Positions 1 through 64,000 of a DNA stretch of 64,000 bases are shown one piece after another. Location: the NCBI RefSeq assembly GCF_021390495.1, contig NZ_JAJEJP010000002.1, positions 1,426,001 through 1,490,000 on the forward strand, given 5' to 3'. Every line of letters begins with the position of its first letter. The first letter of the stretch is position 1. The notes beneath the pieces were generated by a model that made no database searches, was not told the DNA's origin, and worked only from the letters and a program-made list of their open reading frames with translations. Source of the DNA: Paraburkholderia sp. ZP32-5 (GTDB lineage Bacteria > Pseudomonadota > Gammaproteobacteria > Burkholderiales > Burkholderiaceae). Both the position numbers and the translations under genes were made by a program.

Positions 1-2
1 CA

Positions 3-911
3 TTTCTCACACGCTTCCAGGCGATGGAGATGGGGCATCAGCAATACGTGACGGTCGGCCTGAGTGAAGATGGTGACATGGCATCGCTTAGCGGCAGTTC
101 GTGCGTATGGCGCAAGGCGTGTGTTGATGCGCTGGGTGGCTGGAATGCGTCGACGGTGACGGAAGATGTCGATCTCGGCTACCGCGCGCAATTCGGCGAA
201 TGGAAGTACGCTTATTTGCGCGATGTAGTGTCGATGTCGGTACTGCCCGAGACCATCAGCGCATATCGCATTCAGCGCGAGCGTTGGGGGCGCGGCCTGA
301 TTCATAGTGCGTTCAAACACCTCAAGCAGATGCTGTTGCAGCGTATGCCGTTGATGAAGCGCATGCATGCGGTTTCTGTGATGTTTTCGTCGGTGTTGCT
401 TGCATCGATCTATGTGCTGATCCTGCTGAGCTTGCCGCTCATGTACCTCGCGCATTTCGACAGTATGAGCATGCGTTGGGGCGCAATCGCGTTCTTCAGC
501 CTCGTTGCGCTCTGGGGGCTGGAAAACGCGTTTGCCGCGCGCAAAGGCGCGCGACTGGATAGCAAGCCGAATCTCCTGAAAGCACTGTGGGATACCTACC
601 GGTACATCGCGATGTTCCTGCCGATGGCTTGGTATTACTTTGTCGGCGGCGTGCGCGCAATGCTTGGCGTACACGGTGATTTTCACCGTACGCCGAAGGG
701 CAAGGATGGTTATCGCGCCATCGTGCCGCGCATCAACTCCGTGTTGATTGTGGGCGAGATGTTCACGTTCCTCTACTCGGCATTCGCGGTTTGGGTGGGA
801 TTTCAACGGGGGAATTACTTCCTCATTCCACTGAACGTGACCGTGTGCGTTGGCTTTGGGATGGTGATCTATTGGTCGTGGCAGGAGAGACAGGCGCACG
901 AGCGCATGTAG
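3..911 (+). CDS. Family 2 membrane glycosyltransferase, C-terminal part (cut by window start)
   Basis: The frame is open from base 3, so the true start lies upstream of the window; the ATG at 24 is internal. About 300 residues remain. They contain the acceptor-side TED motif (TEDVDLGYRAQ) and the Q-x-x-RW motif (QRERWGRG) of processive GT2 enzymes of the cellulose/hyaluronan synthase type. Hydrophobic segments follow: one after KRMHAV, one at AIAFFSLVALWG, one around FLPMAWYYFVGG, and two near the C-terminus. The role is inner-membrane polymerisation or export of a polysaccharide; the sugar cannot be told. The nucleotide-binding DxD half is missing only because of the window edge. No other polysaccharide gene follows. 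Confidence 0.8.
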   Translation, partial: FLTRFQAMEMGHQQYVTVGLSEDGDMASLSGSSCVWRKACVDALGGWNASTVTEDVDLGYRAQFGEWKYAYLRDVVSMSVLPETISAYRIQRERWGRGLIHSAFKHLKQMLLQRMPLMKRMHAVSVMFSSVLLASIYVLILLSLPLMYLAHFDSMSMRWGAIAFFSLVALWGLENAFAARKGARLDSKPNLLKALWDTYRYIAMFLPMAWYYFVGGVRAMLGVHGDFHRTPKGKDGYRAIVPRINSVLIVGEMFTFLYSAFAVWVGFQRGNYFLIPLNVTVCVGFGMVIYWSWQERQAHERM

Positions 912-981
912 GCGGGCAAAGTCCCATATCACTACGGTCGACGTGACGCGAAGGCGGCGCGGTCGAATAGGCATATCAAAT

Positions 982-1734
982 ATGACGATGAATTCCGTCC
1001 CCGCAAATACGAAACCGGACGCAATGCTGGGCGCGGTGACGACCGCCGTCGGCCTGTCGTTTCGACCCGCGCGCGCGAGTGATGCTGCCGCGTGCGCTCC
1101 GCTCGTGTTCGCGTCGGGGGAGCATGAGTTCGAGTTTTTTCTCGGCGTACCGGCTCGTGAATGCACTGCGTTTCTGGAGCACGCGTTTGCGCTATCAGGC
1201 GGACGCTTTTCGTGGCGGCGCCACGAAGTCGCCGTTGACGCGCATGGCCGGATCGTTGCGGTTCTCGCGGCCCACGATGGGCGGCGCATTTTGAGTGACG
1301 ATCCGCACATCGTCTGGACACTGCTTCGCTATTTTGGCCCGTTGCGCACGGTACCGATGCTGTTGCGCGGACTCGTGCTCGAAACCGAACTGCCGAAGCC
1401 GAAGCGTGCGCAGACGCTCATTGCACATTGCGCGACGTTAGACGAAGCGCGCGGCACGGGCGTTTTCTCCGCGTTGTTCGAGCATGCGATCCGCGGTGAA
1501 AACGCACAGCAGCGAGGGCTGAAAACGGGAGATCGCGAGATCGTGCTCGACGTGCTCGTGAGCAATCCGCGTGCGGCAGCGCTTTATCGTCGGCTTGGCT
1601 TTGTCGATTTGCCGCGCCGCAAGCCGCGTGCGTGGCGCCTGCCTGCGGACCTCGAATCGGTGCGCATGCGTTTCGATGCGGGCGCACAGATAGCGCGCAT
1701 CGCGGCACCCGGCGGGAAGTCAACAGCGTCGTGA
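982..1734 (+). CDS. GNAT-family N-acetyltransferase
   Basis: 250 residues from the ATG at 982; an upstream ATG at 943 in the same frame would add 13 arginine-rich residues and looks less natural. The middle and C-terminal parts carry the GNAT pattern: an acidic or hydrophobic strand, a cofactor-loop-like region around DEARGTGVFSALFEHAI, and the terminal segment VLVSNPRAAALYRRLGFVDL, which is typical of motif B (NPxAxxLYxxxGF). The N-terminal third is an extension of unclear role. The substrate is unknown. It stands alone between the glycosyltransferase and a convergent small gene. Confidence 0.75.
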   Translation: MTMNSVPANTKPDAMLGAVTTAVGLSFRPARASDAAACAPLVFASGEHEFEFFLGVPARECTAFLEHAFALSGGRFSWRRHEVAVDAHGRIVAVLAAHDGRRILSDDPHIVWTLLRYFGPLRTVPMLLRGLVLETELPKPKRAQTLIAHCATLDEARGTGVFSALFEHAIRGENAQQRGLKTGDREIVLDVLVSNPRAAALYRRLGFVDLPRRKPRAWRLPADLESVRMRFDAGAQIARIAAPGGKSTAS

Positions 1735-1786
1735 TCGCGATGCGGCCCGATCGTATCAACCCGGGCCGCACACCTGCTTGACCCGC

Positions 1787-2029
1787 TCACAGCGGCACAA
1801 TATGCCCCGGCTGCGGATAACACCCCGGCGGCGTATACACCGGCCCGCACCCAAAATGCAGCGGCGGCCACGGCGTGTAGTGCGGCGGCTCGCAACCCGA
1901 CGGTTTGCCGCCATGGCACGACGGCGGGAATCCGCGCTTAAGACAATCGCTACCGCCGCGCACGGACAGCGCATCGGCATGTTCAAGTTCGTCGCAGCGC
2001 GACAGGTCACTAAGGATGAGGCTGGTCAT
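1787..2029 (-). CDS. Small Cys/Pro-rich peptide with double-glycine-type leader
   Basis: 80 residues. The start at 2029 is chosen because GGAG lies 7-9 bases upstream; an ATG at 2065 would add 12 residues without a ribosome site. Residues 1-26 (LILSDLSRCDELEHADALSV then RGG) resemble the leader of peptides cut after Gly-Gly by C39-peptidase ABC exporters: hydrophobic or acidic spacing ending in GG at 25-26. The rest is rich in Pro, Gly and Cys (five Cys after the GG: 29, 38, 46, 61, 70) and contains paired PP and CGP/PGC motifs. No exporter, immunity or modification gene is adjacent. The function is unknown; secretion is inferred from the leader only. Confidence 0.55.
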   Translation of the reverse strand: MTSLILSDLSRCDELEHADALSVRGGSDCLKRGFPPSCHGGKPSGCEPPHYTPWPPLHFGCGPVYTPPGCYPQPGHIVPL

Positions 2030-2244
2030 GATGGATCTCCGGCAAGGGTGGAAGGCAACGAACACGCTTATATGGCGCGCTCGTGCGTTTCAGTTGCACG
2101 CACCATGCCATCTGCCGTCAAACGGCGTGCAGTCGGGATAGAGCGGAAATTCACCGCATCGGCGAACTCGCAAACTGACCGCCATCGACCAACTCCTGCC
2201 CGCCGAGTGGCGTTCAACCGCCAACACCTCTGCATATCAGCCAG

Positions 2245-2931
2245 TCAGCCGCGAACCCACTCCGCCAACACCCCCGGCAACTCCGCCATCTCCCGAAACA
2301 CCTTAACGACTCCCGCGCCATGCAACGCAGTCGCGCTGCTATGCCCCAGATGCGCCGGGCAATACCCAAACACCGTCGCACCCGCCGCGACACCCGCCGT
2401 CGCGCCCGTCACCGTATCCTCGATCACCGCGCAGCGTCGAGGGTCCACGCCGAGCCCCGCGGCCGCGGCCAGATAAACATCGGGAAACGGCTTGCTGCGC
2501 GGCATCTCATGACCGCTGAAAATGCGTCCATCGAAGCAGTCGAGCATGCCGGCTTTCACCAGTTGCAATTCGATCTTGACTCGATCGGCGCCCGACGCGA
2601 CCGCAATGCGTCCGTTCAGCGTTCGATGGAGCGCGCGCACCGCGGCGGACGCCCCATCGATCGCCGTCAGTTCGCTATCGAGCGCGATATTGCGCCGCTC
2701 GCGAAACTTCGTGAGCCACTCGTCGGTGATTGCAAAACCGGTGCGCGCTTCGATCAGCGCAGCTTCGTCCTTGACCATCTTGCCGACGAAAATGCGCATC
2801 GTCTCTTCGACGCTCAAATGCCAGCCAAGCTCGCCGAGCATGTCGGTGAGCACGCGGTTCGTGATGGGTTCGGAGTCGACGAGCACGCCGTCGCAATCGA
2901 AGAGCACGGCGTCGAAAGGAAGATCAGCCAT
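2245..2931 (-). CDS. HAD-superfamily phosphatase (phosphoglycolate-phosphatase-like)
   Basis: 228 residues from the ATG at 2931 (MADLPFDAVLFDCDG); an earlier ATG at 2982 would add 17 residues without a clear ribosome site. HAD motif I is FDCDGVLVDSEP with nucleophile Asp12 and acid Asp14. Motif II is VASGADR, the motif III lysine is in SKPFPD, and motif IV is VIEDTVTG. A helical cap sits between motifs I and II, as in beta-phosphoglucomutase or YniC/Gph-like enzymes. It probably hydrolyses a small phosphorylated metabolite in the cytoplasm. The C-terminus points at the small peptide gene; no operon is evident. Confidence 0.85.
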   Translation of the reverse strand: MADLPFDAVLFDCDGVLVDSEPITNRVLTDMLGELGWHLSVEETMRIFVGKMVKDEAALIEARTGFAITDEWLTKFRERRNIALDSELTAIDGASAAVRALHRTLNGRIAVASGADRVKIELQLVKAGMLDCFDGRIFSGHEMPRSKPFPDVYLAAAAGLGVDPRRCAVIEDTVTGATAGVAAGATVFGYCPAHLGHSSATALHGAGVVKVFREMAELPGVLAEWVRG

Positions 2932-3155
2932 TGTTGGGCAAAGGTACAGATAAGGTTCGCGAAGCGAAACAGCATACCGCATCGGGCTGAACCGTCATCG
3001 GAAGGAAATCGAACGGAAATCGGGAGGAGGCCGGCAATGCGCTCGTGCATTTTTTTTCTCCAACCCAGCGCCGGATTTTTCCCGCTGCCGCGTTCAAGTA
3101 GAAACGGCGCCGTTCGAGGCGCCGATTCGTTGCGGCTTTAAAGGGAGAATCCGAT

Positions 3156-3479
3156 ATGAGCAACAGCAACAACCGCGTGATTCGTCTGCTGGGTTCCACG
3201 CTTGCCGCCGCGCTGTGCTGCGCGGCCACGTTGACATCCGCGCCGGCCTCCGCGCAGGTGGTGATTGCGCCGATGGCGCCGCCGCCACCGCGCGTCGAGG
3301 TGGTGCCCGCGCCGAGGCCCGGCTATGTGTGGGACCAGGGCCGCTGGCGTTGGGACCATGGGCGCTACGTATGGGTGGGGGGCCACTGGCAGCCGGTGCG
3401 TGTCGGCTATCACTGGGTGCCCGGGCACTGGGCGCAACGCGGCCCGCACTGGCGCTGGATCGAAGGCCATTGGGCTTGA
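3156..3479 (+). CDS. YXWGXW-repeat secreted protein
   Basis: 107 residues. A Sec signal peptide (basic start, then GSTLAAALCCAATLTSAPASA) precedes a short linker APPPPRVEVVPAPRP. The mature domain has four Tyr/Trp-rich units of the YxWxxGxW type: YVWDQGRW, YVWVGGHW, YHWVPGHW and HWRWIEGHW. This family is periplasmic or surface-associated, of uncertain role, often beside lipoproteins. Start 3156 has AGGGAGAA about 8 bases upstream. A 33-codon lipoprotein gene follows after 12 bases, probably in the same transcript. Confidence 0.85.
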   Translation: MSNSNNRVIRLLGSTLAAALCCAATLTSAPASAQVVIAPMAPPPPRVEVVPAPRPGYVWDQGRWRWDHGRYVWVGGHWQPVRVGYHWVPGHWAQRGPHWRWIEGHWA

Positions 3480-3491
3480 ACGGGGGGCGCA

Positions 3492-3593
3492 ATGAAAACA
3501 CTCGTGATGATTTTGCTGGCGGCGTCGCTCGCCGGCTGTGTGGTCTATCCGGCACGTCCGGCCGTCTACCGGCCGGCGGTCGTCGTATATTGA
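3492..3593 (+). CDS. Very small predicted lipoprotein
   Basis: 33 residues. The sequence starts MKTLVMILLAASLAGC, a textbook lipoprotein signal with lipobox LAGC and the lipidated Cys at residue 16. The mature part is only 18 residues (VVYPARPAVYRPAVVVY) with a repeated Tyr-Pro/Val pattern. GGGGGGC precedes the ATG. Its position 12 bases after the YXWGXW gene suggests one envelope transcript. Similar tiny YPxxP lipoproteins are often missed by gene callers; I infer outer- or inner-membrane anchoring but no function. Confidence 0.6.
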   Translation: MKTLVMILLAASLAGCVVYPARPAVYRPAVVVY

Positions 3594-3756
3594 TCGCGTA
3601 CGTGATATCCGGGCGGACAGCGGCGCGAAATCACAACGACAGCACAACACCACCACGGCCTAAGGAGCGGCGGCAAGTGAACGACGTTGATCTCGTGATG
3701 CAGTCTTCTCGCACACGCACGCATACGCACCCGATGCCCCATCGGAGCCGCGCGCC

Positions 3757-4323
3757 TTGAGCGACCCGCCACCCGATCCGGACGCCGAACTGATCGCGCG
3801 GGTGGGCCGCGAGGAGCCCGGCGCGATCCGTTCGCTGGTCGCGCGCAAACTGCCGCGGCTGCTCGCGCTCGCCACGCGCATGCTCGGCGACCGGATGGAA
3901 GCGGAAGACGTCGCGCAGGAGGTGTTCGTGCGAATCTGGAAACAGGCCGCGCGCTGGCGCGAAGGCGAAGCGAAGTTCGACACGTGGATGCATCGGGTCG
4001 CGCTCAACCTTTGCTATGACCGTCTGCGCGGCCAACGCGAAGACACGAGCGACGATCCTCCCGATTCGATCGATCCCGCCGCGCTACCGGACGCGCGGCT
4101 CGAAGCGCGCGCCGACGAGGCACGCCTGCGCGCGGCGCTCGCCGCGTTGCCGTCGCGACAGCGCGAAGCGCTCGTGCTGAGCTATTACCAGGAGATGTCG
4201 AACGTCGACGCTGCCGCCCTGATGGGCGTCAGCGTCGACGCGCTTGAAAGTCTGCTGACCCGCGCGCGCCGCAATCTGCGCGCTCAACTGGCCGGCAGCG
4301 GCCTTAGCAAGGACAAGTCATGA
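3757..4323 (+). CDS. ECF-type RNA polymerase sigma factor
   Basis: 188 residues beginning at TTG 3757; no in-frame ATG is available before LIARVG, and CGGAG sits 9-13 bases upstream. Region 2 is seen at ARKLPRLLALATRMLGDRMEAEDVAQEVFVRIWK, with the EDVAQEVF helix that contacts core polymerase. Region 4 is at LAALPSRQREALVLSYYQEMSNVDAAALMGVSVDALESLLTRARRNLR, a helix-turn-helix for the -35 element. The gene overlaps the next by four bases (ATGA), the usual layout for an ECF sigma and its anti-sigma partner. The likely targets include the downstream DUF1800/DUF1501 genes, by context only. Confidence 0.9.
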   Translation: MSDPPPDPDAELIARVGREEPGAIRSLVARKLPRLLALATRMLGDRMEAEDVAQEVFVRIWKQAARWREGEAKFDTWMHRVALNLCYDRLRGQREDTSDDPPDSIDPAALPDARLEARADEARLRAALAALPSRQREALVLSYYQEMSNVDAAALMGVSVDALESLLTRARRNLRAQLAGSGLSKDKS

Positions 4324-4751
4324 CGCCCGAAAGATTCCATCAGATCGTTGCAGCTTACGGCGCCGATGCGCGTCGCTGGCCGGAGCGCGAACGCGAGGCC
4401 GCGCAGGCGTGGGCGCGCGCGCATCGGGGCGAAGCCGATGCGGCGCTAGACGACGCGGCCGGCCTCGACGCATGGCTCGCCGCCAGCCAGCTCGAGCCGC
4501 CGAGCCTCGAGCTGCAATGCCGCGTCATCGATGCGGCGCCTGACGAGAACAGACGCCGGCGCCCGGCAGCGCGTCGGCGTTTGTGGTGGTCGGGCGCGGC
4601 GGTCGCCGGTGTCGGGCTGCTCGGCGGCGTGGCAGGCGCGTTCGCGGTGTCGTTCTTCGTGCTGACCGAAAACCCGCCGCCGATCGTGCACGACTCCTCT
4701 TACCTGACTTCGAGCTTCGGCGGCAGCACCGCCGATTGGAGCGGCGAATGA
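4320..4751 (+). CDS. Probable membrane anti-sigma factor
   Basis: 143 residues starting at the ATG that overlaps the sigma-factor stop. The N-terminal about 85 residues are acidic and helical (RFHQIVAAYGADARRWPERER), and a single membrane segment follows an Arg cluster (LWWSGAAVAGVGLLGGVAGAFAVSFFV). A short Ser/Gly-rich tail would lie in the periplasm. No zinc-binding HxxxCxxC anti-sigma motif is present, so this is not a ZAS-type protein. The role as anti-sigma is inferred from translational coupling and topology. The next gene also starts inside its stop codon. Confidence 0.6.
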   Translation: MTPERFHQIVAAYGADARRWPEREREAAQAWARAHRGEADAALDDAAGLDAWLAASQLEPPSLELQCRVIDAAPDENRRRRPAARRRLWWSGAAVAGVGLLGGVAGAFAVSFFVLTENPPPIVHDSSYLTSSFGGSTADWSGE

Positions 4752-5257
4752 ACGGACGCTCGTGGAAGTTTGCGCTGCTGGGTTCCGCGGTGCTCAACGT
4801 GTTCCTGCTCGGCGCGATTGCCGGCGGCGCGTATCAATGGTTCGCCGCGCACGGTGCGAATCGGCCGGCAGCGCAGGAGCCGCGCGCGCTGCGTTTTGCC
4901 GCCGAGCCGCTGTCGGCCGAGCAGCGCCAGGCATTCGTGGACGGCCTGAAGAACGCGCGTCGCGAAGGGCGCGAGTATGCGCGCGAGGGGCGCGAAGGGC
5001 GTCGCGACGTGCTGCGTTTGCTGGCGGCGCCGCAGCTCGATCGCGCGGCGCTCGATGCCGCGCTCGCACGCACGCGCGCGGCCGACAGCAGCCTGCGCGC
5101 GATGGTCGAAGCCAGTGTCGCCGATTTCGCGGCGACGCTGACGCCCGAGCAGCGCATCGAGTTCGCCAACAGTCTGAGGCTACGCGGGCAATGGCGCGAA
5201 GCGCAGCCGGCGCCGAACGCGAAGAAGCCGGCTGCCAATGCCGGCTCGGGCGAATAA
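4748..5257 (+). CDS. Membrane-anchored periplasmic CnrX/Spy-like protein
   Basis: 169 residues; the ATG at 4748 overlaps the preceding stop (ATGA). One N-terminal membrane helix (WKFALLGSAVLNVFLLGAIAGGAYQW) is followed by an Arg/Glu-rich helical hairpin and the segment ASVADFAATLTPEQRIEFANSL, which recalls the LTPEQR motif of periplasmic heavy-metal sensor or Spy/CpxP-like proteins. The His/Met metal ligands of CnrX are not visible: there is one His near residue 35 and none in the hairpin. It may sense envelope state rather than metal. Coupling to the sigma and anti-sigma genes suggests a three-protein signalling unit. Confidence 0.65.
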   Translation: MNGRSWKFALLGSAVLNVFLLGAIAGGAYQWFAAHGANRPAAQEPRALRFAAEPLSAEQRQAFVDGLKNARREGREYAREGREGRRDVLRLLAAPQLDRAALDAALARTRAADSSLRAMVEASVADFAATLTPEQRIEFANSLRLRGQWREAQPAPNAKKPAANAGSGE

Positions 5258-5339
5258 AAAATACGCGTGACGGCGCCGGGTTTCGACGTATCGGCCGTTT
5301 AAAGAACAGGCAAGTGTCTGACACGCCGATGAGGATCGT

Positions 5340-6890
5340 ATGGCCAATTCACCGAACCTGAATGCCGCGGCGATCGCGCTGAATCGCTTCGGCCTCGGCG
5401 CGCGCGCCGACGAAACACCGCCCGCCGATCCGAAGGGTTGGCTGCTCGCGCAATTCGAGCAGTATCAGCCGCGACCGGCTGCGTGGGCGAACCAGCCCGA
5501 TTCGATTGCGTTGTCTGCGGAGTTATTGCAGCAGCGCATGCAGTTGCAACAGCATGCGAAACAGACGGCGGGCGAGGGGACGAACGCAAGTCCGCGTGCG
5601 CTCAACAACGCGATCAACAGCGGGCTCAACGCATCAACCAACGCAACGGCTAATGCAACAACCAACGCCGCCAGCCAGCCCATCGCTCAAACCGCGAAGC
5701 AAGCAGAACGCAAAGCACTGCGCGTCGAAGTCCGCGACATGTACCGCGCGTCGGTCAATGCGCGCGTCGCGAGCGCGCTGACCACGCCGACACCGTTCAT
5801 CGAACGGCTCGTGCATTTTTGGGCGAATCATTTCGCGGTGTCGAGCGAAAAGCCCGGTGTCGCGGCGCTCGCCGGATCGTTCGAAGCGGAGGCGATCCGC
5901 CCGCACGTGCTCGGCCGCTTCGAGGACATGCTGGTAGCTGTCGAGCGTCATCCGGCGATGCAGCTGTTTCTCGATCAGACGCGCTCGGTCGGACCTGACA
6001 GCATGGCCGCGTTGCGCGCTGCGCAGCGCAATCCGGACAACAAGCGCGGGCTCAACGAGAACCTCGCGCGCGAGATCATGGAGCTGCATACGCTCGGTGT
6101 GCGCAGCGGCTATAGCCAGGACGACGTGACCGAGTTCGCGCGCGCGTTGACCGGCTGGAGCCTCGTCGGCAATCCGGGTAATGGTGGCGGCAACGCGAAC
6201 CGCCGCGCGTTGGAGCCGGGCGGCGAACCGGGCAGCTTTGTGTTTCGCCCCGCCCTGCACGAGCCCGGCGCGCGCACGATCATCGGACATCGCTACGATC
6301 AGGCCGGCGAACAGCAGGCGCTCGCGGTATTGCACGATCTCGCGCACGCGCCGGCCACTGCGCAGCATATCGGCACGAAGCTCGCCCGTCATTTCGTCGC
6401 CGACGATCCGCCTGCCGGTGTCAGCGAACATCTTGCCGATGCATTCACACGCAGCGGCGGTGATCTGCCGACCGTCTATCGCGCGTTGATCGATACGCCG
6501 CAAGCGTGGTCGTCGACTGCGGTGAAGTTCAAGACGCCGTGGGAGTGGACCATTTCATCGATGCGCGGGCTCGGCTGGCACGACCTCGGCAATCTGCAGA
6601 GCGCGCCGATTCTCACGCAGCTCGGCCAGCCCGTCTGGCGCCCCGGTTCGCCCGCCGGCTATGACGATATCGCCGCGAGCTGGGCCGCGCCCGATGCGCT
6701 CGTGCGCCGCGTCGAAGTCGCGCAACGTTTCGCATCGCGCGTCGGCGACCGGCTCGATGCGCGCTCGCTCGGCCAGACCTTGCTGGCCGGTTCGCTCAGC
6801 GAGCCGACGGCGAGCGCGGTGTCGCGCGCGGAAAGCGCGTCGACGGCGATCGCGCTGCTGCTGGTATCGCCCGATTTTCAACGCAGATGA
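5340..6890 (+). CDS. DUF1800 domain protein
   Basis: 516 residues. The N-terminus (AAIALNRFGLGAR) and the blocks ERLVHFWANHFAVS, NKRGLNENLAREIMELHTLGV, YSQDDVTEFARALTGW and FRPALHEPGARTIIGHRYDQAGEQQALAVLHDLAHAPATAQHIGTKLARHFVADDPP are the hallmarks of DUF1800. A low-complexity Asn/Ala/Thr stretch (about residues 85-120) is an insertion before the core. It has no signal peptide of its own. DUF1800 proteins nearly always pair with a Tat-exported DUF1501 protein, as here 22 bases downstream. The biochemical role is not established. The gene lies 82 bases after the sigma cassette and may be its target. Confidence 0.9.
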   Translation: MANSPNLNAAAIALNRFGLGARADETPPADPKGWLLAQFEQYQPRPAAWANQPDSIALSAELLQQRMQLQQHAKQTAGEGTNASPRALNNAINSGLNASTNATANATTNAASQPIAQTAKQAERKALRVEVRDMYRASVNARVASALTTPTPFIERLVHFWANHFAVSSEKPGVAALAGSFEAEAIRPHVLGRFEDMLVAVERHPAMQLFLDQTRSVGPDSMAALRAAQRNPDNKRGLNENLAREIMELHTLGVRSGYSQDDVTEFARALTGWSLVGNPGNGGGNANRRALEPGGEPGSFVFRPALHEPGARTIIGHRYDQAGEQQALAVLHDLAHAPATAQHIGTKLARHFVADDPPAGVSEHLADAFTRSGGDLPTVYRALIDTPQAWSSTAVKFKTPWEWTISSMRGLGWHDLGNLQSAPILTQLGQPVWRPGSPAGYDDIAASWAAPDALVRRVEVAQRFASRVGDRLDARSLGQTLLAGSLSEPTASAVSRAESASTAIALLLVSPDFQRR

Positions 6891-6912
6891 TTGACGCAAA
6901 TAATCAACGGAG

Positions 6913-8070
6913 ATGACTGCCATGCTGTCACGCCGCCAGTTTCTGAGTGTCGCCGCCGCGGGTGCCGGCGCGCTGCTCGTGTCGCCGCGTATTGCGTTCG
7001 CGCATGTCGCGACCGAGCGCCGCTTCGTGTTCGTGATCCAGCGTGGCGCGGCCGATGGCCTGAACATCGTCGTGCCATACGCGGACCCCGCGTATGCGAC
7101 GCTGCGCGGGTCGCTCGCGATCGATGCGTCGAACGCGCCGCATCTGGACGGCACCTTTGCGTTGCATCCGTCGCTCGCGCAGATCGCGAAGCTGTACGCG
7201 AATCGCGAGGCGCTATTCGTGCACGCGATCGCGTCGCCGTATCGCGACCGCTCGCATTTCGACGGACAGAACGTGCTGGAGACGGGCGGCACGTCGCCGT
7301 ATCAGATCAAGGACGGCTGGCTCAACCGGCTCGCCGCGCAATTGCCCGCCGCGCGCGAAAACGCGATTGCGTTCGCGCCGACCGTGCCGATGGCGCTGCG
7401 CGGTTCGGCCGAGGTCACGTCGTACGCGCCGTCGGCTTTGCCGCAAGCTCCCGACGATCTGCTCACCCGCGTTTCCCAACTCTATGAGCAGGACGCGCAG
7501 TTGCGCCCGCTATGGGAATCGGCGATGGCGGCACGCGGCCTCGCGAGCGATGCCGGCGCGCGTCAGGATCCAGCGAGCGTCGGCAAGCTCGCCGCGAGTT
7601 TTCTGGTGCGCGACGACGGTCCGCGCATCGCAATGATCGAGACCGGCGGCTGGGACACGCACAGCGCGCAGAACGCGCGGCTGGCGAATCAGCTGAAGGC
7701 GCTCGACACGATGCTCGCAGCGTTGAAGGAGGGCATGGGATCGTCGTGGACCAACACTACGGTGTTGGTTGCAACGGAGTTCGGCAGGACCGCGGCCGCG
7801 AACGGCACCGGCGGCACCGATCACGGCACCGGCTCGGTCGCGATGGTATTGGGCGGGTCGGTGCAGGGCGGACGTGTGATCGCGGATTGGCCGGGCCTCG
7901 CGCCGCATCAGCTGTATCAGGCACGTGACCTGAGGCCGACCGCTTCGCTCGACGCGTTGATTACCGGTACCGCGAGTGAAGCTCTCGGTCTCGATCCCGA
8001 ACGCACGGCGGCCGCGCTGTTTGGCAAGAATGTGGCGGGCAGACCGATGACGGGCATCGTGCGGGCGTGA
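6913..8070 (+). CDS. DUF1501 family Tat-exported protein
   Basis: 385 residues (an in-frame ATG at 6922 is equally possible). The twin-arginine signal SRRQFLSVAAAGAGALLVSP is followed by cleavage near IAFA-HVA. The body shows DUF1501 blocks: FVFVIQRGAADGLNIVVPY, the RSHFDGQNVLETG segment, GPRIAMIETGGWDTHSAQNARLANQL, TTVLVATEFGRTAAANGTGGTDHGTGSVAMVLGG, and a final QLYQARDLRPTASLDALI. The WDTH, EFGR and GTDHG motifs resemble metal or phosphate ligands of sulfatase-like folds. It is probably periplasmic. It follows the DUF1800 gene closely, the conserved pairing; the substrate is unknown. Confidence 0.9.
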   Translation: MTAMLSRRQFLSVAAAGAGALLVSPRIAFAHVATERRFVFVIQRGAADGLNIVVPYADPAYATLRGSLAIDASNAPHLDGTFALHPSLAQIAKLYANREALFVHAIASPYRDRSHFDGQNVLETGGTSPYQIKDGWLNRLAAQLPAARENAIAFAPTVPMALRGSAEVTSYAPSALPQAPDDLLTRVSQLYEQDAQLRPLWESAMAARGLASDAGARQDPASVGKLAASFLVRDDGPRIAMIETGGWDTHSAQNARLANQLKALDTMLAALKEGMGSSWTNTTVLVATEFGRTAAANGTGGTDHGTGSVAMVLGGSVQGGRVIADWPGLAPHQLYQARDLRPTASLDALITGTASEALGLDPERTAAALFGKNVAGRPMTGIVRA

Positions 8071-8244
8071 TGTGCCAATCGAATACACGCGCCGAATAAC
8101 GACGGCGTGGCGCGGGGGTATCGCGCTCCGTCCCGAATGCACGGCGGCTGCGCGATTCTTTAGGCCGATCGGGACACGGTTGCTAGCGGGATAGTGCGGG
8201 GTTGGTGAAACGAATGACGGCCGTCGTAATGACGTCCGCCGATC

Positions 8245-8814
8245 TCAGGCAGTGCGGACCCGGCGCAGCGGGGCCGGCGCTTCGCACTGGCTCGCCGCCT
8301 CTGCATGCGCTGCATGTGCCTCATGAACCGAGCCCTCGCCGACACAGTGATAGCGCCGGCCATAGTAGATCAATGCATCACCCGCGCCGCGCGTGCGCGC
8401 TGCTTTGACCGCGCAGAAGAACACCGTGTGCGTGCCGACTTCGGTAATCGACTCGATCTCGCAATCGAGCGAGGCAAGCGCGCCGCGCAACACCGGCGCA
8501 CCGGTCTCGAGATAGTCCCATTGCGCGGCGGCGAAGCGCTCGACGAGCGCGAGCGTGCTGGTCGAGAAATGCGCGGCGAGTGCCTGCTGCTCCGCGCTCA
8601 GCACGTTCACGCACAGCTTGCCGTTCGCGCGGAATGCCGCGTTGTTGCGGCTGCTGCGATTGATGCACACGAGCAGCGTGGGCGGTTCGTCGCTGACGCC
8701 GCAGACCGCCGACGCGGTGCAGCCCGCGAGGCCGGCTTCGCCGTCGCTGGTGATGATGTTGACGGCGGCGCCAAGGCCGGCCATCGCGTCGCGGTAGGTG
8801 CTCTTGTCAAGCAT
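8245..8814 (-). CDS. Flavin reductase (HpaC/RutF-like) of a two-component monooxygenase
   Basis: 189 residues. Start 8814 (MLDKSTYRDAMAGLGAAVNIITS) has AGAGG upstream; a longer frame to 8868 lacks a site. Flavin-reductase-domain blocks are GLAGCTASAVCGVSDEPPTLLVCINRSSRNNAAFRANGKLCVNVL, the ALASLDCEIESITEVGTHTVFFCAVKA segment, and LIYYGRRYHCV at the end. It reduces FMN with NAD(P)H and passes FMNH2 to a partner oxygenase, here almost certainly the luciferase-like gene 93 bases upstream on the same strand. The C-terminal 20 residues are an Ala/Glu/His-rich tail. Confidence 0.85.
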   Translation of the reverse strand: MLDKSTYRDAMAGLGAAVNIITSDGEAGLAGCTASAVCGVSDEPPTLLVCINRSSRNNAAFRANGKLCVNVLSAEQQALAAHFSTSTLALVERFAAAQWDYLETGAPVLRGALASLDCEIESITEVGTHTVFFCAVKAARTRGAGDALIYYGRRYHCVGEGSVHEAHAAHAEAASQCEAPAPLRRVRTA

Positions 8815-8907
8815 GGGTGCCTCTGTTGTAAATCCGCGCGCCGCCGTATCAGTGTGGGCGGCGCGCAATCAAACCTTGCTTGCCGAGCAGGCGTTCATTA
8901 ACGTCGC

Positions 8908-10302
8908 TCAGCTTTGCGCGTCGCCTGCCGGCGCCGCCGCGCAAGCGGGCGACCGGAAGCGCGCCGCCGTGTGGCGGTCGGGCAGGCGTGCATGGCCGAA
9001 CAGCTTTTCGCGCAACGTGCCGTCGCGATACGCGCGCTTGTACGCGCCGCGCTCCTGCAACAACGGCACGACCAGTTCGATGAAGTCATCGAAGCACTCG
9101 GGCACGACGGTGCGCGACAGATTGAACCCATCGACGCCGGCTTCCTCAGTCCACGCAATCAACTCGTTGGCGACCTTGTCGGCCGAACCGACGAGCGGCT
9201 GCTGGCGGCTGCCGAGCACCATCTGTTCGAGCAGCTTGCGCTTGGTCCATTGCGGGCCGGCCGCGCGCGTCATCGCTTCGACGTTCGATACGATCGCCTG
9301 GCTCTTGCCGGGTTCGATCGGCTCGTCGAGATCGTAGCGCGCGAAGTCGATACCGAGCGACGCCGCCGCATGCACGAGCGCCGCCTCCGAACTCACATAG
9401 CGACGGTACTCGTCGTACTTTTCCTCGGCTTCGCGATCGGTGCGGCCCGTGATGATGGTCTGGCCGAGCAGCACCTTGATGTCGTCCGCGCGACGGCCAC
9501 CGGCTACCGCGTGCGCGCGAATATCGTCGACGATCGCCTTGACCGCGGGCTTCGCCTGGCCGTTGACGAACACGCATTCCGCGTGCGCCGCCGCGAACTG
9601 CTTGCCGCGCGCGGACGAGCCGGCCTGATACAGCACCGGCGTGCGCTGCGGCGACGGCTCGGCGAGATGCATCGCATCGACGCGATACTGCTTGCCGTGG
9701 TGATGGATCACATGGACCTTCGACGCATCCGCATAGACACCACGCTCGCGGTCGCGCAGCACCGAATCGTCTTGCCAGCTGCATTCCCACAGCTTGTAGA
9801 CCAGTTCCATATATTCGTCGGCGAGGTCGTAGCGGTCGTCGTGCGCCATCTGGCCGGTCAGACCGATCGCGCGCGACGCGCTGTCCAGATAGCCGGTCAC
9901 GATGTTCCAGCCGACCCGGCCGCGCGTCAGATGATCGAGCGTCGACATGCGCCGCGCGAACAGATACGGCTGCTCGACCGACAGATTCGACGTGACGCCG
10001 AACGACAGATGGCGGGTGACCGCGGCCATCGCCGGAATCAGCAGCGTCGGGTCGTTGACCGGCACCTGCACGGCGCCGCGGATCGCCGCGTCGGGATTGC
10101 CGCCGTAGACGTCGTAGACGCCCACCACGTCGGCGAAAAAGATGCCGTCGAACAGGCCCGCTTCGAGCTTGCGCGCATAGTCGGTCCAGTACTGCAGATC
10201 GGTGTAGCGCGTGGACTGGTCGCGCGGATGCGTCCATAGGCCTTGCTGGATGTGGCCTACGCAGTTCATGTCAAAAGCGTTGAGAACGATTTCCTTCGGC
10301 AT
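8908..10302 (-). CDS. NtaA/SnaA/DmoA-type FMNH2-dependent monooxygenase
   Basis: 464 residues from ATG 10302 (MPKEIVLNAFDMNCVGHIQQ). This is the luciferase-like (LLM) nitrilotriacetate/desulfurisation branch: the long WTHPRDQSTRYTDLQYW start, GIFFADVVGVYDVYGG, HLSFGVTSNLSVEQPYLFARRMSTLDHLTRGRVGWNIVTGYLDSA, VLYQAGSSARGKQFAAAHAECVF, and VDGFNLSRTVVPECFDDFIELVVPLLQERG. With reduced FMN it oxidises a small N- or S-compound; dimethyl sulfide or sulfone-like and aminopolycarboxylate substrates are known in the family, and I cannot choose. It is co-transcribed with the flavin reductase; a divergent XRE-cupin regulator lies 227 bases away. Confidence 0.88.
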   Translation of the reverse strand: MPKEIVLNAFDMNCVGHIQQGLWTHPRDQSTRYTDLQYWTDYARKLEAGLFDGIFFADVVGVYDVYGGNPDAAIRGAVQVPVNDPTLLIPAMAAVTRHLSFGVTSNLSVEQPYLFARRMSTLDHLTRGRVGWNIVTGYLDSASRAIGLTGQMAHDDRYDLADEYMELVYKLWECSWQDDSVLRDRERGVYADASKVHVIHHHGKQYRVDAMHLAEPSPQRTPVLYQAGSSARGKQFAAAHAECVFVNGQAKPAVKAIVDDIRAHAVAGGRRADDIKVLLGQTIITGRTDREAEEKYDEYRRYVSSEAALVHAAASLGIDFARYDLDEPIEPGKSQAIVSNVEAMTRAAGPQWTKRKLLEQMVLGSRQQPLVGSADKVANELIAWTEEAGVDGFNLSRTVVPECFDDFIELVVPLLQERGAYKRAYRDGTLREKLFGHARLPDRHTAARFRSPACAAAPAGDAQS

Positions 10303-10529
10303 GGCGGGTTCCGGCTGATGGGGGGGCAAAAAAGGCGTTCGAGCGATGCAGGCAGGCATGGGCGAGAATTCGCGAACCCTGCTGCAGCCGATTTTGTTCA
10401 ATATAGTGGACGAAGAATTACTATGCAAGACATTCCCGGCCGCTGGTGTGGGGCGGTGCCCGGATGCCGGCCACGGCGGCGCGTCGATATAATTTCGCGA
10501 ATCTCCACTTCCACCCATACGAATCCGCC

Positions 10530-11099
10530 ATGTCCGAATCCACCGCCATCGATCTGACCCAGGCGATTTCCGCGCGCGTGAAGACCGAACGCGAGGCGCG
10601 CAACTGGTCGCTGAGCGAGCTGGCGGAACGCTCCGGCGTATCGAAGGCGATGATCAGCAAGATCGAGCGCGGCGAGGCCAGCCCCACGGCCACCGTGCTC
10701 GGACGGCTATCGGGCGCATTCGGTCTGACGCTATCGACCTTGCTCGCGCTGGCCGAGCAGACCGGCGAGCGGCTGGTGCGCCGCGCCGATCAGGCGCTCT
10801 GGCAGGACCCCGAAACCGGCTATACGCGGCGGCGCGTGTCCCCGCCGACCGGCGGCGTGCTGGAATTGCTCGAGATCGAACTGCCGGCGGGCGTCAGGGT
10901 GCCTTATCCATCGGATGCGTTCGTGTTTCAGCATCAGCAGATCTGGGTCACGCAAGGGGTGCTGACGTTCCGCGAGGGGACGCAGACTTACCGGCTCGAA
11001 GCGGGGGATTGTCTGCAGCTTGGCGCGCCGGTCGAGTGTGAGTTCTTTAACGCCGGCGATGACGTGTGCCGCTATGTGGTGGGGCTGGTGCGGCGCTGA
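10530..11099 (+). CDS. XRE-family regulator with C-terminal cupin
   Basis: 189 residues from ATG 10530 (MSESTAIDLTQAIS). The N-terminal helix-turn-helix is VKTEREARNWSLSELAERSGVSKAMISKIERGEASPTATVLGRLSGAFGLTLSTLL. The C-terminal RmlC-like cupin contains FQHQQIWVTQGVLTFREG and YRLEAGDCLQLGAPVECEFFN. Such regulators bind a small effector in the cupin and usually control an adjacent divergent operon, here the monooxygenase/flavin-reductase pair. A strong hairpin follows the stop. Confidence 0.88.
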   Translation: MSESTAIDLTQAISARVKTEREARNWSLSELAERSGVSKAMISKIERGEASPTATVLGRLSGAFGLTLSTLLALAEQTGERLVRRADQALWQDPETGYTRRRVSPPTGGVLELLEIELPAGVRVPYPSDAFVFQHQQIWVTQGVLTFREGTQTYRLEAGDCLQLGAPVECEFFNAGDDVCRYVVGLVRR

Positions 11100-11121
11100 G
11101 CGTTGCCGATAGAAGACAACG

Positions 11122-11156
11122 GGGGCGCCGCGTGCTGGTTGCGCGCGGCGCCCCTT
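11122..11156 (+). terminator. Probable transcription terminator after XRE-cupin gene
   Basis: A perfect 11-bp inverted repeat (GGGGCGCCGCG at 11122-11132 and its complement at 11144-11154) with an 11-base loop lies 23 bases after the stop. Only TT follows, so release may be weak or partly factor-dependent. Confidence 0.55.
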
Positions 11157-11242
11157 AGGTCAGTCGAATGGATTTCGCACCGGCAGTTACGCGAAGCGAA
11201 TGAACTGAGCAAAGTGCGAACCATGCCGCCGTCGACTGGTGG

Positions 11243-11620
11243 TCAACTCCCGCCGCCGCCACCGCCCCGCACGCCGAGCGTGATTTTGTTGCTCACCGAG
11301 GTGACACCCGGTACGCCTTTCGCGACATCCGCGGCCTGCTGGATCATGCTGCCCTGAGGCACCGTACCGGTCAGCGTCACCGCGCCGCTGCGCGCCCGCA
11401 CGAATACGTTCGACACGTTGAAGCCCTGCGCTCTGCCGAGCGCGCGCCGCACATCGCGGCCGAGCTTGCGATCCGCCTGATGCATGGACTTGCTGTTCGC
11501 GGCGGGGGCCGCTGCCGTGTCGGCGGGCGCCATCGCATCGCTCGCCTGCGCATAGGCGCTGGATGCGGTTGCCACGCAGACGGCAATACCGAGCGCCTTC
11601 AAGAGATTGACTGTTTTCAC
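11243..11620 (-). CDS. BON-domain periplasmic protein (OsmY-like)
   Basis: About 125 residues if GTG 11620 is the start (VKTVNLLKALGIAVCVATASSAYA is then a clean Sec signal); an ATG at 11665 would place 15 polar residues before the signal, which is less likely. GAGG and GGTG lie just upstream of the GTG. A linker (APADTAAAPAANSKS) is followed by one BON domain: LGRDVRRALGRAQGFNVSNVFVRARSGAVTLTGTVPQGSMIQQAADVAKGVPGVTSVSNKITL. BON proteins bind membranes or lipids and respond to osmotic or envelope stress. The last residues are a Gly run. Single gene. Confidence 0.8.
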   Translation of the reverse strand: MKTVNLLKALGIAVCVATASSAYAQASDAMAPADTAAAPAANSKSMHQADRKLGRDVRRALGRAQGFNVSNVFVRARSGAVTLTGTVPQGSMIQQAADVAKGVPGVTSVSNKITLGVRGGGGGGS

Positions 11621-11798
11621 GTTTTCACCATCCTCGATAAGTTGATTGATGTCGCTTCGTTGCATGTCAAAAATGGTGCGCTTTGTCGAGCAGGTCCGGA
11701 CTCATTGAGAAACGCCTGTCTTATAGAAGAGTGGCTGCAGTGGCGCTTCCGGCGCGCTTAAACAATAGTTCAGTCGCCGCAGCTATGCTGAAAAAAGT

Positions 11799-11829
11799 GA
11801 TGCGAAGAGACATCGTATAATTTCGCATC
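11799..11829 (+). promoter_or_regulatory. Inverted repeat around a TATAAT -10 box upstream of the IclR gene
   Basis: GATGCGAA (11799-11806) and TTCGCATC (11822-11829) form a perfect 8-bp inverted repeat with a 15-base spacer. A consensus TATAAT occupies 11816-11821, inside the repeat. This placement is typical of an autoregulatory operator. The matching -35 hexamer is poor. The site lies 80-110 bases upstream of the proposed start. Confidence 0.5.
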
Positions 11830-11911
11830 CCGGATCGCCCCCGATCCATTTCACGCTGGTTTGTTCGCCTGTTCGTCAGATATCCAGCCGTTCGCGGGAG
11901 CCTGTTTCGTC

Positions 11912-12805
11912 TTGAGCAAAATCAATTACAACCCGGCTGACGATTCCGCCGACGACCTCGGCGCAGGCGATCCGGCCTCTCTATCCAGTTCCGCCGCGAA
12001 AGCCCCTGTATCGCTCGCGATGCGCACCGCGCATGAATTGCACAAGGACGACCGCCACTTCGTCACGGCGCTCGCGCGGGGACTCGAAGTACTCGCGTGT
12101 TTCCGTTCCGGCGATAAATCGCTGAGCAATCAGGAGCTGGCTGCGCGTTGCCGGCTGCCCAAATCGACGGTGTCGCGTCTGACGCATACGCTGACCTTGC
12201 TCGGCTATCTGATCCATCTGAAGGAGAGCGGCAAGTATCGGCTCGGCACCGCGTCGCTCGCACTCGGCAGCGCGATGCTCGCGCGTCTGGACGTGCGCAA
12301 GATCGCGCGGCCCGTGATGCAGGAACTCGCCGACGTATCCGGCGCGACCGTTTCGCTCGGCACACGCGACCGGCTGTCGATGATCTACGTCGAAAACTGC
12401 CGTGGTTCGGTCGCACTGACGCTGACGCTCGAAGTCGGCTCGCGCATTCCGGTCGCGACCTCCGCGATCGGCCGCGCATGGTTGGCGGCGATTCCCGAGC
12501 ACGACCGCCTCAGCTTCATGGAGCAGGTGCGCGAACTCGATCACGTCGCATGGCCGAAAACACGCCGTGGTATCGAGAAAGCGCTCGACGATTACCACAC
12601 GCTCGGTGTGACCACATCGTTCGGCGACTGGCAGAAGGATGTGAATGGCATCGCGCGCGCGTTTCAGCCGGGCGGCGAATTGCCGATCATGGCGATCAAC
12701 GTGGGCGGGCCGTCGTTCAAGCTATCGAAAGAGTTTCTGCTCGAAGAGGTACGGCCGCGTCTGATCGATGTGGTCATGCAACTGGAAATCGCGCTGTCGC
12801 ATTGA
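11912..12805 (+). CDS. IclR-family transcriptional regulator
   Basis: About 297 residues from TTG 11912 with GGGAG upstream; an ATG at 11861 is the alternative and would add 17 residues. After a variable N-terminus, the winged helix is FVTALARGLEVLACFRSGDKSLSNQELAARCRLPKSTVSRLTHTLTLLGYL. The effector domain includes KYRLGTASLALGSAMLARLDVRKIARPVMQEL, ATVSLGTRDRLSMIYVENCRGS, VATSAIGRAWLAAIPE and GIARAFQ. IclR proteins often control aromatic or acyl-CoA catabolism. It converges on the acyl-CoA dehydrogenase gene, 46 bases away, and is a candidate regulator for the block to 24 kb. Confidence 0.87.
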   Translation: MSKINYNPADDSADDLGAGDPASLSSSAAKAPVSLAMRTAHELHKDDRHFVTALARGLEVLACFRSGDKSLSNQELAARCRLPKSTVSRLTHTLTLLGYLIHLKESGKYRLGTASLALGSAMLARLDVRKIARPVMQELADVSGATVSLGTRDRLSMIYVENCRGSVALTLTLEVGSRIPVATSAIGRAWLAAIPEHDRLSFMEQVRELDHVAWPKTRRGIEKALDDYHTLGVTTSFGDWQKDVNGIARAFQPGGELPIMAINVGGPSFKLSKEFLLEEVRPRLIDVVMQLEIALSH

Positions 12806-12851
12806 ACGGCGGCGCGACTTATTGTTCGTACGCGTTTGTCGCTGTGTTGGA

Positions 12852-14657
12852 TTAGAACCACGTCGGCGACATGCTGAGCGTCGTATCGTCGAGCGTGCGC
12901 AACGGCGCCAGCATCGACGCGACGCGCGGCAATTCACAGCGGAAGAACCACTGGCACGCGTGCAGCTTGCCGCGATAGAAATCCTGATCCGCTTCGCTGC
13001 TTGCACGAGGCAGCGCGGCCTGCGCGACGATCGCCTGGCGCAGCCATGTCCACGCAACCACGAGATGGCCGAATGCTTCCAGAAACGCGTTCGCATTGGC
13101 GAGCGCGAGTTCGGTATCGCCTGTCAGCACGGGCAATAATGCGTCGAGCGTGCCGCTGACATCGCACCATGCGATGTCGAGTGCGTTGGCATGAGCCTGT
13201 AGCGGCGCGTACTCGCGCGCGCTATCGATGGTTCGTTGCAGCTCGCGAGCAAACAGCTTCAACGCGGCACCCTGTTTCATCGTGACCTTGCGGCCGAGCA
13301 GATCGATCGCCTGAATGCCGTGCGTGCCTTCGTGAATCATGTTCAGGCGATTGTCGCGATAGAACTGCTCGACCGGATATTCGCGCGTATAGCCGTAGCC
13401 GCCGTGAATCTGGATCGCGAGGCTGTTCGCTTCGAGACACCATTGCGACGGCCACGACTTGACGATTGGCGTCAGCAGATCGAGCAACAGCGCCGCTTCC
13501 GCGCGCGCGGTGTCGTTCTCGCCGGTGTTCTGTTCGTCGACGAGGCGCGCCGCGTACAGGCACAGTGCGTAAGCACCTTCTACATAGGCCTTTTGCGCGA
13601 GCAGCATGCGGCGCACGTCCGCGTGTTCGATCAGCGGCAATTGAGGATCGAGCGGATTCTTGTTGCTGGGGTGACGTCCTTGCGGCCGTTCACGCGCGTA
13701 GTCGAGCGAGGCCAGATAGCCGCGATAGCCAAGCATCACCGCGCCGAGTCCAACGCCGATGCGCGCCTCGTTCATCATATGGAACATAGTGGCGAGCCCG
13801 TGATGCGGCTCGCCGACCAGTTCGCCGATGCATTCGCCGTGCTCGCCGAACGACAGCATCGTCGACGTCGTGCCGCGCCAGCCCATCTTGTGAATCAGAC
13901 CCGCGAGCGCGACATCGTTGCGCGCGCCTCGACTGCCGTCGTCGTTGACGTGGAATTTCGGCACCGTGAACAGCGAAATGCCTTTGACGCCGGGCGGCGC
14001 GCCTGGAATGCGCGCGAGCACCAGGTGCACGATGTTCTCGCTCAATTCATGGTCGCCGCCTGAAATAAAGATCTTGTTGCCGCGCAGCGAGTAGGTGCCG
14101 TCCGCATTCGGCGTCGCGGTGGTGGCGAGATCGGACAGGCTCGAACCCGCCTGCGGTTCGGTCAGCGCCATCGTGCCGAATGCGCGGCCTTCGAGCAGTG
14201 CGCGCAGATATTTGCGCTTCTGCGCATCGGAGCCGAAGCGCTCGATGACGTTTGCATTCGCGCTGGTCAGCATCGCGTACGACGAGGTCGCGATGTTCGC
14301 GCTCTTGAACAACGACAGACACGCGAACGAAATCACCGCCGGCAATTGCATGCCGCCCCATTCGTAATCTTTGCCCGCGGCGAGAAAGCCGGTCGCGCGC
14401 AATGCGTCGAGCGCGTCTTTCACTTCGTGCGGGATCGTCACGCGCTGGCCGTCGAATTGCGGCTCGTGCTCATCGGAGAGCCGGTTGTGCGGCGCGAATT
14501 TCTCGACGGCGACCGCATGCGCTGTATCGAGCGCCGCGTTGAAGGTCTCGCGGCTGTGATCCGCGTAGCGCGCGCGATGGGTCAGCGTCTCGGCTTCGAG
14601 TACCTCGAATAGCTGGAATTCCAGATCCCGCGTATTGATGATCAGTGCATCCTGCAT
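12852..14657 (-). CDS. Acyl-CoA dehydrogenase, long DmdC-like form
   Basis: 601 residues, the longer form with an extra N-terminal region and a C-terminal helical domain. Core features are GTMALTEPQAGSSLSDLATTATPNADGTYSLRGNKIFISGGDHE (substrate/FAD loop), VLARIPGAPPGVKGISLFTVPKF, GWRGTTSTMLSFGE, NEARIGVGLGAVMLGYRGYLASLDYARERPQGR, and IHGGYGYTREYPVEQFYRDNRLNMIHEGTHGIQAIDLLGRK; the segment with Glu before GTHGIQ is where DmdC/AidB-like members carry the catalytic base. The enzyme forms enoyl-CoA from an acyl-CoA with FAD, passing electrons to ETF. Its promoter region is shared with the divergent SDR operon. Confidence 0.9.
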   Translation of the reverse strand: MQDALIINTRDLEFQLFEVLEAETLTHRARYADHSRETFNAALDTAHAVAVEKFAPHNRLSDEHEPQFDGQRVTIPHEVKDALDALRATGFLAAGKDYEWGGMQLPAVISFACLSLFKSANIATSSYAMLTSANANVIERFGSDAQKRKYLRALLEGRAFGTMALTEPQAGSSLSDLATTATPNADGTYSLRGNKIFISGGDHELSENIVHLVLARIPGAPPGVKGISLFTVPKFHVNDDGSRGARNDVALAGLIHKMGWRGTTSTMLSFGEHGECIGELVGEPHHGLATMFHMMNEARIGVGLGAVMLGYRGYLASLDYARERPQGRHPSNKNPLDPQLPLIEHADVRRMLLAQKAYVEGAYALCLYAARLVDEQNTGENDTARAEAALLLDLLTPIVKSWPSQWCLEANSLAIQIHGGYGYTREYPVEQFYRDNRLNMIHEGTHGIQAIDLLGRKVTMKQGAALKLFARELQRTIDSAREYAPLQAHANALDIAWCDVSGTLDALLPVLTGDTELALANANAFLEAFGHLVVAWTWLRQAIVAQAALPRASSEADQDFYRGKLHACQWFFRCELPRVASMLAPLRTLDDTTLSMSPTWF

Positions 14658-14832
14658 CGATGAGAGCCCTTCTCAGGTTAAGCCACTGTGCGGAACAACA
14701 TCGACAAACGCCGGCTTCGACGCTCGACTATGCATGCCGCTTCGACGGCCAGAATCGATTGAAGATTGCGGTATGCGGGTAAGTCCCGAGGAACCGCCGA
14801 TCGTTGATGCACGCCAGTTTATAACTTAAAAA

Positions 14833-14870
14833 GAATGATCGTGCTTTTATTTACATGCCGAATTTCGGCA
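14833..14870 (+). promoter_or_regulatory. Operator candidates in the dehydrogenase/SDR divergon
   Basis: Two motifs lie in this 277-base intergenic region. GAATGATCGTGC (14833-14844) matches the core found in the liv and porin promoters on their coding strand. TGCCGAA-T-TTCGGCA (14856-14870) is a perfect 15-bp palindrome whose outer two positions (53/73 and 54/72) also pair. They sit 65-102 bases before the SDR start and about 175-215 bases before the acyl-CoA dehydrogenase start, so either could control both directions. Confidence 0.5.
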
Positions 14871-14934
14871 CGTATGATGGTCGGAAAAATCCGGAATCAA
14901 AATCCGCATAGCAGAACAATTGGAGGAGCGACGC

Positions 14935-15708
14935 ATGTCAGTGAAGGACCTGTTTCAACTCGACGGCAAGGTTGCCTTGATCACCGGCGGCTCGCGCGGG
15001 CTCGGTCTGCAAATGGCCGAAGCGCTGGGCGAGATGGGTTGCCGTGTCGCGATCACCGCTCGCAAGGCCGATGAACTTGCCGAGGCGAAAGCCCATCTGC
15101 AAGGCCGCGGTATCGATGTGCGCACCGTCGTCAACGATCTGCAGCAGTTCGACGGCATTCCGGGCCTCGTCGATGACGTGATCAGCGCGCATGGCCGCAT
15201 CGATATTCTCGTCAACAACGCGGGCGCGACGTGGGGCGCACCGGCCGAGGACTATCCCGACGAAGCGTGGAACAAGGTGATGAACTTGAACGTCAATGCG
15301 CCGTTCTTTCTGGCGCGTGAAGTCGGCAAACGCAGCATGATTCCCCGGCGCGCGGGCAAGATCATCAATGTCGCATCGGTGGCCGGGCTGAAGGGCTCGC
15401 CACCGGGCATGAATACGATTGCGTACAACACGTCGAAGGCTGCGGCGATCAATTTCACGCGCGCGCTCGCGGCCGAATGGGGCAAGTACAACATCAACGT
15501 CAACGCGATCTGTCCGGGCTTCTTCCCATCGAAGATGTCGGCGGGATTGCTCGACCGGCTCGAAGATTCGATCGTTGCACGCACACCGTTGCGGCGCCTG
15601 GGCGGCGACGAGGATCTGATGGGACCGGTCGTGTTTCTCGCGAGCGAAGCATCGCGGCACGTCACCGGCCAGTATCTGGCGGTGGACGGCGGGTCGATCA
15701 TCGTCTGA
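14935..15708 (+). CDS. SDR-family 3-hydroxyacyl/3-oxoacyl reductase-type dehydrogenase
   Basis: 257 residues from ATG 14935, with GGAGGAG 6 bases upstream. Classical SDR motifs are present: TGGSRGLG (cofactor loop, about residue 17), NNAGATW, NVASVAG (catalytic Ser region), YNTSK (catalytic Tyr and Lys) and [13 protein letters not shown]. The C-terminus [16 protein letters not shown] is typical of FabG-like enzymes. It heads a three-gene operon with an acyl-CoA dehydrogenase and a CoA ligase, so an acyl-CoA beta-oxidation-like step is the likely role. NADPH or NADH cannot be settled here. Confidence 0.9.
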
Positions 15709-15787
15709 AGTCAATGCAGCGTTTCAACGCACTGTTTCGCGGATGCCGCGAGCGGTGCGTGCGCACGAAACCCTATGGAGGCGTTGC

Positions 15788-17011
15788 ATGGATTTCCAGT
15801 ACTCGCACAAGGTCAGGGATTTGCAGCAGCGTCTGACCGCGTTCATGGACGAATACGTCTATCCCGCCGAGGCGGTGTTCGAAGCGCAGATGGATGCGGC
15901 GCGCGATGCGGGCAATCGCTGGCAGCCGGCGCCGGTCATCGAGGACTTGAAGCACAAGGCGAAAGCGGCCGGCTTGTGGAATCTGTTCCTGCCCGAATCG
16001 AAATATGGTGCAGGGCTCACGAATCTCGAATACGCGCCGCTGTGCGAAATCATGGGGCGCTCGCATATCGGCGCGGAGCCGTTCAATTGCTCGGCGCCCG
16101 ACACCGGCAATATGGAAACGCTGGTGCGCTATGCGACGCCCGAGCAGCAACAGCAATGGCTGCTGCCGCTGCTCGACGGCACGATCCGTTCCGCGTTCGC
16201 GATGACGGAGCCGGACGTGGCGTCTTCGGATGCGACCAATATCGAGGCGAGCATCGAGCGCGACGGCGATCACTACGTGCTGAACGGCCGCAAATGGTGG
16301 ACGTCGGGCGCGAACGATCCGCGCTGCAAGATCCTGATCTTCATGGGCAAGTCGAATCCCGATCACACGAACCGGCATCAGCAGCAGTCGATGATTCTCG
16401 TGCCGCGGGACACGCCCGGCGTCAACGTGCTGCGTCATCTGCCGGTGTTCGGTTACGACGACGCGCCACACGGTCACGCCGAAATCCTGTTCGATAACGT
16501 GCGCGTGCCGGCGAGCAATATGCTGCTCGGCGAAGGGCGCGGTTTCGAAATCGCGCAGGGCCGTCTCGGGCCGGGCCGCATTCATCACTGCATGCGGCTG
16601 ATTGGGCGCGCCGAACGCGCGCTCGAAGCAATGTGCCGACGCTCGCTCGATCGCGTTGCGTTCGGCAAGCCGATCGCGGAGCAGGGCGTCACGCGCGAAC
16701 GGATCGCCAATGCACGCATCATGATCGATCAGACGCGTTTTCTCGTGCTCAATGCCGCGCACAAGATGGACACGGTCGGCAACAAGGACGCGCGTCAGGA
16801 GATTGCGATGATCAAAGTCGCCGCGCCGAGCATGGCCTGCCAGGTGATCGACTGGGCGATGCAGGCGCATGGCGGCGGCGCGGTCAGCGACGACTTCGGC
16901 CTCGCGCGCGCGTACGCCAGTTCGCGCACGCTGCGATTCGCCGATGGCCCCGACGAAGTGCATCGCAATGCAATCGCGAGTATGGAGCTTGGGCGCTATC
17001 TCGCGTGCTGA
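15788..17011 (+). CDS. Acyl-CoA dehydrogenase (short-form)
   Basis: 407 residues from ATG 15788 with GGAG upstream. Core blocks are [127 protein letters not shown] and [43 protein letters not shown]. The [11 protein letters not shown] end matches the ACAD11-like branch acting on branched or longer acyl-CoAs; the Asp of DGPDEVH replaces the classical Glu-Gly pair. FAD-dependent and cytoplasmic. It lies between the SDR and the CoA ligase. Confidence 0.9.
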
Positions 17012-17076
17012 GCGCGGACTTGCCTCCAAACTCGTCGCTTCGAAACCCGTCGCCTCTAAAAAATCCGGAGACGCCT

Positions 17077-18762
17077 ATGAACGAACGCCATTACCCGCAT
17101 TGGCCGCCGCAAGTGCCGTTGCATCTGACGCTGCCGCAAACCAACCTGTTCTATAACGCCGAAGTCGCGGCGGCGCGGTTTCCCGACAAGCCGTTCATCA
17201 TCTATTACGGCACGCCGGTCACGTTCGCGCGCTTCAAGGACGAAGCGGAGCGCGTTGCGGGCTATTTGCAGCACGAGTGCGGTGTGAAAGCAGGGGACCG
17301 CGTGCTGCTCTATATGCAGAACAGTCCGCAATGGATCATCGCGTACTACGGCATTCTGCGCGCGAATGCGGTGGTGGTGCCCGTCAATCCGATGAACATG
17401 AGCGCGGAACTCGCGCACTATGTCGAGGACAGCGAGGCGCGCACGATCATCGCGCCGCAGTGTCTGTTCGATAACGTCGCGCCGCTGATCGGCGCTGGTC
17501 CAGGGCAGGGCATCGAGCATGTGATCGTTGCGACGTATAGCGATTATTTGCAGCAAGCGTCGCCGGTGACGGTGCCCGAATTCGTCGCCGCGCCGCGCAG
17601 AGCATTCGATTGCGTGGGTGTCACGTCATGGCAGAACGTGCTCGATCGGCATCTGATGCCGGGGCCGCTCACCATGGGTCCCGACGATCTGTGCGTGATG
17701 CCGTACACGTCCGGCACGACCGGTCGCCCGAAAGGCTGCATGCATACGCATCGCAGCGTGATGAGTACGTTGCTCGGCGGCTGCGTGTGGTTCGGTTCGG
17801 CGGCCGACGGCGTGCATCTGTCGGTGCTGCCGTTCTTTCACGTGACCGGCATGCAGGGCGGTATGAATAGCGCGGTGTTCTCGGGCGCAACGATCGTCGT
17901 GATGTCGCGCTGGGATCGAGATGCGGCCGCGCAGAGCATGCAGAAATACCGCATCAGCGCATGGCAGTCGATCTCGACGATGATGGTCGATTTCCTGTCG
18001 AACCCGCGGCTCGGCGAATACGATCTGTCGAGCCTCACCGGCACGCGCGGCGGCGGCGCGGCGATGCCCGATGCGATCGCGAAGAAGCTGAAGGCGCTGA
18101 CCGGGCTCGATTATGTCGAAGGCTATGGGATGTCGGAGACGATCGCGGGTACGCATATTAATCCGCCGCATCGGCCGAAGCCGCAATGCCTCGGCATTCC
18201 GGTGTTCGATGTCGACTCGCGCGTGATCGATCCGGTCACGTTGCGGGAGTTGCCGCAAGGCGAGACCGGCGAGATCGTCGTCAACGCGCCGCAGGTGATG
18301 CGCGGCTACTGGCGCAATCAGAAGGCCACCGACGAGGCCTTTATCGAACTCGACGGCAAGCGTTTCCTGCGCACCGGCGACCTCGGGCATATCGACGCGG
18401 ACGGCTATTTCTTCATGACCGACCGGCTCAAGCGCATGATCAATGCGTCGGGCTACAAGGTGTGGCCGGCCGAAGTCGAAGCGCTGATGTATCGCCATCC
18501 GGCGATTCACGAGGTGTGCGTGATCGGCGTGAAAGACGAAAAGCGTGGTGAGAGCGTCAAGGCTCTGGTGGTGCTGGACGCCGCGCATATGGGCAAGATT
18601 AGCGAGCAGGAAATCATCGACTGGGCGCGTGAACAGATGGCTGTGTACAAGGCACCGCGTATCGTCGAATTCGTCGCGTCGTTGCCGAAGTCGGGTAGCG
18701 GGAAGATTCTGTGGCGCAAGTTGCAGGAAGAGGACGCGGCGCGTGCGAGGACCGACGTATGA
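17077..18762 (+). CDS. AMP-forming acyl-CoA synthetase
   Basis: 561 residues from ATG 17077 with CCGGAG 6 bases upstream. The adenylate-forming motifs are clear: YTSGTTGRPKGCMHTHRS (residues about 210-227), VEGYGMSETIAG, the hinge KRFLRTGDLGHIDADGYFFMTDRLKRMINASGYKVWPAEVE, and the C-terminal lysine loop in SLPKSGSGKILWRKL. It activates a carboxylic acid to its acyl-CoA with ATP, feeding the dehydrogenase and SDR of the same operon. Substrate not predictable; medium- to long-chain or aryl acids are common. The transcript ends at a bidirectional hairpin. Confidence 0.92.
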   Translation: MNERHYPHWPPQVPLHLTLPQTNLFYNAEVAAARFPDKPFIIYYGTPVTFARFKDEAERVAGYLQHECGVKAGDRVLLYMQNSPQWIIAYYGILRANAVVVPVNPMNMSAELAHYVEDSEARTIIAPQCLFDNVAPLIGAGPGQGIEHVIVATYSDYLQQASPVTVPEFVAAPRRAFDCVGVTSWQNVLDRHLMPGPLTMGPDDLCVMPYTSGTTGRPKGCMHTHRSVMSTLLGGCVWFGSAADGVHLSVLPFFHVTGMQGGMNSAVFSGATIVVMSRWDRDAAAQSMQKYRISAWQSISTMMVDFLSNPRLGEYDLSSLTGTRGGGAAMPDAIAKKLKALTGLDYVEGYGMSETIAGTHINPPHRPKPQCLGIPVFDVDSRVIDPVTLRELPQGETGEIVVNAPQVMRGYWRNQKATDEAFIELDGKRFLRTGDLGHIDADGYFFMTDRLKRMINASGYKVWPAEVEALMYRHPAIHEVCVIGVKDEKRGESVKALVVLDAAHMGKISEQEIIDWAREQMAVYKAPRIVEFVASLPKSGSGKILWRKLQEEDAARARTDV

Positions 18763-18791
18763 AGCGTTTCGCGGCATAGGTCTCAACGCAT

Positions 18792-18823
18792 AAAAAAAGC
18801 GCCGTCAAAACTCACGGCGCTTC
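18792..18823. terminator. Bidirectional rho-independent terminator
   Basis: The stem AGCGCCGT / ACGGCGCT (18798-18805 and 18814-18821) has an 8-base loop. A run of seven A precedes it, giving a T tract for the minus-strand liv transcript, while only TT follows on the plus strand. It separates the convergent CoA-ligase operon and the ABC transporter operon. Confidence 0.8.
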
Positions 18824-18847
18824 TCCTCATACCAAGCTCTTAGCGAA

Positions 18848-20032
18848 TCACTTCGACGCAGTCAGTGAACTCAGCGTCGCCTCCTTCAACTGCCCACCCT
18901 GAATCACCGCCGCGAGCGGATTGCCGATCACGAAGCCGCCATGATCGTCGACACCCGTCACGCTTTGCGGATTGTTCTGCGGCGGCAGCGCCTTGACGGC
19001 CTTGTCGAACTGATTGCGAATCGCGGTGGCATCGCTGGTGGTGCCGGCGAGTTTCATCGCGAGCGCGGTCGCATAGACGGCCGTGTAGTTCAGCGACACT
19101 TCCTGGCTCGGATCACGCCCGCCGTGGGTCTTGCGGAACCGCTCGACGAAGGCCTTTGCGTTAGGCGTCGAATCGTCGGCGAGCGGTAGCACGCCGATGG
19201 CGCCATTCAGCGGCGCATAGCCGTTGGTGACCTTCGCGACTTCGTCGAGCTTGGCCTGATCCATCACGATGAAGCCGCCCTTGAAGCCCAGCTCGCGCGC
19301 CTGCTGCGCGACCAGACCGGTCGGCTCCGACGGCCCGCCGATAAACATCACGTCCGGCTTCGCGGCGAGCACGCGGCTCACGCCGCTGTAGAAATCGGTC
19401 GCACGGTTATACGACATGGCGTTGTCGGCGACGATCGTGCCGCCGGCCGCTTCCCACGCGGGCTTGAACGCGGCGACCCAGACCTTGCCGTAATCGGTGT
19501 CGGTCGCGGCCAGCGCGACCTTCTTGCCATAGGTCTTCATTTCATACTGGATGAACGAGTCCAGATACGACGTGAACGCGGGCGGGATACGCACGGTCAG
19601 CTTGTTGCCGCGATCGCTGATCTGCGGAACGCTGGTGTACGACAGCAGCAACAGCTTCTGCTGCTCGTTGCTGGTCTGCACCGCGAAGCCGCCGCCCGAA
19701 TGCGGGACCAGCACGACCACCGCCTGCTGTTCCTGCGCGAGACGCCGCGCGTTGATCGCGGTTTCGCTCGGGTTGTATTTGTCGTCGAGCGGGACGATCT
19801 CCAGTTTGATCTTCTTGCCGGCCACCTCGATGCCGGCCTGGTTCGCATCGGCGGCGGCCATCTGCATGCCGTCCAGTACTTCCTGCCCGTATTTCGCCGC
19901 ACCGCCGCTGAGCGGACCGGAAAAGCCGATATGCACGACCTGCTGCGCGAACGTGCTACCGGTGCCGAGTAAAGCGGTGGCGGCGGCGATCGCAAGCAAG
20001 CCGGCGCGGGCGCGCGAGCGTGTGTTCGTCAT
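18848..20032 (-). CDS. Branched-chain-type ABC transporter periplasmic binding protein
   Basis: 394 residues. Sec signal (ARAGLLAIAAATALLGTGSTFA-QQ) then a Peripla_BP_6 domain: VVHIGFSGPLSGGAAKYGQEVLDGMQMAAADANQAG, LVPHSGGGFAVQTSNEQQKLLLLSYTSVPQI, VALAATDTDYGKVWVAAFKPAWEAAGGTIV, KPDVMFIGGPSEPTGLVAQQARELGF. It would capture an amino acid, acyl or aromatic ligand and deliver it to the LivHMGF-type core encoded upstream on the same strand. It is the last gene of that operon, 96 bases after livF, and is followed by the terminator. Given its catabolic neighbours, the ligand may be a carboxylic acid rather than Leu/Ile/Val. Confidence 0.88.
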   Translation of the reverse strand: MTNTRSRARAGLLAIAAATALLGTGSTFAQQVVHIGFSGPLSGGAAKYGQEVLDGMQMAAADANQAGIEVAGKKIKLEIVPLDDKYNPSETAINARRLAQEQQAVVVLVPHSGGGFAVQTSNEQQKLLLLSYTSVPQISDRGNKLTVRIPPAFTSYLDSFIQYEMKTYGKKVALAATDTDYGKVWVAAFKPAWEAAGGTIVADNAMSYNRATDFYSGVSRVLAAKPDVMFIGGPSEPTGLVAQQARELGFKGGFIVMDQAKLDEVAKVTNGYAPLNGAIGVLPLADDSTPNAKAFVERFRKTHGGRDPSQEVSLNYTAVYATALAMKLAGTTSDATAIRNQFDKAVKALPPQNNPQSVTGVDDHGGFVIGNPLAAVIQGGQLKEATLSSLTASK

Positions 20033-20128
20033 ACCTGTCTCCTTGTGAATGTTGTTGGTGATGGCGGAATAGGGCCGTACTCAACCGCGGCAATAGCGGC
20101 AATAGCGGCAACTGAAGCAACAGCAACG

Positions 20129-20836
20129 CTAGGCGCCGACATACGCGCGCCGCACCGCCTCGTTGTTCATCAGACTCGCGTGATCGCCTTCGAGCACGAT
20201 GCGGCCGTTTTCGATCACATACGCGCGATGCGCGATCTTCAGCGCCGCGAACGCGTTCTGTTCAGCGAGCAGCACCGTCGTGCCCGCGCGGTTGATCTGC
20301 TGGATCACGTCGAAGACCTGCCTGACGACGAGCGGTGCGAGTCCGAGCGACGGTTCGTCGAGCAACAGTACCTTGGGCCGCGCCATCAACGCGCGGCCGA
20401 TCGCGACCATCTGCTGCTGACCGCCAGAGAGCGAACCGGCCAGATGATCCTTGCGCTCGGCAAGCAGTGGAAACAGGCTGAATACGTGCTCAAGATTGCG
20501 CCGGTTGCCGGCCTTGTCGCCGCGATGCACGTACGCGCCAAGCGTCAGGTTTTTCAGCACCGACATGCCCGGAAACAGCTTGCGTCCCTCCGGGCACTGG
20601 ATCACCCCGCTGCGCACGATCTGCGCGGGCCTCATGCCGAGCAGCTCGCGATTGCCGAAGCGCAGGCTGCCGCCGGCCGCGCGCCGCAGTCCGCTGGTGG
20701 CGAGAAAGATCGAGCTTTTACCCGCGCCGTTCGCGCCGAGCAGCACGACGAGTTCGCCGTCGTCCGCATGCAGGTTGATGCCGTCGAGCGCGCGAAAGCC
20801 GCCGTAATCGAGCGACACGTTGTCAAACTTCAGCAT
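20129..20836 (-). CDS. livF: ABC transporter ATPase, LivF type
   Basis: 235 residues from ATG 20836 ([27 protein letters not shown]); an earlier in-frame ATG would overlap livG further. The Walker A motif is GANGAGKSS, the signature [33 protein letters not shown] includes Walker B, and the switch His lies after LLAEQN. The short form without a C-terminal extension fits LivF rather than LivG. It powers uptake with LivG. It overlaps livG by 14 bases. Confidence 0.9.
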
Positions 20837-21587
20837 GCTCGCTCCCGAGGTAGGCATCGATCACGGCCGGGTTCGCGCGGATTTCCGCGGGCGTGCCTTC
20901 GGCGATCTTGCGGCCGTAGTTCAGCACCATGATGTGGTCCGCGAGCTTCATGATCATGTTCATCTTGTGTTCGACGAGGCACACCGTGATGCCGTGCTTC
21001 ACGAGCTTGCGGATCAATTCGGCGAGACCTTCGGTTTCCTCCGGATTCACGCCGCCGGCGGGTTCGTCGAGCAGCATCAGGCTCGGTTCGGTGGCGAGCG
21101 CCAGCGCGAACGCGACGCGCTTGCGCTCCTCCTGCGAGATATCGCCCGCAAGGCGATCGGCCAGCGCGGAGAGGCCGACGAAATCGAGTGCCGCGCGCGC
21201 CTTGTCGCGGCACAGGCGTTCCTCGTGCTTCAGGCGCCGCGAATGCAGCAGCACGTCCCACAGCCCCGACTGCGTGCGCAGACGATGGCCGACGATCAGG
21301 TTGTCGAGCACGCTCGCGCGATCGAACAGCGCGGTCGACTGGAACGTGCGCGCGATGCCGAGCCGCGCCATCCGATCGGCGCCGAGCTTCGTCACGTCGT
21401 CGCCGTTGAATACGATGCGTCCCGAACTCGGCAGATGCGTGCCGCTGATCAGATTGAAGAACGTGGTTTTGCCCGCGCCGTTCGGCCCGATGATCGCGTT
21501 GATCTTGCCCGCTTCGATGCGCGTGTTTACGCTGTCGACCGCGACGAGACCGCCGAAGCGTTTGCTCAGCGACACGATTTCAAGCAT
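20823..21587 (-). CDS. livG: ABC transporter ATPase, LivG type
   Basis: 254 residues from ATG 21587; an ATG two codons earlier (21593) abuts the ribosome site CGGAG, so 21587, with a 6-base gap, is preferred. Walker A is GPNGAGKTT, and the Walker B region is [25 protein letters not shown]. The signature region reads [12 protein letters not shown]: the usual LSxGxQ is degenerate here (ISQEE), which is unusual but the rest of the ATPase looks intact. The C-terminal LivG extension ([26 protein letters not shown]) is present. Confidence 0.9.
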
Positions 21588-22611
21588 GGCCATCTCCGTG
21601 CGAAGCCTGCGGATGACGTGCCGATTGCGCGGTGTTGCTATCGCCGCTGCCCACCAGCAGCGCACGCCGCCGCGCGCGTCGATGCTTGCGCGACAGATAC
21701 AGACCGACCACGCCGTCCGGCAGAAAGATCACCAGCAGAATCAGAATCGGGCCGAACACGACGAAGCGATACTCCTGCAGGAATTGCAGATACTGCGTGA
21801 GCCATGGAACGATCAGCGCGCCGAGCAGCGGACCCGCGAGCGTGCCGATGCCGCCCACCAGCATGTACATCGTCATATCGAACGTATGCTCGACGCCCGC
21901 GAGATCCGGGCCGAGAAAACGCACGGCGCCCGCATAGAGACCACCGGCAAGCCCCGCGTAAATCACCGACAGCACGAACGCGAGCACCTTGTTGCGCATC
22001 AGGTTGATACCGAGCGATTGCGCAAGACCGTCGCTATTGCGAATCGCCATGAACGTGCGGCCGAGCAGCGAGTTGACGATGCGATGCATCAGCCACACGC
22101 CGAGCAGCAGGAAGGCGAACGTCAAGTAGTAGAGCGCGCGCGGACTCTCGAACGACACCAGCCCGAAACCCGACGGCGCCGGAATGCCGATGATGTCGGT
22201 CACACCATGCGTCAGCGAATCCCATTTCTCGATCACGAGAAACATGATGTAGCCAACGCACAGCGTGAAAATCGAAAAGTAATGGCCGCGCAGACGCAGC
22301 GAGACGAAGCCGATCAATGCGCCCACGATTGCAACCACGATGCCGGCCGCGATGAACGCAAGCCAGAACGGCACCTGATGATCGACGGTCAGAATGCCCA
22401 CCGTATACGCGCCGAGCGCCATGAAGCTGCCGTGCGCGAGATTGAACTGGCCGGTGTAGCCGGTGATCAGATTCAGCCCGACGGTGGCCAGCGCGAAGAT
22501 ATACGCGGTGGACATCACGGTCAGCATGTAGTCGTTGCTCGCGGCGAACGGGAAGATCACGCCGAGTGCGAACAGCAACGTCCAGCCGGTCCTGCCTTCG
22601 AAAACTCTCAT
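21580..22611 (-). CDS. livM: ABC transporter permease, LivM type
   Basis: 343 residues from ATG 22611, which overlaps the livH stop (ATGA). About nine or ten hydrophobic segments are seen, with the conserved block YIFALATVGLNLITGYTGQFNLAHGSFMALGAYTVGIL and later LRLRGHYFSIFTLCVGYIMFLVIE and GGIGTLAGPLLGALIVPWL. This is one of the two permease subunits of a branched-chain-type ABC importer. The C-terminal tail after YLSRKHRRARRRALLV is long and hydrophilic. Confidence 0.92.
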   Translation of the reverse strand: MRVFEGRTGWTLLFALGVIFPFAASNDYMLTVMSTAYIFALATVGLNLITGYTGQFNLAHGSFMALGAYTVGILTVDHQVPFWLAFIAAGIVVAIVGALIGFVSLRLRGHYFSIFTLCVGYIMFLVIEKWDSLTHGVTDIIGIPAPSGFGLVSFESPRALYYLTFAFLLLGVWLMHRIVNSLLGRTFMAIRNSDGLAQSLGINLMRNKVLAFVLSVIYAGLAGGLYAGAVRFLGPDLAGVEHTFDMTMYMLVGGIGTLAGPLLGALIVPWLTQYLQFLQEYRFVVFGPILILLVIFLPDGVVGLYLSRKHRRARRRALLVGSGDSNTAQSARHPQASHGDGHA

Positions 22612-23471
22612 GATGCGCGCAGTTCCCTCGAAAAAATCCCCTGCGGACGTACCGACAGAATCACCACGAGCAGCACGAACGCGATGATGTCCTTGTAGTC
22701 GGTCGAGATATAGAAAGCGCCGAAGCTCTCCGCCATGCCGATGATCAGTCCGCCCGCGATCGCGCCCGGCACGCTGCCCATGCCGCCGAGAATGATGATC
22801 ACGAACGCCTTCAGGATCACCAGTTGACCCATCGCCGGATAGACGAGATTGATCGGCGCATACAGCGTCGCGGCAACGGCCGCGAGCAGGCCCGAGATGC
22901 CGAACGTGAGCATCGTCACGCGGTTCGCGTCGATACCCATCAGCGATGCACCTTCGCGGTCCTGCGCCATCGCGACGATGCTCGAGCCGATCACGGTGAA
23001 GCGTAAAAACAGTTGCAGCAGCACGACGAGTGCGAACGCGGCGCCGATGATCAGCAGCCGCTGCAGCGGCGCGCTGACGCCGCCGATGTCGATGATGCCG
23101 GTATAAGGCGTCGGCATCCGATGAAAATCCGCGCCCCACAATGCCTGCGCGCCGGCTTCGAGAAACAGCAGCAGGCCGATCGCGGCGATCATCGGATGCA
23201 GTTCGGAGGACTTGCGCAGCGGATCAAACACGAGCCGTTCGGCGAGAATCGCGAGTACCGCGACCGCGAGACCGGAGCCGATCATCGCGAGCCAGTAGTT
23301 CAGGCCGAGCCGGCTCATCAGATAGAACGACACGAATGCGCCGACCATATAGAACGCGCCGTGCGCGAAGTTCGGCACCGCGAGAATGCCGTAGACCAGC
23401 GTGAGCCCGAGTGCTACGAGGCTATACACACCGCCTAACGTCAAGCCGTTGAGGACCTGCTGCAAGAACAT
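22608..23471 (-). CDS. livH: ABC transporter permease, LivH type
   Basis: 287 residues from ATG 23471; a GTG six bases upstream (23477) is better spaced from the GGAGG site (10 bases against 16) and may be the real start. LivH blocks are LNGLTLGGVYSLVALGLTLVYGILAVPNFAHGAFYMVGAF, ERLVFDPLRKSSELHPMIAAIGLLLFLE and QLVILKAFVIIILGGMGSVPGAIAGGLIIGMAESF. It is the first gene of the transporter operon livHMGF plus the binding protein. The promoter element at 23547-23581 lies about 76 bases upstream. Confidence 0.92.
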   Translation of the reverse strand: MFLQQVLNGLTLGGVYSLVALGLTLVYGILAVPNFAHGAFYMVGAFVSFYLMSRLGLNYWLAMIGSGLAVAVLAILAERLVFDPLRKSSELHPMIAAIGLLLFLEAGAQALWGADFHRMPTPYTGIIDIGGVSAPLQRLLIIGAAFALVVLLQLFLRFTVIGSSIVAMAQDREGASLMGIDANRVTMLTFGISGLLAAVAATLYAPINLVYPAMGQLVILKAFVIIILGGMGSVPGAIAGGLIIGMAESFGAFYISTDYKDIIAFVLLVVILSVRPQGIFSRELRAS

Positions 23472-23546
23472 ATCCACGCTTCGACATCCTCCGATTGAAC
23501 ACACGGGGTGCGGTTTGCATTGGCTTTGGCGCATGTCGCGCCGCGA

Positions 23547-23581
23547 GAGAAATTTGGCACGAGCGTTCGCTTTGCGTCAAC
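23547..23581 (-). promoter_or_regulatory. liv operon promoter/operator element
   Basis: Read on the coding (minus) strand, TTGACG (23580-23575) is a good -35 box; 17 bases on lies CCAAAT as a weak -10. The spacer holds GAACGCTCGTGC (23568-23557), a near-palindrome. The 35-base element matches one upstream of the porin gene (26086-26120) at 28 of 35 positions, which points to a shared regulator acting between -35 and -10. Confidence 0.55.
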
Positions 23582-23600
23582 CGCTTTTTGGGGCTGCTTG

Positions 23601-23615
23601 TTCTGCATTGCGGAT
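23601..23615. promoter_or_regulatory. Imperfect palindrome TTCTGCA-T-TGCGGAT
   Basis: First of three related 15-bp sites in this region; 20 bases from the liv promoter element, in the livH/aldolase intergenic region. See the paired sites at 23760 and 26273. Confidence 0.4.
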
Positions 23616-23759
23616 TCTTAGGGAAGTCACTTAGGCTTGCTCGCAGACTCGGTTGCCGCCTTGCTTGAGGCCCTTGCTAAGGCCGTTGAATTCCTGTTGC
23701 ACGAAGCGATGTCGCGGCGATAAACGACTATGCTTGTGGTGACTTTTGTCACGCTGCAA

Positions 23760-23774
23760 TTCTGCAATGCAGAT
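23760..23774. promoter_or_regulatory. Palindrome TTCTGCA-A-TGCAGAT
   Basis: Second site of the family, 62 bases before the aldolase start and perfect in 12 of 14 paired positions. The 364-base livH/aldolase intergenic region holds this site, the one at 23601 and the liv promoter element; no gene is seen in it. Confidence 0.45.
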
Positions 23775-23835
23775 GGCGTCACGTGCGATCGCATCGACGA
23801 TACTTCGCGTATTCAACTCTGCCCGGAGAGCCCTG

Positions 23836-24603
23836 ATGAACCCCACGCTCGAGATTCCCAGCATCCGTCACAAGGTGTCGCCAGAAGAGTGGCAGGTCCG
23901 CGTCGATCTCGCGGCCGCGTATCGGCTCGTTGCGTTGTTCGACTGGGACGATCTGGTGTTCACGCATATTTCAGCGCGCGTGCCGGGACATCACGATGAG
24001 TTTCTGATCAATCCGTATGGGCTGTTCTTCGATGAAATCACTGCATCGAGTCTCGTCAAGGTGAACCATCTGGGGCAGCCGGTGATGTCGACGCCATTCG
24101 ACGTCAATCCCGCCGGCTTCGTGATTCATAGCGCCGTGCACGAGGCTAGGCCCAACGTCAATTGCGTGCTTCATACGCATTCACCGTATGGCGTCGCGGT
24201 TGCCGTGCAGCAGGACGGTCTGCGTCCGCTATCGCAGCAAGCGGGCTTCGTGCTGACGAGCCTCGCGTATCACGACTACGAAGGCGTTGCATTGCGCGAC
24301 GACGAGAAAGCGCGTCTCACCGCCGATCTCGGCAACGCCAATTACCTGATGCTGCGCAACCATGGACTGCTGACTTGCGGCCGTTCGGTTGCCGAAGCAT
24401 TCGAGGCGATGTATCTGTTCGAAACGTCATGCCGTATCCAGATACTCGCGCAGGCAGGCGGCAAGCTGATCGAGGTGCCGCAATCGATCATCGCGACGAT
24501 GGACGAGCAGGCACGCGAAGTCACCAAAGGCAAGGGCGCCAGCCTCGTGTGGCCGGGACTGCTGCGCCGGCTCGCGCGGCGTAGTCCCGGCTACGACATG
24601 TAG
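23836..24603 (+). CDS. Class II aldolase/adducin-family protein
   Basis: 255 residues from ATG 23836 with GGAGAG upstream. Family motifs are LFDWDDLVFTHISARVPG, DEFLINPYGLFFDEITASSLVKV, the metal-binding CVLHTHSPYGVAVAVQ (HTH pair), and MLRNHGLLTCGRSVAEAFEAMYLFE (second His). These are the zinc ligands of fuculose-phosphate-aldolase-like enzymes, but the FDWDDL-type subgroup without phosphate ligands is mostly uncharacterised and may decarboxylate or split unphosphorylated hydroxy acids. It diverges from the liv operon and probably acts on a compound imported by it. Confidence 0.85.
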   Translation: MNPTLEIPSIRHKVSPEEWQVRVDLAAAYRLVALFDWDDLVFTHISARVPGHHDEFLINPYGLFFDEITASSLVKVNHLGQPVMSTPFDVNPAGFVIHSAVHEARPNVNCVLHTHSPYGVAVAVQQDGLRPLSQQAGFVLTSLAYHDYEGVALRDDEKARLTADLGNANYLMLRNHGLLTCGRSVAEAFEAMYLFETSCRIQILAQAGGKLIEVPQSIIATMDEQAREVTKGKGASLVWPGLLRRLARRSPGYDM

Positions 24604-24708
24604 GCGTGCGTGACGATGTCTGTCGCTCCGCGGTGCGCGGCGCAGCCACTTGAGGCTCTTAAACTACGTGAACCGCTTAAGCCGCGCACCGATCTCATCC
24701 CACTTCGT

Positions 24709-25800
24709 CTAGAACGTATGGCGGATCCCAACGTTCGCGCCGGCCGTCGTGCCGGTCGGCAGATTTAGCGCGTTATTGACCGACAGCCCGGTATGCATCG
24801 CGCCGTGATTGGTCACGAAGCCGGCCTGTGCATACGCAACGGTCGCCTTCGACAGCGAATACTCGAGCCCGGCCGACGCGAGAATTGAATTGTTCGACGA
24901 GTCGTTGCCATCGCGCGTGACCCAGACACCGGCGTCTACATTCAAGGCCGGTGTGATGCCATAACTCGCGCCGCCCGCGTACACGCGATTGTTGAATGAG
25001 CCCGCAACCTTGTATTGCGTGTATGACAGCTTCACGGTCAGATTGCTGAACGTATAGCGCGCGCCGATCGCGCGGCCCATGAATTCGACCGCGCTTGGAA
25101 TCGCAATCGTGCCGGCGCTGCCGCCCGCATTGCCGCTGTATAACGCAGCGTCGACAGTCAGGCCGCCGAGGTGATAACGCAGACTCGCCGAATACTGACG
25201 CCCCGCCTGGAAGTCGCCCGCGGCGCCGCCGAGCGCCAGCATGCCGCTCGCCTGCAAGCCGGCGATTTCCGGCGACGTGTATGAAATGCCGTTGGGATTG
25301 AACAGACCCGTGACGAACACGTTATTCAGATAGGTGACGAGACCGCTGCCGAAGTAATCCATCTCGCGCGGATCGAAGTCGTACACCGCGAGGAAAAACG
25401 GCGAAAACTGCAGGCCCGCCTTCACCGTACCGAAGCGGCTGTCGACGCCGACCCACGCCTGGCGGCCGAACAGATTGCCGTTCGAATTGTTCAGCGAACC
25501 ATTGGCGACGCTAAAGCCGCTTTCGAGCTGGAAGATCGCCCGCATGCCGCCGCCGAGATCTTCGACGCCGCGCATCCCGAAGCGCGAGCCGGAGAGGCCG
25601 CTGTCGGTGAACGAATATTGATGACCGGCGTTCTGGCCGGTGGCGGGGTCGAGTGTCTTGCTGGTATAGAGCAGCGACGCATCGACGATACCGTATAGCG
25701 TGACGCTGCTTTGCGCGTGAGCGGCGGGCGCCGCACCGAGCGCGCATGCGCCCATCAACCCGAGAACGACTCCCACCCTGTTGCGATGACTTGCCGGCAT
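24709..25800 (-). CDS. Gram-negative general porin (Burkholderia type)
   Basis: 363 residues. Signal peptide VVLGLMGACALGAAPAAHA-QSSVTLYGIVDASLLY, the standard start of beta-proteobacterial trimeric porins. Later GSRFGMRGVEDLGGGMRAIFQLESGF, LFGRQAWVGVDSRFGTVKAGLQ and the C-terminal Phe (NVGIRHTF) for BAM-dependent outer-membrane insertion. It forms 16-stranded diffusion channels. The promoter region shares an operator-like element with the liv operon, so it may supply the same substrate across the outer membrane. Confidence 0.93.
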   Translation of the reverse strand: MPASHRNRVGVVLGLMGACALGAAPAAHAQSSVTLYGIVDASLLYTSKTLDPATGQNAGHQYSFTDSGLSGSRFGMRGVEDLGGGMRAIFQLESGFSVANGSLNNSNGNLFGRQAWVGVDSRFGTVKAGLQFSPFFLAVYDFDPREMDYFGSGLVTYLNNVFVTGLFNPNGISYTSPEIAGLQASGMLALGGAAGDFQAGRQYSASLRYHLGGLTVDAALYSGNAGGSAGTIAIPSAVEFMGRAIGARYTFSNLTVKLSYTQYKVAGSFNNRVYAGGASYGITPALNVDAGVWVTRDGNDSSNNSILASAGLEYSLSKATVAYAQAGFVTNHGAMHTGLSVNNALNLPTGTTAGANVGIRHTF

Positions 25801-26085
25801 GCTGCGTGTCTCCTTGTTTTACGTTATCGAATGAACGGCGAACAGATGGTGAAACAGGCGCTGAAGCGAATTCGTGCGGCGTAATCCGGTTTCGACGGGC
25901 AATAGCACGCCCTTGCAGTCCGATAAGGAATGCGCGGATATAAAAAAGACAGGGCTTGGACTGAAGTCCGGATTGGAACGAATCGGATGTGCTTGTTGCT
26001 GTTTTTTGCTGATCTCCTGATAGCGGACTATTCAAGCGCGACGAAAAAACCGCATCGATCTGATTGTCTTGCACACACAATGCAC

Positions 26086-26120
26086 GCGAAATTTCGCACG
26101 ATCGTTCGCACTATGTCAAC
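26086..26120 (-). promoter_or_regulatory. Porin promoter/operator element shared with liv operon
   Basis: On the minus strand TTGACA (26119-26114) is a consensus -35, followed after 17 bases by CGAAAT. The spacer carries GAACGATCGTGC (26107-26096), and a perfect 12-bp palindrome GCGAAATTTCGC lies at 26086-26097 around the -10. The element is 28/35 identical to the liv one. It lies 286 bases upstream of the porin start, so a long leader is implied. The remaining bases of the 25801-26499 gap show no gene. Confidence 0.55.
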
Positions 26121-26272
26121 GTGGTAAACCGTCAGATGTTCTGCATAGCAGTTCAAAATAGGGAAAACACCTGGCGTTTTTCACATGTTTATCATGCGTC
26201 GTAAGTGCCTGTAATAAAGGACTAATTGTTAAACAGGTGGATTTGATCCCTTTGCTAAGGCGGATTTTATGG

Positions 26273-26287
26273 TTCTGCATTGCAGAA
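26273..26287. promoter_or_regulatory. Perfect palindrome TTCTGCA-T-TGCAGAA
   Basis: A perfect 7+1+7 palindrome, the best copy of the three TTCTGCA sites (others at 23601 and 23760), placed between the porin and the small secreted protein gene. Confidence 0.5.
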
Positions 26288-26499
26288 TTATGAAATGGCC
26301 AGGAAGGCAGGGCGTCGAATGTGAAATCGCGGCCGGTATAACAGCGGCTGCGGCCATCGGCTGGCGCGGTCCCAGTATTTGCTGTTTGCCTGTAAGCTGT
26401 GCCGACGGGTGCATGAAGGCTTATGCATCCGTGTTGGTGAATCAGGATTCGCAGATGGGCTTCAACACTATTGCCAATTCTCAGGAGGGGATGTCAGTT

Positions 26500-26814
26500 A
26501 TGAAGAGCTTCGCCATTAAACGAATCATGCTCGGGGTCTCGGCCGCCGCCATGCTGGCCGGCAGCATTCCACTCGCGCTCGCGCAGGACAACAACAACGC
26601 CGCCGCCACTACCACCCAGCCGGACACCAGCACCGCGAAGCCGACCAAGGCCGAGCGCAAGGCGGCCCGCAAACAGGCTCGTGCAAAGAAGAATGCCGAG
26701 CTGAAGAAGCTCGAGGACGCGGGTTATCAGCCTGGCAGGAACGACCCGAACTATCCGACCAATCTGCAGAACGCTCAGAAAAAGGCTGGCATTGGCACGG
26801 GGGCCAGCCAGTAA
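26500..26814 (+). CDS. Small secreted Lys/Ala-rich protein (DUF4148-like)
   Basis: 104 residues from ATG 26500; another ATG at 26491 directly abuts the AGGAGGGG site, so 26500 (11 bases away) is favoured. A Sec signal (IMLGVSAAAMLAGSIPLALA-QD) precedes an Asn/Ala/Thr linker, a basic helix KPTKAERKAARKQARAKKNAELKKLEDAGYQPG, and a tail with NDPNYPTNLQNAQKKAG. The shape is that of abundant small periplasmic proteins common in Burkholderia, of unknown role. Stand-alone gene. Confidence 0.75.
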   Translation: MKSFAIKRIMLGVSAAAMLAGSIPLALAQDNNNAAATTTQPDTSTAKPTKAERKAARKQARAKKNAELKKLEDAGYQPGRNDPNYPTNLQNAQKKAGIGTGASQ

Positions 26815-26966
26815 CTGACGTTGGATACGCCCGGCGCGAAATATCGGTGACGATTAAAAGCGCGTTGGGCGTTTGTTTGTCATGTGGTCATTACCGAAGC
26901 GTGAAAACGGGCCCCCGTGTCTTGTCGAAACGGAGCGACACAGAGCGACACGAAGGCCCATCGTGT

Positions 26967-28826
26967 TCAGGCTCGCGCCATGTTGACCAGTTGGCTGCCG
27001 AAGGTGGCCGCCTCCACATGGCTTTGACGCTCCTTGTTGAGACCCTGGGCGTGGACCAGGTAACCGGCCATGACCTTGTCGCCGGGCGTCATCAACTTGC
27101 CGGACTCGAGGTGGGTGATCTTGAACCCGCTCTTCTTCATATAGGTGGCCGAATACCGCTTCAGGCGAGTGAAGTAGTCGTTGCCGATATCGAATTCGTT
27201 GCGCTTGCCCGACATCGCGGTGGACTGCGCGCCGTTGGCATCGAACAGGTCGATCATCGTCATCAGGCTGCCGCCAAGCCCGGAGTTGAGCGTCACCATG
27301 GGGATCAGCGGGCTGGCCTTGCAGCCTTCGATGAAGAAGTCGGTGAAAGCCTTGGTGTCCGTGATCAGCGAGCCCTTTTCGGTGTTGGGTTGATATACCC
27401 CGTCGATCAGGCGTGAGCGCTGCTGTTCGGCCTTGTAGAAGTGACGTGCTCGTTCGAGGAACTGGTCGATCGCGATCTTTTCGCTGAGGCGGCTCAAAAA
27501 CCGGATCAGCCAGTCGATCACCGACATCGCCACCGTCACGAGGCTGCCGAGCCCCGGCAGGAACACGCTCACCGCCATCTTGCCGACGCCCTTCAGAATA
27601 TCGACCAGTCCCTGGCAGAAGCCCGTCACCATCTGATGCTCGATCGCTTTGGCAATCTCTTGCGGATGGCCGGCCCGGATGCGGATGTGGCGCCGATCGG
27701 ACCACGAGGCGACGCGGCTGCAGGCCTCGCCGACCGTGCGCGCGAGACCCGTGCCGACATCGATGGCGCCGCCGAGGAAGGGCACGGCGTTTTTCATGAT
27801 CATGTCGACCGCGACGGTCGTGGCTTTCTTGAGAACCTGGGCCAGGATCCCCATCGTGGTCACGTCGTAGCGCAGGCGCCAGGCTCGCATGAGCAGATCA
27901 CCCAGTGCCTCGAACGCGGGCTTCAACGTCTGCCACAGCTTCTGCGCCGCCTGCATGATCACGGGTATCGGCGTTCCGGCGGCAAAGGCAGTCGCGACCG
28001 TACCGATGTAACTGAGCGCATTCCCGTGTGCCGGCAATTTGACCGCGGCAATCTCGAGCGCCTCCAGCGTGACGGGCAACGTGTATGGCGCTGGACGAGG
28101 GAGGGGCGGCGGCGGTGGTGGTGGCGGCGCGGGAGCCCGGGGACGAGGAGGCAGCGGGGGCGCGGCAGCGCGGGCCTGAGCCTGGGCCGCGGTGGCGGCG
28201 GCCTGCAGGCGGGCGATCCGCGCGGTCGGGGATTCGGCCGCGATCTTTTGAACGATCTTCGGCACGAGGGCGCCCCCGGATGCGATCGCAGGTGCCGTGA
28301 TGCCCTTGCCCGAGATGGTCACGACGTTGCGCACCGCGTCCGCGCTGCCGAGATTGCTGTAGTCGGTCGTCATGCCAGCCCCGATCACGCCGCCGACCGC
28401 GCCGGCGCCCGTGATGAACGTCGTCATCGCATCGATCTCGATCTTGATGCCGGAGAGCAGATAGAGCACACCGAAACGGGCATGGGGAATCTCCACGTCG
28501 CGAATCTGTTTGGCCGCTTTCTGGTCCATCGTGAGCGCTGCCGACGGACTCAAGGCTCCGGGGGCGAGCGAATTGTGGAGATACTCGAGCAGGCCGCCGC
28601 TTACTGTATTGCGGTCGCATTTGCTCCACGCGTTGCCGTGATCTGCCCGGTATTGGGTGAGCCACGCATACAGCAAGCGGGCGGCATCGGGTGTGCGGTT
28701 GGCGTAGTAGTTGTCGTAAGCGGCATCCATTGCCAGCGTGGAGCCGCTGCGACTGCTCATCGTCAGCGACGTGCGCTTTCTGAATTCGGCCGGTGTGACG
28801 ATCCCCAGCGGTCCTTTGTAGCCCAT
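26967..28826 (-). CDS. Large uncharacterised protein with Gly-zipper and Pro-rich hinge
   Basis: 619 residues from ATG 28826 with AAGGA 7 bases upstream. I do not recognise a family. No signal peptide is seen. Residues 138-151 form a glycine-rich hydrophobic helix (TGAGAVGGVIGAG), residues 222-251 are Pro/Ala-rich with a run of eight Pro, and about 340-470 contain several amphipathic or hydrophobic helices (KNAVPFLGGAIDVG, GVGKMAVSVFLPGLGSLVTVAMSVIDWLI) that could insert in membranes. The C-terminal 150 residues look soluble. This architecture resembles secreted pore-forming or polymorphic-toxin-like proteins, but no secretion, immunity or chaperone gene is adjacent, so function is not assigned. 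Confidence 0.7.
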   Translation of the reverse strand: MGYKGPLGIVTPAEFRKRTSLTMSSRSGSTLAMDAAYDNYYANRTPDAARLLYAWLTQYRADHGNAWSKCDRNTVSGGLLEYLHNSLAPGALSPSAALTMDQKAAKQIRDVEIPHARFGVLYLLSGIKIEIDAMTTFITGAGAVGGVIGAGMTTDYSNLGSADAVRNVVTISGKGITAPAIASGGALVPKIVQKIAAESPTARIARLQAAATAAQAQARAAAPPLPPRPRAPAPPPPPPPPLPRPAPYTLPVTLEALEIAAVKLPAHGNALSYIGTVATAFAAGTPIPVIMQAAQKLWQTLKPAFEALGDLLMRAWRLRYDVTTMGILAQVLKKATTVAVDMIMKNAVPFLGGAIDVGTGLARTVGEACSRVASWSDRRHIRIRAGHPQEIAKAIEHQMVTGFCQGLVDILKGVGKMAVSVFLPGLGSLVTVAMSVIDWLIRFLSRLSEKIAIDQFLERARHFYKAEQQRSRLIDGVYQPNTEKGSLITDTKAFTDFFIEGCKASPLIPMVTLNSGLGGSLMTMIDLFDANGAQSTAMSGKRNEFDIGNDYFTRLKRYSATYMKKSGFKITHLESGKLMTPGDKVMAGYLVHAQGLNKERQSHVEAATFGSQLVNMARA

Positions 28827-29001
28827 ACCCGTTCCTTTTTTATCGTGTTTCGGGCCGGCGTTGGTCTGTCGCTGCTGTTTCCCGAGACAACTGCGAAGCA
28901 TCGCATCGTTTTCTCCGACGACTTGTCTGGGTGTCTCACTTTGGTGAAGAAATCACGGATCTGCGCGCCCGCGCGAGGCAAACTGGCCGACAGCCTCAGC
29001 T

Positions 29002-30084
29002 TCAGATCGCCTGCGCGCGACCCGGAAAGATTTCGTCGTAGCCCGAGCCGTCGTCGGCTTGCGCGGCCGTGCCGCGCTGCTCGCGATACATCATCGGCGG
29101 CAGGCCGAACTGCTTGCGGAATTCGCGGCCCAGATGCGACGCATCGGAAAAGCCGCAGCTCGATGCGATATCGGCGACGGTCTTGTCCGAACTCGTCAGC
29201 AGCCAGGCGGCGGTACGTAGCCGTACCTGCTTCGCGTAGGCGAGCGGCGCCTTGCCGGTCTGTGCCTTGAACAGCCGTTCGAGCTGACGCGGCGACAGGT
29301 CGAGCTTGCGCGCGAGTTCGTCGAGCGGCAGCGCACGGCCGATGTGCTGCTCCATCAGCAGGATCGCGCGCTTGACCTTCGGATGCGCGGCGGGCGCGAG
29401 GCCCGGCGGATGCGGCTGCGGCGCGTTGCCCTTTTGCAGGTCGTCGACCAGCAGGATGCGCAGCGCTTTTTGCACCGTCGCGGTTTCGAAATGACGCAAA
29501 AGGATCGCGGCGGCGACATCGATCGATGCGCGGCCGCCGGAGCACGTAATGCGCCGGCGGTCGATCGTGAACAGCCGATCGGCGACCAGCATCTGTTCGT
29601 CGACCGACGGAAAACGTTCGATGAAATCCCAGTAGTGAAACCAGCTTACGCAGATCCGATGGCCGTCGAGCACGCCCGCGCGCATCAGCGAAAACACGCC
29701 GGTACACATGCCCACCAGCGTTGCGTCGGTCGCGGCGGCGCGGCGGATGAACGCGAGCGTCGCCTCGCTCGCGGCCGGCCCCGAGTGCAGCAGCCCGCCG
29801 ACCACCACCACGTAATCGAACGGCGCGGCCTGCTCGAAGGTTTCCCATGGCGTGATCTGAATCCCGCAACTGGCGCGCACCGGAGCGAGGGTTTCCCCGA
29901 TTACGCTCCACGAACAGCGCACCGGCTTGCTGAAATCACCTTCGTCGGCGGACAGGCGCAGCAGGTCGACGAAACCCGAGAACGCGGTCAGCGTGAAGTT
30001 CGGCAGCAGGATGATGCCGAAGCGGATGCGCTGCTTCGACGCGCCGTCGAGCGATGAACGGCAAGGAGGGGTGGGGGATTTCAT
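29002..30084 (-). CDS. GlxA/GbdR-type AraC-family regulator (DJ-1/PfpI plus AraC HTH)
   Basis: 360 residues from ATG 30084 (MKSPTPPCRSS). The N-terminal DJ-1/PfpI-like domain (RFGIILLPNFTLTAFSGFVDLLRLS ... DYVVVVGGLL ... LVGMCTGVFSLMRAG) includes the Cys of the elbow (MCTG) and the RRITCSGGRASIDVAAAILL end. The C-terminal AraC domain is KRAILLMEQHIGRALPLDELARKLDLSPRQLERLFKAQTGKAPLAYAKQVRLRTAAWLLTSSDKTVADIASSCGFSDASHLGREFRKQFG. This is the class that includes GbdR, the activator of glycine-betaine/dimethylglycine/sarcosine catabolism. Its divergence from soxBDAG (282 bases) strongly supports that role. Confidence 0.85.
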   Translation of the reverse strand: MKSPTPPCRSSLDGASKQRIRFGIILLPNFTLTAFSGFVDLLRLSADEGDFSKPVRCSWSVIGETLAPVRASCGIQITPWETFEQAAPFDYVVVVGGLLHSGPAASEATLAFIRRAAATDATLVGMCTGVFSLMRAGVLDGHRICVSWFHYWDFIERFPSVDEQMLVADRLFTIDRRRITCSGGRASIDVAAAILLRHFETATVQKALRILLVDDLQKGNAPQPHPPGLAPAAHPKVKRAILLMEQHIGRALPLDELARKLDLSPRQLERLFKAQTGKAPLAYAKQVRLRTAAWLLTSSDKTVADIASSCGFSDASHLGREFRKQFGLPPMMYREQRGTAAQADDGSGYDEIFPGRAQAI

Positions 30085-30366
30085 GCGCGCGGCGAGTCGG
30101 TGCAAAAGAGTCGAACGAAGCGGAATAAAGCGGCCTTGAAACGAAATGGAAAGCTTCGCCGCCAGCATAGCACCGCGGTTTCGCGGCACTTTCAGCGCTT
30201 CCTTAAGTGCCTATGGTGCCAGCGGCGGCCGCGCTGACGCAGCCATCCTGGTGCGATGCCGTTTTTATTCTATCGGTTGGCGCGTCACCTAAGATGCAAT
30301 AGCGGTGCGTGCATCCAGTCGTGTGACCGGATCGACACGCAAGCAACGAAACATCAGGGACCGACG

Positions 30367-31611
30367 ATGAGCCGCTATTCGATATTCAGCCTGCTGCGCA
30401 ACGGAATGTCGTATCACGAGAACTGGGAGCGGCAGTGGCGAAGTCCGGAGCCTAGCAGCGAATACGACGTCGTGATCGTCGGCGGCGGCGGGCATGGCCT
30501 CGCGACCGCGTACTACCTCGCGAAAGAGCACGGCGTGCGCAATGTCGCGGTGCTCGAGAAAGGCTGGATCGGCGGCGGCAATACCGCGCGCAATACGACG
30601 ATCGTGCGCTCGAACTATCTGTGGGACGAGTCCGCCGCGCTGTACGAAAAAGCGATGAAGCTGTGGGAAGGGCTCGCGCAGGATCTGAACTACAACGTGA
30701 TGTTCAGCCAGCGCGGTGTGATGAATCTCGCGCATACGTTGCAGGACGTGCGCGACACGCAACGCCGCGTGAATGCGAACCGCCTGAACGGCGTCGACGC
30801 CGAATTTCTCACGCCCGCGCAGATCAAGGAAATCGAACCGACCATCAATCTGAACTGCCGCTACCCGGTGCTCGGCGCATCGATCCAGCGGCGCGGCGGC
30901 GTGGCCCGGCATGATGCGGTGGCCTGGGGCTTCGCGCGTGGCGCGGATCAGGCGGGTGTCGATATCGTGCAGAACTGCCAGGTCGTCGGCATTCGGCGCA
31001 ACGGCAGCCAGGTGACCGGCGTCGATACGACGAAGGGCTTTATCCGGGCGAAGAAAGTCGCGATCGTGACGGCGGGCAATACGTCGACGCTCGCCGATAT
31101 GGCCGGCGTGCGCTTGCCGCTCGAAAGCCATCCGTTGCAGGCGCTGGTGTCCGAGCCGATCAAGCCGGTCGTCAATACGGTCGTGATGTCGAACGCGGTG
31201 CATGCGTATATCAGCCAGTCCGATAAGGGCGATCTGGTGATCGGCGCGGGCATCGATCAGTACACCGGCTTCGGCCAGCGCGGCAGCTTTCAGATCATCG
31301 AAAGCACGCTGCAGGCGATCGTCGAAATGTTCCCGGTGTTCTCGCGCGTGCGGATGAACCGGCAGTGGGGTGGCATCGTCGATGTATCGCCGGATGCCTG
31401 TCCGATCATCAGCAAGACCGATGTAAAGGGGCTGTATTTCAACTGCGGCTGGGGCACCGGCGGCTTCAAGGCGACGCCTGGCTCGGGCTGGGTGTTTGCG
31501 CACACGATCGCGAGGGACGAGCCGCATCCGTTGAATGCGCCTTTCTCGCTGGACCGTTTCTATTCCGGGCACCTGATCGACGAGCATGGTGCGGCCGCGG
31601 TGGCTCACTAA
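30367..31611 (+). CDS. soxB: Sarcosine oxidase, beta subunit
   Basis: 414 residues from ATG 30367. Rossmann FAD motif [23 protein letters not shown] at about residues 34-56; the start [29 protein letters not shown] is characteristic of SoxB. The segment [14 protein letters not shown] (His182) matches the region carrying the covalent flavin His in characterised heterotetrameric enzymes. The C-terminal [17 protein letters not shown] is also conserved. With SoxA, D and G it oxidises sarcosine to glycine, transferring the methyl group to tetrahydrofolate and making H2O2. First gene of the operon. Confidence 0.95.
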
Positions 31612-31644
31612 GGCTACACGGCGCAACGAGAGGAGACACACAAC

Positions 31645-31989
31645 ATGCTATTGATCGAATGCCCGTGGTGCGGTCCGCGCGCCGAAACGGAATTCGCCTG
31701 CGGCGGCGAAGCGGGTATCGCCCGTCCGTTCGATACCGACACGCTCACCGATGAAGCATGGGGCGACTATCTGTTCATGCGCAAGAACCCGCGCGGTGTG
31801 CACCATGAGCAGTGGTTGCACGCGCAAGGTTGCCGCCGCTGGTTCAAGGCGCAACGCGACACGGTCAGCTACGCGTTTCAGGGCTACGAGACGTTCGAAC
31901 GTCCGTTGCTGTCGCTGAGCACCGACAGCAAAGATAGCAACTTAGGCACTCAGCCGGACGGCAGCACACGCGAGGGCAACGCATCATGA
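31645..31989 (+). CDS. soxD: Sarcosine oxidase, delta subunit
   Basis: 114 residues. MLLIECPWCGPRAETEFACGG begins the subunit; Cys6, Cys9, His59 and Cys63 are the zinc ligands of known SoxD and all are present (HAQGCRRWF). It is a small structural subunit bridging the complex. It begins 33 bases after soxB and overlaps soxA by four bases (ATGA). Confidence 0.95.
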   Translation: MLLIECPWCGPRAETEFACGGEAGIARPFDTDTLTDEAWGDYLFMRKNPRGVHHEQWLHAQGCRRWFKAQRDTVSYAFQGYETFERPLLSLSTDSKDSNLGTQPDGSTREGNAS

Positions 31990-34900
31990 GCCAGCAAGAC
32001 CGACTCCCGACCGGCGGCCGCATCAACCGCTCGATCGTGCTGAGCTTCACATTCAACGGCGTCAGATATCAGGGCTACCAGGGCGATACGCTCGCGTCCG
32101 CATTGCTCGCGAACGGCGTGCATTTCGTCGCGCGTAGCTGGAAATATCACCGGCCGCGCGGCGTCGTGACCGCGGGTGTCGAAGAGCCGAACGCGGTCGT
32201 GCAACTCGAAACCGGCGCGTACACGGTGCCGAACGCGCGGGCCACCGAGGTCGAACTGTACGAGGGACTCGTTGCCAGCAGCGTGAACGCGAAGCCGAGC
32301 ATCGAGAAAGACCGCATGGCGATCAACCAGAAGTTCGCGCGCTTCATTCCGGCGGGCTTCTACTACAAGACCTTCATGTGGCCGCGCAAATTCTGGCCGA
32401 AGTACGAGGAAGTGATCCGCGACGCGGCCGGTCTCGGCAAGGCGCCCGAGCAGCGCGACGCGGATCGCTACGACAAGTGCTTCGCGCATTGCGACGTGCT
32501 GGTGGTCGGCGGCGGCCCGACCGGGCTCGCGGCCGCGCATGCGGCGGCCTTGTCCGGCGCGCGGGTCACGCTGGTCGACGATCAGCCGGAACTGGGCGGC
32601 TCGCTGCTGTCGTGCCGCGCGGAAATCGACGGCAAGCCCGGGCTGCAATGGGTATGGAAAATCGAGGACGAATTGCGGCGGATGCCCGACGTGACGATCC
32701 TGAACCGCAGCACCGCGTTCGGCTATCAGGACCATAACCTCGTCACAGTGACGCAGCGTCTGACCGATCATCTGCCGCTGTCGCAACGCCGGGGCACGCG
32801 CGAGCTGCTGTGGAAAATCCGCGCGAAACGCGTGATTCTCGCGACCGGCGCGCACGAGCGGCCGATCGTGTTCGGCAACAACGATCTGCCCGGCGTGATG
32901 CTGGCTTCGGCGGTGTCGACCTATCTGCATCGCTATGCGGTGCTGCCTGGGCGCAACGCAATCGTGTTCACGAATAACGACGACGGCTATCAATGCGCGC
33001 TCGATCTGAAGTCGGCCGGCGCGCAGGTGACGCTCGTCGATCCGCGCGCTGGCGAGTCGAGGGGCACGCTGCCCGCGCTCGCGCGCCGCCTCGGCATCAA
33101 GGTGTTGAACGGCACTGTCGTGACCGCGGCGCACGGCAAGCTGCGCGTCGCGTCGGTGGAGATTGCTTCTTACGCGCAAGGACAGGGCGGCGCGAAGCAG
33201 GGCGAGCTGCCGTGCGATCTGCTCGCGATGTCGGGTGGCTGGAGCCCGGTGCTGCATCTGTTCGCACAGTCGGGCGGCAAGGCGCACTGGCACGACGACA
33301 AGGCCTGCTTCGTGCCCGGCAAGGCGATGCAGCCGGAGACGAGCGTCGGTGCTTGCGCGGGTGACTTCGCGCTCGGCCGGGGCATCCGCTTTGCGGTCGA
33401 TGCCGGCATCGAGGCGGCGCGCGCGTGCGGCTATCTGGTCGCGCGGCCGAATCCGCTGCAGGTCGCCGAGCTGACCGAGACGAAGCTGCAGCCGCTGTGG
33501 CTGGTCGGAGGACGCGAGCTGGCCACACGCGGACCGAAGCAGTTCGTCGACTTCCAGAACGATGTGTCGGCGGCCGATATCTTCCTTGCCGCGCGCGAAG
33601 GCTTCGAATCGGTCGAACACGTGAAGCGCTATACCGCAATGGGCTTCGGCACCGATCAGGGCAAGCTCGGCAATATCAACGGCATGGCGATTCTCGCGCA
33701 GGCGCTCGGCAAGACGATCGCCGAAACCGGCACGACGACGTTCCGGCCGAACTACACCCCGGTCACGTTCGGCACGTTTGCCGGCCGCGAACTCGGTGAA
33801 TTTCTCGACCCGGTGCGCAAGACCGCGGTGCACGAGTGGCACGTCGAACACGGCGCGGCATTCGAGGACGTCGGCAACTGGAAGCGTCCGTGGTATTACC
33901 CGAAGGCGGGTGAGGACATGCATGCGGCGGTCGCGCGCGAAGCGCTCGCGGTGCGCACGAGCGTCGGCATTCTCGATGCGTCGACGCTCGGCAAGATCGA
34001 TCTACAGGGCCCCGACGCGGCGAAGCTGCTGAACTGGGTCTATACGAATCCGTGGAGCAAGCTCGAAGTCGGCAAATGCCGCTACGGGCTGATGCTCGAC
34101 GAAAACGGCATGATCTTCGACGACGGCGTGACCGTGCGTCTCGCCGAGCATCACTACCTGATGACGACCACCACCGGCGGCGCCGCGCGCGTGCTCACCT
34201 GGCTCGAACGCTGGCTGCAAACCGAGTGGCCGGATCTGCGGGTGCGGCTCGCGTCGGTCACCGATCACTGGGCGACCTTCGCGGTGGTTGGGCCGAACAG
34301 TCGCAAGGTGTTGCAGAAAGTGTGCGGCGGCATCGACGTCGCGAATGCGGCGTTCCCGTTTATGACGTATCGCGAAGGCACCGTTGCGGGCGTGGCGGCG
34401 CGCGTGATGCGCATCAGCTTCTCGGGCGAACTCGCGTATGAGGTGAACGTGCCGGCGAATATCGGGCGCGCGGTGTGGGAAGCGTTGATGGCCGCGGGCG
34501 CGGAGTTCGACATTACGCCATACGGCACCGAGACGATGCACGTGCTGCGCGCGGAGAAGGGCTACATCATCGTCGGTCAGGATACCGACGGTTCTATGAC
34601 GCCGCACGACATCGGCATGGGCGGGCTGGTCGCGAAGTCGAAAGACTTTCTCGGCAAGCGTTCGCTCAGCCGCTCTGACACCGCGAAGGCCGATCGCAAG
34701 CAACTGGTCGGACTGTTGGCGGAGGATGCGTCGTTCGTGATACCCGAAGGTTCGCAGATCGTCGCCGGTCCGTTCCACGGTAATGTCGAGGGCAATGTCG
34801 CGCCGATGCTCGGACACGTGACGTCGAGCTATTTCAGCCCTATCCTGAAGCGTTCGATCGCAATGGCGGTCGTCAAGGGCGGCCTCGACCGGATCGGCGA

Positions 34901-35000
34901 CACGATCACGATTGCGCTCGCGAACGGCAGGCAGGTTGCGGCGAAGATCGCGAGTCCGGTGTTCTACGACAGCGAAGGAGCACGTCAACATGTGGAATGA
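31986..35000 (+). CDS. soxA: Sarcosine oxidase, alpha subunit
   Basis: 1004 residues, full length. The N-terminal ferredoxin-like domain (FTFNGVRYQGYQGDTLASALLANGVHFVARSWKYHRPRG) is followed by an FAD/NAD+ binding domain starting LVVGGGPTGLAAAHAAALSGA at about residue 172. The C-terminal half, from about residue 620, is a GcvT/aminomethyltransferase-type folate domain (VAREALAVRTSVGILDASTLGKIDLQGPDAAKLLNWVYTN ... SGELAYEVNVP). It receives the imine from the active site and makes methylene-tetrahydrofolate. Translationally coupled to soxD; overlaps soxG by 11 bases. Confidence 0.95.
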   Translation: MSQQDRLPTGGRINRSIVLSFTFNGVRYQGYQGDTLASALLANGVHFVARSWKYHRPRGVVTAGVEEPNAVVQLETGAYTVPNARATEVELYEGLVASSVNAKPSIEKDRMAINQKFARFIPAGFYYKTFMWPRKFWPKYEEVIRDAAGLGKAPEQRDADRYDKCFAHCDVLVVGGGPTGLAAAHAAALSGARVTLVDDQPELGGSLLSCRAEIDGKPGLQWVWKIEDELRRMPDVTILNRSTAFGYQDHNLVTVTQRLTDHLPLSQRRGTRELLWKIRAKRVILATGAHERPIVFGNNDLPGVMLASAVSTYLHRYAVLPGRNAIVFTNNDDGYQCALDLKSAGAQVTLVDPRAGESRGTLPALARRLGIKVLNGTVVTAAHGKLRVASVEIASYAQGQGGAKQGELPCDLLAMSGGWSPVLHLFAQSGGKAHWHDDKACFVPGKAMQPETSVGACAGDFALGRGIRFAVDAGIEAARACGYLVARPNPLQVAELTETKLQPLWLVGGRELATRGPKQFVDFQNDVSAADIFLAAREGFESVEHVKRYTAMGFGTDQGKLGNINGMAILAQALGKTIAETGTTTFRPNYTPVTFGTFAGRELGEFLDPVRKTAVHEWHVEHGAAFEDVGNWKRPWYYPKAGEDMHAAVAREALAVRTSVGILDASTLGKIDLQGPDAAKLLNWVYTNPWSKLEVGKCRYGLMLDENGMIFDDGVTVRLAEHHYLMTTTTGGAARVLTWLERWLQTEWPDLRVRLASVTDHWATFAVVGPNSRKVLQKVCGGIDVANAAFPFMTYREGTVAGVAARVMRISFSGELAYEVNVPANIGRAVWEALMAAGAEFDITPYGTETMHVLRAEKGYIIVGQDTDGSMTPHDIGMGGLVAKSKDFLGKRSLSRSDTAKADRKQLVGLLAEDASFVIPEGSQIVAGPFHGNVEGNVAPMLGHVTSSYFSPILKRSIAMAVVKGGLDRIGDTITIALANGRQVAAKIASPVFYDSEGARQHVE

Positions 35001-35667
35001 AAGTGGTGCAACGGTGTCGATCGTGGACCGCACGGTGGGCCGGCCGACCGGCGTATGGCAGGAGTCGCCGCTCGTCGGCGTGGACGCGCTGCTCAGGCAG
35101 CATCAGGCCAGCGCGAGTGCCGCGTTCAGGCTCGGCGAGCGGCCCTTTCTCGAACTCGTGAACGTGCGCGGCGATACGCGCGAGCCGGTGTTTATCCGCG
35201 CGGTCGAAGCGGTGATCGGTTGCAGGCCGCCGGAGCGGCCGAATACCGTCGCGCGCGGCAACGGTTACGACATGGTGTGGCTCGGCCCGGACGAGTGGCT
35301 GGTGCGCTCGGCGAGCGCCCATGACGCGACGCGCAGCGCGCCGCTGCAGGCTGCGCTCGGCACGGCGTTCGGTGGCGTGTTCGCGTCGGCGGTCGATATC
35401 GGTAGCGGTTATACGGTGCTTGAAATCAGCGGTACGCGCACGCGCGATGTGCTCGCGCGCGGTTGTCCGCTCGATTTGCATCCGAAGCTGTTCGGCGCGG
35501 GGCAGTGCGCGCAGAGCCACTATTTCAAGGCTCCGATCACGTTGCTGAAGGCATCGGTCACGTTGCTGCCGACCGGCGCGGACAGCTTCGAGATCATCGT
35601 GCGGCGTAGCTTCGCGGACTATCTCGTTAGGATCATGCTCGATGCTGCCGAGCCGTTGATGTACTGA
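34990..35667 (+). CDS. soxG: Sarcosine oxidase, gamma subunit
   Basis: 225 residues from ATG 34990, inside the end of soxA, with GAAGGAG 9 bases upstream. The GcvT-like fold blocks are seen: RGNGYDMVWLGPDEWLVRSAS, FASAVDIGSGYTVLEISGTRTRDVLARGCPLDLHPKLFGAGQCAQSHYFKAPITLLKA and FEIIVRRSFADYLVRIMLDAAEP. It completes the four-subunit enzyme. No downstream gene continues the operon: a convergent beta-lactamase gene ends 97 bases later. Confidence 0.93.
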   Translation: MWNESGATVSIVDRTVGRPTGVWQESPLVGVDALLRQHQASASAAFRLGERPFLELVNVRGDTREPVFIRAVEAVIGCRPPERPNTVARGNGYDMVWLGPDEWLVRSASAHDATRSAPLQAALGTAFGGVFASAVDIGSGYTVLEISGTRTRDVLARGCPLDLHPKLFGAGQCAQSHYFKAPITLLKASVTLLPTGADSFEIIVRRSFADYLVRIMLDAAEPLMY

Positions 35668-35764
35668 GCGTGATTTCAACTTGCGGTGGACGGTGGTTGG
35701 CTGCAGTGCCTGCTGTTGCACTGTTTCGCTGTTCCACCGTTTTCATCGCGCGATGCGTAGTGGC

Positions 35765-36946
35765 CTATTGCGTCCCGCTAGCCAGCGCCGTCACGATCTG
35801 ATGCGCGGCGCTCACGCGCGCTTCGTTCGGAAAATTGCGATTCGCGAGCATCACGACCCCGATCCGCTGTGCCGGCACGAACGCGACATACGCGCCGAAT
35901 CCGTTGGTCGAACCGGTCTTGTTGATCCACACGTTTTGCTGCGGTGGCAGCGGCGGTTTGATCTCGGTCGCGGGCGTCGCGTTCAGAACCATCTGCGCCG
36001 AATTGCCGTTAAGCAGCGTCTTCAGCTCGACCGGATACGGGTACTGCTCCCAGATCAGATCCTGCGTCAGCACGCCGGCCTGAAAGTAGCCGGTGTGCGT
36101 CGCGGTGATCGCGCGCTGGAACGTGTCGTCGATCGGGATCAGGTTCATGTTCTCCTGCACGAAGCGCAGCATGTCGGCGGCGGTCGTCCTGACACCGTAC
36201 GCCTCGGCGGACAGCACGCCGGGGCTCACGCGGATCGGCGCGCCGTCTTTCGTATAGCCCTGCGCGTAATCCGGCATCTTCGCCGCGGGCACCTCGAGAT
36301 AGGTGTTCTTCAGGCCGAGCGCGGGAAATACGCGTTGCTGCATCAACGCGGTGAAATCCTGCCCCATGCTCTTCGCGGTGATCAGCCCGAGTGTGCCGAT
36401 GCCCGGGTTCGCATACGTGCGGTACGTGCCGGGCGGATGCGCGGGCTGCCAGTCGCGGAAGTACTGCAGCAATTGCGCGTTGTCATGGATTTCATCAGGA
36501 ACCTGCAGCGGCAGGCCGCCGGGTGTGTGCGTGCCGAGGTTCAGCAGACTGACCTTGCCGAACGGATGACCGCGCAGCGTCGGCAGATACTGCGCGGTGC
36601 CGTCCGCGAGCGACAGCTTGCCGTTCAGTTGCGCATACGACGCGAGCGTCGCCGTGAAGGTCTTGCTGACCGAGCCGATTTCGAACAGCGTGTCGCGCGT
36701 GACCGGCTTGCCGGTCTGCGTCGACGCGACGCCGTAGTCGAACACATACGGCTTGCCGTCGACGATCACACCGACTGCCATGCCGGCCACGTGATATTTC
36801 GCGATCAGCGGCTGGATCGCGGCATTGACGGTGGATTTGATACGCGCGGGGTTGTCGCCGGCCGCATCGCTCGCAGGTGAAATCGCGCACAGCGTGAACA
36901 GGGCGAATGCGGCGGTCGTAAAGCGTGTGAGCGTGTTGCGTTTCAT
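35765..36946 (-). CDS. Class C (AmpC-type) serine beta-lactamase
   Basis: 393 residues from ATG 36946. Signal peptide near FALFTLCAISPASDAA. All three active-site motifs are present at correct spacing: Ser92-Val-Ser-Lys95 (GSVSKTF), Tyr178-Ala-Asn180 (YANPG, the class C YxN), and Lys343-Thr-Gly (NKTGSTNGFG). The Omega-side TPGGLPLQVP is also AmpC-like. A periplasmic cephalosporinase is predicted; catalytic completeness suggests activity. No AmpR-type LysR diverges from it; the LysR upstream points the same way, 336 bases off. Confidence 0.92.
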   Translation of the reverse strand: MKRNTLTRFTTAAFALFTLCAISPASDAAGDNPARIKSTVNAAIQPLIAKYHVAGMAVGVIVDGKPYVFDYGVASTQTGKPVTRDTLFEIGSVSKTFTATLASYAQLNGKLSLADGTAQYLPTLRGHPFGKVSLLNLGTHTPGGLPLQVPDEIHDNAQLLQYFRDWQPAHPPGTYRTYANPGIGTLGLITAKSMGQDFTALMQQRVFPALGLKNTYLEVPAAKMPDYAQGYTKDGAPIRVSPGVLSAEAYGVRTTAADMLRFVQENMNLIPIDDTFQRAITATHTGYFQAGVLTQDLIWEQYPYPVELKTLLNGNSAQMVLNATPATEIKPPLPPQQNVWINKTGSTNGFGAYVAFVPAQRIGVVMLANRNFPNEARVSAAHQIVTALASGTQ

Positions 36947-37282
36947 CGGCAATGGGTCCTCGTTCATGGTTCAGTTTATCGTTCAGCTCATGGTCCAGCC
37001 GGTGTCGGCAGGCTGGGTCCGCGGCTTGGCTGAGGCCGAACTATCCGGCTTTTGCGCAGCGCTGACAAACGAGGATAAATTGCGTGAGGGTAAAGAAAAA
37101 GTTGTGGGACGGTACGCGCAGCGCTTCTGCAATGCGCGATTAGCGGTGACGTGCGCGTTGCCGCTTCAAGTCAGGCTTGTTTCTGTGCGGCGCGAATGTT
37201 CGTTCGCGCGGACGCAAGCTAGCCTGCAACGCGCGGCAAACGAAAAGTACCGCCGAATATAAAACCGCCGCGCGGTTACAGC

Positions 37283-38197
37283 CTATTCCACCTTGTCCAC
37301 GGCGAGCCGGCGCTTCAGCGTATCGATCAACGCGCGCACTTTCGCCGGCGGATGGCTGGTCGGCGGAAACACCGCCTGAATGTTCGCGGGCGGCCCAGCC
37401 CATTGCGGCAACAACCGGATCAGCCGGCCGGCCGCGACGTCGTCGCCGATCGAAAAGTCCGTCAACAGACCGAAGCCGCCGCCGGCGAGCGTCGCGGCGC
37501 GGCACGCATCGGCGGTGTTGACGAGCAACGCGGCTTCGCAACGCACGCTGGCGCTCTTGCCGTCGGCGTGCCGCAGATCGAGCCTGAGTGGGTGCGGCAA
37601 CACCGACAACGCGCAGTAGGGCAGCGCGGCGAGATCGGCCGGCGCGCGCGGCATGCCCCACGTCTGCACGAATTCCGGACTCGCGACGAGCCACTTGCCG
37701 AAGCTGCCGAGCTTGACCGCGCGATAGTTGGAATCCGCGAGACGCCCGAGCCGGATCGCGACGTCGATGCCATCGGCAATCAGATCGACGAGCTGGTCGC
37801 TGCTGATCAGTTCGATGTCGAGTTGCGGATGCGCGCGCCGCAATTCGACCAGCGCGGGCGCGACGACGAGCGCGCCGTAATCGATCGGTGTGCTGACGCG
37901 CAGCGTGCCGCGTACCGGCGAGGTTTCGCCGCTGAGCGCATTGAGCGCTTCCTCGGTGGCATGCAGGATTTTCACGCTCGCTTCGTAAAACGCGCGGCCC
38001 GCTTCGGTCACGCCGAGCCGCCGCGTCGTGCGCACCAGCAGGCTCGCGCCGACTTCGGCCTCGAGCCGCTGCATATGCGTGCTGACCATCGTCTTAGCGA
38101 GCCCGAGCCGCGCCGCGGCGGCGCTCAGCGAGCCCGCGTCGACGACCGCGACGAACACTGCGAGGCGATTCAGATTGACGTTGCGCACATCGGCCAT
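37283..38197 (-). CDS. LysR-family regulator
   Basis: 304 residues. The winged HTH is NLNRLAVFVAVVDAGSLSAAAARLGLAKTMVSTHMQRLEAEVGASLLVRTTRRLGVTEAGRAFYE, followed by a LysR substrate domain (GTLRVSTPIDYGALVVAPALVELRRAHPQLDIELISSDQLVDLIADGIDVAIRLG). It diverges from the GST gene with 132 bases between starts, the standard LysR layout, so it probably controls the GST/flavin-barrel operon. Effector unknown. The 36947-37282 gap behind it, 336 bases, shows no gene. Confidence 0.9.
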   Translation of the reverse strand: MADVRNVNLNRLAVFVAVVDAGSLSAAAARLGLAKTMVSTHMQRLEAEVGASLLVRTTRRLGVTEAGRAFYEASVKILHATEEALNALSGETSPVRGTLRVSTPIDYGALVVAPALVELRRAHPQLDIELISSDQLVDLIADGIDVAIRLGRLADSNYRAVKLGSFGKWLVASPEFVQTWGMPRAPADLAALPYCALSVLPHPLRLDLRHADGKSASVRCEAALLVNTADACRAATLAGGGFGLLTDFSIGDDVAAGRLIRLLPQWAGPPANIQAVFPPTSHPPAKVRALIDTLKRRLAVDKVE

Positions 38198-38329
38198 GGT
38201 CGATTGTCCATCCTTGCTTGACTGTGTTTCCCGGATTATCGGGCTTCCGGGCCAATGCGCCTACGCCTATGCTGGCGATGTCCGGAATCGCCATTTCATT
38301 GCGCATTCCATTATTTACGGAGCCACGAC

Positions 38330-38971
38330 ATGCCAGCCGCCCAACCCGCCCAGCCCATCAAGCTGTTTACGTCGCTACTGTCAGGGCACGGTCATCGCGT
38401 GAGGCTGTTTTTGACCTTGCTCGATCTGCCGTTCGAAATCGTCGCGCTGAACATGAAAGCTGGTGACAATCGCCAGCCCGAATACTTGGAACTGAATCCG
38501 TTCGGACAAGTGCCGACGATTCAGGACGGCGACGTGACGCTGTTCGATTCGAACGCGATCCTGGTCTATCTGGCCAAGCGCTACGGCGACCCGTCGTGGC
38601 TGCCGGACGATCCGCTCGGCGCCGCCGCGGTGCAGCGCTGGTTGTCGCTGTGCGCCGGCCAGATCGCGTACGGGCCGTGCGCCGCGCGGCTCGTGACGGT
38701 ATTCGGCGCGCCGCTCGATCATCAGACCGCTAAGAACATCGCCGTGAAGCTGTTCGACGTGATCGACCGCGAACTCGCCGGCAAGCAGTTCGTCGCCGGC
38801 GAGCACGTGACGATCGCCGATATCGCCGCGCACACGTATATCGCCCACGCGCCGGAAGGCGGTGTGTCGCTGGAGCCGTATCCGCACATTCGCGCGTGGC
38901 TGCGCCGGGTCGAGGCATTGCCGCGTTTCATCGCGATGCAGTCGACGAAAGCAGGGCTGTTGGCCGACTGA
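38330..38971 (+). CDS. Glutathione S-transferase
   Basis: 213 residues from ATG 38330 with ACGGAG upstream. The thioredoxin-fold half includes LFTSLLSGHGHRVRLFLTLLDLPFEIVALNM, the cis-Pro loop FGQVPTIQDG and the Asp-Ser of LFDSNAILVYLAKRYG that binds the glutamyl tail. The helical half has ANIAVKLFDVIDRELAGKQFVAGEHVTIADIAAHTYIAHAPEGGVSLEPYPHIRAWLRRVEALPRF with the conserved N-capping Asp. Ser12-type catalysis (LLSG) is likely. Next gene 49 bases downstream. Confidence 0.9.
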   Translation: MPAAQPAQPIKLFTSLLSGHGHRVRLFLTLLDLPFEIVALNMKAGDNRQPEYLELNPFGQVPTIQDGDVTLFDSNAILVYLAKRYGDPSWLPDDPLGAAAVQRWLSLCAGQIAYGPCAARLVTVFGAPLDHQTAKNIAVKLFDVIDRELAGKQFVAGEHVTIADIAAHTYIAHAPEGGVSLEPYPHIRAWLRRVEALPRFIAMQSTKAGLLAD

Positions 38972-39020
38972 GGGTTGGCTTGCCGTCTAGTGGCGACGTC
39001 TTTGCACGAGGAGTCCGATC

Positions 39021-40004
39021 ATGTCCGAATTTGTTCCGTTCAATGGCTGGGGCCTCGATGCTTCGCCGTTTCATGCCGGCGAGCAGGCCGTGCAGGAGCG
39101 CGCCGGCGTAAGCGGCGTGGCGGATTCGATGGGGCGTCGTGGGATTCGCCGCTTCATGCCCGAGCAGCATCGCGAGTTCTTTGCCGCGCAGCCGTTTTTC
39201 GTGATCGGCGGCGTGGACGCGAGTGGTCAGCCGTGGGCGACGCTGCGGGTCGGGGCGGCGGGATTCGTGTCGTCGCCGGATGACCATACGCTGCGTATCG
39301 AAGGCGGCGCGTTACCCGCCGATCCGCTTGCCGATAGCTGGCACGAAGGCGCCATGTTCGGCGGCCTCGGCATCGAGCCGCGCGTGCGGCGGCGCAATCG
39401 CGTCAATGGCGTGGTCAAGGCGATGGAAGGCGACGCGCTGCTGATCGAGGTGACGCAGAGCTTCGGCAACTGCCCGAAGTACATTCAGAGCCGCACGCCA
39501 TTCGCGATTGCACCGGACGTTGCCGCGCCGCATGCGCAGCCTGAGATTGCGACGCAGTTTGGTAGCGCCGATCGCGAGCTGATTGCAGGCGCGGACACGT
39601 TTTTTATCGCCAGCGCGAATCTGAGCGATGATGCGGCGCTTGCGCGCGGCGTCGACGTATCGCATCGCGGCGGTGCGCCGGGCTTTGTGCGTGTCGATGA
39701 TGCGAACACGCTGACCGCGCCCGACTATAGCGGCAATCGCTTTTTCAATACGATCGGCAACCTCGTGCAGGATCCGCGCGCGGGGCTGCTGTTTATCGAC
39801 TTCGCAACGGGCGATCTGCTGTATGTTGCGGCGCGGGCGGAAATCATCTGGGAAGGCGACGAGTTGGCCGCGTTTGCCGGCGCGCAACGACTGGTGCGGT
39901 TTCATGTGGATGAAGTGCGGCGCAGTCGTGGTGTGTTGCCGTTGCGGTGGTCGGAAGCTGAACTGGCGCCGCAGTTTCTGCCGAAGGTGAAGGAGGGTGT
40001 ATGA
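39021..40004 (+). CDS. FMN-binding split-barrel (PPOX-type) protein
   Basis: 327 residues with GAGGAG upstream of ATG 39021. The core is a pyridoxamine-5-phosphate-oxidase-like barrel: FFAAQPFFVIGGVDASGQPWATLRVGAAGFVSSPDDHTLRI, GSADRELIAGADTFFIASANLSDDAALARGVDVSHRGGAPGFVRVDDANTLTAPDYSGNRFFNTIGNLVQDPRAGLLFIDFATGDLLYVAARAEIIW. Some relatives are fused to a ferredoxin reductase, but this one ends after the second barrel (LPKVKEGV). With a GST and LysR it may act on electrophilic or nitro-compounds, an inference only. Confidence 0.82.
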   Translation: MSEFVPFNGWGLDASPFHAGEQAVQERAGVSGVADSMGRRGIRRFMPEQHREFFAAQPFFVIGGVDASGQPWATLRVGAAGFVSSPDDHTLRIEGGALPADPLADSWHEGAMFGGLGIEPRVRRRNRVNGVVKAMEGDALLIEVTQSFGNCPKYIQSRTPFAIAPDVAAPHAQPEIATQFGSADRELIAGADTFFIASANLSDDAALARGVDVSHRGGAPGFVRVDDANTLTAPDYSGNRFFNTIGNLVQDPRAGLLFIDFATGDLLYVAARAEIIWEGDELAAFAGAQRLVRFHVDEVRRSRGVLPLRWSEAELAPQFLPKVKEGV

Positions 40005-40066
40005 GCATGTATGAGCGTGTGTGAAAGCTAATCCTCATTGAATGGCTTCCAACCAGCACGTCTTTG

Positions 40067-40468
40067 CTACCCATTCCTGATGAGCCGGTAAGACACGCCA
40101 AGCCGCGTCGCGAGTTGCCACGCGTAGACTCGCGAATACGAAATACCGAACTGCCGGTTTATCAGCTCCCGCATCCTCGCATTGCTCCAGCCGTCGGCAT
40201 CGAAGCCGTAGTCGCGCGGCGAGCCTCTCAGCGCTTGCGCGATCCATTCGAGATCGCTCAGATCGAGCGCGGAATGCCGGCCGCCGACACTCATGTTTCT
40301 CAGCGCTTCGAGCCCACCTTCGTCCAGTAACTTGCGATAGCGCTCGACTGTCGTTTTCGCCATGCCCATTTCCTGGGCGACCTGCGCGGGCGGCACGCCG
40401 TCGAGCAACTTCCGTCCGGCAGCGACGCGCCGTGCGACGGTCGGCAAATCGTCATTCGGTCGAGACAT
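40067..40468 (-). CDS. Small helix-turn-helix protein (transposase-like DNA-binding domain)
   Basis: 133 residues from ATG 40468 with GGAG upstream. It contains two HTH modules: VARRVAAGRKLLDGVPPAQVAQEMGMAKTTVERYRKLLDEGGLEALR and DGWSNARMRELINRQFGISYSRVYAWQLATRLGVSYRLI. This is the HTH-29/winged arrangement of IS630-type transposases, but no DDE catalytic part follows. Such solitary proteins are common in Burkholderia and may be domesticated regulators. Nothing here says what they bind. Confidence 0.65.
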   Translation of the reverse strand: MSRPNDDLPTVARRVAAGRKLLDGVPPAQVAQEMGMAKTTVERYRKLLDEGGLEALRNMSVGGRHSALDLSDLEWIAQALRGSPRDYGFDADGWSNARMRELINRQFGISYSRVYAWQLATRLGVSYRLIRNG

Positions 40469-41299
40469 TGCAGAACTCCGCGGTTGGGTTCGCTTACCGG
40501 TATGCAATGGATTTCAGCGGTCTATCGAGCGTTGTCGAGCAACTTACAGATAATCGAAAAAGCCTGAATTGTGGCCGGGATAATGAAAAATCAATCGAAT
40601 CTTTCGTGTGATAGAAAATTACGGGATTTTAGATTTGAACGGCATCAGCAAAGGGCGGCAATTTTTTATTGCCGGGTCGTTGAAGATTTTCTTGCGATAG
40701 TAAATAACGTTTGCTAACCTCGTTAGAGCAATTTAAACATTGATATACCGAGCTTGCCGCGATTGCACCGGTATGTTCGCTGCCGGCAAGTAGCGTGGAT
40801 CCCTGCGTATGGCGCTTTTGCAGCCTCGCAGCAAAACTGGCATCAGGCCGCGTCAACGCCTTGCTTTCTGATTTGCGAATTTCTTCGAATGTGTTTTCGA
40901 TCCGGAACCATATTGCCTGATGGCTTGCATAAAGGTACGGAACATGAAAAAGCATTTTAGTGTGTTTGCTGTTCTGGAATCTTCGCTAATCCGGGTGCGC
41001 TCGTGGTGCGCAGGCGAAAATAGTCTGCAGAGTAACAAACAGCTTAATTTAATCTCGTTAATTGATATCCAAAACTACTGTAAATCAGGCATTTTTAAAT
41101 TCGAAACGCATATTAACGGGTTCCTGTTGCGTTTCAACTCGCCGCCTGATCCGAATACGCGGATTTCCTCTCTAAACGCGATGATCGGTTTTCCTGCCCG
41201 CGCGCCGTCAGAGGCACCGAAACGCGGGACGGGATACGTCGCTTTGCATCGCCTGATCGGCCGCCATTGGGGCGCTAATCGTACGGCAAGGATAACGAC
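40469..41299. other. Lower-GC non-coding stretch at the start of the accessory zone
   Basis: About 830 bases with visibly more A/T than the surroundings (for example 40610-40760 and 41020-41110). Open frames exist on both strands (40920-41303 plus and 40629-40955 minus) but neither shows a recognisable domain, Burkholderia-like codon use or a convincing ribosome site, so I call no gene. The base-composition change suggests foreign DNA beginning near 40.5 kb. Confidence 0.45.
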
Positions 41300-41758
41300 A
41301 TGAACATCGACAGGACACGGAATATCGCTGCGATGCTGTTGCGTGCCGCGCGGCGCAGGAAGCTCGTTACCTATCAGGAACTGCACGCGCTTTTCGGTCC
41401 CGGCGAGCCGTTGGATTGCCGCTATCGCGCATTGGAAGACGCCGCGCGCTCGCTGAGCGATTGCGCGGCGCTCGACTATGGTTGCCTGATGCGGCTCGAC
41501 AACGGGCTGCCAGGCGACGATTTTTTCAACCGCTTCAGACGCGGCCGGCCGGGTGAATACGAAAAGGTCATGGGCTTCGCGTCGGCGGGGCGCTCGACGA
41601 CGAAGAAACGTCTGATTGCCGAAGCGGAGCGCGAACGCGTTTTCGAACATGCGTCGCGGACGGCGCCAAGCGTGAACCCCCGCGACTGGACTGGCGAGAG
41701 GGCCGATGGTTTACGTGCTGCCGCTACCCGCTTTGGCGCTATTGATACGTCATCGTGA
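41300..41758 (+). CDS. Hypothetical protein, 152 residues
   Basis: ATG 41300 has AAGGAT upstream. The N-terminal 70 residues form a basic helical domain (IAAMLLRAARRRKLVTYQELHALFG ... CRYRALEDAARSLS) whose VTYQELHALFG start looks like an HTH or nuclease-core N-terminus. The middle is RGRPGEYEKVMGFASAGRSTTKKRLIAEAERERVF. I do not recognise a family. The last about 15 residues overlap the fimbrin scar on the other strand, so its natural C-terminus may have been replaced. Confidence 0.5.
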   Translation: MNIDRTRNIAAMLLRAARRRKLVTYQELHALFGPGEPLDCRYRALEDAARSLSDCAALDYGCLMRLDNGLPGDDFFNRFRRGRPGEYEKVMGFASAGRSTTKKRLIAEAERERVFEHASRTAPSVNPRDWTGERADGLRAAATRFGAIDTSS

Positions 41759-41975
41759 AAGTCATTACCGCGTTCGCCGTACCCGGCATGACCGACGCCG
41801 CGGTCTGGTAGTACGCGGCTTTCAGCGGAACCGTGTACGAACCACTGGAGAGCGCCGCATCTGTGCGGACGAAAAGATCCGCGGGCAGTTGTGCCTGCCG
41901 CAGCAGTGCTTCGGACGAGATACCCATGTCCACCAGCAGAATTCTCCAGCCTGGATCGATAGCGAACGGGTTCAT
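41739..41975 (-). pseudogene. Chimeric scar: AraC N-terminus joined to fimbrin C-terminus
   Basis: One in-frame reading of 78 residues. Residues 1-44 (DPGWRILLVDMGISSEALLRQAQLPADLF) match the start of the ligand domain of AraC-type regulators (PGWR-LL-D-G-LRxAxLPxDLF). Residues 45-78 (GSYTVPLKAAYYQTAASV, then a segment ending NAVMTFTMTYQ) are the last two beta-strands of a type 1 fimbrial subunit, including the donor-strand Tyr-Gln end. The join is near 41843. Its ATG overlaps the stop of the upstream epimerase gene (ATGA), so a former epimerase-AraC operon was truncated by a recombination event that brought in the fimbrin tail. Confidence 0.65.
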
Positions 41976-43030
41976 CGGCGCGCGTGTGTCGTTTCCACGT
42001 ATTGCTGGAAAAAGTCGTTCATCGACTCCTGCAGCGAACGATAGTGCATTCCCAATTCGTTTCGGCTGCGGCTATTGTCGGCTCGCCACGGACGATTGAC
42101 GTTCAACCGCACCATTTTTCGAGTGACCGATTTATCGGCCACAGGCCCCGCCAGCCAGACCAGCCACTTAGGCAGCGTGCGCCGCGGAATAGGGTGGGTT
42201 TTGCCATATCGGTCCAGCAATGCCGCTGCCATTTCCAGCAGGCTCGAGTTATGGCCCGACGTAATGTAGCGGCCATTGGCTTCAGCGGTGAATGCCGCGC
42301 GCAAATGCGCTTCGGCGACGTCGCGCACATCGACCACGCCGAGTCCCATATCGGGCAAACCGGCCTTCGCGGTGCCGTCGCCCATGCGGCGAATGATATT
42401 GAAGCTCTCGGACGTACCATTCGGATTGATGCCGGGGCCAATCACCAGCGACGGATTGATGGTGATCAGATCCCAGCGATCCTGTGCCGCCGCGATTTTC
42501 CAGGCCTCTCTCTCCGCAAGCGTCTTCGAGTACGAGTACGGTTGATGCTCCAGCGACGAGGTGGTGTTCCAGATCGCCTCGGTGATTATCCCGCCTGGCG
42601 TATCGTCGAGATCCGCATTGTCACCGTAGATTGCCGCGCAACTGCTCGTGAGCACAACGCGTGTGACCGACGGTGTTCTATTGACCGTTTCAAGAACGTT
42701 TCGGGTACCGGATAGCGCGGGTTCAATCAGCTCGCTCTGTGCATCCGTGACGTTGAGGATGAACGGCGATGCGGTATGGAAAACGACCTGGCAACCGGCA
42801 ATGGCTTCCTGATAGGAGCCGGGATGCATCAAGTCCGCGCGAAAGTACCGGATTTTCCCCGGTGCTTTTGCCGCGATTTCATTCAGGTATTTGAGTTTGA
42901 CCGGATCATCCGGATCTCTGACCGCTGCGTGAACGGTGAAACCTTCTTCCAGAAGTCGCCTGACCAGCCAGCCGGCCACGTAGCCCGTCGCGCCGCTCAC
43001 CATGACTGGACGGCTGGTGTCTATATGCAT
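41972..43030 (-). CDS. NAD(P)-dependent epimerase/reductase (dihydroflavonol-reductase-like)
   Basis: 352 residues. An atypical-SDR start VMVSGATGYVAGWLVRRLLEEGFTVHAAVRD, then HTASPF, VVLTSSCAAIYG (Ser), YSYSKTLAEREAW (YxxxK) and INPSLVIGPGINPN match dihydroflavonol-4-reductase and aldehyde-reductase members of the extended SDR family. The likely reaction is NADPH reduction of an aldehyde or ketone. Its downstream partner, an AraC regulator, is reduced to 44 residues (see the chimeric scar), so regulation is probably changed. Confidence 0.88.
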   Translation of the reverse strand: MHIDTSRPVMVSGATGYVAGWLVRRLLEEGFTVHAAVRDPDDPVKLKYLNEIAAKAPGKIRYFRADLMHPGSYQEAIAGCQVVFHTASPFILNVTDAQSELIEPALSGTRNVLETVNRTPSVTRVVLTSSCAAIYGDNADLDDTPGGIITEAIWNTTSSLEHQPYSYSKTLAEREAWKIAAAQDRWDLITINPSLVIGPGINPNGTSESFNIIRRMGDGTAKAGLPDMGLGVVDVRDVAEAHLRAAFTAEANGRYITSGHNSSLLEMAAALLDRYGKTHPIPRRTLPKWLVWLAGPVADKSVTRKMVRLNVNRPWRADNSRSRNELGMHYRSLQESMNDFFQQYVETTHARR

Positions 43031-43163
43031 GTGTTCTCAACCTTCGGTGATAGCAAAGTGACGAGCATGATCGCACCAGAATCACGCTGTGTAACTAGCA
43101 AAGGGTGCCAATAGGTATTCCGTGCGCGTCATCGGAAGTTGAGGCGGCGGGAAACTTACTGCA

Positions 43164-44117
43164 TCAAACGCTGATACCGATCGGTTCAACGACGGCCGCC
43201 ATACGCTTGATGACAGGATCGTCACTGAGCGCGAAATTGATCCGTTCCTCTTCGAAGCATTCGAGAAAAATCTGCGCCGGCTTGCTCAATATGTCGTCTT
43301 TGCGCGTGACCAGACATTGTGTAATGGGCGCTTCGTCTTCGTGGAGATTCAGCGCGAACACGATCGCTCGCACACCGGGCATCTCGACGACCGGCCACGG
43401 AGCCAACGTGAGCATGTCGGTCGTGCGGAGCATCGACAGGCAGCACAGTCCCGAATCGGCATAGTGAATTCGCTGCACGCCATCATCCTGACTCTCGATC
43501 AACTGCTTGAGCAGCGGTGACATGTCACGATATTCGATCGTCATGATCCAGTCATAACCGCGTAACTCGTCCCACGTTGTCGCGTTTTCGGCCGGATGCC
43601 CTTTGCGGCCCATCACCGCATGGGTCTGAAAATAGATGGGTGTCGCCTCCACGTATTGCAGTTCTTCGGCGCTCGGCATCGGCCCAAACGACAGATCGAC
43701 CTGCCCTTCGCGCAATGGCCGATAGACGTGCCCCAGATGCTCGTCCATATGAATCTGCACGCCCGGGCAGCGCTTGCGAAAACGCGACAGGGCAGGGCCG
43801 ATAATCGAGCCTGTCATCCACGGAGTGACCGTCAGTCCAAGCCGACCGTTTTTGGCATCGTTGATTTCGACGAGATCGTTTTTGGCCTGCTCCATCTGGT
43901 GGATGATCAGGCGGGCGTGTGCCGCGAACGCTCGTCCGGCATCCGTCAGGATGACGCCATCCGGCGTTCGATCGATCAGTGCGCAGCCGAGTTCGCGTTC
44001 GAGTTCACGCAGCGCATTGCTGACGGCCGTTGGGGATCGCCCGAGTTTCAATGCGGCCATGCGCACGCTGCCGTGTTCGGCAGCCGCCACGAGGCAGCTC
44101 AATTGTTGGGTCTTCAT
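43164..44117 (-). CDS. LysR-family regulator, copy 1 of tandem pair
   Basis: 317 residues starting MKTQQLSCLVAAAEHGSVRMAALKLGRSPTAVSNALRELERELGCALIDRTPDGVILTDAGRAFAAHARLI, a clear LysR HTH, followed by an effector domain with VTPWMTGSIIGPALSRFRKRCPGVQIHMDEHLG and YPVV-like loops. It starts 26 bases after the stop of a paralogous LysR gene that has the same architecture and closely matching motifs (MKIHQLNCLVAIAESGSIR; APWPVVEMPGVR against VPWPVVEIPGVR). Target unknown. Confidence 0.88.
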   Translation of the reverse strand: MKTQQLSCLVAAAEHGSVRMAALKLGRSPTAVSNALRELERELGCALIDRTPDGVILTDAGRAFAAHARLIIHQMEQAKNDLVEINDAKNGRLGLTVTPWMTGSIIGPALSRFRKRCPGVQIHMDEHLGHVYRPLREGQVDLSFGPMPSAEELQYVEATPIYFQTHAVMGRKGHPAENATTWDELRGYDWIMTIEYRDMSPLLKQLIESQDDGVQRIHYADSGLCCLSMLRTTDMLTLAPWPVVEMPGVRAIVFALNLHEDEAPITQCLVTRKDDILSKPAQIFLECFEEERINFALSDDPVIKRMAAVVEPIGISV

Positions 44118-44143
44118 GGTTCTTCTTTATTCGTAGACGTCAA

Positions 44144-45100
44144 TCAAACATCGATTTCAATCGGGTCGACGAGCACGGCAATACGCTTTGCGATGGGGTC
44201 ATCCGTCGTGCCGAATTCCGCGCGTACGGCGTCGAAACATTCGAGAAAGTCCGTCGATGCAGTGCTCAGCACATCGTCCTTGCGCGTGATGAGGCACATT
44301 TCCGTGGTGCCGGGATGATTGATCTGCAATGCGGTGAATGTCATCCGCACGCCGGGGATTTCGACGACCGGCCATGGAACGATCGCCAGCATGTCGGTCG
44401 ATCGGAGCATCGAAAGAAGGCTGAACGTCGAGCCTGCGCGATGTACGCGCTGCACGCCCGACTTGATGTCGCGGTTGATCGCATCCGATAGCGCCGCCGG
44501 CACGCCGAGAAATTCGTTTGTCGCTATCCAGTCGTACGGAGCGAGTTCGGCCCATGTGGTTGCATGCTCAGCCGGATGACCGTTGCGCGCAAGCACCGCG
44601 CATTCATGGGAAAACAGCGGTGTGATGTCGAAGTACTGCGCTTCATCGTTGGCGGGCGTGGGTCCAAACGCCAGATCCGCGCGGCCATCGCGTAGAGCAG
44701 GGTAGCGGTCGCCAAGATGTTCGGTGATCGAGATCTGTACATCGGGCCGCTTGACGTTTAGCCGACGCAACGCCGGGCCAATGAGCGGTGCGACCAGCCA
44801 GGGCGTCGAAACGATCGCGACATGGCCGCCGATCATGCCGTGCTGGATGACGGCCAGTTCATCGCGCGCCGTCTGCACGCTGCGCATGATCAGACGCGCG
44901 TGTTCCGCGAGCTTCTTTCCGGCCTCATTGAGCAATACGCCGTCGCGCGTGCGCTCGAGCAGTACCGAGCCAACCTCGCGCTCGAGTTCGCGCAGGGTCT
45001 TGCTGATGGCGGTGGCCGATCTTCCCAGCCTGATTGCCGCCGTGCGAATGCTGCCCGATTCGGCGATCGCAACGAGGCAATTTAATTGATGAATCTTCAT
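44144..45100 (-). CDS. LysR-family regulator, copy 2 of tandem pair
   Basis: 318 residues from ATG 45100 (MKIHQLNCLVAIAESGSIR); an ATG at 45118 would add six residues. HTH: TAAIRLGRSATAISKTLRELEREVGSVLLERTRDGVLLNEAGKKLAEHARLI. The effector domain mirrors the neighbour through VSTPWLVAPLIGPALRRLNVKRPDVQISITEHLGDRY and DMLAIVPWPVVEIPGVR. The conserved PWPVVE-PGVR block is unusual for LysR in general and marks the subfamily. It diverges from the binding-protein gene at 45579; the 478-base gap between them shows no gene. Confidence 0.88.
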   Translation of the reverse strand: MKIHQLNCLVAIAESGSIRTAAIRLGRSATAISKTLRELEREVGSVLLERTRDGVLLNEAGKKLAEHARLIMRSVQTARDELAVIQHGMIGGHVAIVSTPWLVAPLIGPALRRLNVKRPDVQISITEHLGDRYPALRDGRADLAFGPTPANDEAQYFDITPLFSHECAVLARNGHPAEHATTWAELAPYDWIATNEFLGVPAALSDAINRDIKSGVQRVHRAGSTFSLLSMLRSTDMLAIVPWPVVEIPGVRMTFTALQINHPGTTEMCLITRKDDVLSTASTDFLECFDAVRAEFGTTDDPIAKRIAVLVDPIEIDV

Positions 45101-45578
45101 GAGGCACTCTGTTGCCACCTGCGCAGCGATGATGGTTGAAGCGGGCTACCCATTCCAGCGTTCAGCTGAAAACTCGTTCGACTTGTTCATGGCGCCATTC
45201 TCTCAAGAGTCGGAGCCGCCACCAAACTCCGGGCGGTTCATCACGATGCCGGCGCTATGCGGAAATCGTCATTGTGATTGGGTCGCTGGCATCACAGGGC
45301 GCCTGACGTAGGTGCTTCTGTTTATTTATCGCAAGTGCAAAGAAGACGCTAAACAGATAGATCGGCCCGCTCCCCGTCAGGCAAAGGATGACGCGCGTCG
45401 AAGACTATGCAGATTTCTGCTTCGTAGCTGTCGATTTTCCTCAAGACCCTTCGATTTTTGGAATCTTATATTGCTGCAGCCAGGCACCGGTTAAACCGAG
45501 AACGCGAAAGGCAGGTGGCCGTCGGTCCAGCAAGGACGCGGGCACCGCAGTAATCCACTATCGAGGAGCACGAGAACA

Positions 45579-46730
45579 ATGCATTTCCAGAGAACGGCCA
45601 TCTCCACCGCTTTAGTCATGGGCCTGGCTGTAGCCGGCGCACAAAGTTCGTATGCCGCGGCGCCGGTTGACGTCAAGATCGGCTTTGCCGCGCCTCTTAC
45701 CGGCGGTCAGGCTCACTATGGCGCGGATTTCCGCAGCGGCGTGCAGCTCGCGATCGACGATATGAACGCCACGAATCCGGTCATCGGCGGCAAGTCCGTA
45801 CATTTCGTGCTCGACGCGCAGGATGATCAGGCCGATCCCCGCACCGGCACCACAGTCGCGCAAAAGCTGGTGGACGACGGCGTAGTCGCCGTGATCGGCC
45901 ACTACAACTCGGGCACCAGCATTCCGGCCGCGCCGATCTACGCCAAAGCGGGCATCCCGGAAATCGCGATGGCCACGGCGCCGAACTACACGCGCCTCGG
46001 CCTGCCTACCACGTTCCGTCTGCTGACTTCGGACACTCAGCTGGGCAGTGTGCTCGGCGACTACGCTGTGAAGGGACTCAAGTTCAAGCGCCTTGCGATC
46101 GTCGACGACCGTACCGCGTACGGGCAGGGCGTGGCCGAAGAGTTCAGCAAGGCCGCGAAGGCGGCGGGCGCGACGGTGGTCGATGAGGAATACACGAACG
46201 ACAAGGCCGTGGACTTCCGCGCGATCCTCACCAAGATCAAGCAGGCGAATGTCGATGCGGTGTTCTACGGCGGTGCCGATACTCAGGCTGCGCCGATGCT
46301 GAAGCAGATGCGTTCGCTCGCGATCAAGTCGTCACTGCTCGGTCCCGACATGCTCCAGTCGGATAACCTGATCAAGATCGCCGGCGAGGCGTCCGAAGGC
46401 ACGCTGGCCGCGTCGGAGGGCAGCCCGCTCGCGCAGATGCCGGGCGGCAAGGCATTTGCCGAGCATTACACGAAGCGCTTCAACCAGCCGGTGGAGCTGT
46501 ACGCACCGTATGCCTACGACGGCACGATGGCCGTGTTCAACGCGATGAAGAAAGCGGATTCGACCGATCCGCATGTGTTCCTTGCCGCGCTGAAGGCTAC
46601 GAATATGAAGGGCGTCACGACCAGTGAACTCTCCTACGATCAGTATGGCGATCTGAAGTATGGCGGAGTGACGGTGTACAAGGTGGTCAACGGCGCGTGG
46701 AAGCCGTTGCAAACGGTGGGTACGAAGTAA
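45579..46730 (+). CDS. Orphan branched-chain-type ABC binding protein
   Basis: 383 residues. Signal peptide TALVMGLAVAGAQSSYA-AAP, then DVKIGFAAPLTGGQAHYGADFRSGVQLAIDDMNA, VIGHYNSGTSIPAAPIYAKAGIPEIAMATAPNYTRLGLPTTFRLLTSDTQLGSVLGDYAVKGL and DRTAYGQGVAEEFSKAAKAAGATVV, a Peripla_BP_6 fold like LivJ. The Tyr/Ser pocket (HYNSGTS) supports an amino-acid ligand. No permease or ATPase follows, so it must use a transporter elsewhere. The divergent LysR gene may control it. Confidence 0.88.
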   Translation: MHFQRTAISTALVMGLAVAGAQSSYAAAPVDVKIGFAAPLTGGQAHYGADFRSGVQLAIDDMNATNPVIGGKSVHFVLDAQDDQADPRTGTTVAQKLVDDGVVAVIGHYNSGTSIPAAPIYAKAGIPEIAMATAPNYTRLGLPTTFRLLTSDTQLGSVLGDYAVKGLKFKRLAIVDDRTAYGQGVAEEFSKAAKAAGATVVDEEYTNDKAVDFRAILTKIKQANVDAVFYGGADTQAAPMLKQMRSLAIKSSLLGPDMLQSDNLIKIAGEASEGTLAASEGSPLAQMPGGKAFAEHYTKRFNQPVELYAPYAYDGTMAVFNAMKKADSTDPHVFLAALKATNMKGVTTSELSYDQYGDLKYGGVTVYKVVNGAWKPLQTVGTK

Positions 46731-47779
46731 GTCACCTAAAAGATCGAAGGTGCCGTGAGGCACTGCTCACGCATATTGTTCACTAGAGGAGCGGTATGCG
46801 TGAGCGCTTTCTGTTCTGATATTTTGACCGGCGCTCACCGGGATTTTTCTGCGAATTCCTCTTCGCGCCGGGCTCGCGTGGCTGAGTTTCTGCGTGCACT
46901 TGCTGAAGGAACGCCAGCCTGGCGATCGAAGGTGCGATCGGTCACGACAACAGTGACGATGACGACTGAAAACTACTGTGCGCTTCAATCGAGGCGCATG
47001 GATACAAGAACGTAGTAATGGCGGTGTCGAAACCGCCTGGTTCTGATCTCTACCAGCGTCTGGCCTCGGAGCGCAAACTTCAGCTGCCGAGAGCCGTGCC
47101 GGCGACCAAAGGGCTGGCGCGGTCGTCGCCTACGACATCCCCATCAAGACGACTCGCGACGGCCAGCAGGACGTACTCCGCCTCGTTGTATCCGCTTTGC
47201 CTCAATGAGCAAGGCGTCGATGCGCCTCGTCCCGTACTGCCGCAGCCTCGACGATCAGTTCAGCAATCCAGCGTAGCGCACTTCTGACCATCGAAAATGC
47301 GCGAACAACAAGGGGGGCTGGCTCAGCGGCGAAAGTGTTGGGGGCAGCAGACATTATTGACTCCGGGTTTATTTCTAAGTGAAAACCCTAATATCGTACC
47401 ATTTTTGTCTGGCGCTTGCCAACGCTGCGATCCTCAAAATGTCAGTGCATGAGGCCGTGAGGGATGTTGCGATCCGACTCGCTCTGGAAGATGAACTTTC
47501 TCGGGTGCGGTCTGGTAAGCGGGTCGCGGTATTGCCGTCTGTTGTCATCACTGCTCGTGCTTCGATGAGCGTGCGATGCCTGGAACAAATCGCAAAATAG
47601 GTCGGCGCACTTAGGTCGCAAGTTGCGGCGCCGGTTGGATTTTCACGGTGGTCTGCGACGAGGGCGTCGTCCGGTCCGTCTCGCGCCGGATTGCTTGAGT
47701 CCAAACCCTGAAGCAGGCTCGCGTTGCTCCGGGAATTCCGGGCTAACTATATTTGACATAATATAAATTATCAACAGTT
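46731..47779. other. About 1 kb without a recognisable gene
   Basis: Several short frames exist (for example 47379-47600 plus, 47375-47704 minus) but none shows a domain or convincing start. A perfect 6-base stem CGTGAG/CTCACG lies just after the binding-protein gene (46754-46771) without a T run. The stretch leads into the insertion sequence and is probably eroded accessory DNA. Confidence 0.4.
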
Positions 47780-49476
47780 TGTCTGTAGTGGCTATATCCT
47801 AATGTCGTGTTCTGGCCATTTAGAAATGTCGTGTTTTGACCTCGGTATGCTTGCCGGTTCCTCATGGCGCTATGGAGACGGCGATGCATCCCGCGACCCT
47901 GGTGACATTGAACATGCGCGAACTCGACCGGCTGAAGGTCATTGAGGCCGTTGCCGACATGGGCCTCAAGCCTGGTCGCGCGGCCGAACGCCTGGGCTTG
48001 ACCGTACGTCAGGTTGAGCGCCTTGTGATCCGCTACTAGGAATCCGGTGCAGCGGGACTGGCCTCGCGCAGACGTGGCCAGTCCGGCAACCGGAAGCTGG
48101 ACGAAGGACTGGCCCAGCAGGCGCTGGCGATCATCCGTGAACGCTACGCCGATTTTGGGCCGACACTGACCTGCGAGAAGCTGCGGGAATGCCACGGCAT
48201 CCGGATGGCCAGGGAAACGGTCAGGCGGCTGATGACAGACGCCGCTCTGTGGATACCACGCCGGCAGCGGCCGCCGAAGATCTATCAGCCGCGGGCGCGT
48301 CGTGCGTGTCTGGGCGAACTGATCCAGATTGATGGCAGCGATCACCGGTGGTTCGAGGAACGGGCGCCGGCCTGCACACTGCTGGTTTACGTCGACGATG
48401 CGGCCAGCCGGCTGATGCATCTGCACTTCACGGCGAGCGAATCGACCTTCAGCTATTTCGAGGCGACGCGGGCGTACATCGAATGCCACGGCAAGCCTGG
48501 CGCGTTTTACAGCGACAAGGCGAGCGTGTTTCGCAGTGGCAAGGCCCATGAAACGGGAAGCAGCTTGACACATTTCGGCCGGGCGATGTTCGAGCTGAAC
48601 ATTGACACGTTCTGCGCGAACAGCAGCTCAGCGAAGGGTCGCGTCGAGCGCGCCCACCTGACGCTGCAGGACCGACTGGTGAAGGAATTGCGACTGCGCG
48701 CAATCAGCACGATCGTCGAAGCCAATGCGTATGCGCCCTCCTTCGTGGCGGCCTACAACGCACGCTTCGCGAAGCCGCCGAAGAACGATTTCGACGCGCA
48801 CCGGCTGCTGCGGGGTGACGAGAATCTCGACCTGCTGATGACGTGGCGCGAGACGCGACGTGTGACGAAATCACTGACCATTCAGTACGACCGCGTAATG
48901 TACCTGCTGGATGACACGCCGGAGAACCGGAAACTGATCCACCGCTACATCGACGTGTGGGAGTACGCGGACGGGCGCATCGAGATCCGCGCAGATGGCC
49001 GGGTGTTGCCGAACCGGCAATACGACAGGCTGGCCGAAATCGACCAGGGCGCGATCGTTGAACATAAACACCTGAGTCACGCGCTGCAGGTCGCGCAGGC
49101 GATCCAGGCGCAACGCGATAACCGGCGTATCTCCGGCTCGCCCTCGCGCACGAACCAGGGACAACCGGTTCGGGCAACGGAACGCGCGCAAGGCACGAAG
49201 AAGCAGCGTGAATTCACCCAGGACGACATCAACGGCGTGATCACGGAACTGGCACAACGAAGGCAGCCGAACCAGACACGCAAACCTGGCGGTCGGTCGG
49301 CAGGACCTGTCTGAACGGACTGACACGCCCTGCCCGTTCACGCGCTGTCCTTCAACACTACGTGAGATTCAAACCGTTAAAGACTGAGTCAAACTCAACG
49401 TCAAAACCCGACATTTCTAAATAGCTGCCGCTACGACATCTTGAAATGGCCCCGACATTGTCTGTAGCGGCTATTT
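47780..49476 (+). mobile_element. IS1202/ISNCY-type insertion sequence
   Basis: The element carries a transposase pseudogene and complex inverted ends. The left end has TAATGTCG and AAATGTCGTGTTTTGAC; the reverse complement of the right end has AATGTCGGGGCCATTT, AGATGTCG and AAATGTCGGGTTTTGAC, so repeated ATGTCG boxes occur at both ends. Outside them, TGTCTGTAGTGGCTATAT (47780-47797) and TGTCTGTAGCGGCTATTT (49459-49476) are direct repeats, 16/18 identical, probably a long target duplication or related flanks. Exact ends are uncertain by about 20 bases. Confidence 0.7.
47884..49314 (+). pseudogene. IS1202/ISNCY-type transposase interrupted by one amber codon
   Basis: From ATG 47884 the frame reads an HTH (MRELDRLKVIEAVADMGLKPGRAAERLGLTVRQVERLVIRY), hits TAG at 48037-48039, and continues in the same frame as ESGAAGLASRRRGQSGNRKL, then RERYADFGPTLTCEKLRECHG. 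The DDE domain follows: CLGELIQIDGSDHRWFE (first Asp), HLHFTASESTFSYFEATRAYIECHGKPGAFYSDKASVF (second Asp) and ELNIDTFCANSSSAKGRVERAHLTLQDRLVKELRLR (Glu in RVERA). Everything except the one stop looks intact, so the damage is recent, or suppression or restart at 48205 would be needed for activity. Confidence 0.85.
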
Positions 49477-49583
49477 AGATGGAATGGTCGCCTCCCGCCT
49501 TAACAGGCTAGCCGACGCCGCAGGATCGCGTCCGGGACATGCGACATTGCTGGTTCGGCATTCCTGCCGTCAAGGAGAACCAG

Positions 49584-49734
49584 ATGGAACCCACGATCAT
49601 TGCCATCGACCTGGCCAAGCGCGTTTCCAGCTTCACTATGTCGAACCTGAAACCGGCGCGATTCACAGCAAGGTGCTCAAACGCGCGCAGCTTGTGCCGT
49701 TCTTTGCTAACCGGTCATCGAGCCGTGTCGTCAT
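49584..49734 (+). pseudogene. IS110-family transposase N-terminal stub
   Basis: ATG 49584 with AAGGAG upstream starts MEPTIIAIDLAKR, the RuvC-like DEDD first-Asp motif of IS110 transposases. Around 49621-49630 one base is missing (GTTTCC for an expected GTTTTCC), after which the +1 frame continues FQLHYVEPETGAIHSKV, then LKRAQLVPFFANRSSSRVVM. The match stops abruptly at 49734, where a monooxygenase gene on the other strand begins. Only about 50 of some 340 residues survive. Confidence 0.75.
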
Positions 49735-50281
49735 GCTCTGCACTGCGGACGAACCGGTCCCGACGATTCCGATGCGTTTGCCGCTCAGGGAAAGCTCAAG
49801 ATCCCATTGGGCGGAGTGCACGACAGGGCCGGCGAACTCGTCTAGCCCTTCGATCACAGGGAAGCGTGGGACGCGCAATCGCTCAACCGCCCCAATAACA
49901 ATATCTGCGTGAATTTCCTCGCCATCCGCTGTGTTGAGCAGCCACTCCCTTCCGACCAATTCCGCAGCGATGACGTCAACCCCTAACCGAATGTGATTGT
50001 CGATCTCGAATCGCGTCGCGATGTTCCGGAAGTAGTCCGACGGCTGAGCACCTGTCGCGAAGGTGCTCGTCACAGTGGTGTTAGGAGCAAAAGGATAGCA
50101 ATAATATTGCGTCGGCACGTCGCACGCTACGCCGGGATATCGATTGTCCCGCCAGATCCCGTCGACGGACTGCGCTTTCTCCAAAATCTGAAACGTCGAA
50201 ATGCCCATTTTCCCTGAGCCGGATGCCCATCCGGATCCCGGCTGCCCCTGAGCCAATGATGACAATTCTCTTGTTAGTCAT
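49735..50281 (-). pseudogene. Baeyer-Villiger/flavin monooxygenase, truncated and frameshifted
   Basis: Starts at ATG 50281 (MTNKRIVIIGSGAAGIRMGIRLRENGHFD). A one-base shift near 50188-50197 moves reading to another frame: FQILEKAQSVDGIWRDNRYPGVACDVPTQYYCYPFAPN. It proceeds through SDYFRNIATRFEIDNHIRLGVDVIAAEL, the BVMO fingerprint FAGPVVHSAQWD (F-x-G-x3-H-x3-W-D, intact), and the second Rossmann loop GKRIGIVGTGSSAVQS, where it is cut at 49734 by the IS110 stub. About 180 of 500 or so residues remain. It precedes a quinone oxidoreductase and a hydrolase on the same strand, so it was likely the first enzyme of that module. Confidence 0.78.
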
Positions 50282-50467
50282 TCGATTTGTTTTGCTAATA
50301 GTATGTGAAGAGAATATTCGTTTAACTAAGGGTTGTGCAACGGCTTCAGTTCTTCTCAATGCTGATAGCCCACACCAGCGCAGACCGATAGCATGGGTGC
50401 GAGAACGGGACTGCCACAAACGCTTTGCAGGGGTCCTGCAGCTCATCCCGGAGAAAGTTTTGATGCC

Positions 50468-51484
50468 TTAAGCGATGCGTAGAACAATTTTTCCGACGTG
50501 TTTGCCTGCATCCATTCGGACATGGGCTTTCGCGGCTTCCGATAACGGGAAAGTCGTGTCGACAATCGGCCTCAATCGCCCTTCGATCAAGTGAAGCCAG
50601 ACACGGTCCAGCAGCGTGTCTGCAACATGCGCCTTAAAAGCGGCCGACCGAGCTCGCAGTGTCGAGCCTGTGAGCGTGAGTCGCCGAGTCATCACCGACG
50701 CCATGTTGATCTCGGCTTGCATGCCGCCCTGAACGGCGATGGTGACATGTCGGCCGCCCTCAGCGAGGCACTGTAGATTGCGCGACACATAGCTACCCGC
50801 GACCATGTCAAGAACCACGTTGACGCCCCGACCATCCGTGATGCGCTTCACTTCTTCGACAAAATCGTGAGTCCTGTAGTTGATCGCGTGGGCAGCTCCG
50901 ATCTCCAGCGCACGCGCACACTTTTGATCCGACCCACAGGTGACAATTACAGTCAGACCGAACACGCGACCAAGCGAAATAGCCATTGTCCCGATGCCAG
51001 ACGTACCGCCGTGTACTAGCACAACGCTGCCTTCGGTCACATGCGCGCTATCGAACAGGTTGCTCCATACGGTGAATAGTGTTTCGGGCAAAGCCGCTGC
51101 TTCGATCATGGAAAGTCCCGCGGGCACGGGCAAGCATTGGCCAGAGGGGGCACAACAATATTCGGCGTAAGCGCCGCCCGCGACAAGCGCGCAAACTGTC
51201 TGCCCTACGCGCACCGGGTCGGCGCCTGCGCCCGCCCCGACGATCTTCCCGGAAAGCTCCAGGCCGAGAATACGCGGCGCGCCAGCGGGTGGTGGATATT
51301 GGCCGAGGCGCTGAATCACGTCCGGGCGATTGACGCCGGCCGCAGCGACCTGGATAAGATATTCTCCAGGCCCCGGTGTGGGTATCGGGCGGGCGACGGG
51401 CTTCAAGACCTCGGGGCCGCCCGGTTCGTCCGGGTCGATCGCTATCATGGTCTTGGGCAAGGTGGTTACAAACTGTTCATTCAT
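50468..51484 (-). CDS. Zn-independent medium-chain reductase (NADPH:quinone oxidoreductase-like)
   Basis: 338 residues. MDR features are MIAIDPDEPGGPEVLKPVARPIPTPGPGEYLIQVAAAGVNRPDVIQRLGQYPPPAGAPRILGLELSGKIVGAG, VCALVAGGAYAEYCCAPSGQCLPVPAGLSMIEAAALPETLFTVW, and the cofactor loop VLVHGGTSGIGTMAISLGRVFGLTVIVTCGSDQKCARALEIGA. The NRPD and GGAYAEY patterns match the TP53I3 (PIG3)-like quinone oxidoreductases. NADPH-dependent reduction of an unsaturated ketone or quinone is likely. It lies between the broken monooxygenase and the hydrolase. Confidence 0.9.
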   Translation of the reverse strand: MNEQFVTTLPKTMIAIDPDEPGGPEVLKPVARPIPTPGPGEYLIQVAAAGVNRPDVIQRLGQYPPPAGAPRILGLELSGKIVGAGAGADPVRVGQTVCALVAGGAYAEYCCAPSGQCLPVPAGLSMIEAAALPETLFTVWSNLFDSAHVTEGSVVLVHGGTSGIGTMAISLGRVFGLTVIVTCGSDQKCARALEIGAAHAINYRTHDFVEEVKRITDGRGVNVVLDMVAGSYVSRNLQCLAEGGRHVTIAVQGGMQAEINMASVMTRRLTLTGSTLRARSAAFKAHVADTLLDRVWLHLIEGRLRPIVDTTFPLSEAAKAHVRMDAGKHVGKIVLRIA

Positions 51485-51502
51485 CGTTTTCTGGCCGCTG
51501 GC

Positions 51503-52399
51503 TTATTGATCTGCCCGATGCTTGATGAGAAACGCGTCGATCGCTGTATTGACAGCCGCAGGGTTCTCGCGCGCAGCAAGATGTCCTGTGTCTGGCAGAA
51601 GAATCAATTCGCTGCCAGCGATCGCATCGACCATTCTCTGCGTCTGCACGGTATCGAAGACGCGATCCTCGGCGCCTGCGATAACCAGAACCGGCACGTC
51701 GCGGATCCGTCGCATCGTTTCATGAAGATCCTCGCGGGCGAGCAGGATGCCTTTTATCGCAAAAGCGAGCGAGACGGGATCTTCGCGCAACACCTGGCCA
51801 AGATAGGCGAGAAATTCAGGATTGCGGGCTTCGGCGGCATGGCTTCCGAAGCCCTGTTGTACTGCCGGCAGTAGCCAGTCGGGAGCGGTTTCGCATTGTT
51901 CCAGGCCGGCGGCGACCCCGGTCATCTGCTCGATCAGCTCTGGTGTCGATGGCGAAGCCGTGCCATTGGTGATGATTGCCGCGAGAATCCGCTCAGGCAA
52001 GTCGGCTGCGGCAACACCCGCTACCAGGGAGCCCCAGGAGTTGCCAACGACAATGCACTTTTCGATGCTGAGGGTGTCGAGAATCGCCTTGAGGCACGCA
52101 ACAGATTCTTCAACGGAAATCGGGCGCCGCAAAGCATCCGACTCACCGATCCCCGGCGGATTGATCAATACGACTCGGTAATCGGGTGCAAAATGATCGA
52201 ACTGGTAGCTCCACATGGACGCATCCAGCATGAGACTGGGCCAGAAAATCATGTCTCGACCGTTTTCGTTACCTCCAGTACGAATACTAACCTGACCGAA
52301 TTCGGTGAGTACCTTCCGCTCCTGAGTTTGAGTCTTCCAGTTATCCGTCGGTGGGTTCGGTTTTTCGTAGTTGGTAGTACTCACAGTATGGCTCGACAT
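51503..52399 (-). CDS. Alpha/beta hydrolase
   Basis: 298 residues from ATG 52399. After a 30-residue polar N-terminus comes the fold: MIFWPSLMLDASMWSYQFDHFAPDYRVVLINPPGIGESDA, the nucleophile elbow GNSWGSLVAG (Ser121), the acid in VLVIAGAEDRVF, and the His in LLPDTGHLAARENPAAVN. An oxyanion position is in WPSLML. An ester or lactone hydrolase fits a partner of a Baeyer-Villiger enzyme, as here. It diverges from a TetR gene 246 bases away, its likely regulator. Confidence 0.88.
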   Translation of the reverse strand: MSSHTVSTTNYEKPNPPTDNWKTQTQERKVLTEFGQVSIRTGGNENGRDMIFWPSLMLDASMWSYQFDHFAPDYRVVLINPPGIGESDALRRPISVEESVACLKAILDTLSIEKCIVVGNSWGSLVAGVAAADLPERILAAIITNGTASPSTPELIEQMTGVAAGLEQCETAPDWLLPAVQQGFGSHAAEARNPEFLAYLGQVLREDPVSLAFAIKGILLAREDLHETMRRIRDVPVLVIAGAEDRVFDTVQTQRMVDAIAGSELILLPDTGHLAARENPAAVNTAIDAFLIKHRADQ

Positions 52400-52645
52400 T
52401 TAAAGCTCCAATTCGGTTCGCAGTGGTGTTGCCAACCGGAAAGTAGGTTGGCATGGGTGAAATCAGTTTTCGCCCGGGACCATTCATAGGCTGGCCGGAA
52501 TGGCTGATGGTGCCGCTCCGTCAGCCCGCTCCCAGGCTGTCTCCAGACGCCGGCTGCTGTCGTGTGCAAAAGAATCGCGCCTCTAGCCAAACAATCTGAA
52601 CAACGATAAGATTCGATTCTATGCCACCATCTTAACAGCGTCAAG

Positions 52646-53260
52646 ATGATTTCTGATCGACCTGCATTAGTCCCGCCAAAGGGTTCTTACCATCACGGCG
52701 ATCTCCGTTCCGCTCTTGTCGGAGCTGGCGAAGCTGTGCTCGAAGAGCAAGGCGTCGGCGGTTTTACGCTGGCCGAATGTGCCCGGCGTGCCGGCGTCTC
52801 CAAGGCCGCGCCGGCACACCACTTCGGAAATGTGCACGGTCTGCTCGCCGCGATCGCCAAGAAAGGTGTGGACGAGCTTGCCGAGCGCCTTGAGGAAGCT
52901 CTCGCGCTGGTCAAAGAAGGGCCCGCGCAGCGATTGCGCTGCGTCGCACGGGTATATGTAGATTTCGCCTTGGAGCGCCCAGAGCGGTTCCGGCTTATGT
53001 TCGGCCCGGCACGCCCAAACGATCAGCGTGGCGAAACGCTTGTCGCCTCAACGGACTGTGCCCTGTTTATTCTCGAGCGAGAGGTTGCTGCTGTGCGTCC
53101 GGATTTGAAGAATCGCCGGGCCATCACCGTGTTCACATGGTCGTTCGTACATGGCCTTGCAATGCTGTTGCTCGATCGCCGACTCGCCAGGTTGATGGAT
53201 GGCGACCATGCAGATCGCGAGGCGTTAATCTCCGACGCCGTGCGACTGCTATCCTTTTAG
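52646..53260 (+). CDS. TetR-family repressor
   Basis: 204 residues from ATG 52646. N-terminal HTH: SYHHGDLRSALVGAGEAVLEEQGVGGFTLAECARRAGVSKAAPAHHFGNVHGLLAAIAKKG, then a TetR_C (WHG) domain: QRLRCVARVYVDFALERPERFRLMFG and FTWSFVHGLAMLLLDRRLARLM. It is divergent from the hydrolase/quinone-oxidoreductase/monooxygenase genes. The next bases after its stop belong to the IS5 remnant, 6 bases away, so the insertion barely spared it. Confidence 0.88.
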   Translation: MISDRPALVPPKGSYHHGDLRSALVGAGEAVLEEQGVGGFTLAECARRAGVSKAAPAHHFGNVHGLLAAIAKKGVDELAERLEEALALVKEGPAQRLRCVARVYVDFALERPERFRLMFGPARPNDQRGETLVASTDCALFILEREVAAVRPDLKNRRAITVFTWSFVHGLAMLLLDRRLARLMDGDHADREALISDAVRLLSF

Positions 53261-53265
53261 AGGCG

Positions 53266-53796
53266 TTAACACAATGAGTTCTGCAGTTTTCGCAAACAGA
53301 TAGTGCAGCAGGCGAGTTTCATAAAGGCTTCGTGGATAAACGCAAGGCGTTCGAAGCGGATGCGCAGTCGTCGGCAGTTGTGAAGCCACGAAATGGTTCA
53401 CTCGACGACCAAGCGGGTTTTGCCAAGGCCGCTGCCATGGGGCTGGCCACGTCGGGCGATTTCGGCGGACGGCGGTATTTGTCGTGATCGTAGTATCGAT
53501 CGCCCTGAACGATGCGGGGTTTGGAAAGCGACCGGCCGCGCATGCCGCCAATGGGCAGGGTCGCATCAGGTAATCCTCACGGGCGCCAACCGCCACGATG
53601 TCACCCCGCTTCACGCGCCGGTTGGAGCGGAATGCCCTGCGCATCGGTAGTCAGGTGGCGCTTTGAACCAGGTCGCGCGCGGTCGGTGGGATTCGGTCCC
53701 GTTTTTGACCTGCACCCACCGCGCGGAACGAAAAGGAATCGACGACGAGACGGGGCCAGTCAATCCGGTCGGACTCGCGTAGCTTCGCGAATTAGA
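53266..53796 (-). pseudogene. IS5-family transposase, decayed, with internal inversion
   Basis: Read on the minus strand in several frames: FAKLRESDRIDWPRLVVDSF and SFRAVGAG, KTGPNPTDRARPGSKRHL then TTDAQGIP (first DDE part), then (inverted, on the plus strand at 53569-53626) VILTGANRHDVTPLHAPV, then MRGRSLSKPRIVQGDRYYDH, GSGLGKTR and a reading ending TICLRKLQNSLC. These are consecutive blocks of an IS5/IS427-like transposase C-terminal two thirds, with frameshifts. The 58-base inverted block sits exactly where LTGANRHDVTPL is expected. The N-terminal part is replaced by the group II intron. Confidence 0.7.
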
Positions 53797-54537
53797 GGGT
53801 AGCCACGTTCCCTTCCGGAAACGCGGCCCCCGAAGAACCGTACGCCCCGCATACGGCTCGAGCACGGCAAGAAGTATCCCACTGATGCCGGTTCTGCCTG
53901 CAGCGACGCAACATTCGCTGACGTCGGATCGTCGATTCATCCCGCTAACGCGGGATAAGGGCGCTGAACCGTAGTGCCACCTGTCTCTCTCAAGCCCCCC
54001 TTTCGCGAACCTTTGATGCAGGCCAACGACCGCCGCACCACGCGCACGTCAGCACTCTTTCAGGCTGAGGCAAATATTGAACCCCTATGCACTCCCGGGC
54101 CTATCCGTTTAGCACCTGTCTATTCCCCGACGTCGCTTCGACGACGTGCATCCATAACAAAGGGATGCAACCGGCCGTTCACCATTTTGTTCAGAGCCTC
54201 TCAGCAGCTTTGGCTCTTTGAAGCTGACGAAGTTTGCAACAGTTCACTTACGTTGCGCATGCGGATCTTGCCTGGCCCCCACACCGCACGGCTGCTGGCC
54301 GTGTCGCCCGCTTTCCGGTCACCCGGATGAGTCGTCCATAAGGAGGGTACGTTGTCCCCGAAGCTTCGAACCCGACCGTTACCGGTCGCGTGTTCAGGTA
54401 GGCAACTGCTGGTCGTACAGCAGGTCACGGCTTCACATCTCCGATGTTCCAGGTAGCTTAATGTGACAAGGCACAGAAGAGCTTTGCCATCCACTACTTA
54501 CCGATTTACGTCCGGCGGACGGCGACACGCGTCGCAC
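53797..54537 (-). mobile_element. RT-less group II intron remnant
   Basis: On the minus strand a canonical 5-prime start GTGCGAC occurs at 54537-54531. At the other end, a domain V relic GAGCCGTATGCGG/GCGTACGGTTC lies at 53859-53835; the normal 34-base hairpin has lost its GAAA-loop part and is 25 bases. Domain VI follows: GGCCGCGTTTCC pairs over twelve positions with GGGAACGTGGCT (loop GGAA), ending near 53797 with CTACCC. The about 740 bases between hold only structural sequence and no reverse-transcriptase frame. It lies in front of the IS5 transposase, so it is nested in that element. Confidence 0.65.
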
Positions 54538-54703
54538 TTGTTAAGGCTTCTTAGTCTGGATCGAGCTTTCGCAACACCGCGCGTTGTTTAACGCATGACT
54601 CATGCGGAAAGTCGCGGACGAATTGACAGTCACGAGTCGCAGATAATTCGCTATCTGTACTCATTCCGTCAAACGGTAGTCAATGAATATCTAACCGAGG
54701 CCG

Positions 54704-55756
54704 TCAGACTGTCGCAATCGGCGTGACCGGAGAGCCCATTGCGCCTGAAAGTCTCAAAGGAGGCGCAGTCAACATGAAACGAGATCGCCCATGCCCTCGC
54801 AACCACTCTGCCAGATCGCGCAGATACCAGAGCTCGCCGAGCGGCAGCCCGAGCTTAAAAAGACAGTGATGATGCAGTGGCATCAGTGGCGATTCACCTG
54901 ACTTCGGCGGGGTGCGAGCTGGATAGCGTTCAACCGCGTAGTTGTCAGCAGCAAGGGCTGCGATACCCGAGTCCGTGATCCATTGAAGGAGCCTTTGGTC
55001 CCGGCCGTCCAGCGCTCCACAGTGACTGTCCAGTACGGCTTGGTCCGGTCGTCGGTTCATCTGCATGATGAGATCGGAAAAGCCCGTGCGAAGTAGCAGC
55101 ATGTCACCGCGCTCGACCTCGATCCTGTCTTTGTCAAGGATGCGCATAAGCGCGTCGTACCCGATATCGATGCGGTCGTATTCGTGATGCTCGACAAAGT
55201 CCACTAGGATCCCGCGACCTTGCATACCCTTGACCGCCAGGTTCTCGATGCCAAGGGCATGGGCGTGGCTATGGAAGCCGTCACAGGGACGGGCCGTTAG
55301 ACCGTCTTGGTTCGAGTAAATAACGGGCCCGACGATGTCGTGATCTGCCCTGTAGCCGTTGTAATACACGCTTTCCGCGATACCGTCACCGTCGGCGTCA
55401 AACTTCGCACCCACATGCGCGAGAGAGTCCCACTGGGTCGAATACTGCAGCGAAAGAAGCACCTGATCGTCGCTCACGACGTCCGTCGCATGTTCGTCGT
55501 TTCGCGAGAACGGGAAGTTCACATAGGGAAGTCCGTCGCCAAAAGTCGGGCGCAACACCGGCGGATGTCGTCTCGAGTTGAGCTTGCTCTCCCCCGGATA
55601 GTCCAGGGGCATCGATAGCGAGAAGCTCAGTCCCGCTTGCACCTCAAACGCACCTTTGCGTACCTGCTCGGGGCCAATGAGGTTGACCCTTCCCAACTGG
55701 TCGTCTTCTCCGAATTCACCCCAGTTGGAGCCTTCCGGTCTGTGCATCCACCGCAT
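54704..55756 (-). CDS. Cyclase-family metal-dependent hydrolase (kynurenine-formamidase-like)
   Basis: 350 residues from ATG 55756 (MRWMHRPEGSNWGEFGEDDQLGRVN) with AGAGG upstream; a longer frame to 55810 lacks a site. The cyclase core includes FSLSMPLDYPGESKLNSRRHPPVLRPTF, the metal motif region STQWDSLAHVGAKFD, AHALGIENLAVKGMQGRGILVDFV and RGDMLLLRTGFSDLIMQ, plus MPLHHHCLFKLGLPLGELW. Family members hydrolyse amides or lactones using Zn/Mn. In this module it may open a lactone from the BVMO step. Its stop is about 165 bases from the intron boundary. Confidence 0.83.
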   Translation of the reverse strand: MRWMHRPEGSNWGEFGEDDQLGRVNLIGPEQVRKGAFEVQAGLSFSLSMPLDYPGESKLNSRRHPPVLRPTFGDGLPYVNFPFSRNDEHATDVVSDDQVLLSLQYSTQWDSLAHVGAKFDADGDGIAESVYYNGYRADHDIVGPVIYSNQDGLTARPCDGFHSHAHALGIENLAVKGMQGRGILVDFVEHHEYDRIDIGYDALMRILDKDRIEVERGDMLLLRTGFSDLIMQMNRRPDQAVLDSHCGALDGRDQRLLQWITDSGIAALAADNYAVERYPARTPPKSGESPLMPLHHHCLFKLGLPLGELWYLRDLAEWLRGHGRSRFMLTAPPLRLSGAMGSPVTPIATV

Positions 55757-56253
55757 CGCTATACCTCTATTTCTGATGAACTGCGTACCATTGTCCTGAG
55801 CATGTTCCACAAGGTTAGCCCGCGAGACCGCACCTGATCTATAGCCGGTGAGCGCTGGACCGCGGCCCTGGGTTGGGACCGATCGCTATGCGCAGCGACC
55901 GTCGGCTGACGAGCGGACCTCTAGTCGAGTTACCGCAGAAATGAGCGCGCCATCTCGAGGTGATCAAGCAGGTCGACGACGTTGCCGCACGACGTCTGAC
56001 TGGAATGCGAATTCGCCGGCGGTATGACTGCTCGTGCCCATCGTGTCGTACGGCAATAAACGATACCGCCAGGAGAATGCTCCGCTCCGGGCATCCCACA
56101 TCGACAGGTCGGGGGCAATCGATTTGGAAAGAATTATTTTGTCAGATCCCCAGCGACCCGGTAGCGGACTTGGGTTTGCTTCAAGGCAGCGTATTGCACG
56201 GTTGTACCCTTTTGTACTAGCAAAGTTAAGACAGTCAGAGCCGTTGCGCACGA
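55757..56253 (-). other. 497-base spacer between cyclase and YciI genes
   Basis: No gene assigned. A weak frame at 55964-56251 (minus) contains SIAPDLSMWDARSGAFSWRY and then LPYDTMGTSSHTAG and EFAFQSD, which look protein-like, but no family is recognised and the frame breaks downstream. It may be the remains of a gene that sat between the two. Confidence 0.3.
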
Positions 56254-56550
56254 TCAGAGAAAGCAGACGTTCGCAAGGTATGCCTTACGCCACCTGACGA
56301 TACTTATATGCTCGAAGAGTCCCGCTTTGAAAAACGGATCGGCTTCGATGAAAGCGGTCGCTTCGTTTCGTGAATCGGTATCCACGATATAGATTCCGCC
56401 ACCGACATCCTTTCCATCATCATTGAGCTTCGCACCCGAAGCCAGCAGCAGGCTCGCGTTGTTCGCGAGGTACTCGAGGTGATCCGGCCGATGCTTCATG
56501 CGAAGCGGAATACTGTCCGGCTTATCCCAAGTTTCGATCAGGTAAGGAAT
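56254..56550 (-). CDS. YciI-family protein with probable ATT start
   Basis: Proposed 98 residues: initiation at ATT (56550-56548) with GGAG 7 bases upstream, giving IPYLIETWDKPDSIPLRMKH then RPDHLEYLANNASLLLASG. The first ATG (56499) would drop the strand PYLIETWDKPDS that YciI proteins need. The rest, KLNDDGKDVGGGIYIVDTDSRNEATAFIEADPFFKAGLFEHISIVRWRKAY, is a full YciI core with the DPFFKAGL loop and C-terminal RxWRK. YciI proteins are small dehydrochlorinase/cyclohydrolase-like dimers. It lies between the cyclase and the hydrolase in the BVMO module. Confidence 0.75.
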   Translation of the reverse strand: MPYLIETWDKPDSIPLRMKHRPDHLEYLANNASLLLASGAKLNDDGKDVGGGIYIVDTDSRNEATAFIEADPFFKAGLFEHISIVRWRKAYLANVCFL

Positions 56551-56782
56551 TTTCGTCTCCGGTTAGAGCGCACGACGCGCAGCCGACAGGGCATGAGACG
56601 AACGTCTGCTCGTCACTTGATGGTTACGCGTCATGCAGATGGCTCACATGCACGACTCAACGTGGCCGTGCGCAAAAAATAATGTGGGAGACCGCTCGCC
56701 GTAAGCGCTGGCGTTATGGCCGGTTCTGGTCACTCTGCCAGGGTTAGAGTTTCACCAGTGAGATCGGCTATCAGGCCCGTCT

Positions 56783-57934
56783 TCATGCTGCAGAGGCACG
56801 CAAGTTCGTCTCCCTGTAGACCTCCATCTCGAACTCCATAAAAGTGTCGACGACAGCCGTATCGAAAAATGGGAGCAACTGCGTCATTAATACGCCGCCA
56901 ACTCCCTTTTTACGGTCCATCCAGAAGTAAGAGTTGAAAACGCCCGCCCAATCGGCAGACTTGGCGCTGCGCAGCCCTGGGATATCAGCTAGCGTCAGGT
57001 GAAAACCAAGACCCCAGCCCTGCTCCACGGGTGCGGCCGGCACGTCGTTCGACAGGATCGGAGCCGACGATTGCATAAGATCTGGCAGCGTGACTGAGCC
57101 CAGATGGTTCTCCAATGCCAAGTCAAGCGTTGCAGGCTCGAGGACACCTGGCGTTATGGCCAGCCATGCCTGAACCAGACGTCCGAAATCCTGCACGGTT
57201 CCGTAGGAACCATGCCCCCCTGCATCCCATTCAGGTGCAGGCGCGAGGTCAACTTCGGAGGGCGCGAGAGCACCATCCGTCCGACGCTGCATCACGCGCA
57301 GCAACTGCGCGCGCTGTACGTCGCTAGGCGCGAAGGTGGTGTCTTTCATGCCAAGCGGCCCGTAGACGTTTTCCTGCAAGTATTCGCTAAGGCGCTTTCC
57401 TGTGATGTTTTCGATAACGAGCCCGAGCCAGTCGGTGCTGACGCCGTAGGTCCACGCCGTACCGGGGTCGTTCACGAGCGGAGACATCAGACTGCGTCGT
57501 AGGCCCGTCATCGGTGTGGGCTCGCCCGTCACACCGTGATAATGCAGAAGCTTCTCGTTGAAGAAGAAGTACGCGAGGCCCGCGGTGTGCGTCATCAGAT
57601 GGCGCACAGTGGCGGCGATCGCCGGATCGCGCAGGCGTGGCTTGTCACCGTCAAAGCCGTCCAAAACCTGCAACTTGCCAAACTCCGGAAGGATGGATTC
57701 AACGGTCGTATCAAGTGCGAGAAGTCCTCGCTCCACAAGTTGCAGGGCACCCATCGTCACTGACGCCTTTGTCAGCGACGCGTTGCGAAACATCGAGCGC
57801 TCGCTTGCTTCGCCAGCGGCATGGTGAAAGATCTGACCATTACGGTCAACGACGACTGCCGCTATGCCGTGCACCGATCCGTTTGATGCGACTCTGTCGA
57901 GCAGGTTTCTGATTTTTGATCCGTCAAATGCCAT
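56783..57934 (-). CDS. Serine hydrolase, class C beta-lactamase/EstB-like
   Basis: 383 residues from ATG 57934 with AGGAG upstream; a longer frame to 58054 lacks a site. The active-site motif is Ser53-Leu-Thr-Lys56 (NASLTKASV), the tyrosine is in TAWTYGVSTDWLG and the last segment is WGLGFHLTLADIPG with GVFNSYFWMDRKKGVGG. It lacks a signal peptide and the KTG triad, so it is a cytoplasmic esterase/lactonase rather than a penicillinase. In front of a BVMO it would hydrolyse the ester or lactone that the BVMO makes. No gene lies in the 313 bases before the BVMO stop. Confidence 0.87.
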   Translation of the reverse strand: MAFDGSKIRNLLDRVASNGSVHGIAAVVVDRNGQIFHHAAGEASERSMFRNASLTKASVTMGALQLVERGLLALDTTVESILPEFGKLQVLDGFDGDKPRLRDPAIAATVRHLMTHTAGLAYFFFNEKLLHYHGVTGEPTPMTGLRRSLMSPLVNDPGTAWTYGVSTDWLGLVIENITGKRLSEYLQENVYGPLGMKDTTFAPSDVQRAQLLRVMQRRTDGALAPSEVDLAPAPEWDAGGHGSYGTVQDFGRLVQAWLAITPGVLEPATLDLALENHLGSVTLPDLMQSSAPILSNDVPAAPVEQGWGLGFHLTLADIPGLRSAKSADWAGVFNSYFWMDRKKGVGGVLMTQLLPFFDTAVVDTFMEFEMEVYRETNLRASAA

Positions 57935-58247
57935 GATGTCTCCTATTGCCTTCCGCAGTGCGCTGAGCGTAAATCTGCGGTATTGGCCTTGCGAGCCCAC
58001 GAACCGACGATTGATCCGAGAGGTCATCGCCCGATGTGGTCGGCGGTCGCCCATCTAACAGGGAGTACCTGACAAACCTACGGGAAGGTCAGGGGCCGTT
58101 AATGGCAAAGCTACGTTGGATGAAAGCGGGGCGGACATATCCACGTGCTGATATGCCCGGCCCAACCTTGGCAGCAACTATTCAATGGCAGCTGCAACAA
58201 CCCGATACAACGAGAGTGCCTCTTTATCGCCATGCAAGGCGACCAGC

Positions 58248-59900
58248 TCAACCGCGCCTCTTCCCGGTGATATCGAAACCTCTATAGTTTGCCTCGACGA
58301 CATCCGCGCAAATCTTGCGGTACGCTGGCGCGCCACCGACGTAGATCATCAGTACGCGTGGTTTGCCAGGAATGTTTGCGCCGTTGTATGCAGACTGCGT
58401 CGTCGGGAAAAGGGTGTGGCTTGCCACTTCCTGGATGTGCGCACCCCACTCCGCTTCCGCATTAGCACTCACTTCGAATGTCGTGAAGGCGTTCTTCTGC
58501 ATGTGCTCGATCAGGTCCGATGCAAACTCAACGTGATCCTCGATCGCAAGCGGGTTGTTGTAGATTGCAGCTGCGCTCTGAGGGCCCATCAGCATGAAGA
58601 GGTTCGGGAAACCATGGGCGGCCAATCCCAAATAGGTCTTCGGGCCATCCGACCAGCGCTCCGACAGTTTCAGGCCGTCTCGCCCTTCAATACCCAGGTT
58701 CAGCAGCGGACCCGTGAAGGCGTCGAACCCGGTCGCCAGGACGATGACGTCGAACTCGTACTCCGCGTCTTCCGTGCAAACGCCCTTTTCCGTGATGCAT
58801 TGGATCGGGTTTTTCTTGACGTCGACGAGCTTGACGTTGTCACGGTTGAATGCCTCGTAGTAGTTGCTTTCGAACGGCGGGCGCTTCGTGCCGTAGGCAT
58901 GGTCACGTGGCGAGAGGAGTTCCGCAACCGCCGGATCCTGTACGCGCTCGGCGATGCGCTCGCGAAGGTAGTCCGCCACCGTGTCGTTGGCTGCGCGATC
59001 AATGAGCAGATCTTGGAAGGTCGACGCGAGCATGCGGAAGCCGCCACCATCGTAGTAACGGTCGTAGACCGCACGACGCTCCTCAGCGCTCAGGGCCATC
59101 GCGGACTCCTGGGGCGGCTCATACGGTGCACCGATGAAGTTGTTGCGTGAAGCGTCGCGCAGTTCGTCGTAGCGACTGCGCACGTCGTCCATTTCCTCGT
59201 CGGTCATCGGAACGTTGCGCAGCGGCGCGGCAAAGTTCGGCGTGCGCTGGAACACGGTCAGATGCTTCGCCCGCTTGGCGATCATCGGAATCGCCTGAAT
59301 GCCGCTTGCGCCGGTGCCAATGATGCCCACGCGCTTGCCAGTGAAGTCCACCGGGGTATGCGGCCAGCGGCCGGTGTTGTATATATCTCCCTTGAATACT
59401 TCGGCACCCGGGAAGTCCTGCTCCTTCGGTACGGAGAGATTGCCCACACCTGAGATCACGAAGCGCGCCGTGCAGGTCTTCCCGTCGTCCGTCTCGACCG
59501 TCCAGTAATTGTTGACGTCGTTCCAGCGCATCGCGGTAACCTGTGTATTGAACTGGAAGCTGCGCTCCAGATCGAAGCGGGTCGCAACGTGCTGCAGATA
59601 CTCCAGAATTTCCGGCTGCGAAGCGAAGCGCTCGCTCCACTTCCATTCCTGCTGAAGTTCCTTGGAGAACGAAAACGAATAATGAATGCTCTCGAAGTCA
59701 CAGCGTGCGCCCGGGTAACGATTCCAGAACCACGTGCCGCCGACGCCCGAACCTGATTCGAAGGCCTGAACACGCATGTTCAGCTTGTCGCGCAACCGGT
59801 GGACGGCGTACAGCCCCGTAAATCCCGCGCCAATGATCACGACATCGTGATCGGTTGCGGCCGAGCGCGAAGCGCTCTTTGTGTTGAATTCGCTGCCCAT
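58248..59900 (-). CDS. Baeyer-Villiger monooxygenase (cyclohexanone-monooxygenase-like)
   Basis: 550 residues; ATG 59900 is favoured over the ATG at 59903 because the GGAG spacing is better. FAD loop VVIIGAGFTGLYAVHRLRD (about 20-38), GGTWFWNRYPGARCDFESIHYSFSF, then the BVMO fingerprint at 169-180: FKGDIYNTGRWP. Here the fingerprint His is Asn175 (F-x-G-x3-N-x3-W-P). The second Rossmann loop is GKRVGIIGTGASGIQAIPMIA (about 188-208), and VIVLATGFDAFTG and SERWSDGPKTYLGLAAHGFPNLFMLMGPQS follow. NADPH- and O2-dependent insertion of oxygen next to a ketone is expected. First gene of the module after its regulator. Confidence 0.92.
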   Translation of the reverse strand: MGSEFNTKSASRSAATDHDVVIIGAGFTGLYAVHRLRDKLNMRVQAFESGSGVGGTWFWNRYPGARCDFESIHYSFSFSKELQQEWKWSERFASQPEILEYLQHVATRFDLERSFQFNTQVTAMRWNDVNNYWTVETDDGKTCTARFVISGVGNLSVPKEQDFPGAEVFKGDIYNTGRWPHTPVDFTGKRVGIIGTGASGIQAIPMIAKRAKHLTVFQRTPNFAAPLRNVPMTDEEMDDVRSRYDELRDASRNNFIGAPYEPPQESAMALSAEERRAVYDRYYDGGGFRMLASTFQDLLIDRAANDTVADYLRERIAERVQDPAVAELLSPRDHAYGTKRPPFESNYYEAFNRDNVKLVDVKKNPIQCITEKGVCTEDAEYEFDVIVLATGFDAFTGPLLNLGIEGRDGLKLSERWSDGPKTYLGLAAHGFPNLFMLMGPQSAAAIYNNPLAIEDHVEFASDLIEHMQKNAFTTFEVSANAEAEWGAHIQEVASHTLFPTTQSAYNGANIPGKPRVLMIYVGGAPAYRKICADVVEANYRGFDITGKRRG

Positions 59901-60013
59901 CATGTCTCCTTGCGTTACTGAGAATTAGCGTCCGGCGGACCGTTTGCTGAGTTTGTCCTTGCGGAATCGTTGGAGATACCGTGACGGGATTCTGCCTCGG
60001 CAGTCGGCTTTTA

Positions 60014-60053
60014 GATTGACTTAAGGCGCAATAAGGTTGACATTACGCGCAAC
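60014..60053 (-). promoter_or_regulatory. Tandem AraC operator upstream of the BVMO gene
   Basis: On the minus strand two direct half-sites TGCGCGTAATGTCAA and TGCGCCTTAAGTCAA lie 22 bases apart, about 110 bases before the BVMO start. 33 of 40 positions match the copy before the AraC gene (61710-61749). Two 15-base half-sites about two helical turns apart is the usual AraC-dimer layout, and at this distance from the start it fits activation. Confidence 0.65.
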
Positions 60054-60703
60054 TCGCTGCCGATGGCTTTGGTTCAGATTGAGGTTGGAAGAGAGACCCG
60101 TAGGGAATGCGAGCTATCTGAAGTGAGAACGCACGGACCGCCTGATAAATCGGTCAGCCGGCGCCAGAAATGCCGCTCCAGATTTATCCGGTGTCGAGGG
60201 GAAACAAAGATGCACAACAGATGCAACTAGAACTTCATGGATGTGAGTTTGGGCCGAACCCAGACCTATACTCTTAGGCCACGTGTTTTCCAACGATCGA
60301 ACAGTTGTGCGTGCGACACATAGAGCCCGCGCGGCAGCCCGTAAATTACGTGTACCTGCTGGTCAGCGCTCTTCAAAGGGGTTGTCTCGATGTCATCGAG
60401 GTCGGGTGTCTGTCATCACCAACGCGCCCGTCAGTAGACGGTTCAGCTTGCGAGGCAACGCGTTCGATCTTTGTGTCACTGTAACTCTCACTTAGGTGAG
60501 CAGCTATGCAGCAGGCTAACGCGTTTCACTCATATCAAGATCGAAAGAAAACTCTCGATTGTCTCGCCGCGAATGAACGGATCGCCAATGTCGATCACGT
60601 CATCCTTATCCGGAGGTGGTCCCCGCTGACAACCCAAACCCAAAGCTTCTTGATCTCAACCTAAGCGGCCCTGAGACAGAGCGGAAACCGATTCTGACGC
60701 CAT

Positions 60704-61693
60704 CTATCTGACACTCGTTGGCGACTTTCCGTACCAACGACGAAACGAACGACTCAGCGCACTTGTCTCCGAATAACCCAGGATCTCTGCAATCTCAGAC
60801 ACGTCGAGGCTCGAATCCCGCAGATACTTCATTGCCAGATCCGCGCGCACGGCATCCTTGAGCTCCTTGAAACCCGCGCCAAGAGACTGCAGATGCAACT
60901 GCAACGTACGTGGCGCCATGCCCATGGCCTGACTAACGTCTGCCAACGTGCACGGCCCGTATGGAATCATTACCCGCATAGTGGCGTCGACCTGATCGAT
61001 GAGCCCGGCATCGGGAGATCCCTCCTCGCTTCGAAGGATACGGGCCAGCAGAGTGCGTGTTCGAGACCCCGCGGAGCGTAGCCGAGTGTCAAGAACCGCA
61101 TTTTCAAGGAAGATCCCGTTGAACTCCTGATCGAACAGAACATTCGGGCCGAATACCTTCTGATGTGTCTTGATATCCCGCGGCTTGGAATGCCGAAAGT
61201 AGACCCGCTTGGGCTCCCACTGGCTCGGTGCATGCGACCTGAGATCCGTGCATGTCACCGCGAGTGAGTACTCCGCAACCTGAACGTCACGGCCTCCTGC
61301 TCCTGGCAACGCTGTCCACGTCAGCAACTGACCGCCCGGCTGCCGAGTGAGCGACATATCGACATCTCGCGTGTAGATGTTGAAGTGGTTCACCAGGTCT
61401 TCAACCATCTGCCCGATCGTCTGCGCCTGCCGAAGCAGGATCCACAAGGGGCCAAGCACGGCCATGTTCGCCCGGCTTGCCATGAGTAGCCCGAAATTTC
61501 GACATCGGAACTCCGCGGCAACATACTCATAGAACTCGAATATCTGTGAAACGAGTACGGGCAGATCGGGATCAGTCAATGTGCGGAAATCGAGTCCGAC
61601 AGCGTTCGCCACTTCTTTCGCGTCGCCGCCGAGACCCTCGATCAGAGGAATTGACCCCACAAGGGCTGAACTTCTGACGTAGTGACCGGGCAT
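60704..61693 (-). CDS. AraC-family regulator of the BVMO module
   Basis: 329 residues from ATG 61693 with GGAG upstream; an ATG at 61747 would add 18 residues across the operator. The N-terminal arabinose-binding-like domain includes IPLIEGLGGDAKEVANAVGLDFRTLTDPDLPVLVSQIFEFYEYVAAEFRCRNFGLLMA and DLVNHFNIYTRDVDMSLTRQPG. The C-terminal double HTH is MRVMIPYGPCTLADVSQAMGMAPRTLQLHLQSLGAGFKELKDAVRADLAMKYLRDSSLDVSEIAEILGYSETSALSRSFRRWYGKSPTS. It is 803 bases before the BVMO gene on the same strand; that gap holds the operator at 60014 but no gene. Confidence 0.88.
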   Translation of the reverse strand: MPGHYVRSSALVGSIPLIEGLGGDAKEVANAVGLDFRTLTDPDLPVLVSQIFEFYEYVAAEFRCRNFGLLMASRANMAVLGPLWILLRQAQTIGQMVEDLVNHFNIYTRDVDMSLTRQPGGQLLTWTALPGAGGRDVQVAEYSLAVTCTDLRSHAPSQWEPKRVYFRHSKPRDIKTHQKVFGPNVLFDQEFNGIFLENAVLDTRLRSAGSRTRTLLARILRSEEGSPDAGLIDQVDATMRVMIPYGPCTLADVSQAMGMAPRTLQLHLQSLGAGFKELKDAVRADLAMKYLRDSSLDVSEIAEILGYSETSALSRSFRRWYGKSPTSVR

Positions 61694-61709
61694 GACGCTC
61701 TCCGCAGGA

Positions 61710-61749
61710 ATTGCGCGTAATGTCAACAAAAATGCGCGTAAAGTCAATC
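61710..61749 (+). promoter_or_regulatory. Tandem AraC operator upstream of the AraC gene
   Basis: Half-sites TGCGCGTAATGTCAA and TGCGCGTAAAGTCAA, 22 bases apart, on the plus strand, 17-56 bases before the AraC start. The first 17 bases after position 1 are identical to the BVMO copy. The direct repeats point away from the AraC gene, opposite to the arrangement at the BVMO gene, as expected for self-repression there or activation of a transcript towards 61.8-62.2 kb. Confidence 0.65.
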
Positions 61750-62195
61750 CGTAATTTTACGATCGATGCAGAATCCAGCCCAGAGTACCCTTGTCATGCA
61801 GTGACTTCGGGCTTTATATCTTTCCGAAATCGCCCGCACTTGCCATTGCTGCCCTAGTCCGCGCACTCGTGTACTACGCGGTGATGGTCATGTACGCGAC
61901 ACGGCCTGCCATTAAAAGCACATTGCGGGTTTGGAACCAGGAGATCTATGCCGTTCGTCCATGCTTCAGCCTGGCGCTGTGAGCCTCCGGCTCGTTATCT
62001 GAATTCTCGTCGATTCACCGCTTGCCGTCTGATCCTGTCGATTCAACGAGGTGGCTGCATCCTAACGTCCGGTATGCGCACGAGCAAATGCTTTGCGAGC
62101 AGAGTCCGTGACACGAGATGCCCAAGCTATCTACAGTCAAACGGTTTCTCCAAAATTCGCCATCTTATTAACGTCATGCCATCGAGCACTGGACC

Positions 62196-63773
62196 ATGTT
62201 CAAGAACAACCTGAAAGCTGTCATGACGCACCTTCCGGGTCTCAGTCTGAAGCAGCGATTGAGCTTGGTGTTTGTGCTGCTCGCATTGATGACAATCGTC
62301 ACAGCAGGGATTGGAATCCAGGGGATCCTGCAGGCAAATGAGCACAGCCAGTACACGTTCGAGAAACTTACGAAGCCAGGTCAGGCGATCGAAAGCTCGT
62401 ACATCACGACGCTGGTCGAGGTAATCCAGTTGATGGAGGCCATCAGTGCTTCGGATGCGGCGACGCGCAATGATCGACTCGATCTCATTGAAAAACTCCA
62501 GAAGGACAGTGATGAAGAATTCAACCGATTCGTTGCGAACGAGAAGGCGATCACCATCCAGCCAATTGTCAATGATGTACTACGTGATCACGAGAAATTC
62601 CGGCAGGCTTTCCTGAAAGCAGTGCAACTGTTTCAGGCGGGCAATGTAGATGCAGCGCTGTCCGCTGAAACGGATGAGGTCCGCCCGTACGGTGTCTCGC
62701 TCTTCCAAAGTGTCGTGAAGCTAAGTGCGATGCTCCGCTCCGAGGCCGAGATTGCCAACGAACGCAACGTGCAGTCGTACTATCGTATGATGACGATGAT
62801 GGTGTCCGTTGTTGTCGGCGGCCTTCTGATCGTGGGTACATATGGTTGGAAGCAGCTGCAGACGACCGGTCGAAACATATCCGGCATCGAGGACACCCTT
62901 CAATCCATCGCCCATACGCTTGATCTAACCAAACGCGCGCCAGTTGAGCGTATGGACGAAATCGGCCGCGCGGCCACGGCATTCAACGAGTTGATCCACC
63001 AGTTCACCGGATTGATCTCACAGGTCAAAACGACTGCAAGCGCGGTGGGCACTGCCACGCAGGAAATTGCGACTGGTAACCTCGATCTATCTGCACGCAC
63101 CGAACAGCAAGCGGCGTCGCTCGAAGAAACGTCGGCAAGTATGCGCGAACTGCTCGATCGCGTGAAACAGAATACAGAGAACGCACAACAGGCCAACGAA
63201 CTTGCAATCACGGCGTCTGAGGTCGCGATGAAAGGCGGACAGGCTGTGTTCCAGGTCGTAAGCACGATGTCGGCGATCACCGCTTCGTCCGGCAAAGTTG
63301 TGAACATCATTAGCCTGATCGAGAGCATTGCCTTCCAGACTAACATCCTCGCGCTGAATGCAGCAGTCGAAGCCGCTAGAGCCGGCGAACATGGCAGAGG
63401 TTTCGCCGTTGTGGCGGGAGAAGTGCGCTCGCTCGCGCAGCGCTGTGCCACTGCTGCGAAAGACATCAAAACGCTCATCGATGATTCGGCCGAGCAGGTC
63501 GGCCGCGGAAGTGCTCTCGTGGACAATGCAGGAAAGACTATCGACGAAGTTGTGTCACGCGTTCGACACGTCGCTTCGATTATGGGTGAGATCAGTCTTT
63601 CGTCCCAAGAGCAAACATTAAGCCTCGATCAAATCGGCACAGCAATGTCACAGATCGATGGCGTCACACAACAGAACGCGGCATTGGTTGAAGAAGCAGC
63701 CGCCGCAGCGAACGCGCTGAACGATCAGGTCACCGAGCTTGATCATGCAGTGGAAGTATTTAGATTGACATAG
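62196..63773 (+). CDS. Methyl-accepting chemotaxis protein
   Basis: 525 residues from ATG 62196 (ATG 62223 is possible). Membrane helix 1 is LSLVFVLLALMTIVTAGIGIQGIL; a four-helix-bundle periplasmic sensor follows to a second helix MMVSVVVGGLLIVGTYGW near residues 200-220; then HAMP-like ISGIEDTLQSIAHTLDLTKRAPVERMDEIGRAATAFNELI, and a signalling domain with the hairpin tip IESIAFQTNILALNAAVEAARAGEHGRGFAVVAGEVRSLAQRCATAAKDIK. Methylation helices surround it. The C-terminal NWETF-type pentapeptide is absent. The ligand is unknown; the BVMO substrate is a speculative candidate from position alone. 61750-62195 upstream shows no gene. Confidence 0.92.
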   Translation: MFKNNLKAVMTHLPGLSLKQRLSLVFVLLALMTIVTAGIGIQGILQANEHSQYTFEKLTKPGQAIESSYITTLVEVIQLMEAISASDAATRNDRLDLIEKLQKDSDEEFNRFVANEKAITIQPIVNDVLRDHEKFRQAFLKAVQLFQAGNVDAALSAETDEVRPYGVSLFQSVVKLSAMLRSEAEIANERNVQSYYRMMTMMVSVVVGGLLIVGTYGWKQLQTTGRNISGIEDTLQSIAHTLDLTKRAPVERMDEIGRAATAFNELIHQFTGLISQVKTTASAVGTATQEIATGNLDLSARTEQQAASLEETSASMRELLDRVKQNTENAQQANELAITASEVAMKGGQAVFQVVSTMSAITASSGKVVNIISLIESIAFQTNILALNAAVEAARAGEHGRGFAVVAGEVRSLAQRCATAAKDIKTLIDDSAEQVGRGSALVDNAGKTIDEVVSRVRHVASIMGEISLSSQEQTLSLDQIGTAMSQIDGVTQQNAALVEEAAAAANALNDQVTELDHAVEVFRLT

Positions 63774-64000
63774 GTGACGGTTGACTATCAGCAGCAGCAC
63801 TCGCACCGAATCACTCGTAGTCAACGGATCTCCTGGATTTTTTTCTCAGATCGAGATTTTTTGGAGTTACAGACACATTTACAGATTAAGTGCCCCCCAA
63901 ATATCCCGCGCTCGCGGCGGAATTTAGCGATCTTTCATCTGGATAGGCCCAGCCCACATCATGTATTTCGGGTCGCCCGACAGTACACGTACTCATCAGG
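63774..64000. other. Window end, no gene seen
   Basis: 227 bases after the chemoreceptor. Two T-rich blocks (about 63838 and 63856) flank CAGATCGAGA, which could form a weak terminator; nothing else is recognised. Confidence 0.3.

Follow-up and report, generated by a model that had tools for sequence, protein, structure and literature searches.

Two 40-bp tandem sequences, one on either side of an AraC-family regulator gene in Paraburkholderia sp. ZP32-5, are likely to be the cognate operators of the protein encoded between them, which would activate transcription from one of them (site A) and most likely limit its own synthesis at the other (site B). Both lie in a stretch of 64,000 nucleotides, called here the window (contig NZ_JAJEJP010000002.1, positions 1,426,001 to 1,490,000). 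An orphan catabolic regulator would thereby gain a defined two-site regulon and a candidate inducible promoter. Otherwise the control described is of an ordinary bacterial sort, and we regard the pair as a real local two-site regulon whose layout is of the already known XylS/Pm-like class II kind.

The two sites and the genes around them

Site A (60014..60053, minus strand) lies 5' of a gene for a Baeyer-Villiger monooxygenase (BVMO), and site B (61710..61749, plus strand) lies 5' of the AraC gene. The positions and the identity of 33 of 40 bases in register, both given in the earlier note, were confirmed; the runner-up ungapped 40-bp match to site A within the window has 23/40. The differing orientation of the two sites also holds: the motif is read on the minus strand at A, the strand of the BVMO gene, and on the plus strand at B, away from the AraC gene and opposite to it. 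Each site consists of two direct half-sites of 15 bp separated by 6 bp, all of them exact matches to the motif. Reading toward the BVMO gene, the distal and proximal half-sites of A occupy 60037-60051 and 60016-60030 on the minus strand, while those of B occupy 61712-61726 and 61733-61747 on the plus strand. The presence of two direct half-sites per site was thus borne out, and their spacing, given earlier as about 22 bases, is corrected to 21 bp from start to start (60016/60037; 61712/61733).

The half-site motif TGCGCSTWANGTCAA has four exact matches in the window, all of them in the two tandem pairs. When up to three mismatches are allowed, 20 matches are found versus a shuffle mean of 19.7, which is the chance level, and therefore the signal is the exact tandem pair. 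In the genome as a whole (9,090,529 bases, four contigs), pairs with at most three mismatches in 22 fixed positions occur twice, both of them exact, and the backward-read control gives one match. Single half-sites with at most one mismatch number 12 versus 17 in the control; being neither rarer nor commoner than this noise, they carry no information, which resides only in the pair. Since the scan recovers A and B as the genome's only two tandem pairs, it rules out, within its sensitivity, the genome-wide repeat family raised earlier as a counter-explanation. About 18 kb to the left of the window (G000:C2:1407870-1407884) there is one more exact half-site, TGCGCGTAACGTCAA, which lacks a partner at 21 bp. 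A tandem scan of 144 genus genomes, our own included, with at most two mismatches gave one further match (G093, two mismatches) and one in the control.

The regulator (330 aa, 60704..61696, minus strand) combines an N-terminal PF12625 domain (104.6 bits, cut-off 27.6) with HTH_18 (62.5 bits, cut-off 33.6), and HTH_AraC is also scored above its cut-off (28.3 versus 26.6). Its first methionine (MPGHYVRS) aligns with relatives beginning M-x-G-x-[YF]. The start codon is thereby fixed at 61696, and site B falls outside the coding region, on its upstream side, even though the site is traversed by a longer frame starting with TTG. About 650 bp past the stop codon of the regulator lies site A, and its predicted target is the gene of a type I BVMO (551 aa, 58248..59903, minus strand; Pfam FMO-like), whose nearest solved structure is phenylacetone monooxygenase, with strong similarity over the whole length (E 3e-180). 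The fingerprint of type I BVMOs is FxGxxxHxxxW(P/D). Here the corresponding segment, FKGDIYNTGRWP at residue 170, has N in place of H at residue 176, whereas, of 26 relatives whose fingerprint could be read, 20 have H and none has N, so that BVMO activity is not certain. The adjoining gene for a beta-lactamase-fold esterase (56783..58054, minus strand; AcmB-like, below the equivalog cut-off) is a possible second gene of the BVMO transcript.

To the right of site B, the first recognisable gene encodes a methyl-accepting chemotaxis protein (62196..63773, plus strand). The three small frames in between have no convincing Pfam match (best E 0.0092, below the cut-off and implausible) and the gap has no Rfam RNA match; a lost gene in this interval was accordingly rejected as a candidate. 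Farther to the left, a 200-aa FMO/BVMO-like frame at 49663-50265 looks like a second, fragmentary monooxygenase gene.

The same design beside related regulators

The flanks of genes for distant relatives of the regulator were scanned with a weight matrix built from only the four half-sites of the window. With 26 of 32 loci used (the six related loci L084-L089 were dropped), the scan over periods peaks at 21, where the mean best score is 9.3 and nine of the 26 loci reach at least 11.5; at the control periods of 14-20 and 22-31 the means are 3.6-6.1, and between zero and three of the 26 loci reach this score. In a different locus set, leaving out L084 and L086-L089, 10 of 27 loci reach the threshold; with 200 matrices whose columns had been permuted, 0.78 loci did so on average and never more than 4. 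Distant 1060-bp windows of the relative loci reach it in 2 of 142 cases. For 17 sites, all from outside the window, a sigma-70 -10 matrix that played no part in choosing them peaks exactly 21 nt past the proximal half-site: the mean score at this distance is -0.49 versus -5.7 overall, 8 of the 17 sites exceed 1.5, and none of 5000 rotations is as high. These 17 were taken from 19 listed sites after L104 and L107 had been omitted as chance-like (L107 scored 11.8), and L086-L089 were also dropped. Since two sites were omitted by choice and the threshold of 11.5 was fixed after a first look at the scores, the figures are strong but not blind. The 15-site consensus and 13 hexamers were picked by hand after the scan, two of the hexamers one base earlier, and their invariance is therefore partly by construction.

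Thus a subset of PF12625 relatives carries beside their own genes the design of half-site, 6 bp, half-site, 21 nt, and -10-like hexamer. At 12 of the 32 loci of AraC relatives, including the nearer relatives L083 and L084 (34% identical to the regulator), there is no site of at least 7.5 bits. The assignment of the operators to the AraC protein, made earlier from position and from known AraC dimer binding, thereby gains a basis beyond position alone, as a good part of its distant relatives have the 21-bp tandem design beside their own genes. In nine loci (L009, L055, L090-L095, and L103) the operator lies, as site B does, on the opposite strand and close to the regulator, whose first matched codon follows after 11-33 bp; in L097 it is likewise on the opposite strand, 68 bp before this codon, and in L085-L089 the distance is 219-337 bp. 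Operators past the regulator gene and codirectional with it, like site A, are found in L008, L097, and L103. The design rule could help to predict operators and targets of other PF12625 regulators, few of which have mapped sites in the consulted parts of the open-licence PMC literature. Operons lying in the direction of such an operator in L108, L110, L112, and L113 have a product beginning M[HQ]FLDDSL, which resembles a beta-keto acid cleavage enzyme; its gene starts about 600 bp beyond the operator in L108 and L110.

Promoter layout and proposed regulation

The sequence GCAGAATCC is common to sites A and B at offset +58; among 20,000 pairs of 70-bp segments drawn at random from the window, 0.06% share a run of at least nine bases at equal offset. 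Each site can thus be described as half-site, 6 bp, half-site, 21 nt, and -10-like hexamer. At site A, the candidate -10 element of the BVMO promoter (CAGAAT, 59989..59994, minus strand) is located 21 nt past the proximal half-site, at the distance enriched at sites of the AraC relatives, and the BVMO ATG follows 85 nt beyond it. At site B, the candidate -10 element of a rightward promoter (CAGAAT, 61769..61774, plus strand) is at the same 21 nt. If the spacer is taken as 17 bp, the final 2 bases of the proximal half-site also belong to the -35 hexamer (61746-61751 at B); the -35 sequence is not consensus-like, and neither is the -10 sequence on the regulator strand. A scan for consensus promoters found none at site A or B. 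The core of site B ends 15 bp ahead of the regulator ATG, so the regulator's own promoter must be in or beside the operator. A candidate core promoter inside site B (TTGACT, 17 bp, GACATT; 61719..61747, minus strand), which was not recovered by the consensus scan, may serve here, the second hexamer agreeing at only 3/6 positions.

In the proposed mechanism, each 15-bp half-site would take one regulator monomer, the two being arranged head to tail and 21 bp (two helical turns) apart; given a spacer of 17 bp, the half-site nearer the gene would overlap about 2 bp of the non-consensus -35. From this overlap we infer that the regulator activates in the reading direction of the motif (class II, as XylS at Pm). 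At site A, the ligand-bound regulator would then switch on the BVMO gene and perhaps that of the adjoining esterase; activation of the BVMO gene from this site, as proposed in the earlier note, fits the class II spacing. At site B, the regulator would sit 15 bp from its own ATG, over its own expected promoter, and would most likely limit its own synthesis. The self-repression suggested earlier is therefore plausible; it is deduced from the overlap, and like binding, activation, and ligand control it belongs to what we infer, whereas the computation establishes the two sites, how unique they are, the recurrence of the 21-bp design beside relatives, and the distance to the -10-like hexamer. To this a possible rightward promoter at site B is added, since the orientation of the site and the class II spacing of its -10-like hexamer suggest a divergent promoter.

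What site B chiefly does can be read in two other ways. It may only repress the regulator gene, the rightward -10-like sequence being coincidental or left over from a divergent gene since lost, and this possibility, though not the one we favor, has to be taken seriously: B ends 15 bp before the ATG, a close divergent gene is absent, and in L103 an operator at the corresponding position is followed by a poor hexamer (TGAGAA), while no divergent gene is annotated at that locus. However, a 9-bp run identical at equal offset is rare in the random pairs cited above. Alternatively, B would mainly be a second activated promoter directed rightward, which would bring the chemoreceptor gene (62196-63773) into one regulon with the BVMO gene and link chemotaxis with catabolism, the effects on the AraC gene being secondary. 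We consider this doubtful. The hexamer of A recurs at B at the same distance, and among the relatives the operator and its -10-like hexamer are followed by a divergent gene 35-83 nt on in L009, L055, L091, and L092, while a divergent gene is annotated in L097. Yet the 421 nt between the -10 element of site B and the chemoreceptor start contain no recognisable gene or Rfam RNA, a consensus-like promoter match lies closer to the chemoreceptor (62108-62137, one of two listed, at chance level), and the chemoreceptor matches listed in 59 genomes span its signalling part only. In L090, L093, L094, and L095, the first open reading frame by the same rule is 214-521 nt off or absent. The divergent genes of the relatives being so mixed, a divergent promoter is frequent without being a general rule, nor is the gap of 421 nt unique.

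The assignment of A and B to this regulator, which we prefer, also has to be set against two further explanations. As 63 first-look candidates for the regulator were found in the genome, many paralogues are likely and another AraC-family protein could bind both sites; this is very unlikely, because the genome's only two tandem pairs flank the present gene and variant sites are found next to the genes of the relatives themselves. Chance, or a recent duplication of DNA with no regulatory meaning, would accord with two copies only, 1.7 kb apart. But it is extremely improbable, as the likeness is limited to functional positions (the flanks of A and B match at 41/120 and 45/130, a second figure to which the shared -10 run contributes) and the same design is met again next to related regulators.

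A more far-reaching model, which we put forward as a speculation and think unlikely, would unite these elements: one regulator would serve two outward class II promoters, from A to the BVMO gene and from B to the chemoreceptor gene via a long leader, with occupancy of B shutting the nested regulator promoter, and a subset of PF12625 regulators would act under one rule (half-site, 6, half-site, 21 nt, -10). If true, a single switch would govern both the movement toward a substrate and its oxidation, and PF12625 operators and their targets would be predictable from sequence.

Known systems and provenance of the regulon

At the Pm promoter controlled by XylS, the gap between repeats is 6 bp and the overlap with the -35 element is 2 bp; the N-terminal domain of XylS differs from that of the regulator described here. 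In operators of this type the proximal repeat abuts the -35 and keeps a fixed distance to the -10; at A and B a -10-like hexamer lies at a constant 21 nt from the proximal repeat, but the -35 is not consensus-like. The available part of a paper on XylS/Pm (AraC/XylS family, TOL plasmid) describes two direct repeats of 15 bp with 6 bp between them, in a passage that is also readable as the gap between boxes inside a repeat (PMC5481539). The same excerpt supports a further likeness in the head-to-tail activator dimer beside the RNA polymerase site and in the catabolic target (PMC5481539). In contrast, the TGCA and GGTA boxes of the XylS repeats are absent here, the half-sites having the form TGCGC...GTCAA; the operator would thus work like that of XylS/Pm but is not a XylS site.

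Within open-licence PMC papers, as far as their accessible text goes, the nearest prior report we found of such repeats beside a PF12625 regulator concerns SlfR of the Psychrobacter plasmid pP62BP1, for which the same two Pfam domains and TTGA(N6)AGGACA direct repeats at the slfC and slfR promoters are reported (PMC3346939). According to the part of that paper at hand, repeats of this type also precede SlfR homologues and were likened to XylS sites (PMC3346939). Reverse-complemented, they read TGTCCT(N6)TCAA, which is the GTCCC...GTCAA form seen beside AraC relatives in this study; the SlfR system, however, comprises alkyl-sulfate genes, whereas here a BVMO gene is involved.

Among solved structures, the best match of the regulator is VirS of Mycobacterium tuberculosis (8rcx, E 3.5e-27, residues 7-328, both domains), which, in the accessible section of the source, controls a BVMO operon, mymA (PMC13234193). 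There the operon diverges from the regulator gene and its promoter is described in the virS-mymA intergenic region, whereas in our case both genes are on the same strand and the BVMO gene lies past the 3' end of the regulator gene. GliR and QhpR, PF12625-type AraC regulators in NCBIfam, are detectable relatives, with scores below the family cut-offs (109.1 bits versus 570 for GliR; 183.2 versus 250 for QhpR, NF049968). In the passages available, GliR is an activator whose motifs either precede the -35 or overlap it (PMC8151288), and these motifs, YYGGCGHTDTYSGMC and GGAYAWCGCCG, are unlike sites A and B. An AraC-type regulator is also on record, in an excerpt, for the monooxygenase gene almA, with BVMO activity in one species (PMC11784139).

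The best relative of the regulator among the genomes examined has 37% identity. Relatives with 75% and 71% identity (P0002 and P0003) are encoded on short metagenome contigs of 3,362 and 4,734 bases, and those on plasmids have at most 32% among the matches listed. With the best 5-15 candidates per genome scored, 398 family and 369 class genomes yielded closer relatives in our own genome only, the same was true at 1e-38 in 266 class genomes, and 15 of 141 genus genomes had relatives at 1e-38; with this limit on candidates some relatives may have been missed. BVMO relatives are found in 22 of the 141 genus genomes, at 27 loci besides our own, and are at most 51% identical. The motif expected before BVMO orthologues is absent upstream of these 27 relatives, so that one of the refuting conditions named in the earlier note partly applies; over the 27 loci, the best match has 6-9 mismatches of 22. 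The weight matrix reaches 11.5 at four of the 27 loci, always downstream of the BVMO gene and three times in one related group; a weaker match (11.1) is upstream of the BVMO relative in L015. As the BVMO relatives do not exceed 51% identity and only two of the 27 regions have an AraC relative, weak in both cases, they offer no true orthologous pair for comparison.

The GC content is 54-61% over 40001-64000 versus about 64% just before, which suggests imported DNA. Together with the absence of the site upstream of the BVMO relatives of the genus and the scarcity of AraC relatives there, this drop makes the regulon look like a local arrangement, probably an imported one. In the same region, a 369-aa frame at 48205-49314 is DDE-transposase-like by eye and has no Pfam match at 0.001. 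Finally, in L007 and L010, two loci of distant AraC relatives, a BVMO-like frame is located on the same stretch (110.7 and 216.1 bits), and the AraC/BVMO neighbourhood may thus recur.
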